This document shows positions 1 to 64,000 of a DNA stretch of 64,000 nt, in pieces. The notes below the pieces were generated by a model. The model made no database searches. It had not been told where the DNA came from and saw only the letters and a program-made list of their open reading frames with translations. The DNA lies in assembly GCA_902806405.1 (NCBI GenBank), contig CADCWL010000247.1, forward strand, positions 1-64,000. The letters are read 5' to 3'. The translations under genes and the position numbers were made by a program. Numbering within the stretch: the first letter of the stretch is position 1; each line of letters opens with the position of its first letter. The DNA comes from an uncultured Thermomicrobiales bacterium (GTDB lineage Bacteria; Chloroflexota; Chloroflexia; Thermomicrobiales; UBA6265).

Positions 1-118
1 AGCGGCCGATCCATCCCAGCCCGGGCACCCGCCCGCCGAGCAGGATCAGACCCCCGACGAGGACGAGAACGACGCCCGCGCCGAGGAGGAGCCGGCCAAG
101 CCCGGCGAGATCGCTCAC
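1..118 (-). CDS. DUF2905-like small membrane protein, partial (runs off window start)
   Basis: Minus-strand reading from GTG at 118: VSDLAGLGRLLLGAGVVLVLVGGLILLGGRVPGLGWIGR...; hydrophobic, resembles the DUF2905 pattern. Confidence 0.55.
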   Translation of the reverse strand, partial: MSDLAGLGRLLLGAGVVLVLVGGLILLGGRVPGLGWIGR

Positions 119-142
119 CGCGCGCCCCCCCTGCTCATCCGA

Positions 143-277
143 TCACTCCTGGATGTTGTCGTCGATGCCGGTGGCAATCCCGAAAATGATCATGAAGAGG
201 GCTGCCAGGAGGCCAACGATCACCGCCAGGGCGACGATCGTCGCCACCGCCCCGAGCAACCCTTGCAAAAGATCCAC
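143..277 (-). CDS. 44-aa single-pass membrane protein
   Basis: Not in ORF track; minus reading (M/V)DLLQGLLGAVATIVALAVIVGLLAALFMIIFGIATGIDDNIQE*; GTG start, typical TM segment. Confidence 0.5.
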   Translation of the reverse strand: MDLLQGLLGAVATIVALAVIVGLLAALFMIIFGIATGIDDNIQE

Positions 278-340
278 GGCGCACCTGCCCAGCGAGCGGC
301 AACGGAGGCGTATTGAGGAGCCAAGTATAGCCGGAGCCGC

Positions 341-2299
341 CTAGACCGGCCCGCCAAGGTGGTCCCGAAACCAGGTCAGCGTCCGGGAGAGGAAATCGGC
401 ACGGTGCGCGGGCTGGCCGCCTCCGGTGAAGAGGTGCGAGGCGCCGGGGTAGCGGACGAATTCTGTCTCGCAGCCCGCCTTCAGGAGGGCGACGAACATC
501 TGCTCCCCCTGGCCGATCGGGCAGCGTTGGTCCGCCTCGCCGTGGAGGATCAAGGTCGGCGTCCGCACGCGATGGGCGAAGCTCGACGGCGAGCGAGCCG
601 CGTACCACCCCGCCCCCTCACGCGGCCCGGCGCCCCACTGCAGCTCGCCGAAGACGTGGCCGATGTCGCTGGTGCCGTAGAACGACTCGAAGTCGAAGAC
701 GGGGGCGCCGCAGACGGCGGCCTTGAACCGCTCCGTCTGGCCGATCGTCCAGGCCGTCATGTAGCCGCCGTAGCTGAAGCCGTAGATCCCGGTCCGCATC
801 GCGTCGGCATACGGCCGCTCCAGGACGGCGTCGACGACCGCCATCAGATCGAGATAATCCTCCCCGCCCCAGTCGCCGGTCACCTGCTGGGTAAAGTCCC
901 GCCCGTACGAGCCGGAGCCGCGCGGGTTGGCGAAGACGACGAGGAAGCCGGCCGTCGCGAGCGTCTGCTGCACGCCCTGCAGGCGGTGGCCGTAGAAGCC
1001 GTTCGGACCGCCGTGGACGTCGAGCACGACCGGGTAGCGCTTGGCCGGGTCGAAGCCTGGGGGCAGCAGAAGCCAGGCCTCGATCGCGTACGGCTCCCGC
1101 CGCACCTCGATCCGTTCCCACGCGGCCGGCGGCGCCTCCGCCAGGACGGCCGCGTTGTGCCCGGTGACGACCCGGTCCTCGCCCGACCAGACGTCGACGA
1201 CGGCAATCTCGCCGGTGGCGCCAAGGCTGGCGTGGGCCTGGACGGCGAAGCGGCCCGCCGAGTCGACGCTGAGACCGGCCCGGAGCGCGTCGGCGGCCTG
1301 CACCGTCGCCACCTCCCCGCTCTCGACGTCGAGCGTGAAGAGGCCGCTCCGTCCGGCGCGCACGGCGTGGAAGAGGACCCGGCGGTCGTCCAGCCAGACC
1401 GGGTGCGCCGGGGCGCTGACGGTGGCGTAGCCGACGTCCGGGGCGGAGGGGAGGTCGTCGCTGAGTCGCCGGATCGCGCCGGCGGTGACGTCGTAGACGA
1501 AGAAATCGAGCTGCCACGTCCGGCCCGGCTCGCCGACGAAGACAATCCGGTCCCCCTCCGGCGACCAGGCCCAGGCGGCGACCACCCCGTCTTCAGGGCC
1601 AACGTGCGCCACCACGCCCGTGGCCGCGTCGACGAGACCGAGCTGGGAGTGCATGCCGTTACGATTCGACAAGCCGACGGCGATCCGGCGCCCGTCCGGC
1701 GACCACCGGGGGAATTGATGGTCCACCGGGTCGCGGGTCACCATCCGCTGCTCGAGGGAGGCGACGTCGACGACGAAGAGCTGCGTCCGCACGTCGCCCA
1801 GATAGCCGTCAGCCCGGTTGTCCTGCTTGTAGTCGATCCGCCGCGTGGCCCGCACCCGCGGCGCCGCGTCGGCCGGGGGCGGCGTCCCCGTCGGGTTTTC
1901 CGGGTCGAACGGCGCGGTGAAGACGATGCTCCGCCCGTCTGGCGACCAGGCGAGGTCGCCGATCGGCTGCCAGGAGCGGGTCAACTCCCGCGCCTCTCCG
2001 CCATCGGCGGGCATCACGAAGAGGCCGCTCCGCTTGGCGCCGACGCGGTCGGAGACGAAGGCGATCGCGGCACCGTCCGGCGACCAGCGCGCGCCGCCGT
2101 TCTTCCCCCCGCTCCAGGTCAGCTGGCGCGCCCCATCGCCGTCGATGCCGTGCCGCCAGAGCTCGCTCCCGGCCCTCCCCGTCTCCCGATCAACGCGGCC
2201 CAGCGCGGAGAGGATGCTCGTCCCGTCCGGTGATACCGTCGGCTCCGCGGCGGCGATCAGATCGTAGACGAACGCGTCGGGGGAAAGGGAGCGGGGCAT
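341..2299 (-). CDS. S9 family prolyl oligopeptidase-like peptidase (WD40-like beta-propeller plus alpha/beta hydrolase)
   Basis: Start MPRSLSPDAFVYDL; TolB/PD40-like repeats (WSPDGR) and C-terminal GFSYGGYMT nucleophile motif with SHLF histidine region. Confidence 0.9.
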   Translation of the reverse strand: MPRSLSPDAFVYDLIAAAEPTVSPDGTSILSALGRVDRETGRAGSELWRHGIDGDGARQLTWSGGKNGGARWSPDGAAIAFVSDRVGAKRSGLFVMPADGGEARELTRSWQPIGDLAWSPDGRSIVFTAPFDPENPTGTPPPADAAPRVRATRRIDYKQDNRADGYLGDVRTQLFVVDVASLEQRMVTRDPVDHQFPRWSPDGRRIAVGLSNRNGMHSQLGLVDAATGVVAHVGPEDGVVAAWAWSPEGDRIVFVGEPGRTWQLDFFVYDVTAGAIRRLSDDLPSAPDVGYATVSAPAHPVWLDDRRVLFHAVRAGRSGLFTLDVESGEVATVQAADALRAGLSVDSAGRFAVQAHASLGATGEIAVVDVWSGEDRVVTGHNAAVLAEAPPAAWERIEVRREPYAIEAWLLLPPGFDPAKRYPVVLDVHGGPNGFYGHRLQGVQQTLATAGFLVVFANPRGSGSYGRDFTQQVTGDWGGEDYLDLMAVVDAVLERPYADAMRTGIYGFSYGGYMTAWTIGQTERFKAAVCGAPVFDFESFYGTSDIGHVFGELQWGAGPREGAGWYAARSPSSFAHRVRTPTLILHGEADQRCPIGQGEQMFVALLKAGCETEFVRYPGASHLFTGGGQPAHRADFLSRTLTWFRDHLGGPV

Positions 2300-2614
2300 C
2301 GCGGTGCTTCCTCTACGGACGGGGCGAATCGCTCGGATCGCCGAGGGTAGCGGCGAGCGCGACGCTTGGCAACCGTGGTTTTCCCCTCGCCGGACAGCGT
2401 CACCTCCCGACGACGCTCCCTGCGGCGAGCCGAGGGCCGCTCCCGCGATACCCGCCCGGGCAGGAGGGACCGCCCCGACCGATGCACCTCCACCCTGAAG
2501 ACCGGGACTGTGCGCGACGGCAGAGAACGCCACAGGGGTGCGGACGCGGAGACGTCCCCCCGTTGCACCTCTCCAAGGCACAGGGCAGCGGTCGGCGGAC
2601 GGGGGGGACGGACG

Positions 2615-3397
2615 CTACCCCTCGAATCGGACGCGTGCGCCGTGCGTCGTGCTATCCGAGAGCGACCCCGTGCCCGCCCCTGCCAGGACGACCACGAACG
2701 GCCCTTCGCCGCGCACAGTGAGGTGCCGTTCCAGATTGCTCCCTGCCTCCCCGGGCGGGACCACGTCAATCCACTGGGAGCCGACCGTGAAGCGGCGGCC
2801 CTCCAGTGCCCCCGCGGGCGTTGCTCGGGAGGCCGGACCGGGCGTGCCGAGAAGCGCGGTGAAGGCGCCGAGGCCGCGTTCGAGATCGGCGACGACGACC
2901 CCCAGACCGGCGACGCCCGTCGCTCCGTTGGCGTGGACGGCGGCCGCGCCGCCGGCGACCCGGTGTGCGCGTGAGGTCACGTCCTCGATCAGGAACGGCA
3001 AGGGGGAGTCAGCGGCGGCCGGCACCAAGTTGCGCCAGGCAATGCGCTCGCCGTCCGGCCGCGTCCGCCCCCCCTCCTCCGGCCCCGCCATCGCGATCCC
3101 CGCGGTGCCGAGTCGTGCGGCCTCCGCCGCCGCGTCGTCGGTCAGGAGCGCGAAATCGACAAGCCCCTCGCCGGTCGCAAGCTTGGCCCACCAGCGGTGC
3201 GGCTGCGGCCGATCCGGCTCCTTGAATGCGATCAGCTCGACGTAGGCGCCGTCCGCGAACGGGATCAGCGCGTTGTGCGTCGCGCCGCCGACGTGCTCCC
3301 CGCCGGGTGTCACCGTGAAGCCCGCCTGCTCGTAGTCGGCGGTCGCCGTGGCGAGATCGCGGACGGCGATGACGACGTGGTCGATGCTCCGGATCAC
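2615..3397 (-). CDS. VOC/glyoxalase-like domain protein
   Basis: IRSIDHVVIAVRDLATATADYEQAGFTV...GATHNALIPFADGAYVELIAF, typical Glyoxalase_3-like pattern. Confidence 0.8.
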   Translation of the reverse strand: MIRSIDHVVIAVRDLATATADYEQAGFTVTPGGEHVGGATHNALIPFADGAYVELIAFKEPDRPQPHRWWAKLATGEGLVDFALLTDDAAAEAARLGTAGIAMAGPEEGGRTRPDGERIAWRNLVPAAADSPLPFLIEDVTSRAHRVAGGAAAVHANGATGVAGLGVVVADLERGLGAFTALLGTPGPASRATPAGALEGRRFTVGSQWIDVVPPGEAGSNLERHLTVRGEGPFVVVLAGAGTGSLSDSTTHGARVRFEG

Positions 3398-3585
3398 CCG
3401 CCGCTCCGTCCCTGTCCCCGGTCCAGCCCCGGTTGCCCACCTACCGCGGCCCGCGAAGTGTAGCAACGCACCCCGTGACGGGATCGATCCGCCCCGCTTG
3501 CCGCCGCCGGGACCCCTTGCTAGCCTCCCGCTCCCGGTCGCCGACCGGCACTGCCAACCGAGCAGGAAATAGGAGGAGGCAACCG

Positions 3586-4488
3586 GTGACCAGCACGAGC
3601 GAAGAGGTGACCACGGCGATCGAGCGTGAATTCGCGGCGTTCCCCGGAACGGCCGGCCTGGCTACCAAGAACCTCGGCACCGGGGAGGAGATTCGCGTCA
3701 ACGCCAATGCCGAGACGCCGACGGCGAGCACGATCAAGGTTCCGATCCTGATCGCCCTCCTCCGCCGCGTCGAACGGACCGAGCTCTCTCTCGACGACCG
3801 CCTTGCCGTTGACGAGGCAACGCGGGCTCCCGGCTCCGGCATCCTCCGCGAGCTCTCCCTCGGCGTCGAATTGAGCGTCCGGGACCTCGCCACCTTAATG
3901 ATCGTTGTCAGCGACAACACGGCGACGAACATGCTGATCGACCTCGTCGGCCTGGAGCGGGTCAACGAGACGATGCTTGAGTTCGGCTTCACCCGGACCC
4001 GGCTGGTCCAGCGCCTCGACTTCCCAAAGATCGGCAAAGACGCGCGTAACCTCGCGGTCACCACACCGGCCGAGCTCGCCGGCATCATGGAGGCGCTGGC
4101 GACGGGCCAGATACTGAGTGAGGGAAGCCGGGAGACGATCCTGGAGATCATGCATCGGCAGCACCTGCTGGGCCTCGTGCCCCGCTATCTGCCCCATAAC
4201 CCCTACGCCGCCGAGATGGACGAGCCGGACAACGGCCTCCGGATCGCCAATAAGACGGGCGGCTGGACCGGCATGCGCGCCGATATGGCCCTCGTCGAGT
4301 GGCCCGGCGTCCGCTACGTGATCGGCGTCGTCACCGAAGGCGACCCCGACACCCGGTTCTGGACCGAGAACGCCGGCGACCGTTTGATCGGCCGCGTCTC
4401 CCGCCTCGTCTTCGACCACTTCGGTGGCGGCTCCCTTCCTTCGAGCGGGGAGACGCCGAGCGAGGCGCAGCTCGAAGCGGGCAACTGA
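3586..4488 (+). CDS. Class A beta-lactamase-like serine hydrolase
   Basis: GTG start after AGGAGGAGG; S-x-x-K (STIK), SDN and KTG motifs. Confidence 0.8.
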   Translation: MTSTSEEVTTAIEREFAAFPGTAGLATKNLGTGEEIRVNANAETPTASTIKVPILIALLRRVERTELSLDDRLAVDEATRAPGSGILRELSLGVELSVRDLATLMIVVSDNTATNMLIDLVGLERVNETMLEFGFTRTRLVQRLDFPKIGKDARNLAVTTPAELAGIMEALATGQILSEGSRETILEIMHRQHLLGLVPRYLPHNPYAAEMDEPDNGLRIANKTGGWTGMRADMALVEWPGVRYVIGVVTEGDPDTRFWTENAGDRLIGRVSRLVFDHFGGGSLPSSGETPSEAQLEAGN

Positions 4489-4857
4489 GGTTGGCCGGTC
4501 CGCATCACCACCGAGGGCTACCCGCCCGTCTCCATAGTTGATCCGCTCGCATCGTCGATCGCCGGGGCAAGGGCGGGGGTCCTCGTCTCCCTCGCCGCGA
4601 CCCGTCGGTCGAATAGTAAGCACCGGAGGTCAGAGACAGGCGGTCACGCCACCAGACGGGCGAAACCACCGAACTCGGGAGCATTCGACCGAATGCACGC
4701 CTCCCCGACCAACGGAATGCCCGGCGCACTAGGCAGCGAGTCCAGTTGTGATGGGTCGAGTCCAGAGGCTTCGGTCCCCTGGCGGCGGCGACCCGATGTG
4801 CCGGTGCCGAGCGCTCAACGAAAACGGAGCATGGGTCGTCGAGTCGGCCGATCCATG

Positions 4858-4886
4858 TTGACGCCCCTCCCAAGGGGTGATATACG
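4858..4886 (+). promoter_or_regulatory. Putative sigma70-type promoter upstream of SBP gene
   Basis: TTGACG - 17 nt - TATACG; spacer carries CCCCT-ccca-AGGGG inverted repeat. Confidence 0.45.
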
Positions 4887-5111
4887 GAGCACCACCCCTC
4901 GCGCGACGTGCAATCGACGCACGACCGCGATTCCACGTCGAGCCCACCTAACGAGGTTGACGTGACCCCGGCGGGCACGGGTGTCAGAGACGTTATCCCA
5001 CTCCCGTCCGCGCCGAGCGTGAATCCGAAAGCGAAGGAGGTTGACCGTCCAGGTGCCGCGATTCCATCGCCCGACACCCGCGTCCCGGCAGGTACGAAAG
5101 GGAGACGACGG

Positions 5112-6725
5112 ATGACCAGTCTTCGACTCTTCCGCAGTTTCGTGCTCATTGTCTCGATCGCGCTCCTCATCGGCACGCCGGCCATCCTCGTCTCGGCCGC
5201 GCCACATACGGGCCGACTCCAGGAGGCAGGTGAGCCGACCCCCGGCGGCACCCTCCGCATGGCCATCAGCGAGGAGCCGGACCAGCTCGACCCGGCGCGC
5301 ACCATCGAACTACTCGCCGGGCAGCTGATGGGCAACGTGCTCGACGCGCTCGTCTACATCGGCGACGACGGCCTTCCGCACGGCTGGGTGGCCGAGTCGT
5401 GGCAAATTGCCCCGGACGGAAAGGTCATCACCTTCAAGATTCGGCCCGGGATCAAGTTCCACGACGGTACCCCACTCGACGCCGCGGCGGTCAAGTTCGG
5501 GTACGACCGCATCCTCGACCCGGCGATGGCAGCGCCCTACAAGGAATTCCTGGGCACCCTGCAGAAGGTTGACGCCCCGGATCCGGCGACGGTCGCCTTC
5601 ACCTTCAGCGAGCCCTACGCCGCCTTCTTCGTCAACGGCGCCACAATCGGCATCGTCTCCCCCGCCGGCGTCGCCCAGTTCGGCGACGACTTCGGGCACA
5701 ACCCGATCGGCTCCGGCCCCTTCAAGTTCCGAGAGTGGCAGGCCGGCTCCAAGATCGTCTTCGAGCGCAACCCCGATTACGTCAACTTCCGCGAGGACGA
5801 TACAAACAAGGGCCCGGCCTACGTCGAAGCCCTCGAGTACAACGTGATCCCCGAGGCGGCGACCCAGACCGCGGCCTTCGAAGCGGGCGAACTCGACCTG
5901 CTTGACGTCCCCCGCGAGGACCTCGCCCGCCTCTCGGAGGACCCGGACGTCGAGATCGTCACGCTCGAAAAGTCGAATAACCTTAACTTCATCGAGTTCG
6001 CGAACCGTCCGCCGTTCAACAACCCGAGCTTCCGCAAGGCAGTTTCCTACTCTATCGACCGCCAGGCGATCATCGACCTTGCCTACGTCGGTAACGCCAC
6101 GGTCAACCAGTGCCCGGTGCCGATCAACAACGCCGCCTACGACGAGGCGCTCTGCGCCGAGCACGGCTACACATTCGATCAGGAGAAGGCGAAGCAGATG
6201 CTCGCCGAGGCCGGCTGGACCGACGGCGACGGTAACGGCATCGTCGAGATGGAAGGCAAGGACCTCCAGGTCACCCTCTGGAGTTATGCCCCCTACCCGA
6301 CCCAGTCAAAGACGATCGAGATCATGCAAGCGGACCTGAACGAGGTCGGGATCGGCACCGATATTCAGGTAATCGAGTTTGGCGCCATGCAACCGATGCT
6401 CGAGAGCGGCGAGATCGGCTTCGACTACATGCGCTGGACCTTCTCCGACCAGTCGATCCTTACCCAGCTGTTCAAGACCCCCGGCTGGACCAAGCAGACG
6501 AGCGACCCCGCGCTGGATGCACTGCTCGTCAAGGCCGACACCACCGTCGACCCCGTTGCCCGGCTCGAGGCCTCCCGCGCGGCGATGGTCTATGTCCTCG
6601 ACAACGCGATGATTGCGCCCGTGATCAGCGACTGGATCCAAACGGCCACCGGCCAACAGGTCCACAACTACCACTGGGACGCCCTCGTCAACGAGCGCCT
6701 GAACGACGTCTGGCTCACCTCCTAG
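5112..6725 (+). CDS. ABC transporter substrate-binding protein, family 5 (peptide/oligopeptide)
   Basis: Signal peptide then GGTLRMAISEEPDQLDPAR..., SBP_bac_5 pattern; followed by two permeases. Confidence 0.92.
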   Translation: MTSLRLFRSFVLIVSIALLIGTPAILVSAAPHTGRLQEAGEPTPGGTLRMAISEEPDQLDPARTIELLAGQLMGNVLDALVYIGDDGLPHGWVAESWQIAPDGKVITFKIRPGIKFHDGTPLDAAAVKFGYDRILDPAMAAPYKEFLGTLQKVDAPDPATVAFTFSEPYAAFFVNGATIGIVSPAGVAQFGDDFGHNPIGSGPFKFREWQAGSKIVFERNPDYVNFREDDTNKGPAYVEALEYNVIPEAATQTAAFEAGELDLLDVPREDLARLSEDPDVEIVTLEKSNNLNFIEFANRPPFNNPSFRKAVSYSIDRQAIIDLAYVGNATVNQCPVPINNAAYDEALCAEHGYTFDQEKAKQMLAEAGWTDGDGNGIVEMEGKDLQVTLWSYAPYPTQSKTIEIMQADLNEVGIGTDIQVIEFGAMQPMLESGEIGFDYMRWTFSDQSILTQLFKTPGWTKQTSDPALDALLVKADTTVDPVARLEASRAAMVYVLDNAMIAPVISDWIQTATGQQVHNYHWDALVNERLNDVWLTS

Positions 6726-6815
6726 TCCTCGGGCGGCGGCGGTCGGGTGTCCGGCCGGCGCCGCCCGCCCCGTCCCCGGTCGCGCTCCGGGTCGCGCTCC
6801 AAGAGAGGTGAAGCC

Positions 6816-7739
6816 GTGGCCGGTTACGCGCTCCGCCGCGTCGCGACGACCATCCCGGTCCTGTTCGCGATCCTGACGTTGGTCTTCCTGATGCGCCCGC
6901 TCGTCCCGGGCGACCCGGTCGCGATCATGTTCTTCGGGCGCTCCTCCAGCCCGGAGGTCGTCGCCAACATGCGTCACCAGCTCGGGCTGGACGACCCCTT
7001 GCCGATCCAGTACGTCCGGTACCTGGGCGACGTCCTGCGCGGCGACCTGGGCACCAGCATCACCACCCGTCAGCCGGTCGTCCAGGAGATCGCCGAGCGC
7101 TTTCCGGCGACCCTCCAGCTCGCCCTCGGCAGCCTCGCGGTCTCCTGCCTCGTCGGGCTCGTCGCGGGGATCCTGGCGGCGGTCTACAAGGACACGGCGA
7201 TCGATACGGCGGCGATGGTCTTCGCAATGGCAGGGCTCTCGATGCCCGGCTTCTGGTTCGGCCTGGTCATGATCTACTTTTTCTCCGTGCGCCTCGGCTG
7301 GTTCTCGGTCATCCCGGACGGGTCCCTCAAGTCGCTCGTGCTCCCGGCGCTGACGCTCGGCCTGATCGCCTCGTCGGTCGTCGCCCGCCTCGTCCGCTCG
7401 GCCATGCTGGAGGTGCTCGGCCAGGACTTCATCCGGACGGCCCGCGCCAAGGGCCTGCGGGAACGGCGGGTCCTGCTGCGGCACGCGCTCGGCAACGCGA
7501 TGATCCCCGTAGTCACGATCATCGGCCTCCAGTTCGGCGGCCTCCTGAGCGGCGCGTTCATCATCGAAGCGGTCTTTGCTTGGCACGGCATCGGAGAACT
7601 CGCGGTCGATGCCCTCGGCAAGCGGGACTTCCCCCTGATCCAGGGGATCGTCCTGGTGATCGCGACCTCCTACGTCCTCGTCAATCTGCTGGTCGACCTC
7701 CTCTACGCGGTGCTCGACCCGCGGATCACTTACTCGTGA
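6816..7739 (+). CDS. ABC transporter permease, DppB-like
   Basis: GTG start VAGYALRRVATTIPVLFAILTLVFLMRPLVPGDP; binding-protein-dependent permease EAA-type loop (RTARAKGL). Confidence 0.92.
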   Translation: MAGYALRRVATTIPVLFAILTLVFLMRPLVPGDPVAIMFFGRSSSPEVVANMRHQLGLDDPLPIQYVRYLGDVLRGDLGTSITTRQPVVQEIAERFPATLQLALGSLAVSCLVGLVAGILAAVYKDTAIDTAAMVFAMAGLSMPGFWFGLVMIYFFSVRLGWFSVIPDGSLKSLVLPALTLGLIASSVVARLVRSAMLEVLGQDFIRTARAKGLRERRVLLRHALGNAMIPVVTIIGLQFGGLLSGAFIIEAVFAWHGIGELAVDALGKRDFPLIQGIVLVIATSYVLVNLLVDLLYAVLDPRITYS

Positions 7740-8629
7740 GCGCGGCGCTCACCGCCCCGGCCCTCCTGCCCGCGCGGGCGAAGACCCGAACCGGGTTTCG
7801 CCCCTTCCTCGCCGCCCTCTTTTCGCGGCGCCAGGCGCAACTTGGAGGCGCCGTCGTCCTGGTCCTGGTCCTGGCGGCGATCTTCGCCCCGCTGATCAGC
7901 CCCTACGACCCGTTCGAGCTGCGCGTCGGCCCCCTCAAGGAGCCGCCGACCCGTGCCCATCCCTTCGGCACCGACGACCTCGGCCGCGACCTCTTCAGCC
8001 GGATCGTCTACGGATCGCGGATCACCCTCCAGATTGGGACGATTAGCGTCGCCGTCGCGGTCGGTCTTGGCGTCCTGGTCGGGATCGTCGCCGGTTTCTA
8101 CGGCGGCTGGGTTGACGCCCTGCTGATGCGCTTCACCGACGTGATGCTCGCCTTCCCGGGCTTCCTCCTGGCGCTGGCCATCGTGGCGATCCTGGGGCCG
8201 GGCCTGAACAACGTGATGATCGCGGTCGGGCTCGGCTCCTTCCCCGGCTTTGCGCGGGTCGTCCGCGGTTCGGTACTGACGGTCCGCGAGATGGAATACG
8301 TCACGGCCGGGCGCGTCCTCGGCGCCACGCCGCCGCACATCATGCGGCGCGCGATCCTGCCGAACGTTCTCGCGCCGATCATCGTCCTCGCCTCGCTCGA
8401 GTTCCCCGCCGCGGTGCTCACGGCGGCCGCCCTTTCCTTTATTGGTCTCGGCGCCCAGCCGCCCTCTCCTGAGTGGGGAGCCCTCCTGGTCGACGCCCGA
8501 ACCTACATCCGCACCGCGCCCCACCTGATCAATGTGCCAGGGGCGGCCATCTTCGTCGTCGTGCTCGCCTTCAACCTGCTCGGCAATACCCTCCGTGACG
8601 TGCTCGATCCCCGACTTCGACATAGGTAA
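7736..8629 (+). CDS. ABC transporter permease, DppC-like
   Basis: GTGA overlap with upstream stop; HPFGTDDLGRDLFSRIVYGSR motif. Confidence 0.92.
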   Translation: MSAALTAPALLPARAKTRTGFRPFLAALFSRRQAQLGGAVVLVLVLAAIFAPLISPYDPFELRVGPLKEPPTRAHPFGTDDLGRDLFSRIVYGSRITLQIGTISVAVAVGLGVLVGIVAGFYGGWVDALLMRFTDVMLAFPGFLLALAIVAILGPGLNNVMIAVGLGSFPGFARVVRGSVLTVREMEYVTAGRVLGATPPHIMRRAILPNVLAPIIVLASLEFPAAVLTAAALSFIGLGAQPPSPEWGALLVDARTYIRTAPHLINVPGAAIFVVVLAFNLLGNTLRDVLDPRLRHR

Positions 8630-8670
8630 CGGTCCCGGCGATAGGTGCACCGGCCGGGGCGATCGGGGAA

Positions 8671-8707
8671 GCGAAGCGGCGGCACCTGCGAGGTGCCGCC
8701 GCTTCGC
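8671..8707. terminator. Bidirectional hairpin between convergent dppC-like gene and clpB
   Basis: GCGAAGCGGCGGCACCT-GCG-AGGTGCCGCCGCTTCGC, perfect 17-bp stem, 3-nt loop. Confidence 0.65.
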
Positions 8708-8746
8708 CGCTTCGGACGTTCCCTGAGCCCGGTGGAGCGGCTCCCG

Positions 8747-11356
<2,610 letters not shown>

Positions 11357-11419
11357 CTCGCGTTCCTCCCCTTCTCCAAAGGGATATGTTGTGGGAAGTC
11401 TTGCTTCTGCTGTCGCCGG

Positions 11420-11815
11420 TTAGCGCTCTCGACGCGCCGCGCTACTTGGCTCCTCGATGAAGCCGAGCATTGCCAGGACGCCGTCCAGCTCCCGTGCTAG
11501 CGCCTGGCCGCTCTCGGCGCCGTTCTGCCCCGCCGTCGCCGGTTCGGCCACCGCCGCCCGCAGTTCGCGCAGACGCCGCGTGAGCTCCAGGGCGAGTTGG
11601 ACGCCCGCCAGGTTCAGTCCGCGCTGCTCGACCAGGTACTTCACCTGCCGCAGGCGCTCGATGTCCCGGTCGGAATAGAGCCGGAGGTTGCCGGACGTCC
11701 GCGACGGAGCGATCAGTCCCTCCCGCTCGTACTTCCGCAGCGTCTGCGGGTGCATTTCGAGCAAGCGCGCCGCGACGCTGATCACGAAGAGCGGCTCGCC
11801 GTAGCGTGTAGCCAT
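11420..11815 (-). CDS. hspR: HspR-like MerR family heat-shock repressor
   Basis: PLFVISVAARLLEMHPQTLRKYEREGLIAPSRTSGNLRLYSDRDIERL; directly upstream of clpB. Confidence 0.88.
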   Translation of the reverse strand: MATRYGEPLFVISVAARLLEMHPQTLRKYEREGLIAPSRTSGNLRLYSDRDIERLRQVKYLVEQRGLNLAGVQLALELTRRLRELRAAVAEPATAGQNGAESGQALARELDGVLAMLGFIEEPSSAARRER

Positions 11816-11843
11816 CGTTCGTCTCTCCCTCTTGCGCAGACGG

Positions 11844-11872
11844 AGTATAAACATTGATATGAATCATGTCAA
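11844..11872 (-). promoter_or_regulatory. Consensus-like sigma70 promoter of hspR-clpB
   Basis: Minus strand TTGACA (11872-11867) - 17 nt - TATACT (11849-11844). Confidence 0.75.
11854..11872. promoter_or_regulatory. HAIR-like inverted repeat operator overlapping the hspR promoter
   Basis: TTGATATGAATCATGTCAA: 8 of 9 symmetric pairs; TTGA-N11-TCAA spacing matches the HspR HAIR consensus CTTGAGT-N7-ACTCAAG. Confidence 0.6.
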
Positions 11873-12109
11873 CTTCGAAGCTCCGATGCCAAGGACGAGG
11901 ACCGCGATACCGACCGACGTCGACCGCGGTCCGTCTACCATCGATCCGGAAGCCAGGGTGACGGTCTGCGGTCGGTGAAATCCAACGCCGAAGGTGCCGG
12001 GCTGGATATCGTCGCCACGGCCCATGGCGTCCCCGTTCTCCTCCCCGGCCGTGCCCACGCCCCGACAACCTCCCGCCGGGGCGGCGTCGACGGGACGAGG
12101 CCGGTTAAG

Positions 12110-12445
12110 ATGCGGGTGCTGATTGAAGGCAACGACCAACTCCTGCCTACGCGCGACGATGCCTGCGTGCCAATCTCGGGCCCGCTCCGGCTCGACCGTG
12201 AGCAGGTTCGGGCCGCGATCGGCCGTGCTTGCCCCCACCTCGGCCGCGACTGGGTGGCCTCGTCGTTCAACCGGGAGGCGCTCAGAGGCTTGTCTCACCG
12301 GGACTCGGACGTGCCGCTTCGGACGATGGCGGTCGGCACCGACGGCGCGCTCGTCGCTGCGGCCCGCCAGCTCGGCGCATCGACAGTCGCCCTCGCCCCG
12401 CCACTGCCCGGAAACGTTTCTCTCCCCCAATGGGGCGGATGGTGA
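12110..12445 (+). CDS. Hypothetical protein (doubtful)
   Basis: ORF MRVLIEGNDQLLPTRDDACVPISGPLRLDREQVRAAI...; no recognised family. Confidence 0.2.
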   Translation: MRVLIEGNDQLLPTRDDACVPISGPLRLDREQVRAAIGRACPHLGRDWVASSFNREALRGLSHRDSDVPLRTMAVGTDGALVAAARQLGASTVALAPPLPGNVSLPQWGGW

Positions 12446-12658
12446 ACGAGGCAGCGGCGCGGCGGGCTCGGCCCCGGACGGTGCCGTGCTCGGGACCGAC
12501 AACCCTGCGGCCGTCCCCACGGCAGTCGATGGCCGACCGTTCCACACGGCGCATCCGGCTGGACCGCGATTTGCGTACCCCGCGGCGTGTCCGTCACTCG
12601 GTACCGGCGGCACCGTCCCCGTCGCACCGGATGCCCACGGCAAGAAGGAGTGCCCGCG

Positions 12659-13213
12659 ATGAGCAGCACCCGATGGGACCCCTTTAGCGACCTAGTCAGC
12701 CTGCGGGAGGCGATGAACAACCTGCTCGAAGAGAGTTTCGTGCGTGGCCCCGGCGAAGGCGCAACCCCGGGTGCTGCCCCCGGCGGCGGAGCCCCTGCCG
12801 GACTGGCGATCGACGTCCGGGAGACGCCGGAAGCCTTCACCGTCACCGCCTCGGTGCCCGGCGTCAAGCCGGGGGACGTCGACATCAGCGTCCTCGGCGA
12901 CACGCTGCGCATCAGGGGCGAACGCCGGGACGAGCAGGAGAGTCCCCCTCAGGCCGGCGGGACGCGGTGGATCGTCCGCGAGCGCCGCCTCGGCGCCTTC
13001 GAACGAACCGTCCGTCTCCCGGCAGCCGTCCACTCCGGTGCCGCCGATGCCGAGTTTAAGGACGGTGTCCTCACCGTCACCCTCCCCAAGGCCGACGAGG
13101 CCCGGCCGCGCAGCGTTCCGATCCGCTCCGGCCAGGCCGCGACTTCGCAAGCCCGACCGATCGACGTCGTCAGCGACGGCGGGAACCGGTCGGGACAGCC
13201 CACCACGGGATAA
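12659..13213 (+). CDS. Hsp20/alpha-crystallin family small heat-shock protein
   Basis: MSSTRWDPFSDLVSLREAMNNLLEESF; alpha-crystallin domain DVRETPEAFTVTASVPGVKPGDVDISV. Confidence 0.92.
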   Translation: MSSTRWDPFSDLVSLREAMNNLLEESFVRGPGEGATPGAAPGGGAPAGLAIDVRETPEAFTVTASVPGVKPGDVDISVLGDTLRIRGERRDEQESPPQAGGTRWIVRERRLGAFERTVRLPAAVHSGAADAEFKDGVLTVTLPKADEARPRSVPIRSGQAATSQARPIDVVSDGGNRSGQPTTG

Positions 13214-13247
13214 GAGGTGCCGGTTCCTCGCCAACTCCGACGCGAAC

Positions 13248-13275
13248 AGAGCGGCGGGGATTGCCCCGCCGCTCT
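13248..13275. terminator. Hairpin between convergent hsp20 and coxM
   Basis: AGAGCGGCGGGG-ATTG-CCCCGCCGCTCT, perfect 12-bp stem. Confidence 0.6.
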
Positions 13276-13467
13276 CGCCAGTAGGTCGTCAATTTAGGTG
13301 CACGCCGTCCCCAGAAGTCTGTGATCGGGCTCCAAATAGTCTCAGTAAGCGAACCACGAAGAGCCGGTTCAAGTTCTTCTTACACTGTATGCGCGACCGG
13401 CCTTGCGTCCATCGTTCGCGCCACCCGATAACAGTCCGGCGCCGCCCCTGAACCCTCGTTCCGCACC

Positions 13468-14331
13468 CTACCCTCGCACCCGCTCCACGGCGCGCTGGAT
13501 GACCCGCCGTCCGTAGACCGTCAACAGGTGGCTCCGGTACGCCTCGGAGGCGTACAGGTCGCCGTTCAACTCCAGCCCCTGGGGCACCGCAGCTGCGGCG
13601 CGGCCGATGGTCTCCGCTTCGAGCAACTGGCCGATCAGCGCCTGCTCGGCGGCCGTCGCCCGCGTCGCCTTCGAGGTTGCGCCGGTGACCGCAATCCGGG
13701 CGGATTGGCACGTCCCGTCGGCACCGAGGGTGAGCATCGCGGCAACGCCGACGACGGCGTAGCCCGAGGCGGGATGGCGGTGCTTCTCGTAGGCCGCACC
13801 GATCGTGCCAGACAACGCGGCGATGGAAATCTCAGTGATCACCTCGTCCGGCTGCAGCGACGTGGTCAGGAGGTCGACGAAGAGGTCGTCCGCGCTGATC
13901 GTCCGTTGACCGCCGGTGCCGACCGCGGTCACCTCGCCGCCGAGGGCGAGCATGACGGCCGTAAAGTCGGAGGCAGGGTCGGCGTGCGCCAGCGAGCCGC
14001 CCAGGGTGCCGCGGCTCTGGACCTGCTGGTCGCCGACGTTCTCGGCCGCTTCGCCCACCACCGGCAGCCGCTGCCGCAGCTCCGCCGAGTCGATCAGCTG
14101 GCGGTAGGTTGTCATCGCGCCGATGCGAACGCCGCCGTTGACGCTGACCCCGCGCAGGCCGTCGATCCGGTTCAGGTCGACGAGTGCCGACGGCGCCGCC
14201 AGGCGCAGCTTCATCGCCGGCATCAGGGAATGGCCTCCGGCCAGGATCTTCGCCTCCGGGTCGGCCTGGAGGAGGCCGACCGCCTCCTCGACGGAGGTCG
14301 GGCGGTGGTACGCGAACTGGTTGGGGAACAC
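13468..14331 (-). CDS. FAD-binding subunit of xanthine dehydrogenase/CO dehydrogenase family (CoxM-like)
   Basis: MFPNQFAYHRPTSVEEAVGLL...ILAGGHSLMPAMKLRLAAPSALVDLNRI; TLGGSLAHADPASD. Confidence 0.92.
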   Translation of the reverse strand: MFPNQFAYHRPTSVEEAVGLLQADPEAKILAGGHSLMPAMKLRLAAPSALVDLNRIDGLRGVSVNGGVRIGAMTTYRQLIDSAELRQRLPVVGEAAENVGDQQVQSRGTLGGSLAHADPASDFTAVMLALGGEVTAVGTGGQRTISADDLFVDLLTTSLQPDEVITEISIAALSGTIGAAYEKHRHPASGYAVVGVAAMLTLGADGTCQSARIAVTGATSKATRATAAEQALIGQLLEAETIGRAAAAVPQGLELNGDLYASEAYRSHLLTVYGRRVIQRAVERVRG

Positions 14332-14364
14332 CGCGGCTCCTTTCGCTCGGGTGGCGGTCGGCGG

Positions 14365-14907
14365 TTAGGCGTTCTGGCTGGAGCTGGCGCTCGCAGCCTG
14401 AGGGGTGGACCCACCGCCGCCGATCTGGCCAGCGGCGTGCTGGACCGCGCGGACGATGTTCTGGTAACCGGTGCAGCGGCAGAGATTCCCATCGAGCGCG
14501 TGGCGAATCTCCGCCTCGGTCGGGTTCGGGTTCCGCTGCAGCAGAGCGTGGGAGGACATGATCATGCCGGGGGTGCAGTATCCGCACTGGAGCCCATGTT
14601 CCTCCCAGAAGCCCTGCTGGACCGGGTCGTAGGTCCCTTCCTTGGCGAGCCCCTCGATCGTCGTGACCTGACCACCATCGGCCTGGACCGCGAGCAGCGT
14701 GCAGCTCTTGATCGAGTCCCCGTTCAGGTAGACGACGCAGGAGCCGCACTGACTGGTGTCGCACGCGACGTGGGTTCCGGTCAACCCGAGGTTGTCCCGC
14801 AGGAAATGGACGAGGAGCAACCGCGGCTCGACCTCGGCCGCGTAGACCGTGCCGTTGACCGTCATCCGCACGGCCACCTTCGCCGGCGCCGTCAGCGTCT
14901 CCGCCAT
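14365..14907 (-). CDS. (2Fe-2S)-binding subunit, CoxS-like
   Basis: [28 protein letters not shown] and [12 protein letters not shown]...[13 protein letters not shown] two-cluster motifs. Confidence 0.93.
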
Positions 14908-15147
14908 TGTTGTCCGTTCTCCTTTGGTGAAGCCGTCGCCGGCACCGCAGCCAGGCGGTTCGGGCCGTCGCGGCCGTTCGCTCAGCGCCGATCGGCGCGC
15001 GCCTGCGCCGGTACGTCGCCGACCGGTCGCCTCCGTCCGGTCTCGAGGTGGCTCGCCACCCAAGCCGCGGGAGTATACCGTCGAGCCACCGAGGCGTCTG
15101 TATCCCCGCAGCCGCTACCTGATTGTACCGGCGACGGCTCCGCATCC

Positions 15148-16188
15148 CTAGCCGGCGGCCGCCGGGAGCGTCCCGGCGGCCGCCAGGCGCCAACCGTACT
15201 GTCGCTCATGGTAGTCGGCGAACGCCTGCCCCTCGCGGATCGCCCTCCACCAACCCGGGTTGGCCACGTACCAGTCGACCGTGTCGTTCAAGGTCGACAT
15301 GAAGTCGCGCCGGGGAGCCCAGCCGAGCTCGCGCCGCAGCTTGCCCGGGTCGAGTGCGTAGCGCCGGTCGTGGCCGGGGCGGTCCGGCACGTAGGCGATC
15401 AGGCTCTCCGGCTTGCCCAGGCGGGCCAGGATGGCCCGCACCACCTCCAGATTAGGCCGCTCGTTGCCGGCGCCGACGTTGTAGGTCTCGCCGGCGGTCC
15501 CTTTGCGTAGGACGAGGTCGATCGCGGCGGCATGGTCCTCCGCGTGGAGCCAGTCGCGGATCTGCTGGCCGTCGCCGTAGACCGGCAGCGGCTTGTCCTC
15601 CAGCGCGTTCGTCACGAAAAGGGGAACGACCTTCTCCGGGTACTGGCGGGGGCCAATCGTGTTGCAGCCACGGGTGACGACGGTCTCCGTCCCATAGGAG
15701 ACGGCGTAGGCGCGGCACATCAACTCTCCGCCCGCCTTCGACGCCGCGTACGGGGAGCGGGGCAGCAGCGCGTCCCCCTCCACCGAGTGGGTCCCGGGGG
15801 GGATGTCGCCGTAGACCTCGTCGGTGCTGACCTGGAGCATCCGCCGGTTGTGGCGGCGCGCCGCGTCGAGGAGCGTCATCACCCCGACGACGTTGGCGCG
15901 GGCGAAGGCCTCCGGGTCGAGCAGCGAGCGGTCGACGTGGGTCTCCGCGGCGAAGTTGACGACCGCGTCACACTCCCCGACGAGGCCGTCGACCAGCGCG
16001 GCGTCGGCGATGTCGCCATGCACAAAGCGGTGCCGCCGGTCGCTCTCTAGCTCGGCAAGGTTCGCCGGGTTACCGGCATAGGTCAGCAAATCGAGGGTGA
16101 CGACCTCATCCCCCGGGTGGGCGGCGAGAACGTGACGGACGTAGGCGGAGCCGATGAATCCAGCACCGCCGGTGACGAGGACGCGCAC
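15148..16188 (-). CDS. rfbB: dTDP-glucose 4,6-dehydratase
   Basis: MRVLVTGGAGFIGSAYVRHVL; STDEVYGDI; YAASKAGGE. Confidence 0.92.
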   Translation of the reverse strand: MRVLVTGGAGFIGSAYVRHVLAAHPGDEVVTLDLLTYAGNPANLAELESDRRHRFVHGDIADAALVDGLVGECDAVVNFAAETHVDRSLLDPEAFARANVVGVMTLLDAARRHNRRMLQVSTDEVYGDIPPGTHSVEGDALLPRSPYAASKAGGELMCRAYAVSYGTETVVTRGCNTIGPRQYPEKVVPLFVTNALEDKPLPVYGDGQQIRDWLHAEDHAAAIDLVLRKGTAGETYNVGAGNERPNLEVVRAILARLGKPESLIAYVPDRPGHDRRYALDPGKLRRELGWAPRRDFMSTLNDTVDWYVANPGWWRAIREGQAFADYHERQYGWRLAAAGTLPAAAG

Positions 16189-16401
16189 GAATCACACCTC
16201 CCGGCGCGCTGTGCCGCGCCGCTATGCCGCGCCGGACGGGACGACGGGCACCCCATTCGAACCCGAGACCGTTCCGCCGAGGTCCCGACGGGGGGCAGCA
16301 CGCCCAGCTCGACGGGGCTGATCTCGGTGTCGGCCCTCTTCCCCGTCGCCTTCGGGAGCGCGAAACCGCGTGCGAATGGCTGCAGCAGAAAACCCGGCCC
16401 G

Positions 16402-17535
16402 TCAGACGACGTCGACCTGCGAATGATCGCCCAGCATCAGCCGGATCGCCTGCGGCTTCAGCGGCGAGCGCCCGACGACCACCTCGCGCCCAATCAAGGA
16501 ATCGGCGATCCGACGTTCGACGTTCCGGATCGTGCTCCCTTCGAGCACGATCGAGTGCTCGATCTCGCACCGCACCAAGTCGCAGCCCGGCCCGATCGCG
16601 GTAAAGGGGCCGACGTAGGCGTCCTCCAACCGCGTGCCGGCGCCGATGATCGCCGGGCCGCGAACGGTGCTACCGCGAACATCCGCGCCGGCCTCCACCA
16701 CCACCGGGCCGACGAGGGTCGACTCGGCGTCGACGGTTCCCTCCACCCGGCCAGCGAGGGTAGCAAGGACGAGCCGGTTCGCCTCCAGCATGTCGTCCTT
16801 CTTGCCGGTATCGATCCAATCGTCCTCGATGGTCGAGGACCGGACCGCTTTCCCGGCGTCGATCAGTCCCTGGATCGCGTCGGTGATCTCCAACTCACCG
16901 CGGGCGGAAGGGACCAGCAGCGGCGTCACGGCGTGGATCTCCGGACCGAAGAAATAGACCCCAATCACCGCCAGGTGGGAGATCGGTTCGTTCGGCTTCT
17001 CGACCAGGCGCCGGACCTGGCCCTCGTCGTCCAGGACGGCGACGCCGAAGGCGGCGGGATTCGGTACGCGCTTGAGCAGGATCTGGGCAGCGCAGTCGTC
17101 GGCTCGGAAACGGTCGGCGTGCCGCTCGATTCCCTCCTTCAGGAAGTTGTCGCCGAGGTACATGCAGAACGGGACGTCGCCGAGGAATTCCTCGGCGGTT
17201 ACGATCGCGTGGGCGAGCCCGAGCGGTGCCTCTTGCGGGAGAAAGGTGACCCGAGCGCCGAACGCGCTCCCGTCGCCGACGGCGGCCCGTACCTGGGCGC
17301 CGGTGTCCCCCGTGACGATCCCGATCTCGGTGATGCCGGCATCGACGAGCTGGTCGAGCGCGTAGAAGAGGACCGGCTTGTTGGCGACCGGGACGAGTTG
17401 CTTGGCGCCCGTGGCCGTCAACGGTCGCAGCCGAGAGCCCTTCCCCCCGGCCAACACCAGCCCCTTAAGGGGACGACCCCGAGCTCGCCGCGCGGTCGCT
17501 GCCGCGCACGGCGGGTCTACGACCGTTTCGGTCAT
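16402..17535 (-). CDS. rfbA: Glucose-1-phosphate thymidylyltransferase, long (LbH-containing) type
   Basis: LKGLVLAGGKGSRLRPLTATGAKQLVPVANKPVLFYALD; C-terminal hexapeptide-like region. Confidence 0.88.
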   Translation of the reverse strand: MTETVVDPPCAAATARRARGRPLKGLVLAGGKGSRLRPLTATGAKQLVPVANKPVLFYALDQLVDAGITEIGIVTGDTGAQVRAAVGDGSAFGARVTFLPQEAPLGLAHAIVTAEEFLGDVPFCMYLGDNFLKEGIERHADRFRADDCAAQILLKRVPNPAAFGVAVLDDEGQVRRLVEKPNEPISHLAVIGVYFFGPEIHAVTPLLVPSARGELEITDAIQGLIDAGKAVRSSTIEDDWIDTGKKDDMLEANRLVLATLAGRVEGTVDAESTLVGPVVVEAGADVRGSTVRGPAIIGAGTRLEDAYVGPFTAIGPGCDLVRCEIEHSIVLEGSTIRNVERRIADSLIGREVVVGRSPLKPQAIRLMLGDHSQVDVV

Positions 17536-17787
17536 CGTCGCTCCTTCCGCGTGGCACATGAGCAAGGAGAACCGGGGGTGGGGCGGCCATCCCCGCTGGC
17601 GATCACGTTTACCCCTCGATCGTCGATGCCCGGCATCGTAGCATCCTAGGGCGCGGCGTCGCGAGGTGGCGCCGCGTGACCGCCCTCCCGACGGTCGATG
17701 CTATAGTCGGGCCGGGTCGGGTCGAGGACGGCGGTAGCGGCCGCGCCGACCGCGCCGCCTCCCGTTTCCTGATCAGGAGTCCCAATC

Positions 17788-19068
17788 TTGTCGCCTCCGT
17801 CCCCGCCTACCGCGCCGGCCGCGGGGGACGCCTCGCCGTCCCCCGCGCGAAGTCGTGAGGCGGGCATCCGGGCGCGGGACCGCTTCTTCGGCGCCCTCGC
17901 CCGCTACCCGACCTTCCGTCGGCTCTGGTTCGGAATGCTCGCCGCCTCGATCGGACAGTGGATGCAGCAGGTCAGTCTCGGCTGGCTGGCACTGACGTTG
18001 ACCGACTCGCCCTCCTTCGTCGGTTGGGTCACCTTCGCCGCCGGGCTGCCGTTCCTCGTCGTCGCGCCGATCGGCGGCTCGCTGATCGATCGGCTCGACC
18101 GCCGTCGGTTGCTGCTCGGCTGCCAGGTCGCCGCCGCTCTGGTCGCCGTCGCCGTCGCCGCCGACGTCGGCGGCGGCTGGGTCCGTCCGTGGCACCTCCC
18201 CGTGATGGCCTTCGCCAACGGCTCGCTCCAGGCGTTACTAACCCCGACGCAGCAGTCGCTTGTGCCCGGCCTCGTCGCCCGGGCCGATCTGACCAACGCG
18301 ATCGGCCTGATGAGCGCCGGCCAGAACATGACTCGCATCGTCGGCCCCTCCTTGGCCGGGGTCGTCATCGGGTGGATAGGGGTCGGCCCGGCGTTCGGGT
18401 TGCAGGCGCTGGCACTGGCCGGCGCCTTCGCGCTCGTGGTCGGCATCGCGCTGCCACCCCGAACGGCGCAGGGCGCCCGGCCCCGCGGCGTCTTCGACGG
18501 CATCCGGCTCATCTTCGCCAGTCCCGATCTGCGCGGCCTCTTTCTGGTCGCCTGCATCCCGACCCTTTTCGCCTTCCCCTACGTCCACTTCCTCTCCGTC
18601 TTCGCCCGCGATCTGCTCGGGATCGGCGCCGGCGGCCTCGGCCTTCTGATGGCCGCCTCCGGCACCGGAGCGGTGATCGGGTCGCTCCTGGTCGCCGGAC
18701 GGCGGACGGCGGGCAGCGGTCGGTTCCTGCTCGCGAGCACAGTCGCCTACGGCGCCGTGATCGTCGCAATCGCCCTCTCCCGCTCCGTCGTGCTCTCGCT
18801 GCCGCTCCTCGTCTGCGCCGGACTGCTCGGATCCAGTTTCATGAGCGCCGGCAACGCCCTGCTCCAGCACCGGATCGCCGACGAGGTCCGGGGCCGCGTG
18901 ATGGGCGCCTACCTGCTGACCTTCGGTCTGATGCCGCTCGGCGCCCTGCCAATGGGACTCGTCGCCGACCGCTTCGGGACGACGACGGCGGTGGTCGCCG
19001 GCGCCCTCCTCTCCTCAATCCTGACGGCCTGCCTTGGCTTGACCTTGCGGGAGCTGCGAGAGCTGTAG
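17788..19068 (+). CDS. MFS transporter
   Basis: YPTFRRLWFGMLAASIGQWMQQVSLGWLALTLTDSPSFVG, 10-12 TM segments; TTG start in track, exact start uncertain. Confidence 0.85.
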   Translation: MSPPSPPTAPAAGDASPSPARSREAGIRARDRFFGALARYPTFRRLWFGMLAASIGQWMQQVSLGWLALTLTDSPSFVGWVTFAAGLPFLVVAPIGGSLIDRLDRRRLLLGCQVAAALVAVAVAADVGGGWVRPWHLPVMAFANGSLQALLTPTQQSLVPGLVARADLTNAIGLMSAGQNMTRIVGPSLAGVVIGWIGVGPAFGLQALALAGAFALVVGIALPPRTAQGARPRGVFDGIRLIFASPDLRGLFLVACIPTLFAFPYVHFLSVFARDLLGIGAGGLGLLMAASGTGAVIGSLLVAGRRTAGSGRFLLASTVAYGAVIVAIALSRSVVLSLPLLVCAGLLGSSFMSAGNALLQHRIADEVRGRVMGAYLLTFGLMPLGALPMGLVADRFGTTTAVVAGALLSSILTACLGLTLRELREL

Positions 19069-19321
19069 GGCGGAAAGTCCCGCCGTGACATGGCGCGACC
19101 GCCTCGCGGCCGGTCCCCGACGCATCCTCGCCATCCCCGGCCGACACCGAGCAACGTCCACGTTGCGACGACAGATGAATCCCTCCACCGCAGCTTCCGT
19201 CAGGGCAAGATCCCTAACTCCTTGGGACATCAGAAAGGAAGGCCGGGTGAAGCGGACGCGACCCGGGCAGAGCGCCCCTAATGCGCGCGACCGAAGCCGA
19301 GCACGACGGTGAAGTTGCTAG

Positions 19322-20587
19322 CTACGCGTCGTCCCCCGCGGTCGCAGGCACCGGCCCCGTCGTCCGCCGCGCCGTTCCCGTCATAAGGTCCCGCGTGACG
19401 CGCGCAGCCTCCGTCTCGACCAGCGGCGCGATCTCGGCCCCGATCCGCGCCAGCTCGCGGAGCGTCGCCGGCAGGTCGGCGACGGGCGGCAGGAGGGGGC
19501 CGACCCGTTCGCGCAGGCGCCGGCGGTACCAGGCGCCGACCCGGCGCCGGACCTGATTGATCGACGGCGGGTCGCCACCCGATTCCTCCGCCAGCCGCTG
19601 GACCAGCGCCCGCAGATCCCGTCCCAGGAGCGGCAGCGCCGTGACTTGGTCGACGGCAGCGCGGGCGGCGCGGACCATCTGGACGTCGGCGTGCCACCCG
19701 CGTACGAGAGCGATCGCGGAGGTCGCCACCGCAGCTCGCTCCTTGGCCTCCGTGCGCACCGCCGCCTCGTCGACGACCGGCCGGTCGTCGACGAGGAGGA
19801 GCGGCTTGGTCGCGTCCAGCCAGCAGCCGACCGCGGCGCGGGCCAGCCGAAAGTAGTAGAGCGACGCGAGGAGGCTCTCGTCGAGCCGCATCGGCAGGTC
19901 GTCGATCGCCGCCAGCGGTGGCATCACCGAGGCGCCTTCGACCGGCGCGAAGAAGCGGTCTGCCGGTGCCGGCAGCAGCACCACCTCCTCGGGACGGACC
20001 GTCGTCCGCAGTATGCCGTGGCGGCGCCTCAGCATCAGGTGGGTCAGGGGATAGTCCGGGCAGAGAAAAACGCCCGGCACGACCGCCGGTGCCTGACCGT
20101 CCCTGCCCAGGTCGCCGAACAACGCCGGCAGGATGTCCCGTAATCCCAGCAGATCCGCGACGACCGCTGGGCTGACCTGCTTGGCGCGCGCGGTTTCGAC
20201 CGAAAACTTGGCGTCGACGGCTTGGAGGGTTGGCGCGCCGCCGCGGGTCCCGACCAGGAGCAGGTCCGGGTTCTGGAGACCCCGCTTCGAGGCGGCGGCA
20301 GCGACGGCCGGCGTGGCATCCAGACGGAGGACCCGCTCGACGCGCAGCCCCTCGTCACCGCCGTCCGGGACCGGTCGCTCGCAATTCGGCCAGGCGAGGG
20401 CATGGTCGGCGCAGAGGTCCGCCCAGCGGTCGCCGACGAGGTTGCTTGCCCCGCCGCGGTCCGCGAGACCCATCACCTCGCGGTCAAGCACGGCCGCGAC
20501 AAGATCCCCGCCCGGAAGCCGTGGGGAGCGGATCACCCGGTCGTCCATGCCGCCCCGCGTCGCCCCATCCGTCCCTGCCTCCACCAT
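19322..20587 (-). CDS. Hypothetical protein with putative PD-(D/E)XK nuclease-like motif
   Basis: Start MVEAGTDGATRGG; NPDLLLVGTRGGAPTLQAVDAKFSVETARAKQ matches a PD...DxK pattern. Confidence 0.6.
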   Translation of the reverse strand: MVEAGTDGATRGGMDDRVIRSPRLPGGDLVAAVLDREVMGLADRGGASNLVGDRWADLCADHALAWPNCERPVPDGGDEGLRVERVLRLDATPAVAAAASKRGLQNPDLLLVGTRGGAPTLQAVDAKFSVETARAKQVSPAVVADLLGLRDILPALFGDLGRDGQAPAVVPGVFLCPDYPLTHLMLRRRHGILRTTVRPEEVVLLPAPADRFFAPVEGASVMPPLAAIDDLPMRLDESLLASLYYFRLARAAVGCWLDATKPLLLVDDRPVVDEAAVRTEAKERAAVATSAIALVRGWHADVQMVRAARAAVDQVTALPLLGRDLRALVQRLAEESGGDPPSINQVRRRVGAWYRRRLRERVGPLLPPVADLPATLRELARIGAEIAPLVETEAARVTRDLMTGTARRTTGPVPATAGDDA

Positions 20588-20743
20588 CACCTCTCGCCGG
20601 ATCGGCCGGCCACCCCCGAGCAGAGGATACCAGTCCGCCCTCGTCGGCCGGCGCTCCCCGCGCGCGATGCTAGAATCGCGATGCTGCTCCCTTCCCCAAC
20701 CGAGCGTTCGCTGACGCCACGTGGACGCCGACCGGAGTGCGCC

Positions 20744-21100
20744 GTGACCGAGCAAACGACCCGCCCGACTCCTCCCTCGCCGCTCGATCCCTTCCTCGAG
20801 CCGTTCCTCCAGGCGCTGGCCGATCGGGCAGGCGGGTACGCCCCGACGGCGCACGGTGCCGCCCTTGCCCACTCCCTCGGGTGGCCGCCCGCCTTTGCCG
20901 AAGCGGTGTTCGTCAGTGCCCGCTCCCGCGGTTTTCTGGAGCCATGCCGGGACCGCGCCGCCCGCGGCCGTGCCCGATGGGCGCTCTCCGAGCGCGGCCG
21001 GGCGTGGCTGTCCCGATCGGCGCCGGGCCCGGACCCCATGCCGCGCGACGATGCCACGCCGGCCGGGGCCGAGGCCTCGCTCGTCCCGCGCGACGGATAG
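20744..21100 (+). CDS. Small hypothetical protein, possible winged-helix fold
   Basis: GTG start VTEQTTRPTPPSPLDPFLEPFLQALADRAGGYAPTAHG...RARWALSERGRAWLSRS. Confidence 0.5.
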   Translation: MTEQTTRPTPPSPLDPFLEPFLQALADRAGGYAPTAHGAALAHSLGWPPAFAEAVFVSARSRGFLEPCRDRAARGRARWALSERGRAWLSRSAPGPDPMPRDDATPAGAEASLVPRDG

Positions 21101-21346
21101 GCCGCCGCGTCACGAGCCGTGCGGAAGCAGGCACCACGAGCGGTTGTCCGTCCCCCTCTGTGCAAAGCATCTCCAAGCGGGAGGGCCGTGCGTCGACGCT
21201 CCGATCGCCTTGCATCCGTGCACCGGGAAGCGTCGAGACCGCGCCCCGCGCCGCTCGCTGGGCTGGTCCATCCGGTCGACCCGATATTGGCCCCCCAATC
21301 TCGCCGACGGCGCCGAGGCCCGGGCCACCGCCCTTGAAGCGATCCG

Positions 21347-23467
21347 TTAGAGCCGATCACCCGCCGCCGCGGCTCGCGGTCCGCCCCCGCGCCACCGTCG
21401 CCGGCCGTCCGCCACGAGGAGGACCGCGACCGCCGACGCGCCGAGCACGCTACCCGCCCTGGCGAGCCAGTCGACGCCATCGACCGCGTAACGGAGCTCG
21501 ATCCGCACCGCCCCGTCCGGGACCGGCACGCTCATGTAACCGTCCCGCGTCCGGGTCACCGGCACCCCCTCGCCGTCGACCGTCGCTCGCCAACGCGGAT
21601 ACCAGTTGCGCCGGATCAGCGCCTCTCCCCCGTCGCCGCCGCCGTTCGCCGTGATCCGGTGGCCGCCCGACTCGATCGACACGGCGTTCACACCACCGAA
21701 GGTGACGATCGAGGTCGGCTCCCGCACGGCATACACGTCGTAGACCCCGGAGCGGACCGGGCGTAGCGCCGGCGCCGCCCCGGCCGCCGCCTGCGCGTCC
21801 CCCGTCACCGCGACGGCACCGATGCCATGACTGGCGAGATAGGTTGGCTGCAGCGCCCGGGCTTCGTCGGGGTAGCTGTGACCGTTCGCGAAGTCGTATC
21901 CGGGAGTTCCGGCGTGGAGCGGCTGCCAGTACCAGAGCCAGTCGTCGTAGAAGAGGGGCCGCTCCGTCCAGAGCGGCGCCCACAGCTGCTGGTGCCAGGA
22001 GAGGCCGGTGCCAAGGACGAGCAGGGCCGTGCCCGGCGCAGCCGCCGCGTCCGCCGCCTCCACCGCGGCCCGAAGATCGGCATGGGCCGGCGCTACCGTG
22101 TCGACCACCGGGTAGAGTCCGCGCGCCGGGGTCGGCGGCCGCGCCGGCTCCGGCGCGGCGCCCCCGGCCGGGGCGACGAAGCCGACCAGCAACAAGGCAA
22201 CCGCGAGCACCTGGGCAACGTCCGCCAACGGTGTGCCACCCTTCCCGATCCTGGCGGCGGCCCAGGCGAGGCCACGCCGTAACGCGGTCGCCGCCAAAAA
22301 GATCGTCAACAGCCGCTGGAACGGCATCAAGCGCGTCGCCTCCAGCTGCGGCACGAGGTTCGCAGCCTCGGGCTGGGTGGCGAACAGGAGCGTCGTTGCC
22401 GCGTACAGCGGCAGGCACATGGCGGCAGCGCGGGTGACCGGTCGGTCCGGTGCCGTCCAGCAGGCGGCTGCGCCGCCCACCGCGAGCGCGAAGACGGGCC
22501 ACGAGACCGCCTGCACGGCGCTTCGGAGGTAGTCCCCCGCACCGCCGTACGCCTCGTACCGGACGAAATCGTAGAGACCGGAAAAGCGCATCAACGAGAC
22601 GATCTGCGGCGCCGCCAGGAGGACCGTCAACGCGCCCACCGCCGCCAGACGCCGGACCGGCACGGCGCGGGCGTCCGTCCCGCCGCCACGCCGGGTGACG
22701 TCCGCGAGCCAGACGCCGACCCCGACCACCCCGAGCGCCACCACCGACCGCGGGTTGGTCATCATCGCGACGCTCGCCGCCAGGGTCGCGCCCGCGGCGT
22801 AGAGGCTGCGCCCCTGCTCCAAGTACGCGGTGAGCCAGAAGAGGACGAAGAGGAGGGCAACGGAGGCAGCGACGTTGGTCACCAGGCCCCACTGGACCAA
22901 CTCCGTGTACCCACCGTGCTCCCACCCGCCGGCAACCACGACGTGGGCCGTAGTCGCCGTCAGGGCGACGCCGAGCGGCCAGCCGTCCCGGCGTGCCATG
23001 AGAACGAACGCGAGGCCGGGCAGGAGGAAGATCAGGCCGACCGCCAGCTTGTGGACGACGACGAGCGGTAACGCGCCAAGCAGCAGCGCCCAGAGTCCGA
23101 CCTCGAGCCAGGCGACGCCAAGGGGGTAAAACTCGACCGGGTATCCCCCCTGGTGGTGATCGACCCAGCGAAGGAGGTGCCCGTCGGCGAGTGCGCGCCG
23201 CAGCGTCTCCGCGCGCGCCGCGTGGAACGGGTGGTCTACCCCCGCGAAGGTATCCGGCAACCGGACCAGAGCGCCCGCGAGCGGCACCTCGCCCCAGACG
23301 CGGAACACGCCGAGCCGTGCGGCGACCCATAGCGCCAGCGCGAACAGCGCAGCCACCCAGACGCCGGCTGGCAAACCCCGTGTTCCCGAACCGAGCGAAG
23401 GCGACGGACGGGTGGTCGGTGAAGGCGTCGCTGGTGCGTCGGTCATCGAAGGTGCCGGGGCCGTCAC
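21347..23467 (-). CDS. Multi-pass membrane protein, 6-pyruvoyl-tetrahydropterin synthase-related/GT-C-like
   Basis: Many TM segments; FAGVDHPFHAARAETLRRALADGHLLRWVDHHQGGYPVEFYPLGVAW; GTGA overlap with upstream gene. Confidence 0.75.
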   Translation of the reverse strand: MTAPAPSMTDAPATPSPTTRPSPSLGSGTRGLPAGVWVAALFALALWVAARLGVFRVWGEVPLAGALVRLPDTFAGVDHPFHAARAETLRRALADGHLLRWVDHHQGGYPVEFYPLGVAWLEVGLWALLLGALPLVVVHKLAVGLIFLLPGLAFVLMARRDGWPLGVALTATTAHVVVAGGWEHGGYTELVQWGLVTNVAASVALLFVLFWLTAYLEQGRSLYAAGATLAASVAMMTNPRSVVALGVVGVGVWLADVTRRGGGTDARAVPVRRLAAVGALTVLLAAPQIVSLMRFSGLYDFVRYEAYGGAGDYLRSAVQAVSWPVFALAVGGAAACWTAPDRPVTRAAAMCLPLYAATTLLFATQPEAANLVPQLEATRLMPFQRLLTIFLAATALRRGLAWAAARIGKGGTPLADVAQVLAVALLLVGFVAPAGGAAPEPARPPTPARGLYPVVDTVAPAHADLRAAVEAADAAAAPGTALLVLGTGLSWHQQLWAPLWTERPLFYDDWLWYWQPLHAGTPGYDFANGHSYPDEARALQPTYLASHGIGAVAVTGDAQAAAGAAPALRPVRSGVYDVYAVREPTSIVTFGGVNAVSIESGGHRITANGGGDGGEALIRRNWYPRWRATVDGEGVPVTRTRDGYMSVPVPDGAVRIELRYAVDGVDWLARAGSVLGASAVAVLLVADGRRRWRGGGPRAAAAGDRL

Positions 23468-23883
23468 GCCCGGCCGGGCTCACTTGGACCCTCTTTCCCC
23501 GCGTCGGCCGTCATCGCCAGCCACAGGCCGAGTGCCGATCCTGCCAGCAGCACGGCCGCGGCGCCGAAGAGGCCGACCCGCACCAGGGTGGCCGACCCGC
23601 CGTCCGCCAGCTCCTCGACGAAGCGCGGCCAGATGCTCGACAGCGGCACCGAGCGCCGGAAGCGAACGAAGGAGCCGGCTCGAATCGACGCCGTGCCGAG
23701 GGCCAGAAAAAGCGCCAACCCCGCCACCGCCGCGATCCACACCGCGGTCACGACGCCGCGATGAGGCCGGATGGCCTTCCCCGAGGGCGCATCGGTGACG
23801 CCTGCCGTACCGGTCGCTCCGGCCTCGACCGCCATCTCGGAAGCTTCCGTCTCCAACGCGACGGGTCGCTCCTCGGCCTCCAT
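23464..23883 (-). CDS. Small two-TM membrane protein, companion of DUF2142-like gene
   Basis: MEAEERPVALETEASEM...VVTAVWIAAVAGLALFLALG...; 2 nt after upstream stop. Confidence 0.65.
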   Translation of the reverse strand: MEAEERPVALETEASEMAVEAGATGTAGVTDAPSGKAIRPHRGVVTAVWIAAVAGLALFLALGTASIRAGSFVRFRRSVPLSSIWPRFVEELADGGSATLVRVGLFGAAAVLLAGSALGLWLAMTADAGKEGPSEPGRA

Positions 23884-23885
23884 GC

Positions 23886-25418
23886 TTAGGCGCTCAGGTA
23901 GTGCGGGATGACGTAGCGGGTGAAGACCATGACGTTCAGCAGCACCAGAGAGGCGAAGATCGCTCCCTGCGCGTAGGCATGGTAGGCCCGCGGCACCAGG
24001 GTCCGCAGTCCGAGTAGCAACAGCAGCGACGCGGCGTTGACGACCGGGAAGTAGTAGCGCGCTTGGGTCAGAGCGAAGCGCGTCCCGAATTGGATCACCG
24101 CCAGGTACACGGTCGCGCAGGAGGCCCCGAGCACGAGCAACGCGTACCACTGCCACCGCTCCGGCTGGGTGACGGAGTCGCCCGGCTCCCCAGCCTGGAG
24201 GGCGGCCTTCAGAACGTAGACGAGAAGCCCACCAACCGCGACAAGCAGCGGGATTGCGATGGCCCAGAGGAGGGTGGTGCCGAGGGGGATTTGGCGCCAG
24301 CCGAACTCGCCCCACGTCTCCCTAAACCGCATCACGACGAAGTCCGGGTCGGAGAGCATCCCGAAGAACGTTCCCGCCGGACGGTTCCAATACGACTGCA
24401 ACGCCTCGATCTGATCCAGCCCGTCAAAGTTCCCGTAGGTACGATAGAGAAAGACGTACCACGGCGCTGCGAGGAGCGCGGCCGGCGCGACCACCAGTGC
24501 TCCGCGGCGAACCCAACCGCGCACGTCCCGCCAGCCCACCGACAGCATCACGGCCATCGCGATCAAGGGAACCGCCGCCAGACCATTCGCCTTAGTTAAG
24601 AGCGCGAGGCCGAGCACGAAGCCGAGCAAGACGCTCGTGCGCGTCGGGAATCGGTCCCGGATGCCAATGACCAGGAGGTACAAGATCCAGGAAAAGAGCG
24701 CGATGGCGACGATGTCGTTGTTGACCATTGCCGATTCGTAGGCGATCTGTGGCTGGAAGGCGACGAACGTCGGCACCGTCACCGCCAGGAAGGCGTCCCC
24801 CGGGAACAGCGCGCGCACCAGGCGGTAGGCCAGGAAGACGGTGGCCAAACCGAACGGTATGGCCGCCAGCCGGAGAAGGTAGTGCTGCTGGACCGCCGAG
24901 AGCGAGGCGCTCGCCCAATAGATCGGCGTCATCAACACGTAGTAGAGAGGCGGATGGTTCGCCGCGTACTGATACCCGGTGGCAAACGCAACCCCCGCCA
25001 CGGTAACCGCCCGCGGAGGATCGTTCGCCCAACGCGGCTCGTCTGGCTCGCAATGCCAGTAGAGCGCGTAGGCACAGTACGGGTACAACTCGTCGGGGAG
25101 CCCGTCGACCCGCGGGTTAAGGCCGGACTGGAAGGCGCGGCGCCACTCCTCCAACTCCGGCAGGACCGGCACCCGCCCGTCCGTCGCCACGGTCCGCAGG
25201 TAGCTGTAGTGCGCTACCTCGTCGTGACCACTGAAAGGGCGGAAAGCGACGACGAACACCACCTGCTTGACCAGGTAGAGCGCGAAGAGCACCAGCAGGA
25301 ACCGCCGAACGCCCGACCAGGCGCGGAAGCCGCTCCTACCCCTGTCGACCGTTGACACCCGTGCCCGCACTGCGACCGATGGCATCGGGATCTGTTCGGC
25401 CAGGTCTGCCATCGACAT
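23886..25418 (-). CDS. DUF2142-like membrane protein / GT-C-type glycosyltransferase
   Basis: FRPFSGHDEVAHYSYLRTVATDGRVPV...YAANHPPLYYVLMTPIYW; multi-TM. Confidence 0.82.
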   Translation of the reverse strand: MSMADLAEQIPMPSVAVRARVSTVDRGRSGFRAWSGVRRFLLVLFALYLVKQVVFVVAFRPFSGHDEVAHYSYLRTVATDGRVPVLPELEEWRRAFQSGLNPRVDGLPDELYPYCAYALYWHCEPDEPRWANDPPRAVTVAGVAFATGYQYAANHPPLYYVLMTPIYWASASLSAVQQHYLLRLAAIPFGLATVFLAYRLVRALFPGDAFLAVTVPTFVAFQPQIAYESAMVNNDIVAIALFSWILYLLVIGIRDRFPTRTSVLLGFVLGLALLTKANGLAAVPLIAMAVMLSVGWRDVRGWVRRGALVVAPAALLAAPWYVFLYRTYGNFDGLDQIEALQSYWNRPAGTFFGMLSDPDFVVMRFRETWGEFGWRQIPLGTTLLWAIAIPLLVAVGGLLVYVLKAALQAGEPGDSVTQPERWQWYALLVLGASCATVYLAVIQFGTRFALTQARYYFPVVNAASLLLLLGLRTLVPRAYHAYAQGAIFASLVLLNVMVFTRYVIPHYLSA

Positions 25419-25456
25419 CCTCGGGCGTAGCGGGCGGGCGGCGGAGAGGACAGCCC

Positions 25457-27043
25457 CTACGGCGAGGTCGCGACGCCGGACGGCTCCGCGACCCGCTTGA
25501 TCTCGTGATACTCCTCGTCGGCGTTGACCCGCTCCAGGTCGTGCCGCTCGCCGAGCAGGTTCTTCGCGGCCAGCAGGCCCGTCTCGATCGAGTGATCCGT
25601 ATTGTTGTAACGGAACGAGCCGCCCCGCCCGATGTACTGCAGGTTTTCGAACGTCGCGATGTAGTCCTTCACCGTGTTCAGCGGTTTCTCGTAGCCCACG
25701 AGATAGGTCGGGTATGCCCTCGGCGCACGGATCGCGAACCCTCCGATCACCTCGTCCCGCGCGATGAAGTGCATGTCGTCGACCAGATGCTTGACCGTCT
25801 GCTCAACGAGCGCCTCGTCGGTCATACCCCAAATGTGGTCGCCGCGCGAGCAGAAGTACTCCACCACCAGCGAGGTAAAGCCGTCGCCGGGCACCATCGC
25901 CGGGCTCCAATTCTTCGGCTCGTGAAATCGCCCAAAGAGAATGTTCTTGTCATGGACGTAGAGCCAGGTGTCGTTCGTCACCTGCGGCCGCTTGATCATC
26001 AGGTTGACCGTGATGATGTCGCGGAAGGTCAACGATTTGGCGGCCGCGATCACCTCGGGCGGGGCGGCCGGCTCCATCATCTGGGCGAGCAAGGTCAACG
26101 GCACCGAGGAGATAAAGTTCTCCCCCTCGATCCGCTCCTTTGCCCCGTTCTCGACGACGGTGACGGCGGTCACCCGGCGGCCGTCGTGGTGAACGCTCTC
26201 GATCCCGGCGCCGAGCCGGATCCGGTTCCCCTTAGCGGTGATCGTGTCCGCCATTCGCTCCGAGAAGCGGCCGAAGCCGTCGCGCGGGTACATGAACTTG
26301 TCGATCAGGCTGACAACTTTCCCCTTGGAGGGGACGATGGCGTCCTTGACCACCGTCAGCAGCGACATCCCCTTCGCCCGCTGCCCGACCCAGTCACCGC
26401 TCATCTCGTTGCAGGGCCGGCCCCAGACCTTCTCCGAGTAGCGCTGGAAGAAGAGCTTGTAGAGGGTAGGACCATAGAGGTCGATGAAGCCGTCCTCCAT
26501 TGTCACGATCGGCTTCGGCTGGAGCCGGCGCTGCGCCCGCGAGCGCACGTAGTCGGCCATCGCCAGCGCCGCCGTCGCCGGGCCGATCGTCTTCAGCGCC
26601 CTTTGCAGCTTCAGCGGGTAGTCAAAGAACTTACCGTCGAAATAGATCCGACTGATCCGGTCGACCCAGAGCAACTCATCGGCGACCACCTCGCGGAACA
26701 GCTCGTTCAGCTCGTCGTTTTTCGTGAACCAGCGGTGGCCGCCGATGTCAAACTTGAACCGGCCGTACTCCGTGTCGCGCGTGATGGTCCGCGCCAGACC
26801 GCCGACGAAGGGAGCCTTCTCCAGGACCAAGGTCGGCTGTCCGGCCTTGCTCAGGACGTAGGCGGAGCAGAGTCCCGCCGGGCCAGCGCCCATCACCACC
26901 GTCCGTCCCGGCCCCGAACGCTCCCCAGACCCGGCGCCGTCCCCGTTCCCGGTGCCGTTCCCGCCGGTGGGCCAGTAGATCGTGGTCGGAGCCGCAGCGT
27001 GACCGTTGGAGGCGGCGGGCTGGCCGTCGCGGGGGGCATGCAT
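25457..27043 (-). CDS. NAD(P)/FAD-dependent oxidoreductase (UDP-galactopyranose mutase/protoporphyrinogen oxidase-like)
   Basis: GRTVVMGAGPAGLCSAYVLSKAGQPTLVLEKAPFVGGLARTI...DIGGHRWF. Confidence 0.85.
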   Translation of the reverse strand: MHAPRDGQPAASNGHAAAPTTIYWPTGGNGTGNGDGAGSGERSGPGRTVVMGAGPAGLCSAYVLSKAGQPTLVLEKAPFVGGLARTITRDTEYGRFKFDIGGHRWFTKNDELNELFREVVADELLWVDRISRIYFDGKFFDYPLKLQRALKTIGPATAALAMADYVRSRAQRRLQPKPIVTMEDGFIDLYGPTLYKLFFQRYSEKVWGRPCNEMSGDWVGQRAKGMSLLTVVKDAIVPSKGKVVSLIDKFMYPRDGFGRFSERMADTITAKGNRIRLGAGIESVHHDGRRVTAVTVVENGAKERIEGENFISSVPLTLLAQMMEPAAPPEVIAAAKSLTFRDIITVNLMIKRPQVTNDTWLYVHDKNILFGRFHEPKNWSPAMVPGDGFTSLVVEYFCSRGDHIWGMTDEALVEQTVKHLVDDMHFIARDEVIGGFAIRAPRAYPTYLVGYEKPLNTVKDYIATFENLQYIGRGGSFRYNNTDHSIETGLLAAKNLLGERHDLERVNADEEYHEIKRVAEPSGVATSP

Positions 27044-27168
27044 CGTGATCAGTCCCTTTCGTGGCCGGTTAATGGTCCAGATGCAGGAGAGGCGCGACCG
27101 CGCTGACGGCCGGCGGCGGGCACAAACGGCGCTACTGTATACCACCGGTTTGCCTCGACCGCCACCGC

Positions 27169-27828
27169 TCACCGAGGCGGGTCGAACCGCCTTCCGCTCG
27201 CGCGGAGTGCGAAGCCGGTCACCGCGGCGACGAGCCAACCGAAAGCAGCAGCGAACAGCACAAACAGGCCGAGCAGCACCGCCCTTGCAGGAGGTGTCGC
27301 ACGCTCGCCCGACCGTGTTTGCAAGAACGCGGCCAAAACGTCGACGCCGCGAGCGCCCGAATAGCTCTTGATGCTCCAGAGCGAGACCACATCGTCCCGA
27401 TTGCGCGGTCCCACCTCGACCCGAACGTAATACCGGCTGCCTGCCGACTCCGCAATCGGTGGAAACCGGACCGTGACGAACGGGTCGGCGAAGACGGCCT
27501 TGTCGTGCCTGATCCGCTCCCCGTGGAGGGAGAGCGGGACCGCCCGCAGGTCCGACGCGCCTGGGCGGTCGGGCCGGACGAAGACCGCCAGGTCGTAGTC
27601 GGCCTCGGGGTGGTAGGCGCGGAGGTCGAGGTCGACGCGGTTGAAGCCCGGGTAGTTCGGGGTGACGAAGCCGCCGCGGACGGCGATCCCGCGCTCCCGG
27701 TCGAGCGTGAGGGCAAAGCCGAACGGCGCGCTGTGCCGCACCTCCATCGGCGCCAGCAGCGCGAGTCCGACGAGAATCAGCGCCGCGACCGAGCCGACGG
27801 CGACAGCGATCGTGCCGCGGGTCCTCAC
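27169..27828 (-). CDS. Membrane protein with extracytoplasmic domain, companion of DUF2142-like gene
   Basis: GTG start overlapping upstream stop; TM - soluble domain - TM. Confidence 0.65.
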   Translation of the reverse strand: MRTRGTIAVAVGSVAALILVGLALLAPMEVRHSAPFGFALTLDRERGIAVRGGFVTPNYPGFNRVDLDLRAYHPEADYDLAVFVRPDRPGASDLRAVPLSLHGERIRHDKAVFADPFVTVRFPPIAESAGSRYYVRVEVGPRNRDDVVSLWSIKSYSGARGVDVLAAFLQTRSGERATPPARAVLLGLFVLFAAAFGWLVAAVTGFALRASGRRFDPPR

Positions 27829-29240
27829 GGCAGGATCGCCGCGCCGCCCCCCGGCCCGTAGTAGAAGGGGAGCAGATACCGTAGGGCGACAACGACGTTC
27901 AACCCCGTCAGCAGCACAACCAGGAGCGGCAGCGCCGCCGGCCGAGCCCGCACCGGCAACCAGCCGGCGACACCGAGCAGGGTGAGCGTCGCGAAGCCGA
28001 TCATCGCCGGGAAGGCGAACCGGGCCTGGGTGAACTGGATCGTCCCGACGTAGAGCACGCCAAAGCAGAGGAGCGCAACCGAGAGCGCGAGCAACCCGAC
28101 CCCTCGCCGCTGGAAGACCGTCCATTGCGGTGGCCGCCGCGCGCCACGGTTCGACGGCAGTCCGCGCCGGGCCGCGCCGACGAGGATCCCGGCCAGGGCG
28201 ACAAGCCAGACAACCCAGACGGCGCGAAAGCCGTCCGGATCGAACGGCACCTGCCGCCATCCGAAGTTGCCCCAGAAGTCCTCCAGCAACTGCCGCCAGA
28301 AAGACGCGGAGCTCACCATCTCCCCGTACGACCGGGCCTGATCCCCGTACTCAGGGATCAAGCGCAGCCGCGCGGCCCCCGTCGGGTCGCCGTACAGCAA
28401 CCAGGAGCGGAGGAACCAGGGCGCTACGAGCAGCAGCGGCAGACCGAGTGCTCGGCCGATCGGTCGGATCAACTCCCGCCACGTCCCTCCGCCGTCCCAC
28501 CAGACAAGCAACAACCCGAGACCGACCACCGGCAGCACCAGCCCGAAGCTCGCCTTGGTCCAGAGGCCGGCGGCGCCGACCAGGCCGATTGCCCACTGCC
28601 TCCGCGCTGGGAAGCCGTCCCGGAGGCCGCCCAGGGTGAGATGAAGAACGAGCGAGACGAGGAGGATAAGGAGCACGTCGTGGTTGACGATGGCCGCCTC
28701 GAACGAGAGCTGCGGCTGGAAGGCGACGAAGAGCGGCACCCCGACCCGAAACAGCACGTCGCCGGGAAAGAGCAGCCGCGCCGTCGACGCCGCTAGCCAG
28801 ACAACGCCGACGCCGGCGGCAACAGAGAAGAGGCGGAGAAGGAGGAGACGATCCTCGATCCCGGCCGGCGAACCGATCGCGTAGAGCGGCACGAGCAGCG
28901 CGTGGTAGAGGGGGGGGTGGATCACCTCGGCGTTGGTCGGGTAATCGGCCACGTAGGCCGCGAACGGCTCCGCCTCGGGCGGCAAATCGACCTCACCGAC
29001 GACGCCGAGGCCGTTCCCCTCCGCCAGCCGCGCGACGTAGAAGAAATGGTCGACCTCGTCGTGCCCGGTGAACGGTCCGACCATCGCCGCGAGGAGGACC
29101 CCCTTGACGGCAAAAAGGAAAAGAAGCGGTCCCAGCCATGCTCTATCTCCCCGCCCGGATTCCTCCCTCGTCCCCTCCCTGCGTGAATGGGGTCGACGGA
29201 TCGCTGAGACGGCGACGGGCCTGGGAGCGATGCGCGGCAT
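27825..29240 (-). CDS. DUF2142-like membrane protein / GT-C-type glycosyltransferase
   Basis: VGPFTGHDEVDHFFYVARLAEGNGLGVVGEVDLPPE...HPPLYHALLVPLYA; paralogue of 23886-25418. Confidence 0.8.
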   Translation of the reverse strand: MPRIAPRPVAVSAIRRPHSRREGTREESGRGDRAWLGPLLFLFAVKGVLLAAMVGPFTGHDEVDHFFYVARLAEGNGLGVVGEVDLPPEAEPFAAYVADYPTNAEVIHPPLYHALLVPLYAIGSPAGIEDRLLLLRLFSVAAGVGVVWLAASTARLLFPGDVLFRVGVPLFVAFQPQLSFEAAIVNHDVLLILLVSLVLHLTLGGLRDGFPARRQWAIGLVGAAGLWTKASFGLVLPVVGLGLLLVWWDGGGTWRELIRPIGRALGLPLLLVAPWFLRSWLLYGDPTGAARLRLIPEYGDQARSYGEMVSSASFWRQLLEDFWGNFGWRQVPFDPDGFRAVWVVWLVALAGILVGAARRGLPSNRGARRPPQWTVFQRRGVGLLALSVALLCFGVLYVGTIQFTQARFAFPAMIGFATLTLLGVAGWLPVRARPAALPLLVVLLTGLNVVVALRYLLPFYYGPGGGAAILP

Positions 29241-29258
29241 AGACCCGATCCTGCGTCC

Positions 29259-29684
29259 TTAGGCGCGCCAGGTGATGAAGTGGTTGAGGACGAAGTTCCA
29301 GACCGCGGCAACGCCGGCACCGACCAGGTTCGCCAGCAGGTAGTGCATTCCCGCTTCCTCGTGCAGGTAGAGCAGGATCCCCCAGTTGATCATCAGGCCG
29401 CCGGAATTGATCGCCCCGTAGAAGAGTGCGCGGTGCAGGATGCGGCCGCTGCCGCGGTCGTGCCAGGTCCAGACCTCGTTCAAGCCGAAGGTGACGACCA
29501 TCGAGACCGTGATCGCGATCGGGGAAGCGACGTTGACCGAGAGGGTGCCAAGCCCCGCGAGGAGGAAGAGCAGCGCCTGGTTCACCGCAAGGCCGATCCC
29601 GCCAACGACCAGGAACTTCTGAAAGCGCAGCGCAAGCGTTCGCGCTCGGACCGCGGGTCGCGGCCACGTTTCCGTCGTAACCAT
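29259..29684 (-). CDS. GtrA family protein
   Basis: FQKFLVVGGIGLAVNQALLFLLAGLG...VTFGLNEVWTWHDR...WNFVLNHFITWRA. Confidence 0.88.
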   Translation of the reverse strand: MVTTETWPRPAVRARTLALRFQKFLVVGGIGLAVNQALLFLLAGLGTLSVNVASPIAITVSMVVTFGLNEVWTWHDRGSGRILHRALFYGAINSGGLMINWGILLYLHEEAGMHYLLANLVGAGVAAVWNFVLNHFITWRA

Positions 29685-29912
29685 GCGGGTCCAATCCTCC
29701 GTCGCGCAGAAGGGGAGCGGGCACCGGCGCCCACCATCGCGCGGCGGGGCGCGAGAGGCCTCACGATACCACGGCCGGGTGATGCCCAGAATCTACGCTG
29801 GATTCCGCCCCGCCGCCTGTCGACTAGGCACCGTTCTTGCATCCCTCGAGATCGTTGTCAACGCAAGGGCGAGGCCGCCGGACGGGGGCTTCCGAGGGAG
29901 GAGATCGACGAG

Positions 29913-30158
29913 ATGGACGACCGACGCCAGCGCGGTTTCGAGCCGGTCCCGGAGGCGGGCGATGGGATCCCGGACGTCGTGGAGGCGGTCGAGCAGGGGG
30001 AGTTGACCGGCGAACAAGCCGCCGACCAGCTTCAGCAGGCAGCGCGCCGCCGCGTCGCCGAGGAGGGTCCGGCCCTGGACACCGATTCGGACGGCACCAT
30101 CACCACCGGCGGCGCCGGTTCTGGCCAGGGCATGTCTCAGGCGCGAACGGGAAGCTAA
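29913..30158 (+). CDS. Small acidic hypothetical protein (81 aa)
   Basis: MDDRRQRGFEPVPEAGDGIPDVVEAVEQGELTGEQAADQLQQAARRRVAEEGPALDTDSDG...; GGGAGGAGA upstream. Confidence 0.55.
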   Translation: MDDRRQRGFEPVPEAGDGIPDVVEAVEQGELTGEQAADQLQQAARRRVAEEGPALDTDSDGTITTGGAGSGQGMSQARTGS

Positions 30159-30340
30159 CGCGACGGACCTTGGCTAGGCGCCGTACACGGTGTCGCCGCC
30201 CACCACGTCTCGGCCACCCCTCGAGACCCCCATCCCGTTGCGCGGGGGAGGTTCCCCATACCGCATGACGGTGGAGGTCTGAGCCGGTGCGGCGGAGGCG
30301 TTCGTTCCGTCGCCGCCCACCTTGGACGGTCGATTTCCCG

Positions 30341-30520
30341 CTAGTGCTGCTCCTCCTCAGCCGCCGCTTCGTCTTCAGCCTCATCGTAGCCACGCCGGCC
30401 GACGACCTCCCGCACCCGGGCCGACTCGGACGATTCTGACGTGTCGATCACCGCGTCGCGGCCGCGTGTTGACGCGGTCCCTCCCGAACCTTCGTTTTGC
30501 TCGTCGCTTCGCTCGCTCAT
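30341..30520 (-). CDS. Small acidic hypothetical protein (59 aa)
   Basis: Not in ORF track; MSERSDEQNEGSGGTASTRGRDAVIDTSESSESARVREVVGRRGYDEAEDEAAAEEEQH*; Shine-Dalgarno GAGGAGGAACA-ATG. Confidence 0.6.
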   Translation of the reverse strand: MSERSDEQNEGSGGTASTRGRDAVIDTSESSESARVREVVGRRGYDEAEDEAAAEEEQH

Positions 30521-30762
30521 TGTTCCTCCTCAATCGCCTTACCGAGCCTCGGTCCGGGTTCGGGCTGCTGGCGATGCACGGGGTGTGCCAGGCGGGGGCG
30601 CGGCAGCCTTGCCCATTCCGCCGCGACGCCTTCCCGGAGCGCGAGATCCCTTCCGCCTGCGACCAGCGGTTCTTGCTCGGGATATCGTCCTTACGCTCGA
30701 TCGCGGTGCCTCCGGCTCCATCGCACCAGCGGTCACACGTCGCCTTGCCGTCCGGCGCGCTC

Positions 30763-32103
30763 CTACCGCAGCGCCGGCGGTGCCGGCAATCGGCCGGGAA
30801 GGGCGACCCCTGTGAGCTCGACGACCGCTTCCCGCAGTTGAGCGTCTTCCGAAGCCGCGAACTCGTCCGCCGTCACTTCACCATCGGAGCTCGGTCGGCT
30901 TGCCGTCGCCGAAGCAGGGAGGCGCACCGATCGGTCGGGGACTACCCCTTTCCGCCAGATCTGATCGCCGTCGGCGGTCAGCCAGAGCGCGGTTCCAAGC
31001 AGGACGACCGACCCGTCCGGCTGTTCAAACGGGATCAGCACCGTCCCAGTGCCGTAGGTCGTCTCCCCGAGGAGGGTGGCGCGGCCGTTGTCGCGCAGCG
31101 CCGCGCCCACGATCTCGGCGGCCGAAGCGGAGCCGTTGTTCACGAGGACGACCAGCGGTCGGTCCACCCACTGCCCGTCCGTGCCGACCGTTGCCAGCGG
31201 CTTCGCCTCGCCCTCCCGCTCCTGCTGCCGGAAGATCGTCCTCCCCTCCGGCATGAACTGGCTGGCGACCCCGACCGCCTCAGCTACGAGGCCGCCCGGA
31301 TTGTCACGCAGGTCGAGCACAACCCCCGTCGCCCCGTGTGCCCGCGCCGCGACCAGCGCCTCCTCCAGTTCCTTGGTGGCGCCAACCGAGAACTCGGCAA
31401 GCCGGACTTGGGCGACCCCACCTGGCAGCATCCGCCAGGTCACCGGCCGCAGCGTGATCGTCCGCCGGACCATGGTCACCTCGTACGGCGTCAACTCGCC
31501 CCGGTGGAGCAGGGTCAGGGTGACCGGCGTCCCAGCGTCGCCCCGGATCAGGTCGCCGATCTCCTCCTGCTCCAACCGCTCCGTCGTCTGGCCGTCGATC
31601 GCCAGGATCGTGTCGCCGGAGCGAACGCCGGCCTCCGCCGCGGGCGAGCCGTCGATCGGAACGACTACGATCGGGCGATCGCCGGGGATGTCGATCTCGA
31701 CCCCGATCCCGGTGAACTCGCCGCGCGTCGCCGCCTCGAAGTCGGTGGCGGCCTCCGGGTCCAGGAAGCGGCTGTGGCCGTCGTCACCGAGGGCGTCGAC
31801 CATCCCCTCCGCCGCGCCGTAGACCAGCGCCCCGTCGTCGACCGCCGCCGGGTCGGCGTACTCGTTGTGGATCAGGTCCCAGGTCTGCTCGAGGACCGCG
31901 AACTCCTCGCTCTCCGTGAACGAGGAGGCCGCGCCAACGATCTCGCCGCCCTGCCAGAGCACGCGGTCGGCGCCCACCCCCGCACCGAAGATGGCAACCG
32001 CCGCGGCGGCGGTGAGCGCGGGCCGGAGGCGGCGGACGGTGAACGGACGGCGATGGGCGGCGAGGTCACCGCGCATCGGCGGGGACGAAGGGGAGAGGGT
32101 CAC
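30763..32103 (-). CDS. C-terminal processing protease, S41 family (PDZ)
   Basis: PDZ core GVRSGDTILAIDGQ and S41 motif VVLVNNGSASAAEIVGAALRDN; GTG start chosen for RBS. Confidence 0.9.
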   Translation of the reverse strand: MTLSPSSPPMRGDLAAHRRPFTVRRLRPALTAAAAVAIFGAGVGADRVLWQGGEIVGAASSFTESEEFAVLEQTWDLIHNEYADPAAVDDGALVYGAAEGMVDALGDDGHSRFLDPEAATDFEAATRGEFTGIGVEIDIPGDRPIVVVPIDGSPAAEAGVRSGDTILAIDGQTTERLEQEEIGDLIRGDAGTPVTLTLLHRGELTPYEVTMVRRTITLRPVTWRMLPGGVAQVRLAEFSVGATKELEEALVAARAHGATGVVLDLRDNPGGLVAEAVGVASQFMPEGRTIFRQQEREGEAKPLATVGTDGQWVDRPLVVLVNNGSASAAEIVGAALRDNGRATLLGETTYGTGTVLIPFEQPDGSVVLLGTALWLTADGDQIWRKGVVPDRSVRLPASATASRPSSDGEVTADEFAASEDAQLREAVVELTGVALPGRLPAPPALR

Positions 32104-32458
32104 GGCGATGGCTCCTGCACGCGGGGTCGCGCCGCGATGCCGGACATCGTCGCGCACGACGGACGGGAAAGGCTCGCCCGCCGGCCGGCGGGTGTCTGTC
32201 CAGTCTACGCGCCAGCGCCCGCGCCGGACGTGCGCCGCGCACAGACAGGGCAATGCCCTCCGGTCTCGGTCAGACCGTTGTCGCCGCCGACCGAACGCTT
32301 GGTCGTCGTCGGGGAGGGCCCCCGGCCCTCCCACGGCCCGAAGGTCCGCAGCCTGGCGAACCGCAACCTGCGGGGCTCCAACCGGCCGATGGCCAAGCAA
32401 TCCGCGGACCGTTACAGCCCCCCACAACGACGAGGGCGGGGGGCGCCGCTCCCCACCC

Positions 32459-33460
32459 TCAGACCGCGGCCGCCGCCGTCACGCCGACCGGCGTTCGCCA
32501 ACCCGCGTACCGCTCCTCCCGCCCACGGAGGACGTCGTGAAACACCTGCTCAAGCTCCCGCGTCACCGGGCCGATCTCGCCGCTCCCGACGTCGTACTTG
32601 TCGACGCCGACGATCGGCGTGATCTCGGCCGCCGTGCCGCAGGTGAAGACCTCGTCCGCGAGATACAGCTCCGTCCGGTCGACCTGCCGCTCGACAACCT
32701 CCAGCCCCAGCACCTCCCGGGCCAGAACCATCAGGGCGTCTCGGGTGATGCTCTCCAGGATGCTGCTCGTTACGTCGGGCGTGATCAGCCGGCCGTCGCG
32801 GACGAGCATCACGCACGCGCCCGGCGCTTCGGCGACCGTCCCACCCGCGTTGATCAGGAAGGCAGTGTCGTAGCCGTCGAGCCGCGCCTCCATCCCCGCC
32901 AGCTGACCGTTCCGGTAGTTGGAAAGGTTCTTGATGCGGGGCGGCATCGTTTCGTCGGAGACGCGGCGCCAGGAGCTGACCTTAGCCGTCTGGGTAGTCC
33001 CGGAGAGGAGATGGGAGGGCATCGGGCTGGTGTTGATCAGCAGCGCCGCCTGGTGGCCGAGCTGGGCGAAGCGCTTGCCGGAGGTGTCGGCCGAGTAGGC
33101 GAGCGGCCGGATGTAGGTGTCCTCACGCACCTCGTTCGCGCGCAGCAGATCAAGGATCGTCTCGGAGAGCTCGTCCACCGGGTAGTGAAGATCCAATCGG
33201 ACCATCTTCATCGACCGCGCCAACCGCTCCAGGTGCTCCCGCAGCCGGAAGACGTGCAACTCCTCCGTCCGGTCGTCCCAGTAGGCGCGGATTCCCTCAA
33301 AAACCGCCCCGACCGTCGACCAGCCGAGCTCGGTGACGTGGACCGTCGCGTCCTCCCATCGCCGCCGCTCCCCGTTCCACCAAAGATACGTCGGGTGCCC
33401 GCCCTGCTCTGCCACGGTGCCCTCCCAGGGGTATTTCGTCGTCCATGCTGGCACCGGCAT
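32459..33460 (-). CDS. ilvE: Branched-chain amino acid aminotransferase
   Basis: TYLWWNGERRRWEDATVHVTELGWSTVGAVFEGIRAYWDD; class IV PLP signature region. Confidence 0.93.
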   Translation of the reverse strand: MPVPAWTTKYPWEGTVAEQGGHPTYLWWNGERRRWEDATVHVTELGWSTVGAVFEGIRAYWDDRTEELHVFRLREHLERLARSMKMVRLDLHYPVDELSETILDLLRANEVREDTYIRPLAYSADTSGKRFAQLGHQAALLINTSPMPSHLLSGTTQTAKVSSWRRVSDETMPPRIKNLSNYRNGQLAGMEARLDGYDTAFLINAGGTVAEAPGACVMLVRDGRLITPDVTSSILESITRDALMVLAREVLGLEVVERQVDRTELYLADEVFTCGTAAEITPIVGVDKYDVGSGEIGPVTRELEQVFHDVLRGREERYAGWRTPVGVTAAAAV

Positions 33461-33525
33461 GATAGCCGCCCCCGGTCGAAGGCGGGAAGGGCATAGCCGC
33501 GGCCGGTCCCGCGTCCGGGCAGAAC

Positions 33526-33559
33526 GAGGCCGGAGCACCCTTGCGGGCGCCCCGGCCTC
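33526..33559. terminator. Hairpin downstream of SBP gene
   Basis: GAGGCCGG ... CCGGCCTC with partly paired inner arms. Confidence 0.45.
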
Positions 33560-33593
33560 GGTCGGACGATCGCGGCGGTCGGAGGACCCGTCT

Positions 33594-35474
33594 CTACTCC
33601 GCCGGCCGTCCCGAGATCCCGACCTCCGTGAACATCCGCAGGTAGATGTTGCCGTCTGGAACGGTGAAGCCCTGGCGGTTCGTCGGCACCCCCTGCACCC
33701 ATGGCTTGAAGGCGTACTGGTCGACGCGGAAGCCGACCGGAATATAGCCGACGTCCTCCTGGATGATCCGCTCGGCCTGCTTGTAGAGCTCCAGCCGGGC
33801 CTCCGGGTCGAGCTCCCCCTTCGCTTGAATGCAGAGCCGGTCGAACTCCGCGTTCGACCACGCTTGGCGCTTCGAGCCGGCCGGCTTGCCGCCGTAGAAC
33901 ATGTCGTAGTACCCGTTGTCCGGGTCGGGGTAGTCGTACCACCACCGGATCCAGACGAGCTGGTCGCGGTTCTCGAGCAGGCGAGGCCGGAAGTTCGTCT
34001 CGCCGGTCTGCTTCTCGATTTGAATCGCCATGCCTAAGTTCTCTTGGAGCTGGGCGATGATGTCGTTGAGCATCAAGTCGGAGTTGTAGATCTCCTCGGA
34101 GCCCCGGATCAGGACCGTGATCGGCGGCCAGTTCTGGCCGCCAGCGAATTCGGTCCCCTCCAGCAGCGACATCGCCAGCTCGGGGTCGAAGTTCTGGATG
34201 CCGGTGATCTCCGGGTCGTCGATGTAGCCGTAGACCCCGATCGGCACCATGCAATTCGCCGGCAGGATCAGGTTGTTCGTTACCGTCGTCAGCCGCTCGC
34301 GGTCGATCGCATGGCTGAGGGCCTGACGCACCGGGAGCTGGTCGAAGGGCGGCACGCCGTTGGAGGGGAGGAGCATCCAGATGCCCGGGTAGACGTACTG
34401 CTTAAGCAACGGCGCCAGCGCCGGGTCCTCCTGGAAGCGGGGGAGATTGTCGGCGGCGACCGGGGTCCAGTCGAGCCGCTGGTCGCCGCTCCCCTGCTCG
34501 AAGGCGAGCACGCTATTGCTCGACGGCGTGATCGGATCGACGACGCGCTGGAGGACGATCTCCTCGGCCTGCCAGTAGTTCTCGTTCTTGGAGAACTCGC
34601 ACTTGACCCCCTTCTCCCAGCGGTCGAGCTTGAAGGGTCCGTTGGAGACGAGGGGGACGTTCCCGAGCGCCCATTCCGCGCCGTGCTGCTCGACGGAAGG
34701 CCGGTGGGCCGGGACGCAGGCGAGGTAAGCCACCTTCTGCGCGAAGTTGGCGCGACCGCCTTCCAGCGTCACCTCCAGCGTCCAGTCGTCGATGGCCCGG
34801 AGCCCGAGATCCTCCCGGGTCGCGACCTGGCCGTTCAGGGGGTCCCCCTCGCGGGCGACTGGCGTCGCGTTGCTGAACGACTCGGCGTTCTTGACGTCGT
34901 AGAGGATGAAGGAGTAGGAGTTCGGGCCGGCCGCGCCGACCGGCGCCGGGTCGAGGATGCGGGAGAAGGACCAGACAAAGTCGTGGGCCGTCACCGGGTC
35001 GCCGTTGGTCCAGCCGGTGTTCCCCTGGCGGAGGTGGAAGGTCCAGACCGAGCCCTCGGCGTTCGACTCGAAGCGCTCGGCCCAATCGGGGACCGGCGTG
35101 CCGTTCGGGTCGAAGGTCAGCAACCCGGCCCAGCACTCCGGCTCGGCGTTGGCGTAGAGGTTGGAGTTGAAGTCGAAGGTCGCCGGCTCGTCCTGAAGCA
35201 CGAAGTGGTAGAGGACCTGCTCCGCGTCGAGCGCACCCCCCGTCGGCGCCGCTCCGGCCGCAGGCGAGGCCGCCGGCGACGCCATGGGCGAAGCATCGGG
35301 AGAGGCGGCCGGCGTCGTGTCCTGGGCGGCGGCACGGAACGTCCGCAGCCCCCCGAGACCGACGGTGGCGGCCCCGGCCGCGCCCCCCTGGACCACCTTT
35401 CGGCGGTTAATGCTCCGCTCCCGGAGCTTCGCCTCCAGACGCCGCCGGGTCTCGTCGTCGTAGCGCTCGGTCAT
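33594..35474 (-). CDS. ABC transporter substrate-binding protein, family 5, Tat-like signal
   Basis: MTERYDDETRRRLEAKLRERSINRRKVVQGGAAGAATVGLGG; SBP_bac_5 body. Confidence 0.9.
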   Translation of the reverse strand: MTERYDDETRRRLEAKLRERSINRRKVVQGGAAGAATVGLGGLRTFRAAAQDTTPAASPDASPMASPAASPAAGAAPTGGALDAEQVLYHFVLQDEPATFDFNSNLYANAEPECWAGLLTFDPNGTPVPDWAERFESNAEGSVWTFHLRQGNTGWTNGDPVTAHDFVWSFSRILDPAPVGAAGPNSYSFILYDVKNAESFSNATPVAREGDPLNGQVATREDLGLRAIDDWTLEVTLEGGRANFAQKVAYLACVPAHRPSVEQHGAEWALGNVPLVSNGPFKLDRWEKGVKCEFSKNENYWQAEEIVLQRVVDPITPSSNSVLAFEQGSGDQRLDWTPVAADNLPRFQEDPALAPLLKQYVYPGIWMLLPSNGVPPFDQLPVRQALSHAIDRERLTTVTNNLILPANCMVPIGVYGYIDDPEITGIQNFDPELAMSLLEGTEFAGGQNWPPITVLIRGSEEIYNSDLMLNDIIAQLQENLGMAIQIEKQTGETNFRPRLLENRDQLVWIRWWYDYPDPDNGYYDMFYGGKPAGSKRQAWSNAEFDRLCIQAKGELDPEARLELYKQAERIIQEDVGYIPVGFRVDQYAFKPWVQGVPTNRQGFTVPDGNIYLRMFTEVGISGRPAE

Positions 35475-35653
35475 TCGCTGCTCCTCCTGGTCCTGCGCTC
35501 CGTCGGCCCCCGCGCCGGGGACCTTCGCCGCCATCGGTTCGTGCCACCGATCCCCCGCGCGCGGAGGGAGGTCACTCGGGGTCCGCCGTCGTGCCAGTCG
35601 TCCTCCTTTCGTCCCACCGGCGGCGCGTCGCCCCCGGCCGAGGTTCCGGTGCC

Positions 35654-36658
35654 TCAATCGTTCCCCCGGACGTCGAGCGCGTCGCGCAGCCCATCGCCGA
35701 GGAAGGTGAAGCCAAGCATGGTCAGGCCGATCGCCGCCACCGGCGCGGCCAGCATGTAGGGATCGGTCTGGATGTAGCCTGGCTGGCTGGCGTCGCCGAC
35801 CATCTGCCCCCAGCTCGCTTGCGGCGGCAGGATGCCGACCCCGACGAAGGAGAGCGCCGCCTCGGTGAAGATCGCAGTCGGGATGCCGAAGGTGAGCGCC
35901 ACGATGATCGGTGTCAGGCTGTTGGGCAGCAGGTGGCGGAGCATGATCTGCCACCCCGTCGAGCCGGAGACGCGCGCCGCGTTGACGTACTCCTGCTCCC
36001 GCAGGGCCAGGAACTGGCCGCGCACCAGCCTCGCCTCCGTCACCCAGCCGACGAGTCCGATCGCGATGAAGATGTTGACCAGCCCCGGCCCGAAGAGATT
36101 GACGAAGATCAGCACCAACAGCAGCTGGGGGATGGCGTAGACGACGTCGACCGAGCGCATCAGGATGTTGTCGACCCGGCCGCCGTAGTAGCCGGCGAGG
36201 GCGCCGACCGGGATCCCGATCAGCAGCACCAGCCCCTGGGAGAGGACGCCGACGACGAGGGAGACGCGCGCTCCGTAGAGGAGGCGGCTGAAGATGTCCC
36301 GCCCGTTCTGGTCGAGCCCGAGCGGCCAGGTCCAACTCGGCTCGGTGCGGGTCAACCGGAAGTCGACGACCTCCGACTGCCCGTACGGCGCCAGCACCGG
36401 CGCGAGCACCGCGATCGCGATGAACGAGACGACGACCACGAGGCCGATCACCGCCAGCTTGTTCCGGGTCAGCCGCCGCCAGGCGTCCCCCCACAGGCTG
36501 CGCTGCCGCGGCGCGACCAGGTCGGCGGCGCTCCCGAGCGTGGGCGGTGCGGCGACCGCCGGGGGCACCGCCTCCCGCGCGGTCGCCCCGTCGAGACGGT
36601 CCGCAAGGGGCTGTGGCTGCGGCTGCCCCACCCGCGTCCGTGGCTGCGACTGCGCCAT
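35654..36658 (-). CDS. ABC transporter permease, DppC-like
   Basis: WPLGLDQNGRDIFSRLLYGARVSL; EAA-type loop NAARVSG. Confidence 0.92.
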   Translation of the reverse strand: MAQSQPRTRVGQPQPQPLADRLDGATAREAVPPAVAAPPTLGSAADLVAPRQRSLWGDAWRRLTRNKLAVIGLVVVVSFIAIAVLAPVLAPYGQSEVVDFRLTRTEPSWTWPLGLDQNGRDIFSRLLYGARVSLVVGVLSQGLVLLIGIPVGALAGYYGGRVDNILMRSVDVVYAIPQLLLVLIFVNLFGPGLVNIFIAIGLVGWVTEARLVRGQFLALREQEYVNAARVSGSTGWQIMLRHLLPNSLTPIIVALTFGIPTAIFTEAALSFVGVGILPPQASWGQMVGDASQPGYIQTDPYMLAAPVAAIGLTMLGFTFLGDGLRDALDVRGND

Positions 36659-36696
36659 ACCCCCCCCTACCGAGACGGCTTCCCAGCCCCCGACCC

Positions 36697-37635
36697 CTAG
36701 TAGCGGATCCGCGGATCGATCAGGCCGTAGAGCACGTCCACCAGCAGGTTCATCACGGCCAGGAAGATCCCGTAGATAAGGACCACCGCTAGGATCATCG
36801 GCTGGTCCTTCGCCGTCATGCTGTCGACGAAGAAGGGACCCATGCCGGGGATGTTGAAGACCTTCTCAACGAAGAACGAGCCGGTGCCGACTGCGGCGAA
36901 GATCGGCCCGACCAGGGTGATCACCGGGATCAGGGCGTTCTTGAGGACGTGGCGGACGATCACCCGGCGCTCCATCAGCCCCTTCGCCCGCGCCGTCCGC
37001 ACGTAGTCGGAGCGGATCGCCTCGACGACGCTGGAGCGGGTGTAGCGGGCGATGGTGGCCAGGGGAGCCGCGCCGAGGGCGACCGTCGGCAGGACCCAGT
37101 CCTGCCACGACTCGAGGCCGCCGATATTGAAGCCGAGGTCGACGCCGCGACCGGGCAGGAGCACGACGAAGAGGAGGATCAGGAGGAAGCCCATCACGAA
37201 GTTCGGCAGGCTGTAGAAGAGGATCGCGGCCGTCACCGAGACGTAGTCGAGCGGGCCGTTCTGGTTCACCGCCGCCAGGACGCCGAGCGTCACCCCGACG
37301 ACGACCGCGAAGACCGTCGCATAGGCGCCGAGCCGGAGCGAGATCGGGAAGGTCCGGGCGATGATCGAGCTGACCGTCTGCGGGCGGAAGGCGAACGACT
37401 CCCCGAAATCGCCGCGCACGGCGTTCGCGACGTAGATGCCGAACTGCTCGGGCAGGGGCTTGTCGAGCCCGTACTGGGCCTCCAGGCGGCGGATCATGTC
37501 CGGGCTGATCTGCTGCGCGCCGGCGGGGATGATGCCCGTGCCCGGTGTCAGCTTCAGGAGGATAAAAGTCAGGGCCACGATCGCCAGGATCGTCGGCACG
37601 AACCAGGCGACCCGGTTGGCGATGTAGCGCAGCAT
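36697..37635 (-). CDS. ABC transporter permease, DppB-like
   Basis: MLRYIANRVAWFVPTILAIVALTFILLKLTPG; RTARAKGLMERRVIVRHVLKNALIPVIT. Confidence 0.92.
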   Translation of the reverse strand: MLRYIANRVAWFVPTILAIVALTFILLKLTPGTGIIPAGAQQISPDMIRRLEAQYGLDKPLPEQFGIYVANAVRGDFGESFAFRPQTVSSIIARTFPISLRLGAYATVFAVVVGVTLGVLAAVNQNGPLDYVSVTAAILFYSLPNFVMGFLLILLFVVLLPGRGVDLGFNIGGLESWQDWVLPTVALGAAPLATIARYTRSSVVEAIRSDYVRTARAKGLMERRVIVRHVLKNALIPVITLVGPIFAAVGTGSFFVEKVFNIPGMGPFFVDSMTAKDQPMILAVVLIYGIFLAVMNLLVDVLYGLIDPRIRY

Positions 37636-37936
37636 CGTCGCTCCGTCCCGGTACGGGGTAGGACCCGTGCCGCCGGCGGCGGACGGGACGCGGTCGCGTC
37701 GCCCTGGTGGCCAGGAGAGGCGTGAACGACGGGACGAATTGCCGCCTTGTCGGCGCTCGCCCGCGCTGCGCTGGCCCTCGGGTCGGTGAACGACAGGAGT
37801 CGGGTCCGCGCGGATGTGAAGAGAACGGCCGGACTCTAGCACCGGCTGCCTACCCTGTCAACAGCCGTCAACCCGTGGGACGAGCGGCCTTTGGGCTCGC
37901 TGCACAGAAGGGGGTCCGCCGGCGGCGTCCCGCCAT

Positions 37937-38890
37937 TCAGCGGACCTCGGCCAGCGCCAGCGCCGCCGCACCATAGAGAGCCGTGTCGTCACCCAGCGCC
38001 GATCGCTCCAGCCGGGTCGCCGCCCGCTGGACCGGGAAGGCATGGCTGGGCAGTGCCCGCCGGGCCGGGCCGAGCAGCGCGTCCCCGAGCGTAGCGACCC
38101 CGCCGCCGACGACGACCAGTTCCGGGTTGAAGATGTTGACGAAGGCGCCGATCGCGGCCCCCAGCGCGCGCCCTGCCCGCTCCAGGATCGCCAACGCGGC
38201 CGGATCGCCCTCCGCCGCCGCGGCGGCCACGATGGTGGCCGTGATCGCGCCGTCGGCGGCGTGACGCCGGAGAGCGGCGCCATCGGCCGTGGCGGCGACG
38301 GTCGTCGCATCGCGCGCAATCGCCCAGCCAGCGGCGAAGGTCTCCAGGCAGCCGACGCTGCCGCACGTGCAGCGCGGCCCGTCGAGGGCGACGACGACGT
38401 GGCCGAGCTCCCCAGCTAGGCCGCCGACCCCCTCGACCAACCGCCCGCCGCTGATGACCCCGCCGCCGACCCCGGTCCCCAGCGCCAGGTAGACCAGATC
38501 CCGCGCGCCGGCGCCGACCCCGAAGCGCGCCTCGCCGAGGGCAGCGCAGTTGCCGTCGTTGCCGAAGCGGACCGCGCGTGCCGTGCCCGCTCGCAGGGCC
38601 TCCCCGAGTTGAAAGTCCCGCCACCCCGGCAGATTCGGCGTGAAGGCGACCTCCCCGCTCCGCGGATCGACCGGCCCCGGCACCGCCACCCCGGCCGCGG
38701 CCGCCGCGTCGAGCCCCGCCGCCGCCGCGACCTCCTCCAGCAGGCCCGCGATCCGCCCGGCGACCGCCTCCGGCCCGTCACCGGCGCCGGTCGGAACACC
38801 CTTCCGGTGCGTCAGCTTCCCGTCCTCGGAGACGGCGGCCGCTCGCAGATTTGTGCCACCCAGGTCGACGGCCAGCACGCGGCGGCTCAC
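37937..38890 (-). CDS. ROK family sugar kinase (glucokinase-like)
   Basis: VLAVDLGGTNLRAAAVSEDG; zinc motif CTCGSVGCLET. Confidence 0.88.
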   Translation of the reverse strand: MSRRVLAVDLGGTNLRAAAVSEDGKLTHRKGVPTGAGDGPEAVAGRIAGLLEEVAAAAGLDAAAAAGVAVPGPVDPRSGEVAFTPNLPGWRDFQLGEALRAGTARAVRFGNDGNCAALGEARFGVGAGARDLVYLALGTGVGGGVISGGRLVEGVGGLAGELGHVVVALDGPRCTCGSVGCLETFAAGWAIARDATTVAATADGAALRRHAADGAITATIVAAAAAEGDPAALAILERAGRALGAAIGAFVNIFNPELVVVGGGVATLGDALLGPARRALPSHAFPVQRAATRLERSALGDDTALYGAAALALAEVR

Positions 38891-39132
38891 GCGCAGGAGT
38901 CGCGAAAGTTCATCGACACCGATCCGTCCCGATCTCGACCTGGGCGGCGCCCCACTCGGCTGTCTCTCGGAGCATGAGGGGTCTCCCCGCCGTGTCACTA
39001 GCGTCCGCGAAAATCCCTCGTGCCCCGGGAAGACAGCCGAGCAGGGACTCCCGAGTCAGCCTCGCGGTAGACGGGCCCACCAGGTCGGACCCCAGTCCCG
39101 CGATCCCGCAACTCACGGCCATCATCTCTGAG

Positions 39133-40620
39133 CTACAGGATAAAGTTGCTCAGGTCGTCGTCTTCGGCGATCTCGCCGACCCGCTCGGCGACAAGGGCGG
39201 CATCGATCGTCAGCGACTCCCCTTTCCGGGCCGGGGCGTCGAACGAGATCTCCTCGAGCACCCGCTCGATGATCGTGTGCAGGCGGCGGGCGCCGATGTC
39301 CTCGGTCCGGGCGTTGACCAGGGTGGCGAGGCGGGCCATCTCCCGCAGGGCCGCCTCGTCGAAGCTCAGGCCGAGCCCCTCGGTCCCGAGCAGCGCCACG
39401 TACTGCTTGGTCAGCGCGTTCTGCGGCTCCGTCAGGATCGCGTAGAGGTCCTCCTCCGAGAGGCTGCTCAGCTCGACCCGGATCGGGAAGCGCCCCTGCA
39501 ACTCGGGAATCAGGTCTGACGGCCGCGTGTCGTGGAAGGCGCCGGCGGCGATGAAGAGGACGTGGTCGGTCTTGACCGGCCCGTAGCGGGTCATCACCAC
39601 CGAGCCCTCGACGATCGGAAGCAGGTCCCGTTGGACGCCGGCACCGGAGACATCGTTGCCGTACTCGCCGGTAGCGCTGATCGTCTTGTCGATCTCGTCG
39701 AGAAAGACGACCGCCGACTCCTCGACCCGCTTCATCGCGGCCTCGACCACCGCGTCGAAGTCGACCAACCGGTGGGCCTCCTGCTGCTGCAGGATGCGCC
39801 GCGCCTCCCGCACCGAGACGCGCCGGCGGCTACGGCGGGGGGGAGGCGCGTAGCCGTCGAGGAAGTCCTGGAACGTCTCGTAGAGATCCTCCGGGCTCAT
39901 CCCGCCGAACTCGTCGTAAGCCCCCTCGTCGTACTCCGACTCCATCTCGATCTCGACCGTCTCCTCCTCCAGCGCCTGCTCATCGAGGAGCTGCAAGAGG
40001 CGCTTGCGCTCGCGCTGCTTGCGGCGCTCAGCGGCGGCGTCCGGCCGCGGAGGGGTTTCGGGCGCCGCGCCGTTGGTCGGCTTGCGGCCATTGCGGCTGG
40101 GCGGTCCCGGCTTGCGCTCGATCAGCTGCTCGGTCAGGAGGTCGACCAGGCGCTGGGCGGCGGCGCGGGCCGCCTCGTCCTTGACCAGCTCCAGGCGCTG
40201 GCCGTGGAGCATGTCGATCGCAACCTCAACCAGGTCGCGCACGATCGCCTCGACGTCGCGGCCGACGTAGCCAACCTCGGTGAACTTGGTCGCCTCGACC
40301 TTGATGAACGGGGCATCGACGATCTTCGCGACGCGTCGGGCGATCTCCGTCTTGCCGACCCCGGTTGGTCCCATCATCAAGATGTTCTTCGGCATCACCT
40401 CCTGCCGCATCTCGTCCGGCAGGCGCTGCCGCCGGTAGCGGTTGCGGAGGGCGACGGCAACGGCGCGCTTGGCGTCCGGCTGGCCGACGATGTACTTGTC
40501 GAGCTCGGCCACGATCTGGGTCGGGGTCAGGTCCTCGAGCATGGGCCGATCGTCCGCCCCATCGAGTCCGGAACGTGTCGTGGCCGGGGCGGTGCTGGTT
40601 CGGCGTGCGGCTTCGACCAT
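39133..40620 (-). CDS. hslU: HslU, ATPase subunit of HslUV protease
   Basis: [48 protein letters not shown]-terminal EDDDLSNFIL. Confidence 0.96.
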   Translation of the reverse strand: MVEAARRTSTAPATTRSGLDGADDRPMLEDLTPTQIVAELDKYIVGQPDAKRAVAVALRNRYRRQRLPDEMRQEVMPKNILMMGPTGVGKTEIARRVAKIVDAPFIKVEATKFTEVGYVGRDVEAIVRDLVEVAIDMLHGQRLELVKDEAARAAAQRLVDLLTEQLIERKPGPPSRNGRKPTNGAAPETPPRPDAAAERRKQRERKRLLQLLDEQALEEETVEIEMESEYDEGAYDEFGGMSPEDLYETFQDFLDGYAPPPRRSRRRVSVREARRILQQQEAHRLVDFDAVVEAAMKRVEESAVVFLDEIDKTISATGEYGNDVSGAGVQRDLLPIVEGSVVMTRYGPVKTDHVLFIAAGAFHDTRPSDLIPELQGRFPIRVELSSLSEEDLYAILTEPQNALTKQYVALLGTEGLGLSFDEAALREMARLATLVNARTEDIGARRLHTIIERVLEEISFDAPARKGESLTIDAALVAERVGEIAEDDDLSNFIL

Positions 40621-40622
40621 CG

Positions 40623-41378
40623 CTACTCGCCGTCCTCCCGATCGTCGTCGTCGTCGTCCCCGGGCTCACGCTCACCAGCGGCGGCTCGCCCGTCGTCGTC
40701 GTCCTCGTCCTCCTCGGCCCCGCCCCGGTCGGTCGGGGGTACGAAGCCGCCGATGGGCAACTCCCGCTCGTCCGCCTCGCGGTCGCCCTCGACCGCGACC
40801 CCGTCCCCTGCCACGCGGCCGACCGACTCGACGCTGATCCGGTGGTTGGTGAAGATGCAGATGTCGGCCGCGATCGTCATCGCCGCCTCAACCGTCGCGC
40901 GGGCGTCGAGCGGCGTGTGGGCAAGCAGCGCCTTCGCGGCGGCGATCGCGTACGGGGAGCCGGAGCCGATCGCAGCGACCCCGTCGTCCGGCTCGATCAC
41001 GTCCCCCTCGCCCGAAAGGACGAGCAGCGAATCGGGATCGCCAACGATCAGCTGCGCTTCCAGACGACGCAGGTAACGGTCGGTCCGCCACTCCTTGGCA
41101 AGCTCGACGGAGGCGCGGCGGAGGTTGCCGTCCCAGGCCTTCAACTCGGCCTCGAACTTGGTGAAGAGCGTCAGGGCATCGGCGACGGCGCCGGCGAAGC
41201 CGGCCAGTACCTGCCCGTCGTAGAGCGTGCGGATCTTACGGGCGCCGTGCTTGACGACAACGTCGCCCTGAGTCACCTGGCCGTCACCGGCGAGGGCGAC
41301 CGCACCGTCGCGCCGGACGCCGAGGATCGTCGTCGCCCGCAGGCGGCGCCCGGACTCCGGGTATAGAGGGAAGGCCAC
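40623..41378 (-). CDS. hslV: HslV, proteolytic subunit, with N-terminal leader and acidic C-terminal tail
   Basis: [25 protein letters not shown]...; core ends near [10 protein letters not shown], then ~65-aa acidic tail. Confidence 0.94.
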
Positions 41379-41563
41379 GGGGGGTGGGGGTCCGATTCAC
41401 GAGGGCCGACCGGCGGCAGATAGCCGGGGCACGCGGGCTGGACGCACAGGCTGCGTCGGCCAAGAGTGTACCGCAGGGACGAGGACCGAGAGGCCACGAA
41501 GAGCCCTGCGGCACTCGGTCGGATATCCGGTCAGGAACGGGATACCCGACGTCGAAGGCGATC

Positions 41564-41722
41564 GTGCGGAACGACGGCTTGGACGTCAACAGCGCCCGCG
41601 AACGCATCGGCGATATCGCCGAACGGGTTCGCCGCGACGGAGAGCGCGTCAAAGCGTCGAGGATGGCGAGACGACCTCGGCAAGCGTCTAGGCGGACGAC
41701 TCATACCGCCTCCTCATGTTGA
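41564..41722 (+). pseudogene. Possible remnant of Phd/YefM-like antitoxin
   Basis: VRNDGLDVNSARERIGDIAERVRRDGERVKASRMARRP... resembles the Phd N-terminal pattern; no partner seen. Confidence 0.25.
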
Positions 41723-41881
41723 AACCACGTCGGCGACAGCAGTTTTTGGTGATCGAAGCATCGACCGCTGCATCGGCCGATGTTTCCCTGGGGAGCGTAA
41801 GAGGAAAATCGAGATGGCCCTCACGAAAGTCCGACGTCGTACGGGCGACGGGTGAGCGCCGCGGGGTTGGCGGCGCCAGGG

Positions 41882-41914
41882 GCTGAACCCCCGGAGCCAC
41901 TCCGGGGGTTCAGC
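41882..41914. repeat. Perfect 15-bp inverted repeat
   Basis: GCTGAACCCCCGGAG-CCA-CTCCGGGGGTTCAGC. Confidence 0.85.
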
Positions 41915-42389
41915 TCGGTTGACAACCACCTGCGATTATCGGGATTTCGGATGAAGCTCCGAAGCGGAACGAGGAGTCGCCCGTCTAAAGAGAGTGGTGA
42001 CCACCGACGCAAACGACGTTGCCTTGGATCTCCTTGGTCTTCGGCGCGAGACGAGCATTGCCGGCATCACCCTTCGCCCGCGGCTTGCCGGTTCCTTCGC
42101 TCTTGCGACATTGGTCCACCACGACGGTGGAACCGAACCATGGTTGCACGAGCCCTATCTCGTGGAACGGGTCGATCTATCCGTCCAGAACATGGCACCT
42201 ACGGCACTCCAGCAAGAGGCGATGTGGACGTCCCTCCCTGATTCGCCCGTCGGCGCCGCCGTCGACGACCTCGTCACCGGTAACGACCCCCTCAAGCATG
42301 GCGCCAACGATGGCGTCGCGCTCACGCGGCCTCGTCCCTTACTCGACCCGTTGACCGATAACGAGGCCTATTGTCTTCCCACTCGTCGG

Positions 42390-42608
42390 TTATCCGGATC
42401 GGTAGATCGCCGGTCGGTAGATTCCTTCGGGGATAGGCTCCCCGACTTTTTTGGCCACCTCGAGCCAACCGGTTATCGCTATTTAGATCTCTCGAGTCCC
42501 CTCCTCCGGGGTCTCGCCGCGCGCCCACCGACCAGGAAGGTCCGGGATCTCGGCGACGCAGCGCCCATCGGCTTCGGCAAGAAGCGAGCTGATGTAGAAG
42601 TCCCGCAT
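42390..42608 (-). pseudogene. HicB-like antitoxin with in-frame TAA
   Basis: MRDFYISSLLAEADGRCVAEIPDLPGRWARGETPEEGTREI*IAITGWLEVAKKVGEPIPEGIYRPAIYRSG*; one frame, internal TAA at 42485-42483. Confidence 0.7.
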
Positions 42609-42659
42609 CGCTCGACCCTCTTTACGAAGCCCGTATCGCTCGCCAGGACAAATAAACAA

Positions 42660-42799
42660 CCGAACCTAGCCATCGTCAGCACTCCCGTCCCTGGTCGGGT
42701 GCGCCTTGACCATTTTTGATTTCCGCTCCGCGAGAATACCCCGTGACTGCCGATGACGCGGAGGAGTCGCAAGCCGAACGCTTCCACCAGCAGCAGAGC
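42660..42799 (-). pseudogene. HicA-like toxin remnant upstream of hicB remnant
   Basis: Minus frame ...LLLVEAFGLRLLRVIGSHGVFSRSG..., similar to HicA LVEAFGFRL-RVxGSHHIF, then loss of similarity. Confidence 0.45.
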
Positions 42800-42872
42800 G
42801 AAGCCCGACCAGATTGGCCAGCGCCTTTCAGGAGAAGCCCCCGCTGCTCCGCCATCTCCCGCACCCGACCTT

Positions 42873-45158
<2,286 letters not shown>

Positions 45159-45642
45159 GGAGATCCTGTCTGCGACGGAGACCGCCGCGGCTGGGGAGTC
45201 GCTCGTGGCTCGGATGCGGGGATGGAGGTGCGGGGGTGACCTTCCTTAAGAGCAACCATAACGACGGCTCCGACGGGTGTCAAGCAGTGGCAGGCGTCGA
45301 AGGCACCTAGCCCCCCGGCCCGTCCCTATCACCAGGAAGGGGCAGTCACAGGGTGGACGGTGTCGGGTGGACTTCTCCACCCCGGCAGGACGACCGTCGT
45401 CGCTCCTGGTCGTGGATCCGGAAAGGGTAGCGTTACCCTACGTCCCGCATCCGGAACGGGGCTGTTTAGACCGCCCTCAATGTGAAGCTCCCGGCCCCTG
45501 GACCAAGACCCGCGAGGGGGGCCGCATACGGTCGGCCCCGAGACTAGGAAGGAATTTGCCCGGCTTGCGGTGGGGCATGGACGGGCTGGTGGCACGGAGC
45601 GGTGCTCGAGGGGGAACGATCCGGACCACCACGCGTCCCCGA

Positions 45643-45674
45643 CGATCGACGTTTCAACCGATCGACGTTTCAAC
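45643..45674. repeat. Perfect 16-bp tandem duplication spanning the dprA stop codon
   Basis: CGATCGACGTTTCAAC x2. Confidence 0.85.
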
Positions 45675-46788
45675 TTCGCGTGTAGTGCTGGGCCCCTGCA
45701 TCCCGCACCAGGCCCTTCAGCTCCATCGTCAGTAGCAAACCCCCGATCTCGTGGATCGGCCGGTCCGCCGCCGCCGCCAACTCGTCGATGTGCTGCGGTT
45801 CGGCGCCGAGCAGCGCCATCAAGCGCCGTTCGTCCTCGTCCAACGGCAGCGCCTGCTGGACGGCGGCCGGCTCCTTGCCGCCGAGCAGGGCGAGCTCCTG
45901 CAGCACGTCGTCGGCCCCGGTGACGACGCGGGCGCCCTCTCGCAGCAACTTGTGGCAGCCGGCGCTAGCCGGGGAGAGAACTGAGCCGGGGACGGCGAAG
46001 ACATCCCGCCCCTGGTCGGCGGCGAAATCGACCGTTATCAAGGCGCCGGAGCGGAGGGGCGCCTCGACGACAACGACCCCGCGGGAGAGGCCGGAGATAA
46101 GCCGGTTCCGAGCCGGGAAGTTCGGCGCGTCCGGCTTGCGCCCCGGTGGGTAGTCGGCGAGGACGGCGCCTTGCCCGGCGACGCGGCCGGCGAGGTCGGC
46201 GTGCTCCGGCGGGTAGACCACGTCCGGCCCCGAGCCGAGGACCGCGATCGTGCGTCCGCCCGCGGCCAACGCCGCGCGGTGGGCGACGGCGTCGATGCCG
46301 CGCGCCAGGCCGGAGACGATCGTGACACCGGCCGCCGCCAGGTCACCGGCCAGCCGTTGCGTAACATCCCGCCCGTAAGGGGTGAGGCTTCGCGTGCCGA
46401 CGATGGCGACGGCGACGTCGTCCTGCGGCAGCAGCCCTCCCCGCAGATAGAGGACGGGCGGCGGCACCGGGATCTCGGCCAGGCGCCAGGGGTAGGTTGG
46501 GTCGGCGAGGGTGAGGACCGAGATGCCGGCTCGTGCGATCCGCGCCATCTCGGCGTCGAGCGAGAGTTCGCTGCGGGTCCTGACGAGGCTGGCGACGGCG
46601 CGCTCGTCGAGCACCCGCCGCAGCTCGTGGGGCGGGGCAGTCCACGCCTGGTCGAGGCCGCCGAAGTGGCGCATCAGCCGGTCGATCCGGGCGGGGCCGA
46701 CGAAGGGGACGCGGCCGAACCCGACCCAGTACTTGGCGCTCTCCTGAACGGCACCGGGCACGCGGCGTTCCTCGTCGTTGTCGTCCAC
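45670..46788 (-). CDS. dprA: DNA processing protein DprA
   Basis: VAIVGTRSLTPYGRDVTQRLAGDLAAAGVTIVSGLARGIDAVAHRAAL; FPARNRLISGLSRGVVVVEA. Confidence 0.95.
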   Translation of the reverse strand: MDDNDEERRVPGAVQESAKYWVGFGRVPFVGPARIDRLMRHFGGLDQAWTAPPHELRRVLDERAVASLVRTRSELSLDAEMARIARAGISVLTLADPTYPWRLAEIPVPPPVLYLRGGLLPQDDVAVAIVGTRSLTPYGRDVTQRLAGDLAAAGVTIVSGLARGIDAVAHRAALAAGGRTIAVLGSGPDVVYPPEHADLAGRVAGQGAVLADYPPGRKPDAPNFPARNRLISGLSRGVVVVEAPLRSGALITVDFAADQGRDVFAVPGSVLSPASAGCHKLLREGARVVTGADDVLQELALLGGKEPAAVQQALPLDEDERRLMALLGAEPQHIDELAAAADRPIHEIGGLLLTMELKGLVRDAGAQHYTRS

Positions 46789-47117
46789 AGCCGGGGCGGA
46801 AGGCGTCGGGGAAGGAGAGCAGGGTGCGCTGGTGGCGACGGCCTCGATCGTTCCGGGGAATCGGTCGAGCGGCGATCGGTGGCGACGCAGCCGCTCAGCA
46901 AGAAACGGTCTTGGTGATCCCGTACCCTGCACCAATCGAGGTTGGCCCGGCCGCATCATAGCAGCAGGCCGCGCCGACCCCGGCCCGGCGGATCGATTAA
47001 CTGCCTCCGGGACGACGATACGCACCACGTCCGGGCCGTGCCTGGGGGCGACTGGCGTCGGGTCGTCGTAGACTTTCACCTTCGGCCGAGCAGCACGCCC
47101 CGAGAGAGAGCCAGGCG

Positions 47118-47678
47118 ATGACGACAGCAGCGCCGGTGCCGGATTTGGTGACGACGACGTACCTGCACATCGTGGGACGGCAGGGTTTTCGGCCCGCGTT
47201 CGTTGCCGATCCCGACCTTGCGGTGCTGCACTCCCGGTTGCCCTCCGTCCCCTTCTATCGCTTCCTGTATGCCGCCGTCGGCGGCGGATACCGGTGGGTC
47301 GACCGGCTCGCCTGGTCGGACGCGGATCTGGAGGCGTACCTGGCGCGGCCCGCGGTGACGCTGCTCGTGCTCTACCTGGAGGGAACTCCGGTTGGATACG
47401 TCGAGCTTGATCGGGGACCGCACGAAGCCGAAGCGGGAACCCAAATCGCCTACTTCGGTCTCGTCCCGGCCGTACATGGACGCGGTCTCGGCAAGCACCT
47501 CCTCTCGGTCGGGGTGAACAGGGCGTTCGGCGAGGGGGCCGAGCGGGTCTGGGTCCACACCTGTACGGAGGACGGACCCTACGCGCTGGCGAACTATCGG
47601 GGGCGTGGATTTGTGCCGTACAGGACGGTGGTCGACGAGGGACCGCCCACCGGCGACTCCAACCCATACCGGGCGTGA
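47118..47678 (+). CDS. GNAT family N-acetyltransferase
   Basis: PVGYVELDRGPHEAEAGTQIAYFGLVPAVHGRGLGKHLL. Confidence 0.85.
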   Translation: MTTAAPVPDLVTTTYLHIVGRQGFRPAFVADPDLAVLHSRLPSVPFYRFLYAAVGGGYRWVDRLAWSDADLEAYLARPAVTLLVLYLEGTPVGYVELDRGPHEAEAGTQIAYFGLVPAVHGRGLGKHLLSVGVNRAFGEGAERVWVHTCTEDGPYALANYRGRGFVPYRTVVDEGPPTGDSNPYRA

Positions 47679-48726
47679 CGGCGGGCGCTGGCGTCCGGGC
47701 GAAGCCGCCGGGACGTCAACCCCAGCCAGGACCGGCCCGGGCCTAAACGGGCATCCTCGCCATCCATCCGCGCGTCGGCCACCCGCAGTTCTCGCCCGCG
47801 AAGGCGAGGATTGCATGCGGGGAGCACGTCGGCCGCACGGCCGAGGGCCTTCCCGCTCCCACCAACCCCGGCGAATGTCGCCGGCCTCTCAAAGATCAGC
47901 CAGCTGATCGTCGGCGCATTCGCGAAGCAAGGCCCCTTCGCCACCACCGAAAGAGCCTCGGAGGTGGTAATCGACCTCGCACCGCGGCAGCGGCTTCCCA
48001 TTGTCCATCGCTTCTCCGTCTAACCCGGCGCCAAAGCGAGCGGGAGAGCACCTCACACGGCACTCCGCCCGGCTGGCGCCATCCGGTCCGCCCGAACGAC
48101 TCCCACCCACACAGAGTTATGCCAGGTGGATCAACCGGCGGGGCGCGAGACGGCGGACGAACCGCGACACCTCGCCCCATCGTACAAAGGGGGTGGGAGC
48201 CGGACGGTCTGCTGCCGCACCGCAACCGGTCCCGCGCCGGAGGCGCCGGCGGCGGCTTGGCCCCGGTCGTCATCGTTGTCCAACGCCGATGCAGCAGAGC
48301 TAGCGGCCTACCTGCCGAAGCGGGCGACGAGGCATGCTCCCGACATCCCCTCGTCAGCGAGCGGCGGGCGATAGACCGGGTCGGTGGTGTCCACTCGAGG
48401 ACGTCGCGGCGCTAACGTTCGACATCCGGCCTCTACCCACTGCTGCCTACTGAGCGACCTCGGCACCGCTCGTCGGTTCGATGCGGCCGATCAAACGGGC
48501 TTCGACCAGGAGGTCGATCGGGAAGTCGGTCATCGGTCAGAAACTCGCCGCGGGCACCACGGATTCCGGATCGCTGCAGGTCGTAACCGGCGGCGCCCGT
48601 GGATCAGTCACACCAGCGGAATGGGAGGGCCGGAGACCGCCGACGCGGCATCCCGCGGTCCTGCAGCGACGTACCTCCGCGCGACCGGGCCTCAACGCCG
48701 CTCAAGAACCGGGATGGTGTGCAAAA

Positions 48727-48762
48727 AGCGGCGGCAGACGGGCCTACCCGTCCGCCGCCGCT
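48727..48762 (-). terminator. Rho-independent terminator of GlsB/YeaQ-like gene
   Basis: Minus strand AGCGGCGGCGGACGGGTAGGCCCGTCTGCCGCCGCT hairpin followed by TTTTTG. Confidence 0.75.
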
Positions 48763-48792
48763 ATTCCGATTCGATTGGCACGCAGCCGGTTG

Positions 48793-49053
48793 CTAGATGC
48801 GGGAGCCGGTTCCCGTCTTCCGCAGCGCAAAGAGAACGCCTACCGAGCCGATGATGGCGACGATCAGCGAACCAATGAAGTTGTTCGCGCCGGATCCGAA
48901 GATGACCCGCATCAGAAAACCGCCCAAGATGCCGCCGAGGATGCCGACGATGACGGCGCCGACGGCGCCGCCCGGCGTCCGACCCGGCACGATCAGGCTG
49001 GCCACGCCACCGGCGATGGCACCGACGATCAGCCAACCGATAATGGTGCCCAT
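48793..49053 (-). CDS. GlsB/YeaQ/YmgE family stress-response membrane protein
   Basis: MGTIIGWLIVGAIAGGVASLIVPGRTPGGAVGAVIVGILGGILGGFL. Confidence 0.9.
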   Translation of the reverse strand: MGTIIGWLIVGAIAGGVASLIVPGRTPGGAVGAVIVGILGGILGGFLMRVIFGSGANNFIGSLIVAIIGSVGVLFALRKTGTGSRI

Positions 49054-49285
49054 GCTGTTCTCCCGGCGCGTCTCGCGCCCGTCTCGTCGCGTCTCGCCCC
49101 CGAGACACCGTCGGCGCGCGAGGACGTCGCGTAGCGCCGGCTGCACCGCAGAAGCAACCGCCGTGCCACGCGCTGTGCCGCCCGCCACTCGATCTCCTCG
49201 GCCCGCCGAACCCAGACCGAAACAACGATCGCGCCGATTTGGGCACCACGCCCAAGGTATCCCCGTTGCGTGCCCAGCGAACCTG

Positions 49286-49314
49286 TTGAGGCATAGTAGT
49301 CGTTGTGGTATGCT
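49286..49314 (+). promoter_or_regulatory. Putative promoter upstream of the ABC ATPase pair
   Basis: TTGAGG - 17 nt - TATGCT. Confidence 0.4.
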
Positions 49315-49569
49315 CCGCGAACAGCGGACAGACAAAAGCGATATCGGTACGGAAACGAGGCGTTGGAAGGGTCGGCCATACCGGTCACCGTTCCGCCGGT
49401 TTTCCGGTTACGATGCGAGTGATGCGCTCACCATTCGCACCGTCGATGCGGGTGTACCGGTTGGCACATCGCGCTACCGCGGTTCGGTGTCGAGCCGCCG
49501 CCGGAGACCGAGGCGCCAGCGTAGCCAAGCGCAGCCGGTCGAAGCCACGCGAAGCCAAGAGGAGCGAGG

Positions 49570-50778
49570 ATGGCCGTTCAGCCTCGGGAGCAGCTTCGGG
49601 AGCGGCAGGCGAGCCGCGCCGACCACGTCGCCGGTGACGGCAGCGCCTTGCTTGAGGTGAAGGGGCTCAAGACCCAGTTCTTCACCCAGGACGGCGTGGT
49701 TAAGGCGGTCGACGATGTCTCCTTCTACGTGATGCCGGGCGAGACCCTCGGGGTCGTCGGCGAGTCCGGCTCTGGCAAGAGCATGACCGGGCTCTCGATC
49801 ATGCGTCTGATCCCGAACCCGCCGGGCAAGATCGTTGCCGGCGAGGTCATGTTCAACGGCAAAGACGTCCTGCTGATGTCGGACGATCAGGTCCGCTCGA
49901 TCCGCGGCAACGACATCGCGATGATCTTCCAGGACCCGATGACCTCGCTCAACCCGGTCCTGACGATCAACCGCCAGATCGGCGAAGCGCTCGAACTCCA
50001 TATGGGGATGAACAGGAAGCAGGCGCGCGCCCGGACCATCGAGCTGCTTCAGATGGTCGGCATCCCCAATGCCGACGAGCGGGTCGACCAGTACCCGCAC
50101 CAGTTCTCCGGCGGCATGCGTCAGCGCGTGATGATCGCGATGGCCCTCTCCTGCAACCCGAAGCTGCTCATCGCGGACGAGCCGACGACGGCGCTCGACG
50201 TCACAATCCAGGCCCAGATCCTGGACCTCATGCGGGTTCTTCAGGTGGAGCGGGACACCGGCGTGATCCTCGTCACCCACTCGATGGGTGTCGTCGCCGG
50301 GATGGCCGACCGGATCCAGGTCATGTATGCCGGGCACATCGTGGAGACCGCCTCGACGGAGGAGATCTTCGCCAACCCCCGGCACCCCTACACGGTCGGC
50401 CTGATGAAATCGATCCCGCGGCTCGACGCGGCCCGTAAGGAAAAGCTCGAGCCGATCCGAGGCCTCCCGCCCGATCTCATCGACCTGCCGGACATGTGCC
50501 CGTTCGTGCCCCGCTGCAACTATGCGCGGGAGAAGTGCGAGCAGAAGCTCCCGCCGCTGCTCAAAGTCGCCGAGGGGCACTATTCGGCCTGCTGGTTCTG
50601 GGAAGAGGTCAACATCAACGACGATCGAGACGCCGTCGCCGCCGCGCTCGGCAACCCGCTGGCGTCCGGCACCCAGGACCTCGACTCGGCGGCCGTCCTC
50701 CCCGGCGCGGGCGTCGCCGACCCCGGCGCGCCCGGCAGCCCGAGCGCCGCGCCCGACCCGAGCACGAGAACGATCTAG
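49570..50778 (+). CDS. Oligopeptide ABC transporter ATP-binding protein, DppD-like
   Basis: Walker [12 protein letters not shown], signature [14 protein letters not shown], Walker [13 protein letters not shown]; cysteine-rich oligo_HPY C-terminus. Confidence 0.94.
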
Positions 50779-50838
50779 AGAGACGCACGCCAGCCGCAAG
50801 CGGTGAACGGCGGCCCGGAAAACCAGGAGACAGGTGCG

Positions 50839-51972
50839 ATGCAGCAGTCCCCCGCTTCGGCGCCGAGCGCGCCGACCACCGCCAGCACCGTGACCGACCG
50901 CCGGGTCCAGCCGATGCCGGCGCCCAACGGGTCGGGCAACGGCCATGCCGAGTCGCTCCTCTCCGTCAACAACCTGGTGATGCACTTCCCGCTGACGCGG
51001 GGGATCATCTTCCAGCGCAAGGTCGGCGCGGTCCAGGCGGTCGACGGCGTCTCCTTCAACGTGAAGCGGGGCGAGACGCTCGGCCTCGTCGGCGAGTCGG
51101 GCTGCGGCAAGTCGACGACCGGCCGCGCGATCCTCCAGCTCTATAAGCCGACCGGAGGTGAGGTTGTCTTTCAAGGGAAGGACCTGACCAAGCTCGACGG
51201 CGGCAGCATGCGCCGAATGCGGCGCCACCTCCAGATGATCTTCCAGGACCCCTACGCCTCGCTCAACCCGCGGATGACGGTCGGCAACATCGTCTCGGAG
51301 CCGATGCAGATCCACAAGCTCGTGCCGAAGGGGGAGCGGACGCGGCGGGTCCAGGAGCTGTTGGAGACGGTCGGGCTCAACCCCTACTTCGCCAACCGGT
51401 ATCCCCACGAGTTCTCGGGTGGCCAGCGGCAGCGGATCGGGATCGCCCGCGCCCTGGCGGCCAACCCCGATTTCATCGTGGCCGACGAGCCGGTCTCCGC
51501 GCTCGACGTCTCGATCCAGGCCCAGATCGTCAACCTGCTGGAGGACCTTCAGGAGAAGTTCGGACTCACCTACCTCTTCATCGCCCACGACCTCTCGGTC
51601 GTCAAGCACATCTCCGACCGGGTCGCCGTGATGTACCTCGGCAAGATCGTCGAGATGGCGGACCGCAACGAGCTCTACGCCGACCCGCTCCACCCCTACA
51701 CGAAGGCGCTCCTCTCAGCGGTGCCGATCCCCGACCCCGTCATCGAGAAGCGACGAGAGCGGATCATCCTCTCCGGCGACGTGCCGAGCCCGATCAACCC
51801 GCCCTCCGGCTGCCACTTCCATACCCGTTGTCCCTACGCGATGGAGGTCTGCCGCCAGGTCGACCCAATTTTTGCCGACCAGGGCAACGGCCACCACGTC
51901 GCCTGCCACCTCTACCCTGGCTCCGGCGCGGAGCAGGCGACCGGCGGCGCGGCAGCGTTCCGGGCGATCTAG
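50839..51972 (+). CDS. Oligopeptide ABC transporter ATP-binding protein, DppF-like
   Basis: [43 protein letters not shown] after AGGAGACAGGTGCG. Confidence 0.94.
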
Positions 51973-52014
51973 GGAGACGGAGAGACAGCGCGAGAGAGCG
52001 GGTCATTCAGCGCC

Positions 52015-52686
52015 ATGTTCGGTTTTGGTCTCCGAGAGCCGGAGCAAATCCTCTACATCCTCGTCTCATTTGTCGTGGCGACCACGATCCACGAGTTCAT
52101 GCACGCCTGGTCCGCCTGGTATCTGGGCGACGACACGGCACAGCGCCTCGGTCGCATCACGCTCAACCCGGCGATGCACTTCGACCCGTTCGGCTTCTTC
52201 GGCATGGTCTTGATCGCGATGGGGATCCCGGCGATCGGCTGGGGCAAGCCGGTTCCGGTCAACCCGAACCGCCTGCGTGGCCAGCTCCGCGGACGGCGAC
52301 TGGGGATGGCAATGGTCGCCTTCGCCGGGCCGCTCTCGAACGTAGTTCAAGCCGCGGCCGTCGCGCTCCCGTTTTGGCTTGCCGGCGGCTCGCTCGCTAA
52401 CCCACAGCTCCAGGAGTTCCTCGGAACATTCATTTACGTCAATCTGCTCCTTGCCGCGTTCAACATGATCCCGGTACCGCCGCTCGACGGCAGCCGCATC
52501 CTCTTCGGCTTCCTCCCCAACTTCTGGCAGCCGTTCCTCCTGCCGCTGGAGCGGTACGGGATCGGCGTCCTCTTCGTGCTCGCGATTTTCGGCCGCCAGT
52601 TCGGCGGCGGATCGATCCTCTCCGCCATGTATGCGCCGGTCTTCGACCTGCTCGCGCGGGTGCTGACGAACAACTTCGCGTTCTGA
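52015..52686 (+). CDS. Site-2 protease family (M50) membrane metallopeptidase
   Basis: TTIHEFMHAWSAWYLGD; FNMIPVPPLDGSRI. Confidence 0.9.
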   Translation: MFGFGLREPEQILYILVSFVVATTIHEFMHAWSAWYLGDDTAQRLGRITLNPAMHFDPFGFFGMVLIAMGIPAIGWGKPVPVNPNRLRGQLRGRRLGMAMVAFAGPLSNVVQAAAVALPFWLAGGSLANPQLQEFLGTFIYVNLLLAAFNMIPVPPLDGSRILFGFLPNFWQPFLLPLERYGIGVLFVLAIFGRQFGGGSILSAMYAPVFDLLARVLTNNFAF

Positions 52687-52691
52687 TTTGC

Positions 52692-53222
52692 GTGCCTGAG
52701 TTCGCCACGGGAGCCGTCGGGACCCGTATTCGCCAGGGCCTCGGCGCGCTTCGCCCCCGGTTGCCCGAGGATCGGCAAGCGATCCTCGCCAAGTTCCTGT
52801 CGCCCGCCCAAGCGGCGGCGTTCAGGGCCCTCCCCGTCCACGATCAGGCCCACCTGTGCCGAGTGCACCGCTCCCTCCTTAGCGGCGGGGTAGTCGACCG
52901 TGACCTGCTGACGGCGGCGCTCCTCCACGATCTCGGCAAAGCGACCGCATCCGGCCGCGTCCGGCTCCCGGATCGGGTCGTCCGCGTCCTCCTCGCACGC
53001 CTGACCCCCGGCGTCCTGCGCCGACTCGCCCGCCTCCCCGCGCCTCCCTGGCGGCGCGGCATCGCCCTCGCAGTCCACCACCCCGCGGTCGGGGCTGCAC
53101 GTGCCGCGGCGCTCGGCTGCTCCCCCCGCGCCTGTTGGCTGATCGCCCACCATGAGGACCCGTCGGCAATGGACGATCCGGATCTGGCGCGCCTCGCCGC
53201 CGCCGACGCGGCTTGCCCGTAA
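52692..53222 (+). CDS. HD-domain protein
   Basis: LLTAALLHDLGKATASGRV ... IALAVHHPAVG...LIAHHEDP. Confidence 0.8.
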   Translation: MPEFATGAVGTRIRQGLGALRPRLPEDRQAILAKFLSPAQAAAFRALPVHDQAHLCRVHRSLLSGGVVDRDLLTAALLHDLGKATASGRVRLPDRVVRVLLARLTPGVLRRLARLPAPPWRRGIALAVHHPAVGAARAAALGCSPRACWLIAHHEDPSAMDDPDLARLAAADAACP

Positions 53223-53465
53223 CGACGCCGGCTCCGTCCTCGCGGTCGCCGCCTCCATTCTCGGCGTGGTCGCCTTCTTGGTCGCCGTCGAAGAGAAGAC
53301 CGCTATGCCATGCCGGGGCCTTGCAGGGCCACGAGGTGCGGCGCACGGCCACGGATGGCCCTGCGATAGGCGTCTCGTTGCGCTCGCCGCGGGGTGGCAC
53401 CGCACCCTCCGCCACGGCGGCGCCCACCTGCCCGTACCTCCCCGATGCCGTAGACTGTACGGACT

Positions 53466-54272
53466 GTGAGCGTGACCACGATCTCGGATCGAACCGCCCT
53501 CGGCGGCTACCAACTGCGCCTGCCTACCTTCGAGGGGCCGCTCGACGTGCTCATCCGGCTCATCGAGCGCGACCAACTCGCGGTCACCGACGTCTCGCTC
53601 GTCGCCGTCACCGACCAGTTCCTGGCGTACCTGGCGGGGATGGACAAGGCCGCCGGGGCAGGCGGGGCGGCGGCGGCCACAGTCGCCGAATTTGCGGCGG
53701 TCGGCAGCCGATTGGTCCTCCTCAAATCGCGCTCAATCCTACCGAGGCCGCCGCGCCCGGAGCCGGATGAGGAGCCGGAGGATTTGGTCCGTCAGCTCGT
53801 CGCCTACCGCACCATGCGGGAGGCGGCGAAACTCCTGGGGGAGCGGGACCGAATGTCGGTCGGAGCCTTCGCCCGCGGCAATAGCGTAGCCCTGCCGGAT
53901 GCCCCGCCACTCCGCCTCGCGCCGGGTCGCCCGGTCGCGCTGGCGCGGGCCGTCCGCCGTCGGCTGACCGTCGTGCCGTCCCCCCGCTCGGTCGTCGCCG
54001 TGCGGCCCACCGTGACGCTGCGCGAGATGACCGAGCGCCTCCTCGTCGCCCTCAGCGGGCAGCGGGAGCTACCCTTCGGACGCCTCCGGGCGGAATGCGA
54101 CGATCGGCGGGAGGTGCTCGTCGCCTTCCTCGCCGTGCTCGTCCTGGTTCGCCGCCGGGTGGTGACGGCCGAACAGGCGGAGCTGTTCGGGGAGATCACG
54201 CTCCGCCGCGCGGCCCCCCCGGTCAGCCAGGCACCGGTCCCAACCCTCACACCGGATGGGATCGACGGATGA
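53466..54272 (+). CDS. scpA: Segregation and condensation protein A
   Basis: YQLRLPTFEGPLDVLIRLIERDQLAVTDVSLVAVTDQFLAYL. Confidence 0.93.
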   Translation: MSVTTISDRTALGGYQLRLPTFEGPLDVLIRLIERDQLAVTDVSLVAVTDQFLAYLAGMDKAAGAGGAAAATVAEFAAVGSRLVLLKSRSILPRPPRPEPDEEPEDLVRQLVAYRTMREAAKLLGERDRMSVGAFARGNSVALPDAPPLRLAPGRPVALARAVRRRLTVVPSPRSVVAVRPTVTLREMTERLLVALSGQRELPFGRLRAECDDRREVLVAFLAVLVLVRRRVVTAEQAELFGEITLRRAAPPVSQAPVPTLTPDGIDG

Positions 54273-54314
54273 CCACTCCGCGCGTCCTCGCGAACTGTGG
54301 GGAGCGGCGCCGCC

Positions 54315-54986
54315 GTGTCTGACCCTCTCACCGATCCCGACGGTCGATCGGAGGACGAACCACCGGCGACGACCCCGCAGCACGTCCTGCCGCTGGAATT
54401 GCGCGATGGCCTGCCGCCCGGTCCCGAGCTGGAGGCCCTGATCGAGGCACTCCTGCTGGCGGCGCCGACGCCGACGACCCCGGGCGAGTTGGCGCGCGGT
54501 GCCGGAGTCGCGGTCGCGGACGTCGAGGCCGCGCTCACGGCCCTGGAGACCGCCGACGGTCGCGGCTGGCTCCTCCAACGGCACCGGGGGACGGTCCAGC
54601 TGGCAACGGCACCCCGCTTCGCCCGTCAGGTGATGCGCTTCCTCGGATTGGAGCGGGAAACCCGCCTCTCCGGGCCGGCGCTGGAAGCGCTGGCGATCGT
54701 TGCCTACCGGCAGCCGGTCACCCGCGCGGAACTGGAGGCGGTCCGCGGCGTCGACTGCGCCGGTGTCCTCGCGACGCTGCATGGCCGCGGCCTGATCGAA
54801 CCGGTGGGCCGCTTGGAAACGGTCGGCCACCCAATCGAGTACGGCACCACCCCGGAATTCCTGCGTCACTTCGGGCTGCGCTCGCTCGACGATCTGCCAC
54901 CCTTGGGCGATGTCGAAGGGCGCGACGCGTCCGTCCTGCTGGAAGCGGCGGTGGCGACGGCGGGGGAGACCGGCGGGGAAGCTTGA
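54315..54986 (+). CDS. scpB: Segregation and condensation protein B
   Basis: LEALIEALLLAAPTPTTPGELA...LSGPALEALAIVAYRQPVTRAELEAVRGVD. Confidence 0.92.
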   Translation: MSDPLTDPDGRSEDEPPATTPQHVLPLELRDGLPPGPELEALIEALLLAAPTPTTPGELARGAGVAVADVEAALTALETADGRGWLLQRHRGTVQLATAPRFARQVMRFLGLERETRLSGPALEALAIVAYRQPVTRAELEAVRGVDCAGVLATLHGRGLIEPVGRLETVGHPIEYGTTPEFLRHFGLRSLDDLPPLGDVEGRDASVLLEAAVATAGETGGEA

Positions 54987-55273
54987 CGTTGCGATCAACC
55001 GCAGTCGATAGCGATCCCTCCCCCATGCCCGGACTGGAGAACCACCTCCAGATGGTACGGGAGGCAAGGCCGATCGCCCCGATCGTTGTCTGTTCCCCGC
55101 CGCAATATCGTCACGGCCCGGCCGGAGGGGCGGGCCCGCGTCTCCGCCCTCGATCCCAGCCGCGTCTCGCTTGGAGCGTCACCGGGGAGGCAATCTGCTG
55201 TACGATCCGTTCGTTCGAGAGCTCCGCCCACTCCCTCACCGGAGAGCGGGGCTGGACAGGAGGGCGAGCAGCC

Positions 55274-56473
55274 CTAGGCGGACCCGGCCAGCTCCCGCAC
55301 CCGCCCGACCGTCTCCACCAGTACTTCGACCGCCTCGTCGATCTCCTCAGCCGTGTTGTCGCGGCCCACGCTAAAGCGAAGGCTGGCACGGCAGCGCTCC
55401 TCCGGCAGACCCATCGCTCGCAGGACGTGGCTCGGCTCGGAGCTGCCGGTGGTGCAGGCCGAGCCGGCGGAGGCGGCGACGCCTTCCATGTCGAGGCTGA
55501 GCAGGACCGTCTCCCCTTGGACGCCGGGGATCGCGACGTTCAGGTTGTTCGGTAGGCGTTGCGCCGGGTGGAACGGACCGTTCAAGTCCGCCTCGGGGAT
55601 CGCCTCCCGGATGCCGTGGAGGAGCCGATCGCGGAGTCCGGCGCAGTGGGTGGCATACGCGTCGCGCAGCCAGTCGGCCTTCTCCAGGGCGGCGGCGAGG
55701 CCAACGATCAGGGGCACGTTCTCGGTGCCGCCGCGGCGGCCCCCTTCCTGGCCCCCGCCCGCCTGCTGGTAGGCGATCGGCGTCCCCTGCCGGACGTACA
55801 GGAGGCCAACCCCCTTCGGGCCGTAGAACTTGTGGCCGGAGAGGGCCAGGAGGTCGACGCCGAGATCGTCAACCCGCAGCGGCAGCATGCCGGCGGCCTG
55901 GACCGCGTCGGTGTGGAGCGGAATGCCCCGCTCCAGCGCCAGCGCCCCGATATCCGCGATCGGCTGGATCGACCCCACCTCGTTGTTGGCGTACATCACC
56001 GAGATCAGGCACGTCTCGGGCCTGATCTCGGCGGCGACCGCGTCGACGGCGACGACGCCCTGCCCGTCGCAGGGGACATAGCTGACGGCGAATCCTTGCT
56101 CCTCCAGCGCCTCGGCGGCGTGAAGGACGGCGTGGTGCTCGATCCGGGTCGTCACGACGTGCGGCGGCGGGTCGCCGACCGCGCCGTCCAACCGACGTCG
56201 CCACGCCACGCCCCGGAGGGCGAGGTTGTCGGCCTCCGTTGCGCCGCTCGTGAACAGGATCTCGCCCGGCCGGCAGCCGAGGACGCGGGCAGCGGAGGCG
56301 CGGGCGCGGTCGAGTGCCGCTCGGGCCTCCTGGCCGTGCCGGTAGACGCTGGACGGGTTGCCGTACCGCTCGGAAAAGTAAGGGAGCATCACGGCGAGGA
56401 CCTCGGCGTCGACCGGGGTCGTCGCCGCATGGTCCAGGTAGATAGTCTCGTCGCCGGAACCGGGGAAGGTCAT
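55274..56473 (-). CDS. Cysteine desulfurase (NifS/IscS family)
   Basis: IYLDHAATTPVDAEVLAVMLPYFSERYGNPSSVY; LSGHKFYGPKGVG; SAGSACTTGSSEPSHVL. Confidence 0.94.
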   Translation of the reverse strand: MTFPGSGDETIYLDHAATTPVDAEVLAVMLPYFSERYGNPSSVYRHGQEARAALDRARASAARVLGCRPGEILFTSGATEADNLALRGVAWRRRLDGAVGDPPPHVVTTRIEHHAVLHAAEALEEQGFAVSYVPCDGQGVVAVDAVAAEIRPETCLISVMYANNEVGSIQPIADIGALALERGIPLHTDAVQAAGMLPLRVDDLGVDLLALSGHKFYGPKGVGLLYVRQGTPIAYQQAGGGQEGGRRGGTENVPLIVGLAAALEKADWLRDAYATHCAGLRDRLLHGIREAIPEADLNGPFHPAQRLPNNLNVAIPGVQGETVLLSLDMEGVAASAGSACTTGSSEPSHVLRAMGLPEERCRASLRFSVGRDNTAEEIDEAVEVLVETVGRVRELAGSA

Positions 56474-56573
56474 CTAGAGACTCCGGGGCCGCGCCGTGCG
56501 CCGTTGCACGGCGCGGCGGTGTGCGGGCGTGGCGACGGGCGGCGCCCACGGAAGGGGAAGCGCGGGGAGGAAC

Positions 56574-57035
56574 TCAGGAGGCGCGCGGCACCGCCGCTAC
56601 GGCGGGCACGGCGCGCGGGCGGGGACTCTGGTCGAGGAGATCAGCGAGGGTCATCGAGTCGAGGGAATCAACGATCGCGTCCCGCATCTTGAGCCAGACC
56701 GGCCGCGTCTCGCAGCCGTCGATCAGCGGGCAGGTCTGGTCCGCCGGGTCCTCGGAGACGCAGTCCATCGGGGCCACCGGCCCCTCCATCACCCGGTAGA
56801 CCTCACCAACCCTGACCAATTCCGGCGAGCGCGTCAGGCGGTAGCCGCCCTGGGCGCCCCGCTTGCTCTCCACCAGGCCGGCCCGTCGTAGGGGACCGAT
56901 CAACTGCTCAAGATAGGCCGACGGGACGGACGACGCCTTGGCAACCGCCGCGATCGACATCGGACCGTCGCCGTAGTGGCGCGCCAGCGCCACCATCGCC
57001 CGGACCCCGTACTCCCCGCGGGACGACACCTTCAC
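56574..57035 (-). CDS. Rrf2 family transcriptional regulator
   Basis: MKVSSRGEYGVRAMVALARHYG...LEQLIGPLRRAGLVESKRGAQGGYRL; C-x9-C-x5-C. Confidence 0.9.
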   Translation of the reverse strand: MKVSSRGEYGVRAMVALARHYGDGPMSIAAVAKASSVPSAYLEQLIGPLRRAGLVESKRGAQGGYRLTRSPELVRVGEVYRVMEGPVAPMDCVSEDPADQTCPLIDGCETRPVWLKMRDAIVDSLDSMTLADLLDQSPRPRAVPAVAAVPRAS

Positions 57036-57296
57036 GGAACACCGCCTTCATCCGGGGAGACGCTCCCCGATGAGACTGTACCCGCGGCGGCGAGAGGGGT
57101 CAAGGCAGCGAGCGGTGGGCGAAGCGCACCGGCGTACCTACCGTTGTCGTCGGCGTGCCGCGCGAGTGGTAAGCGCCGGCTCACGCGCAGGTCCGTTGAA
57201 GATCGCCGCCGCGCTCGGGACGACGGCCGGAACGGACGAGGTTCGAGTTGGGCGGTGCGTCGGAGAAGCGCCCGGACTCGGCACCCAACTCGCGGC

Positions 57297-58460
57297 TCAC
57301 CGGGTCCAGGCGCGCACCCCCTGGCGAAAGGACGCGGCGAGGTCGGTCATCCGGCGGGCGGCGAGGGGGAACGGGGCGAGATGGTGGTAAACGTGGACGA
57401 AGCGGTCGGCGGTGAAGATGCCACGGTATTGACCGTCCTCGGTCACCGGAATAGCCCACCGGTTGAGCCGATTCATCCGGTGCTGGACGTCATAGACCGA
57501 CTCATCGACGGTGGCCGTCACCACGTCCGGGTCCATCACGTCCGCCACCGTCAGGCGGGAACCGCCGTGCAGTTCGTGCAGCACATCGTGGCGCCAGAGC
57601 ATCCCGACCACTCGGCCGCGGTCCGTCACCGCCAGATCGCGCGGCCCGCCGCGGAGCGCGTAAGCGAGGGGCTGGTGCGGCGCGATGCCGCCCATGTCCC
57701 ACAGCGCGAACTGCCCGACCCGGAGGCGGCGCATCGCGCCTTCCAACCGCACCGCCCGCCCCTCCGCCTGGGCCATCACGACGATGAAGACGGCGATCAG
57801 GACCGCCGCCGGGTTCTGGAGCCAGACCAGGGAGACGATCGCCAGCGCGACCGCCAGCGCCTGCCCGACCAGGACCGCGGTCCGGGTCCCCGTTTCGCGG
57901 CCGACCACGAGTGTCAGCACCGCCCGCAACACCCGTCCGCCATCGAGTGGGAAGGCCGGCAACATGTTGAAAAGGACCATCAGGGCATTAGCGTAGAACA
58001 GCCAGACCAGGAGACTGCCGACCGACACGCCGAGCGCGAGATCGACGTACTCCCCGCCAGAGGCGAGGCCGTGCGTCACCCCGTAGAGGAGGATGACCGG
58101 CGCCAGCGCCACCATCACCGCCACGTTCATCGCCGGCCCGGCGAGCGCGATCAGGACCTCGGTCGACGGGCGCGAAGGAACATGCTCGGTGCGGGCGACG
58201 CCGCCGATCACGGAGAGGGTCACGTCGTGCACCCGGACGCCAAAATGCATCGCCATGAAACTGTGCCCGAGCTCGTGGAGGAGCACGCAGGCGAAGACGA
58301 GCCCAACGAGGAGCAGTCCGAACAGGACCGCGACAATCCCGGCGAGGCCGGAGGCATCGGTCCCCCACTGGAAGAAGACATAGAGGAAAACCAGCCCGAA
58401 GCTGGGGTGAAGCTTGACCTCGACGTCCCGCACGCGGCCAAGCGTGAACGTACCCACCAT
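57297..58460 (-). CDS. Site-2 protease family (M50) with C-terminal CBS domains
   Basis: CVLLHELGHSFMAMHFGV; NMLPAFPLDGGRVLRA; CBS-like VADVMDPDVVTATVDESVYDV. Confidence 0.92.
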   Translation of the reverse strand: MVGTFTLGRVRDVEVKLHPSFGLVFLYVFFQWGTDASGLAGIVAVLFGLLLVGLVFACVLLHELGHSFMAMHFGVRVHDVTLSVIGGVARTEHVPSRPSTEVLIALAGPAMNVAVMVALAPVILLYGVTHGLASGGEYVDLALGVSVGSLLVWLFYANALMVLFNMLPAFPLDGGRVLRAVLTLVVGRETGTRTAVLVGQALAVALAIVSLVWLQNPAAVLIAVFIVVMAQAEGRAVRLEGAMRRLRVGQFALWDMGGIAPHQPLAYALRGGPRDLAVTDRGRVVGMLWRHDVLHELHGGSRLTVADVMDPDVVTATVDESVYDVQHRMNRLNRWAIPVTEDGQYRGIFTADRFVHVYHHLAPFPLAARRMTDLAASFRQGVRAWTR

Positions 58461-58698
58461 GCCGCCCCGCGCTTCGCGCTACGCCCCTGCGTCGCCGGTC
58501 CGTCAAACATTAAGTCGCGCCACCTGACGATCACAATTATACAGTCAACGTGCGACGCCGCATAACGCCGCGCACCCGAACGTCGACTGCACCGCCCCGT
58601 CGAAAGGAGCGAACGGGGACGACCGCCGATTGCGTCAAAGGAGTAGAGGAACACAACCTCCTGCTCGCTTGGGGAAGGAAGAGAATTCTGCAAGATTG

Positions 58699-58727
58699 TT
58701 GCCACCGTTCCAGGGCGTGCCTATACT
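58699..58727 (+). promoter_or_regulatory. Putative sigma70-type promoter of rpoN-like gene
   Basis: TTGCCA - 17 nt - TATACT, 118 nt upstream of ATG. Confidence 0.5.
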
Positions 58728-58844
58728 GGCGAGGCGGTCGTGTGCCAGTTAGGCAGCACGGCCGCGATCGCCGGGAGCGCGCAGCCCCCCGCGACGCTGC
58801 AGGCCTTGGCGCTGCGGACCGATTGGGATGAGAGGACAACGGGG

Positions 58845-60392
58845 ATGGAAAGCGGGTTCGAACTCTCGCACGAGATGCGAACCTGGGTGTCGCCCAGTCT
58901 GATCGAGGCGAACCACATCCTCAGCCTCTCGCGGCAGGAGCTCCAGGCCGCCGTCGCCGCCGAGATGGAGGCGAACCCGGCGCTGGAGATGGACGAGCGC
59001 CAGACCTGCCCGCTCTGCGGCAACGTCCTCGACGGCACCTTCTGCACCGTCTGTCTCGTCAGTCAGCGCACCGACGCCAACCCCGAGAGCTACGAGGACT
59101 TCCCCGAGACCGCCGCCACCGGCAACCAGACCTCCGACGACAGCGACGACTTCGACCCGATGACACTTATCGCCGAGGACTTCGGCCTCCGCGAGCAGAT
59201 TCTGGCCGACGCCCGCACGATCCTCGAGCCGGAGGAGTACCCGATCGCCGAGTACCTCGTCGACTCGATCGACGACCGCGGCTTCCTTGCCGCCGACACC
59301 GCCGAGCTTGCCACCCTCCTCGACCGCCCGATCGAGGAGATCGAGGGGATTGTCGAGGTGATCCAGGACGTCGCCCCGGTCGGCGTCGGTGCCCGCAACC
59401 TCCGCGAGTGTCTCCTCCTCCAGCTCCGCTTCCTACTGGAGAGCGGACACCCGGCGCCGCCCCACGTTGGGCGGATCATCGCCACGCACCTCCCCGAGTT
59501 CGGTGCCCACAAGTACGGCCAGATCGCCAAGGATCTGGGCCTTACCGCCGAGGACGTGGAGGCCGCGCGCGATTTCATCCGTACCCACCTCAACCCGTTT
59601 CCGCTCCAGACCCAGCAGGCCCGCTCCTGGCGGACACCGACCCGATCCCCCTTCGTCGCCCCGGACGTGATCATCTCGATCAAGGACGGCGCCCTCCACG
59701 TCGAGGTGGTCGAGACCAAGCACTTTCACCTTCGCCTGAGCCCCATCTACGACCGCCTCGGTGAGGCGACCGGCCGCCGCAGGTCCGCCGCGAAGGCGAA
59801 CGGCGCAACCACCACCGGCAGCGCCACCTCCGCCAACGGCACCGTCGCCCTCGTCACCGGCAACGGAGCCTCTAATGGGCACGCCGTCGCTCCCATCGCC
59901 ACCACCCGGCCGCTCGCCTCCCTCCTCACCTCGGACGAGGACCGCGCCCACGTCCGCCAGTACTCCTCGCGCGCCAAAGTCTTCATCTCCAACATCCAGC
60001 AGCGGCGCGAAACGCTGCTCAAGATCAGCCGCTGCATCTGCGGGCTGCAGGAGAGCTTCCTGCGGGGCGGCGTGAGGGAACTTGTCCCGTTGACGCGAGC
60101 GGTCGTCGCCCAGCAGGTCGGCGTCCACGAGTCGACGGTGAGCCGTGCGACGGCGAACAAGTACGTGATGCTGCCGACCCGCAAGGTGATCCCTTTCAGC
60201 GACTTCTTCACCCCCTCCCTCAGCACCAAGGATGTGATCAAGGAACTGATCGAGCGGGAGGCAAAGAAGGGCGAGCCGCTGACCGACCGCCGCATCTGCG
60301 ACCTCCTCCTCAAGCAGGGTATCCGGATCGCCCGCCGGACCGTCGCCAAATACCGCGCCGAGCTCGGCATCCTCCCTTCGACAATGCGGTAG
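58845..60392 (+). CDS. rpoN: RNA polymerase sigma-54 factor, divergent, with zinc-ribbon-like insert
   Basis: RpoN box ARRTVAKYRAELGI; VIQDVAPVGVGARNLRECLLLQL core-binding motif; CPLCGNVLDGTFCTVC insert. Confidence 0.88.
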   Translation: MESGFELSHEMRTWVSPSLIEANHILSLSRQELQAAVAAEMEANPALEMDERQTCPLCGNVLDGTFCTVCLVSQRTDANPESYEDFPETAATGNQTSDDSDDFDPMTLIAEDFGLREQILADARTILEPEEYPIAEYLVDSIDDRGFLAADTAELATLLDRPIEEIEGIVEVIQDVAPVGVGARNLRECLLLQLRFLLESGHPAPPHVGRIIATHLPEFGAHKYGQIAKDLGLTAEDVEAARDFIRTHLNPFPLQTQQARSWRTPTRSPFVAPDVIISIKDGALHVEVVETKHFHLRLSPIYDRLGEATGRRRSAAKANGATTTGSATSANGTVALVTGNGASNGHAVAPIATTRPLASLLTSDEDRAHVRQYSSRAKVFISNIQQRRETLLKISRCICGLQESFLRGGVRELVPLTRAVVAQQVGVHESTVSRATANKYVMLPTRKVIPFSDFFTPSLSTKDVIKELIEREAKKGEPLTDRRICDLLLKQGIRIARRTVAKYRAELGILPSTMR

Positions 60393-61020
60393 TACCGGCT
60401 TTGCGACCGAATCTGGTCGGACTAGAAATTTCTCGAAGCGTCGTCACCGACCTCCCCGTTCCCTGTCGCTCGGAAGCACCGGGCCCTCCTCCGCCGCGAA
60501 AGCGGCTCGGGAGTCTCCCTTGGCGCTGCCGCCCGCGACACCCCACGGGCTTCCCTTCCACGCCTTGTCCCGAGAGACGAGGCTCCCTCCCCGGCTCGGG
60601 CCGAGAGGCGTCCTACCACAGCCCCAACCACGCCGCCTCGACCGCCATCCCTCTCGCCGCTTGGTCGTGCCCACGAACCGAGGATCCTCGCCCACGCCCA
60701 CCTCAGGGCGAAAATTCTTCCTGCCCCGGAAGGGCAAGCACCTCATGGTGGAAGGCGAGCGGCGGGACAGCGGCCGCCGGGATGGGGGAGCGGGGCCACA
60801 GGCGAGAGCCCGGACGGTAGGACTATTGGCAAGGAAAACGACGCAACGTGGACATGAGACGGTGCCGCGAGCCGCCGTCGCCATCTCCTCGTGCGCTGAA
60901 GGTATACCGAGGAGTCCGCGCAGGGATGTTGCACCCCCGCGCCACACTCAGCGGTATTGGAACGCCGCCGTAGCCCCGAAGCTCCCCAACCGACGGGACA
61001 CCGAGGACGGCCCGCTCGCC

Positions 61021-62313
61021 TTACATCTCCGCCGTCGACTGATCCGTGTCGAGGACGAAGCGGAGCAGCGCCCCGACGCCGCCGAGGGCGTCGAGCCGGC
61101 GCCCAGCCTCGCTGCGGGGCACCGCGGCGTCGGCGTCGGGGATATGGGCCTGCTCCTCGGCGCCGACCGGGACGGCGGTGCGGACGATCTCGATCGCGGC
61201 GTCGCTGAGGATCGCCAGCCGGACCAGCTCCTCCTCCAAGCCGACGGGGACGATGACCCCCGGGTCGCCGGCGGCCGGGTGCTCCGCCGGCGCGTCACCG
61301 GCGCCGTAGAGGGGAAGCGCAAAATCGGCCCAGCCTTTGGCGGCGAAATCGTCGTTCATGATCAGGGTCAGGACCTGGCCCGCCTGGAGCGCCGTCAGCG
61401 TCTCCTCGATCCCCACGACGGCGCCCCCGCCGGGACCGGCGCCGTTCTCCAGCGAGCCGACCGCGGCCGCTTCCCGCTCCCGCTCCGCCTGCTCGACCAG
61501 CGGCAGGGTCGCCTCGACGATATCCCGCTCGCTGGCGCGAATATCAAGCCGGACCGAGCCGACAATCCGGTCACGAACGCTCTGGTGGAGTGTGTCGGTG
61601 AGCAGGGTAGTCGCCCGCTCATCGCCGGCGAGGACGAGCACGCCGATGCGCTCCCGGTCCATCAACAGCCGAACCTCTTCGACGACCGTGCGGGCGAAGG
61701 CGTCAGCGTGCTCCTGCGAGCGGCCGTCGTTCCGGCTCCGGGTCCCCGAGCCGTCGCGCGAGCGTCCGCCGGCGCCCCCCTCGACGTCGACGTGCCGTTC
61801 CCGCCGGGCCTGGTCGACCACCGTCAGCGACGCCTCCCGGCCGTCGGCGAGAAGCACGACATAGGGTGGCGCGTCCTCGGCGACGTGGGCGAGCGCGTGC
61901 AAGGCGGGGGTCGGACCGGCAACCATCCGGCTCGGCACCGGCACGCCGAGCGGCAGCGGTTCGAAGACCCCGGCCACCGAACAGGCAACGACGACCAAAC
62001 CCTGGACGGCCGGGTCGACCTCGCCATCGAGGTACTCCCGGACCCGTGCCAGATCGTCGCTGAGGCTGTCGTGGGCGGGGGTGTGCGGCTTGTAGTCGGC
62101 GAGGAATTCGGCGCCGTTCTGGTCGAACCACTCCCGGCCGGCGCGGCGGTTCGGGCGGAACCCGTCCGGCTGCCAGTCGAGGCTCAGCGTCAGGTAGGGC
62201 GCCTCGGTCGAGGCCGGCAGGGCCGCCAGCCGCCGCAGAGCGCCGGCTAGGTCGGCGACGAACGGCGTGTCGTCGTGGTGCTGCTCCACCTGCTGAACGG
62301 GATCGGTTGCCAC
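61021..62313 (-). CDS. baeRF-like (bacterial archaeo-eukaryotic release factor/Vms1-related) protein
   Basis: PYLTLSLDWQPDGFRPNRRAGREWFD...IGVLVLAGDERATTLLTDTLHQSVRDRIVGSVRLDIRASERDIV; terminal GGVGALLRF. Confidence 0.6.
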   Translation of the reverse strand: MATDPVQQVEQHHDDTPFVADLAGALRRLAALPASTEAPYLTLSLDWQPDGFRPNRRAGREWFDQNGAEFLADYKPHTPAHDSLSDDLARVREYLDGEVDPAVQGLVVVACSVAGVFEPLPLGVPVPSRMVAGPTPALHALAHVAEDAPPYVVLLADGREASLTVVDQARRERHVDVEGGAGGRSRDGSGTRSRNDGRSQEHADAFARTVVEEVRLLMDRERIGVLVLAGDERATTLLTDTLHQSVRDRIVGSVRLDIRASERDIVEATLPLVEQAEREREAAAVGSLENGAGPGGGAVVGIEETLTALQAGQVLTLIMNDDFAAKGWADFALPLYGAGDAPAEHPAAGDPGVIVPVGLEEELVRLAILSDAAIEIVRTAVPVGAEEQAHIPDADAAVPRSEAGRRLDALGGVGALLRFVLDTDQSTAEM

Positions 62314-62644
62314 GCTGGTGTGCTCCTCTCGCTATCGCCCCTGCCCACCGGGCAAGAAAGCCGTCGTTAGCAGCGATGGCGCGCACACCCCGTGCCAGCC
62401 AGCGTCCACCATCGGATAGGGGTCGAGACGGACAGCACCGGGGCGCCGCCGGCCGGGTTGTGAGCACCGTGCAAGTCCATCGCCTCCCGTCGACGTTTCG
62501 GGTCTCGAGTCCGTACGTCACGCCGCTGCCCGCCATCGGAAGGGGCTTCAGCCCCGTGCTATACTCCCGTCCCGCGGACAGCGAAGCAATTTTCCGTTCA
62601 TCCGCGTCACCCGCTGCCCTCTCGTGGGCGAAACGATTGGGCCG

Positions 62645-63223
62645 ATGACCGATCCCGGACTGAGCAACCGGCTCCGTCAGCACTCCCGCCGCTCCGGGCT
62701 CATGGTCGGCCTCTCGATGGCCGCCGCCATCGCGATCCTCGTCGGCGTCTTTGTTGGCATCTACGCCGCCCTCGTCCCCTGGCTCTCCGACATCGTCCCT
62801 CCTCAGATTCAGGCTCAGGAACAGACGCCGACCGCGGCGCCGGCCGTGGCTCAGAGTCGGGCCCCGGAGAATCCAGTCGCACCCACCCCGAACGCGATCG
62901 TCGCAGCGATTCGGGCGCAGCAGTCGCCTACGGCGGTGCCCGTGCCGGCGGAGACGGTGGCACCGGAGCCGACGGAAACACCGGAGGCGTTCGAGCCGGA
63001 CTTTCAGATTCGCGGCGGGCAAAGCATCAACTTCCGATCGGGACCATCGACGAACGATCCGGTGATCGAAGCCCTGCCACCGCTTACGCCACTGCAGTAC
63101 CTGAACGAAGAGGAGCCGACGCAAAATCCTGCTCAAGATGGTGATACCTGGAGAAGGTATCGCACCGAGGACAACCAAGAGGGCTGGGTGCGAGAGATCG
63201 ACACCGAGCCTTATCGTGAGTAA
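62645..63223 (+). CDS. Membrane-anchored bacterial SH3-domain protein
   Basis: TM anchor, Pro/Ala/Thr-rich linker, then NFRSGPSTNDPVIEALPPLTPLQYL...EGWVREI. Confidence 0.75.
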   Translation: MTDPGLSNRLRQHSRRSGLMVGLSMAAAIAILVGVFVGIYAALVPWLSDIVPPQIQAQEQTPTAAPAVAQSRAPENPVAPTPNAIVAAIRAQQSPTAVPVPAETVAPEPTETPEAFEPDFQIRGGQSINFRSGPSTNDPVIEALPPLTPLQYLNEEEPTQNPAQDGDTWRRYRTEDNQEGWVREIDTEPYRE

Positions 63224-63282
63224 AGGGAAGACGACGCCATGACCCTGGCTTCGGATCTTAAAGTTTAGGCAAGCGACCGCAG

Positions 63283-64000
63283 ATGCAACGCGTCACCATC
63301 ATCGGCCTCGGCCTCATCGGCGGCTCCGTCGGCCTCGGGCTGCGGCGCTGGTCGGCAGCGAACGCCAGCGGCGGCCAGGCCGCCCTCGAAGTCACCGGTT
63401 TCGACACCGACCTGGAGCAGCAGGGCTACGCCCAGAAGATCAAGGCGGTCGACCGCACCGCCTGGGACCTCGCCCGTGCCGTCCAGAACGCCGACATCGT
63501 CCTCCTCGCGACGCCCGTCGCCGCCATGCGCGACACCTTCGAGGCGATCGCCCCCCACCTCCGACCCGGCACGACCGTCACAGACACCGGCTCGACCAAG
63601 GCCGACGTCCTGGCCTGGGCCGACGCGCTGCTGCCGCGCACGGTCGCCTTCGTCGGCGGTCACCCGATGGCCGGCAAGGCCCAGAGCATCGAGGGCGCCG
63701 AGGCGGATCTCTTCAAGGGCGCGACCTGGGTCGTTACCCCGTCGGTCCGGGCGGGGGAGGAGGCGGTCCGAAACGTCCTCGGCCTCGTCGCCGCCCTGGA
63801 GGCGGAGCCGTTCTTCGTCGATCCGGGCGAACACGACGCCTTCGTCGCCGGTATCAGCCATCTCCCCTTCGTCGTCTCCGCGGCGCTGATGCGAACCGTC
63901 AGCCAGGACGCGTCGTGGCGCGACATGAAGGGCCTGACGGCCGGCGGCTTCCGCGACGTCAGCCGCCTCGCCGCCGGCAGCCCGGCCATGCACCGCGATA
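63283..64000 (+). CDS. tyrA: Prephenate dehydrogenase, partial (runs off window end)
   Basis: Open ORF absent from track: MQRVTIIGLGLIGGSVGLGLRRW...DTGSTKADVLAWADALLPRTVAFVGGHPMAG. Confidence 0.88.
   Translation, partial: MQRVTIIGLGLIGGSVGLGLRRWSAANASGGQAALEVTGFDTDLEQQGYAQKIKAVDRTAWDLARAVQNADIVLLATPVAAMRDTFEAIAPHLRPGTTVTDTGSTKADVLAWADALLPRTVAFVGGHPMAGKAQSIEGAEADLFKGATWVVTPSVRAGEEAVRNVLGLVAALEAEPFFVDPGEHDAFVAGISHLPFVVSAALMRTVSQDASWRDMKGLTAGGFRDVSRLAAGSPAMHRD

Follow-up and report, generated by a model that had tools for sequence, protein, structure and literature searches.

The sigma-54 proteins for which structures have been solved (PDB 7qv9, 8f1i and 9msg) possess an activator-interacting domain (AID), a core-binding domain (CBD), an ELH/HTH part and an RpoN box. 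In the published holoenzyme structure RII.1, the initial segment of region II, lies within the downstream dsDNA channel (PMC7057263); region II is flexible (PMC7057263; PMC10786286) and is reported to be poorly resolved. The activator threads the N terminus of sigma-54 and unfolds RI-H1, about 26 residues (PMC12054792); how its reaction terminates has been stated to be an open question (PMC9770992). Region II is acidic and free of cysteine in proteins of the E. coli type and is usually called a variable, dispensable linker. In H. pylori an RpoN-interacting zinc-ribbon protein, FlgZ/HP0958 (PF02591), protects RpoN from turnover.

The window analysed here, 64,000 nucleotides from an uncultured Thermomicrobiales bacterium, contains an rpoN gene (Table 1) whose product shares with the solved proteins the AID, the CBD, the ELH/HTH part and the RpoN box, as well as the co-occurrence with a GAFTGA activator and a nearby -24/-12-type element. 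It differs from the E. coli type in that a four-cysteine (Cys4) knot stands straight after region I, so that the region usually regarded as dispensable here holds a strongly conserved module of metal-binding type. The module resembles FlgZ/HP0958 in its CxxC...CxxC arrangement of zinc-ribbon type linked to RpoN function and differs from it in that FlgZ is a separate protein with another CxxC spacing. Most of what is known about how sigma-54 works comes from proteins that lack a module of this kind, which would provide a natural handle on the role of RII.1 in the downstream channel and on the stopping of region I threading. A search of the open-access literature, where absence is not proof, returned no account of any sigma-54 with a metal module, and the module-bearing protein is apparently an undescribed variant that is standard within its clade.

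Table 1. Features of the rpoN locus, in window coordinates.
Feature	Positions	Strand	Basis or remark
M50-type site-2 protease	57297..58460	-	Family by sequence recognition; divergent rpoN neighbour
-24/-12 sigma-54-type element TGGCAACAATCTTGC (TGGCA-N5-CTTGC)	58690..58704	-	Points away from rpoN, to the M50 protease gene
Sigma70-type rpoN promoter TTGCCA-17-TATACT	58699..58727	+	Sequence; conserved in most relatives
rpoN / sigma-54, 515 aa	58845..60392	+	Start codon backed by alignment; in-frame GTG at 58740 less likely
Region I / AID, residues 15-49	58887..58991	+	PF00309, 31.4 bits (cut-off 23.8)
Four-cysteine zinc-ribbon-like module CPLCGNVLDGTFCTVC (C55, C58, C67, C70)	59007..59054	+	7 residues past NPAL, in region II
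Rest of region II, residues 77-110	59073..59174	+	Acidic, predicted disordered
CBD, residues 109-302	59169..59750	+	PF04963, 130.2 bits (cut-off 22.9)
Gly/Ala/Thr/Asn-rich linker, residues ~306-361	59760..59927	+	Unconserved; lowest model confidence at 326-346
DNA-binding domain (DBD), residues 370-515	59952..60389	+	PF04552, 125.4 bits (cut-off 22.8)
RpoN box ARRTVAKYRA	60330..60359	+	Sequence, alignment

As judged from its sequence, the product of 58845-60392 is a working-type, almost certainly activator-dependent RpoN with intact AID, CBD and DBD. Each of the three domains exceeds its Pfam cut-off, and the match to the NCBIfam equivalog TIGR02395 (280.4 bits) also lies above the cut-off of 277.35. 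The first-pass annotation had regarded the RpoN box and the core-binding motif as well preserved, and the Pfam matches confirm the CBD, the DBD and the box; in an alignment ARRTVxKYR is invariant among close relatives, the nearest of which by sequence are Thermomicrobiales/Sphaerobacter MAGs. The same annotation called the N-terminal region I diverged, and this does not hold where it matters. PF00309 is matched above its cut-off here and was matched by 94 of 94 homologues, the helix pattern and the NPxL end are retained, AlphaFold places the two region I helices at residues 17-27 and 30-43, and the Gln-rich character is missing from the first ~14 residues only. To speak of a divergent sigma-54 is likewise to place the emphasis wrongly, because the Cys4 architecture is standard in Chloroflexota and in most of the sampled Armatimonadota. 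A pseudogene was considered and dropped, as the ORF is intact and present in single copy (no second sigma-54 gene was found in the host genome); a sequencing or frame artefact was dropped as well, since independent genomes agree.

The cysteines C55, C58, C67 and C70 form a CxxC-x8-CxxC arrangement in region II, at the residues and nucleotides (59007-59054) originally reported. In the alignment the four columns are occupied by cysteine in 125, 125, 120 and 124 of 127 Chloroflexota sigma-54s (94-98%) and in 27, 24, 27 and 25 of the 31 from Armatimonadota. After thinning to 75% identity the motif is kept in 83/85 and 21/24 sequences, respectively, and it is absent from five of five outgroup sigma-54s (Bacteroidota, Gamma- and Alphaproteobacteria, Bacilli). 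Because the cysteines are conserved across homologues, the first objection named against the module, a lack of such conservation, fails. Among the 127 Chloroflexota homologues the columns flanking the cysteines are mostly far more variable, and the positions of the module vary except for the cysteines and a few Gly, Leu and Pro. The distance from NPxL to the first cysteine is exactly 7 in 110 of 125 Chloroflexota and 22 of 27 Armatimonadota proteins, and in Chloroflexota C2 and C3 are most often 8 apart (89/125). The last cysteine, by comparison, is separated from the conserved D104 by anything from 18 to 54 residues across Chloroflexota. The spacing is thus nearly fixed before the module and variable after it, which links the module with region I and not with the downstream part of the protein. 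On the evidence of these alignments the Cys4 module is the rule in the sigma-54s of two phyla, Chloroflexota and (in most of those sampled) Armatimonadota, the sampling having covered these phyla, five outgroups and PDB sequences, with little from outside the two.

When the motif is mapped on a tree built from the core- and DNA-binding domains, with a motif-free root, its distribution corresponds to four Fitch changes, which fits a history of about one gain and three losses. The motif-free lineages are L102, a member of the Chloroflexota nested inside motif-bearing sequences, and L191, L193/L199 and L197 from the Armatimonadota. Since it has been lost in some lineages, the motif is not indispensable. 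A Cys-free protein labelled as Chloroflexota (L031) groups with Azospirillum with a support of 1.0 and is probably a transfer or a contaminant, not a Chloroflexota loss. A plasmid search with region I and the module gave no match with E <0.2, most of the matches listed ending near the end of region I, and 13 RpoN-like matches were found in phage records.

AlphaFold (94 homologues) gave a mean pLDDT of 86-90 at residues 51-70 and of <50 at residues 77-110, so that the module is predicted with confidence to fold within an otherwise disordered region II. In the full model the two region I helices are followed by short strands at 47-50 and 61-63; when region I and the module were modelled alone the confidence was the same and there was little strand content. 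Foldseek searches with the full model returned sigma-54 chains as the only significant matches. With the N-terminal/module model nothing significant was found in the PDB (best E 0.59), and the weak matches include many Cys proteins that bind Zn or Fe. The double zinc ribbon PF12773 resembles the module in its CPxCG-type knuckles and differs from it in that the module has one Cys4 site only; this profile is weakly matched by 48 of the 94 homologues (best E 0.0014) and not by the window RpoN itself. The module is real and conserved and, from the sequences compared, very likely metal-binding, and there is a high probability that it binds zinc.

The first-pass annotation had set the protein against a canonical region II that is acidic and without a CxxC module. 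As regards the module, which is present here, the distinction stands; acidity is nonetheless kept past the module, where residues 71-104 include 10 D/E versus 1 K/R. The Gly/Ala/Thr/Asn linker reported between the core-binding and DNA-binding parts is real, but freely variable. From residue 303 to 365 the window RpoN has 62 aa, versus 9-26 aa in most Chloroflexota homologues. Such a linker occurs chiefly among close relatives, and the model shows it as disordered. By alignment and model, it is an unconserved, largely disordered spacer.

No enhancer-binding protein had been seen in the window, and this is confirmed; a PF00158 match at 9194-9547 is weak, lies inside a ClpB/ClpC-like ORF and was rejected as an activator. 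The GAFTGA DNA pattern is too noisy genome-wide in GC-rich genomes, and PF00158 at a strict E value was used instead. The search for a GAFTGA AAA+ activator in the host genome located one strong Sigma54_activat protein, the single true activator (G000:C35:94554-95054, 244 bits), with a receiver, an AAA+ domain containing ESELFGHEKGAFTGA (GAFTGA) and a Fis-type HTH. Among the 61 genomes of the class, which are related and thus do not amount to 61 independent trials, 34 encode a full-strength sigma-54 (>110 bits), and the identical 34, when the lists were compared by hand, possess exactly one strong activator (>190 bits). A full sigma-54 and a strong activator are both missing from the remaining 27. 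In two relatives (L209 and L211) the activator gene adjoins rpoN. In two others, L212 (G283:C23) and L213 (G347:C51), rpoN is followed by a same-strand kinase-like gene and then by the activator, in one apparent operon; a domain scan, carried out for L212 only, identified a PAS histidine kinase and an activator of the response regulator type. Because region I is kept and the co-occurrence of sigma-54 and activator is strict, activator dependence is almost certainly retained, as far as can be read from these genomes. The earlier suggestion that the module changes this dependence finds no support, given that the same 34 of 61 genomes carry sigma-54 and activator and that activator genes adjoin rpoN in relatives. 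The arrangement of one sigma and one activator would make the system simple to reconstitute.

Some further observations concern these genomes. The layout in L212 and L213 places a module-bearing sigma-54 together with what is apparently its own two-component system. Decayed rpoN remnants with in-frame stops are present at G083:C57, G203:C40 and G225:C4, in genomes without a strong activator. In family f3 (G049, G115, G131, G218, G232 and others) there are AAA+ proteins of ~630-660 aa that score 155-165 bits to Sigma54_activat, and the genomes that encode them are without an intact sigma-54.

In the explanation that we prefer, the first part of region II, at the position of RII.1, would form a small Cys4 metal knot, most likely with a structural zinc, that is joined to the last residues of region I in nearly fixed register. 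The knot would lie in or close to the downstream-DNA channel, the site of RII.1 in published holoenzyme structures. It would make the hinge that connects region I with the remainder of sigma-54 stiffer, keep the channel occupied before DNA is loaded and, by resisting unfolding, confine activator threading to region I. We infer the plug or stop role by analogy with structures in which region II is without such a knot. Among the effects proposed for the module in the first-pass annotation, an influence on open-complex formation is possible and is the reading that we favour. The explanation as a whole, namely an activator-dependent sigma-54 with a Cys4 zinc knot at RII.1 that serves as plug and threading limit, is put forward tentatively, as slightly less than an even bet. 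The more specific proposal that the knot is a built-in hard stop at which the AAA+ pore stalls, so that the extent of unfolding depends on how far the knot lies from the N terminus, seems to us unlikely; if true, it would be a natural answer, found in two phyla, to the question of how AAA+ remodelling of sigma-54 ends. In TFIIB an N-terminal zinc ribbon is followed by the reader and linker and so precedes the segment that enters the polymerase cleft; the likeness to the window RpoN is a lead only and implies no homology. Region 1.1 of sigma-70 is helical and metal-free. It is like RII.1 of sigma-54 in position, both lying in the downstream-DNA channel (PMC7057263), but no sequence similarity was noted.

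The module might instead be a docking surface for core RNAP, for the single activator or for a stabiliser, and thus a built-in counterpart of FlgZ/HP0958, whose CxxC/CxxC zinc ribbon is needed for RpoN accumulation (PMC3372290). A profile search with PF02591 gave no match in the window RpoN and none in the host genome, a gap that a version within RpoN would close, and a dedicated contact is favoured by the finding that each genome has a single sigma-54 and a single activator. However, the residues of the module vary beyond the cysteines and a few Gly, Leu and Pro, unlike those of a conserved interface, and the FlgZ ribbon has x18-26 between its CxxC pairs (PMC3372290) where the spacing is mostly x8 here. 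We regard docking as possible, if rather unlikely.

Two other explanations are made improbable by the pattern of conservation. The knot might be a lineage relic that stabilises the fold but matters little, placed as it is where the protein varies most; region II is indeed variable and has been described as non-essential elsewhere (PMC12316311), and there are several losses of the motif on the tree. Nevertheless, the cysteines are maintained at 94-98% in Chloroflexota, with a near-fixed spacing to region I, while the remainder of region II drifts, and such a relic is improbable. The near-universal conservation over two phyla also looks structural, which argues against a redox or metal sensor, the response that had been suggested at first, in which oxidation or loss of zinc would shift region I and switch the activity of sigma-54. 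It is true that two CxxC pairs adjoin a regulatory region, but the activators scanned are response regulators, already a signal input, and no redox-linked genes were tied to the module, and a sensor is improbable as well.

Inspection of the region upstream of rpoN reveals that the -24/-12 element overlaps the -35 of the sigma70-type rpoN promoter. Of 22 loci scanned, 20 have a TGGC...TTGC-type site at the corresponding position, compared with a background of 4.3% of 400-nt windows; the exceptions are L021 (Armatimonadota) and L023. Most of 18 loci inspected have an M50-type protease gene divergently next to rpoN. By its arrangement the M50-type protease gene is a candidate sigma-54 target, and sigma-54 holoenzyme bound at the divergent element could repress rpoN, resulting in autoregulation. 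In some relatives (rpoN upstream regions of L001-L020) there is also a site that faces rpoN. Genome-wide, the canonical TGGCACGN4TTGC is not enriched over the reversed pattern, and TGGCAN5CTTGC has 18 occurrences versus 5 for the reversed control, some of them just upstream of ORFs. At four loci of the host (L062, L063, L072 and L223) sigma-54-type sites lie ~60-180 nt upstream of ORFs, and the ORFs behind these sites include, by eye, one PRC-barrel-like and one solute-binding-like protein.
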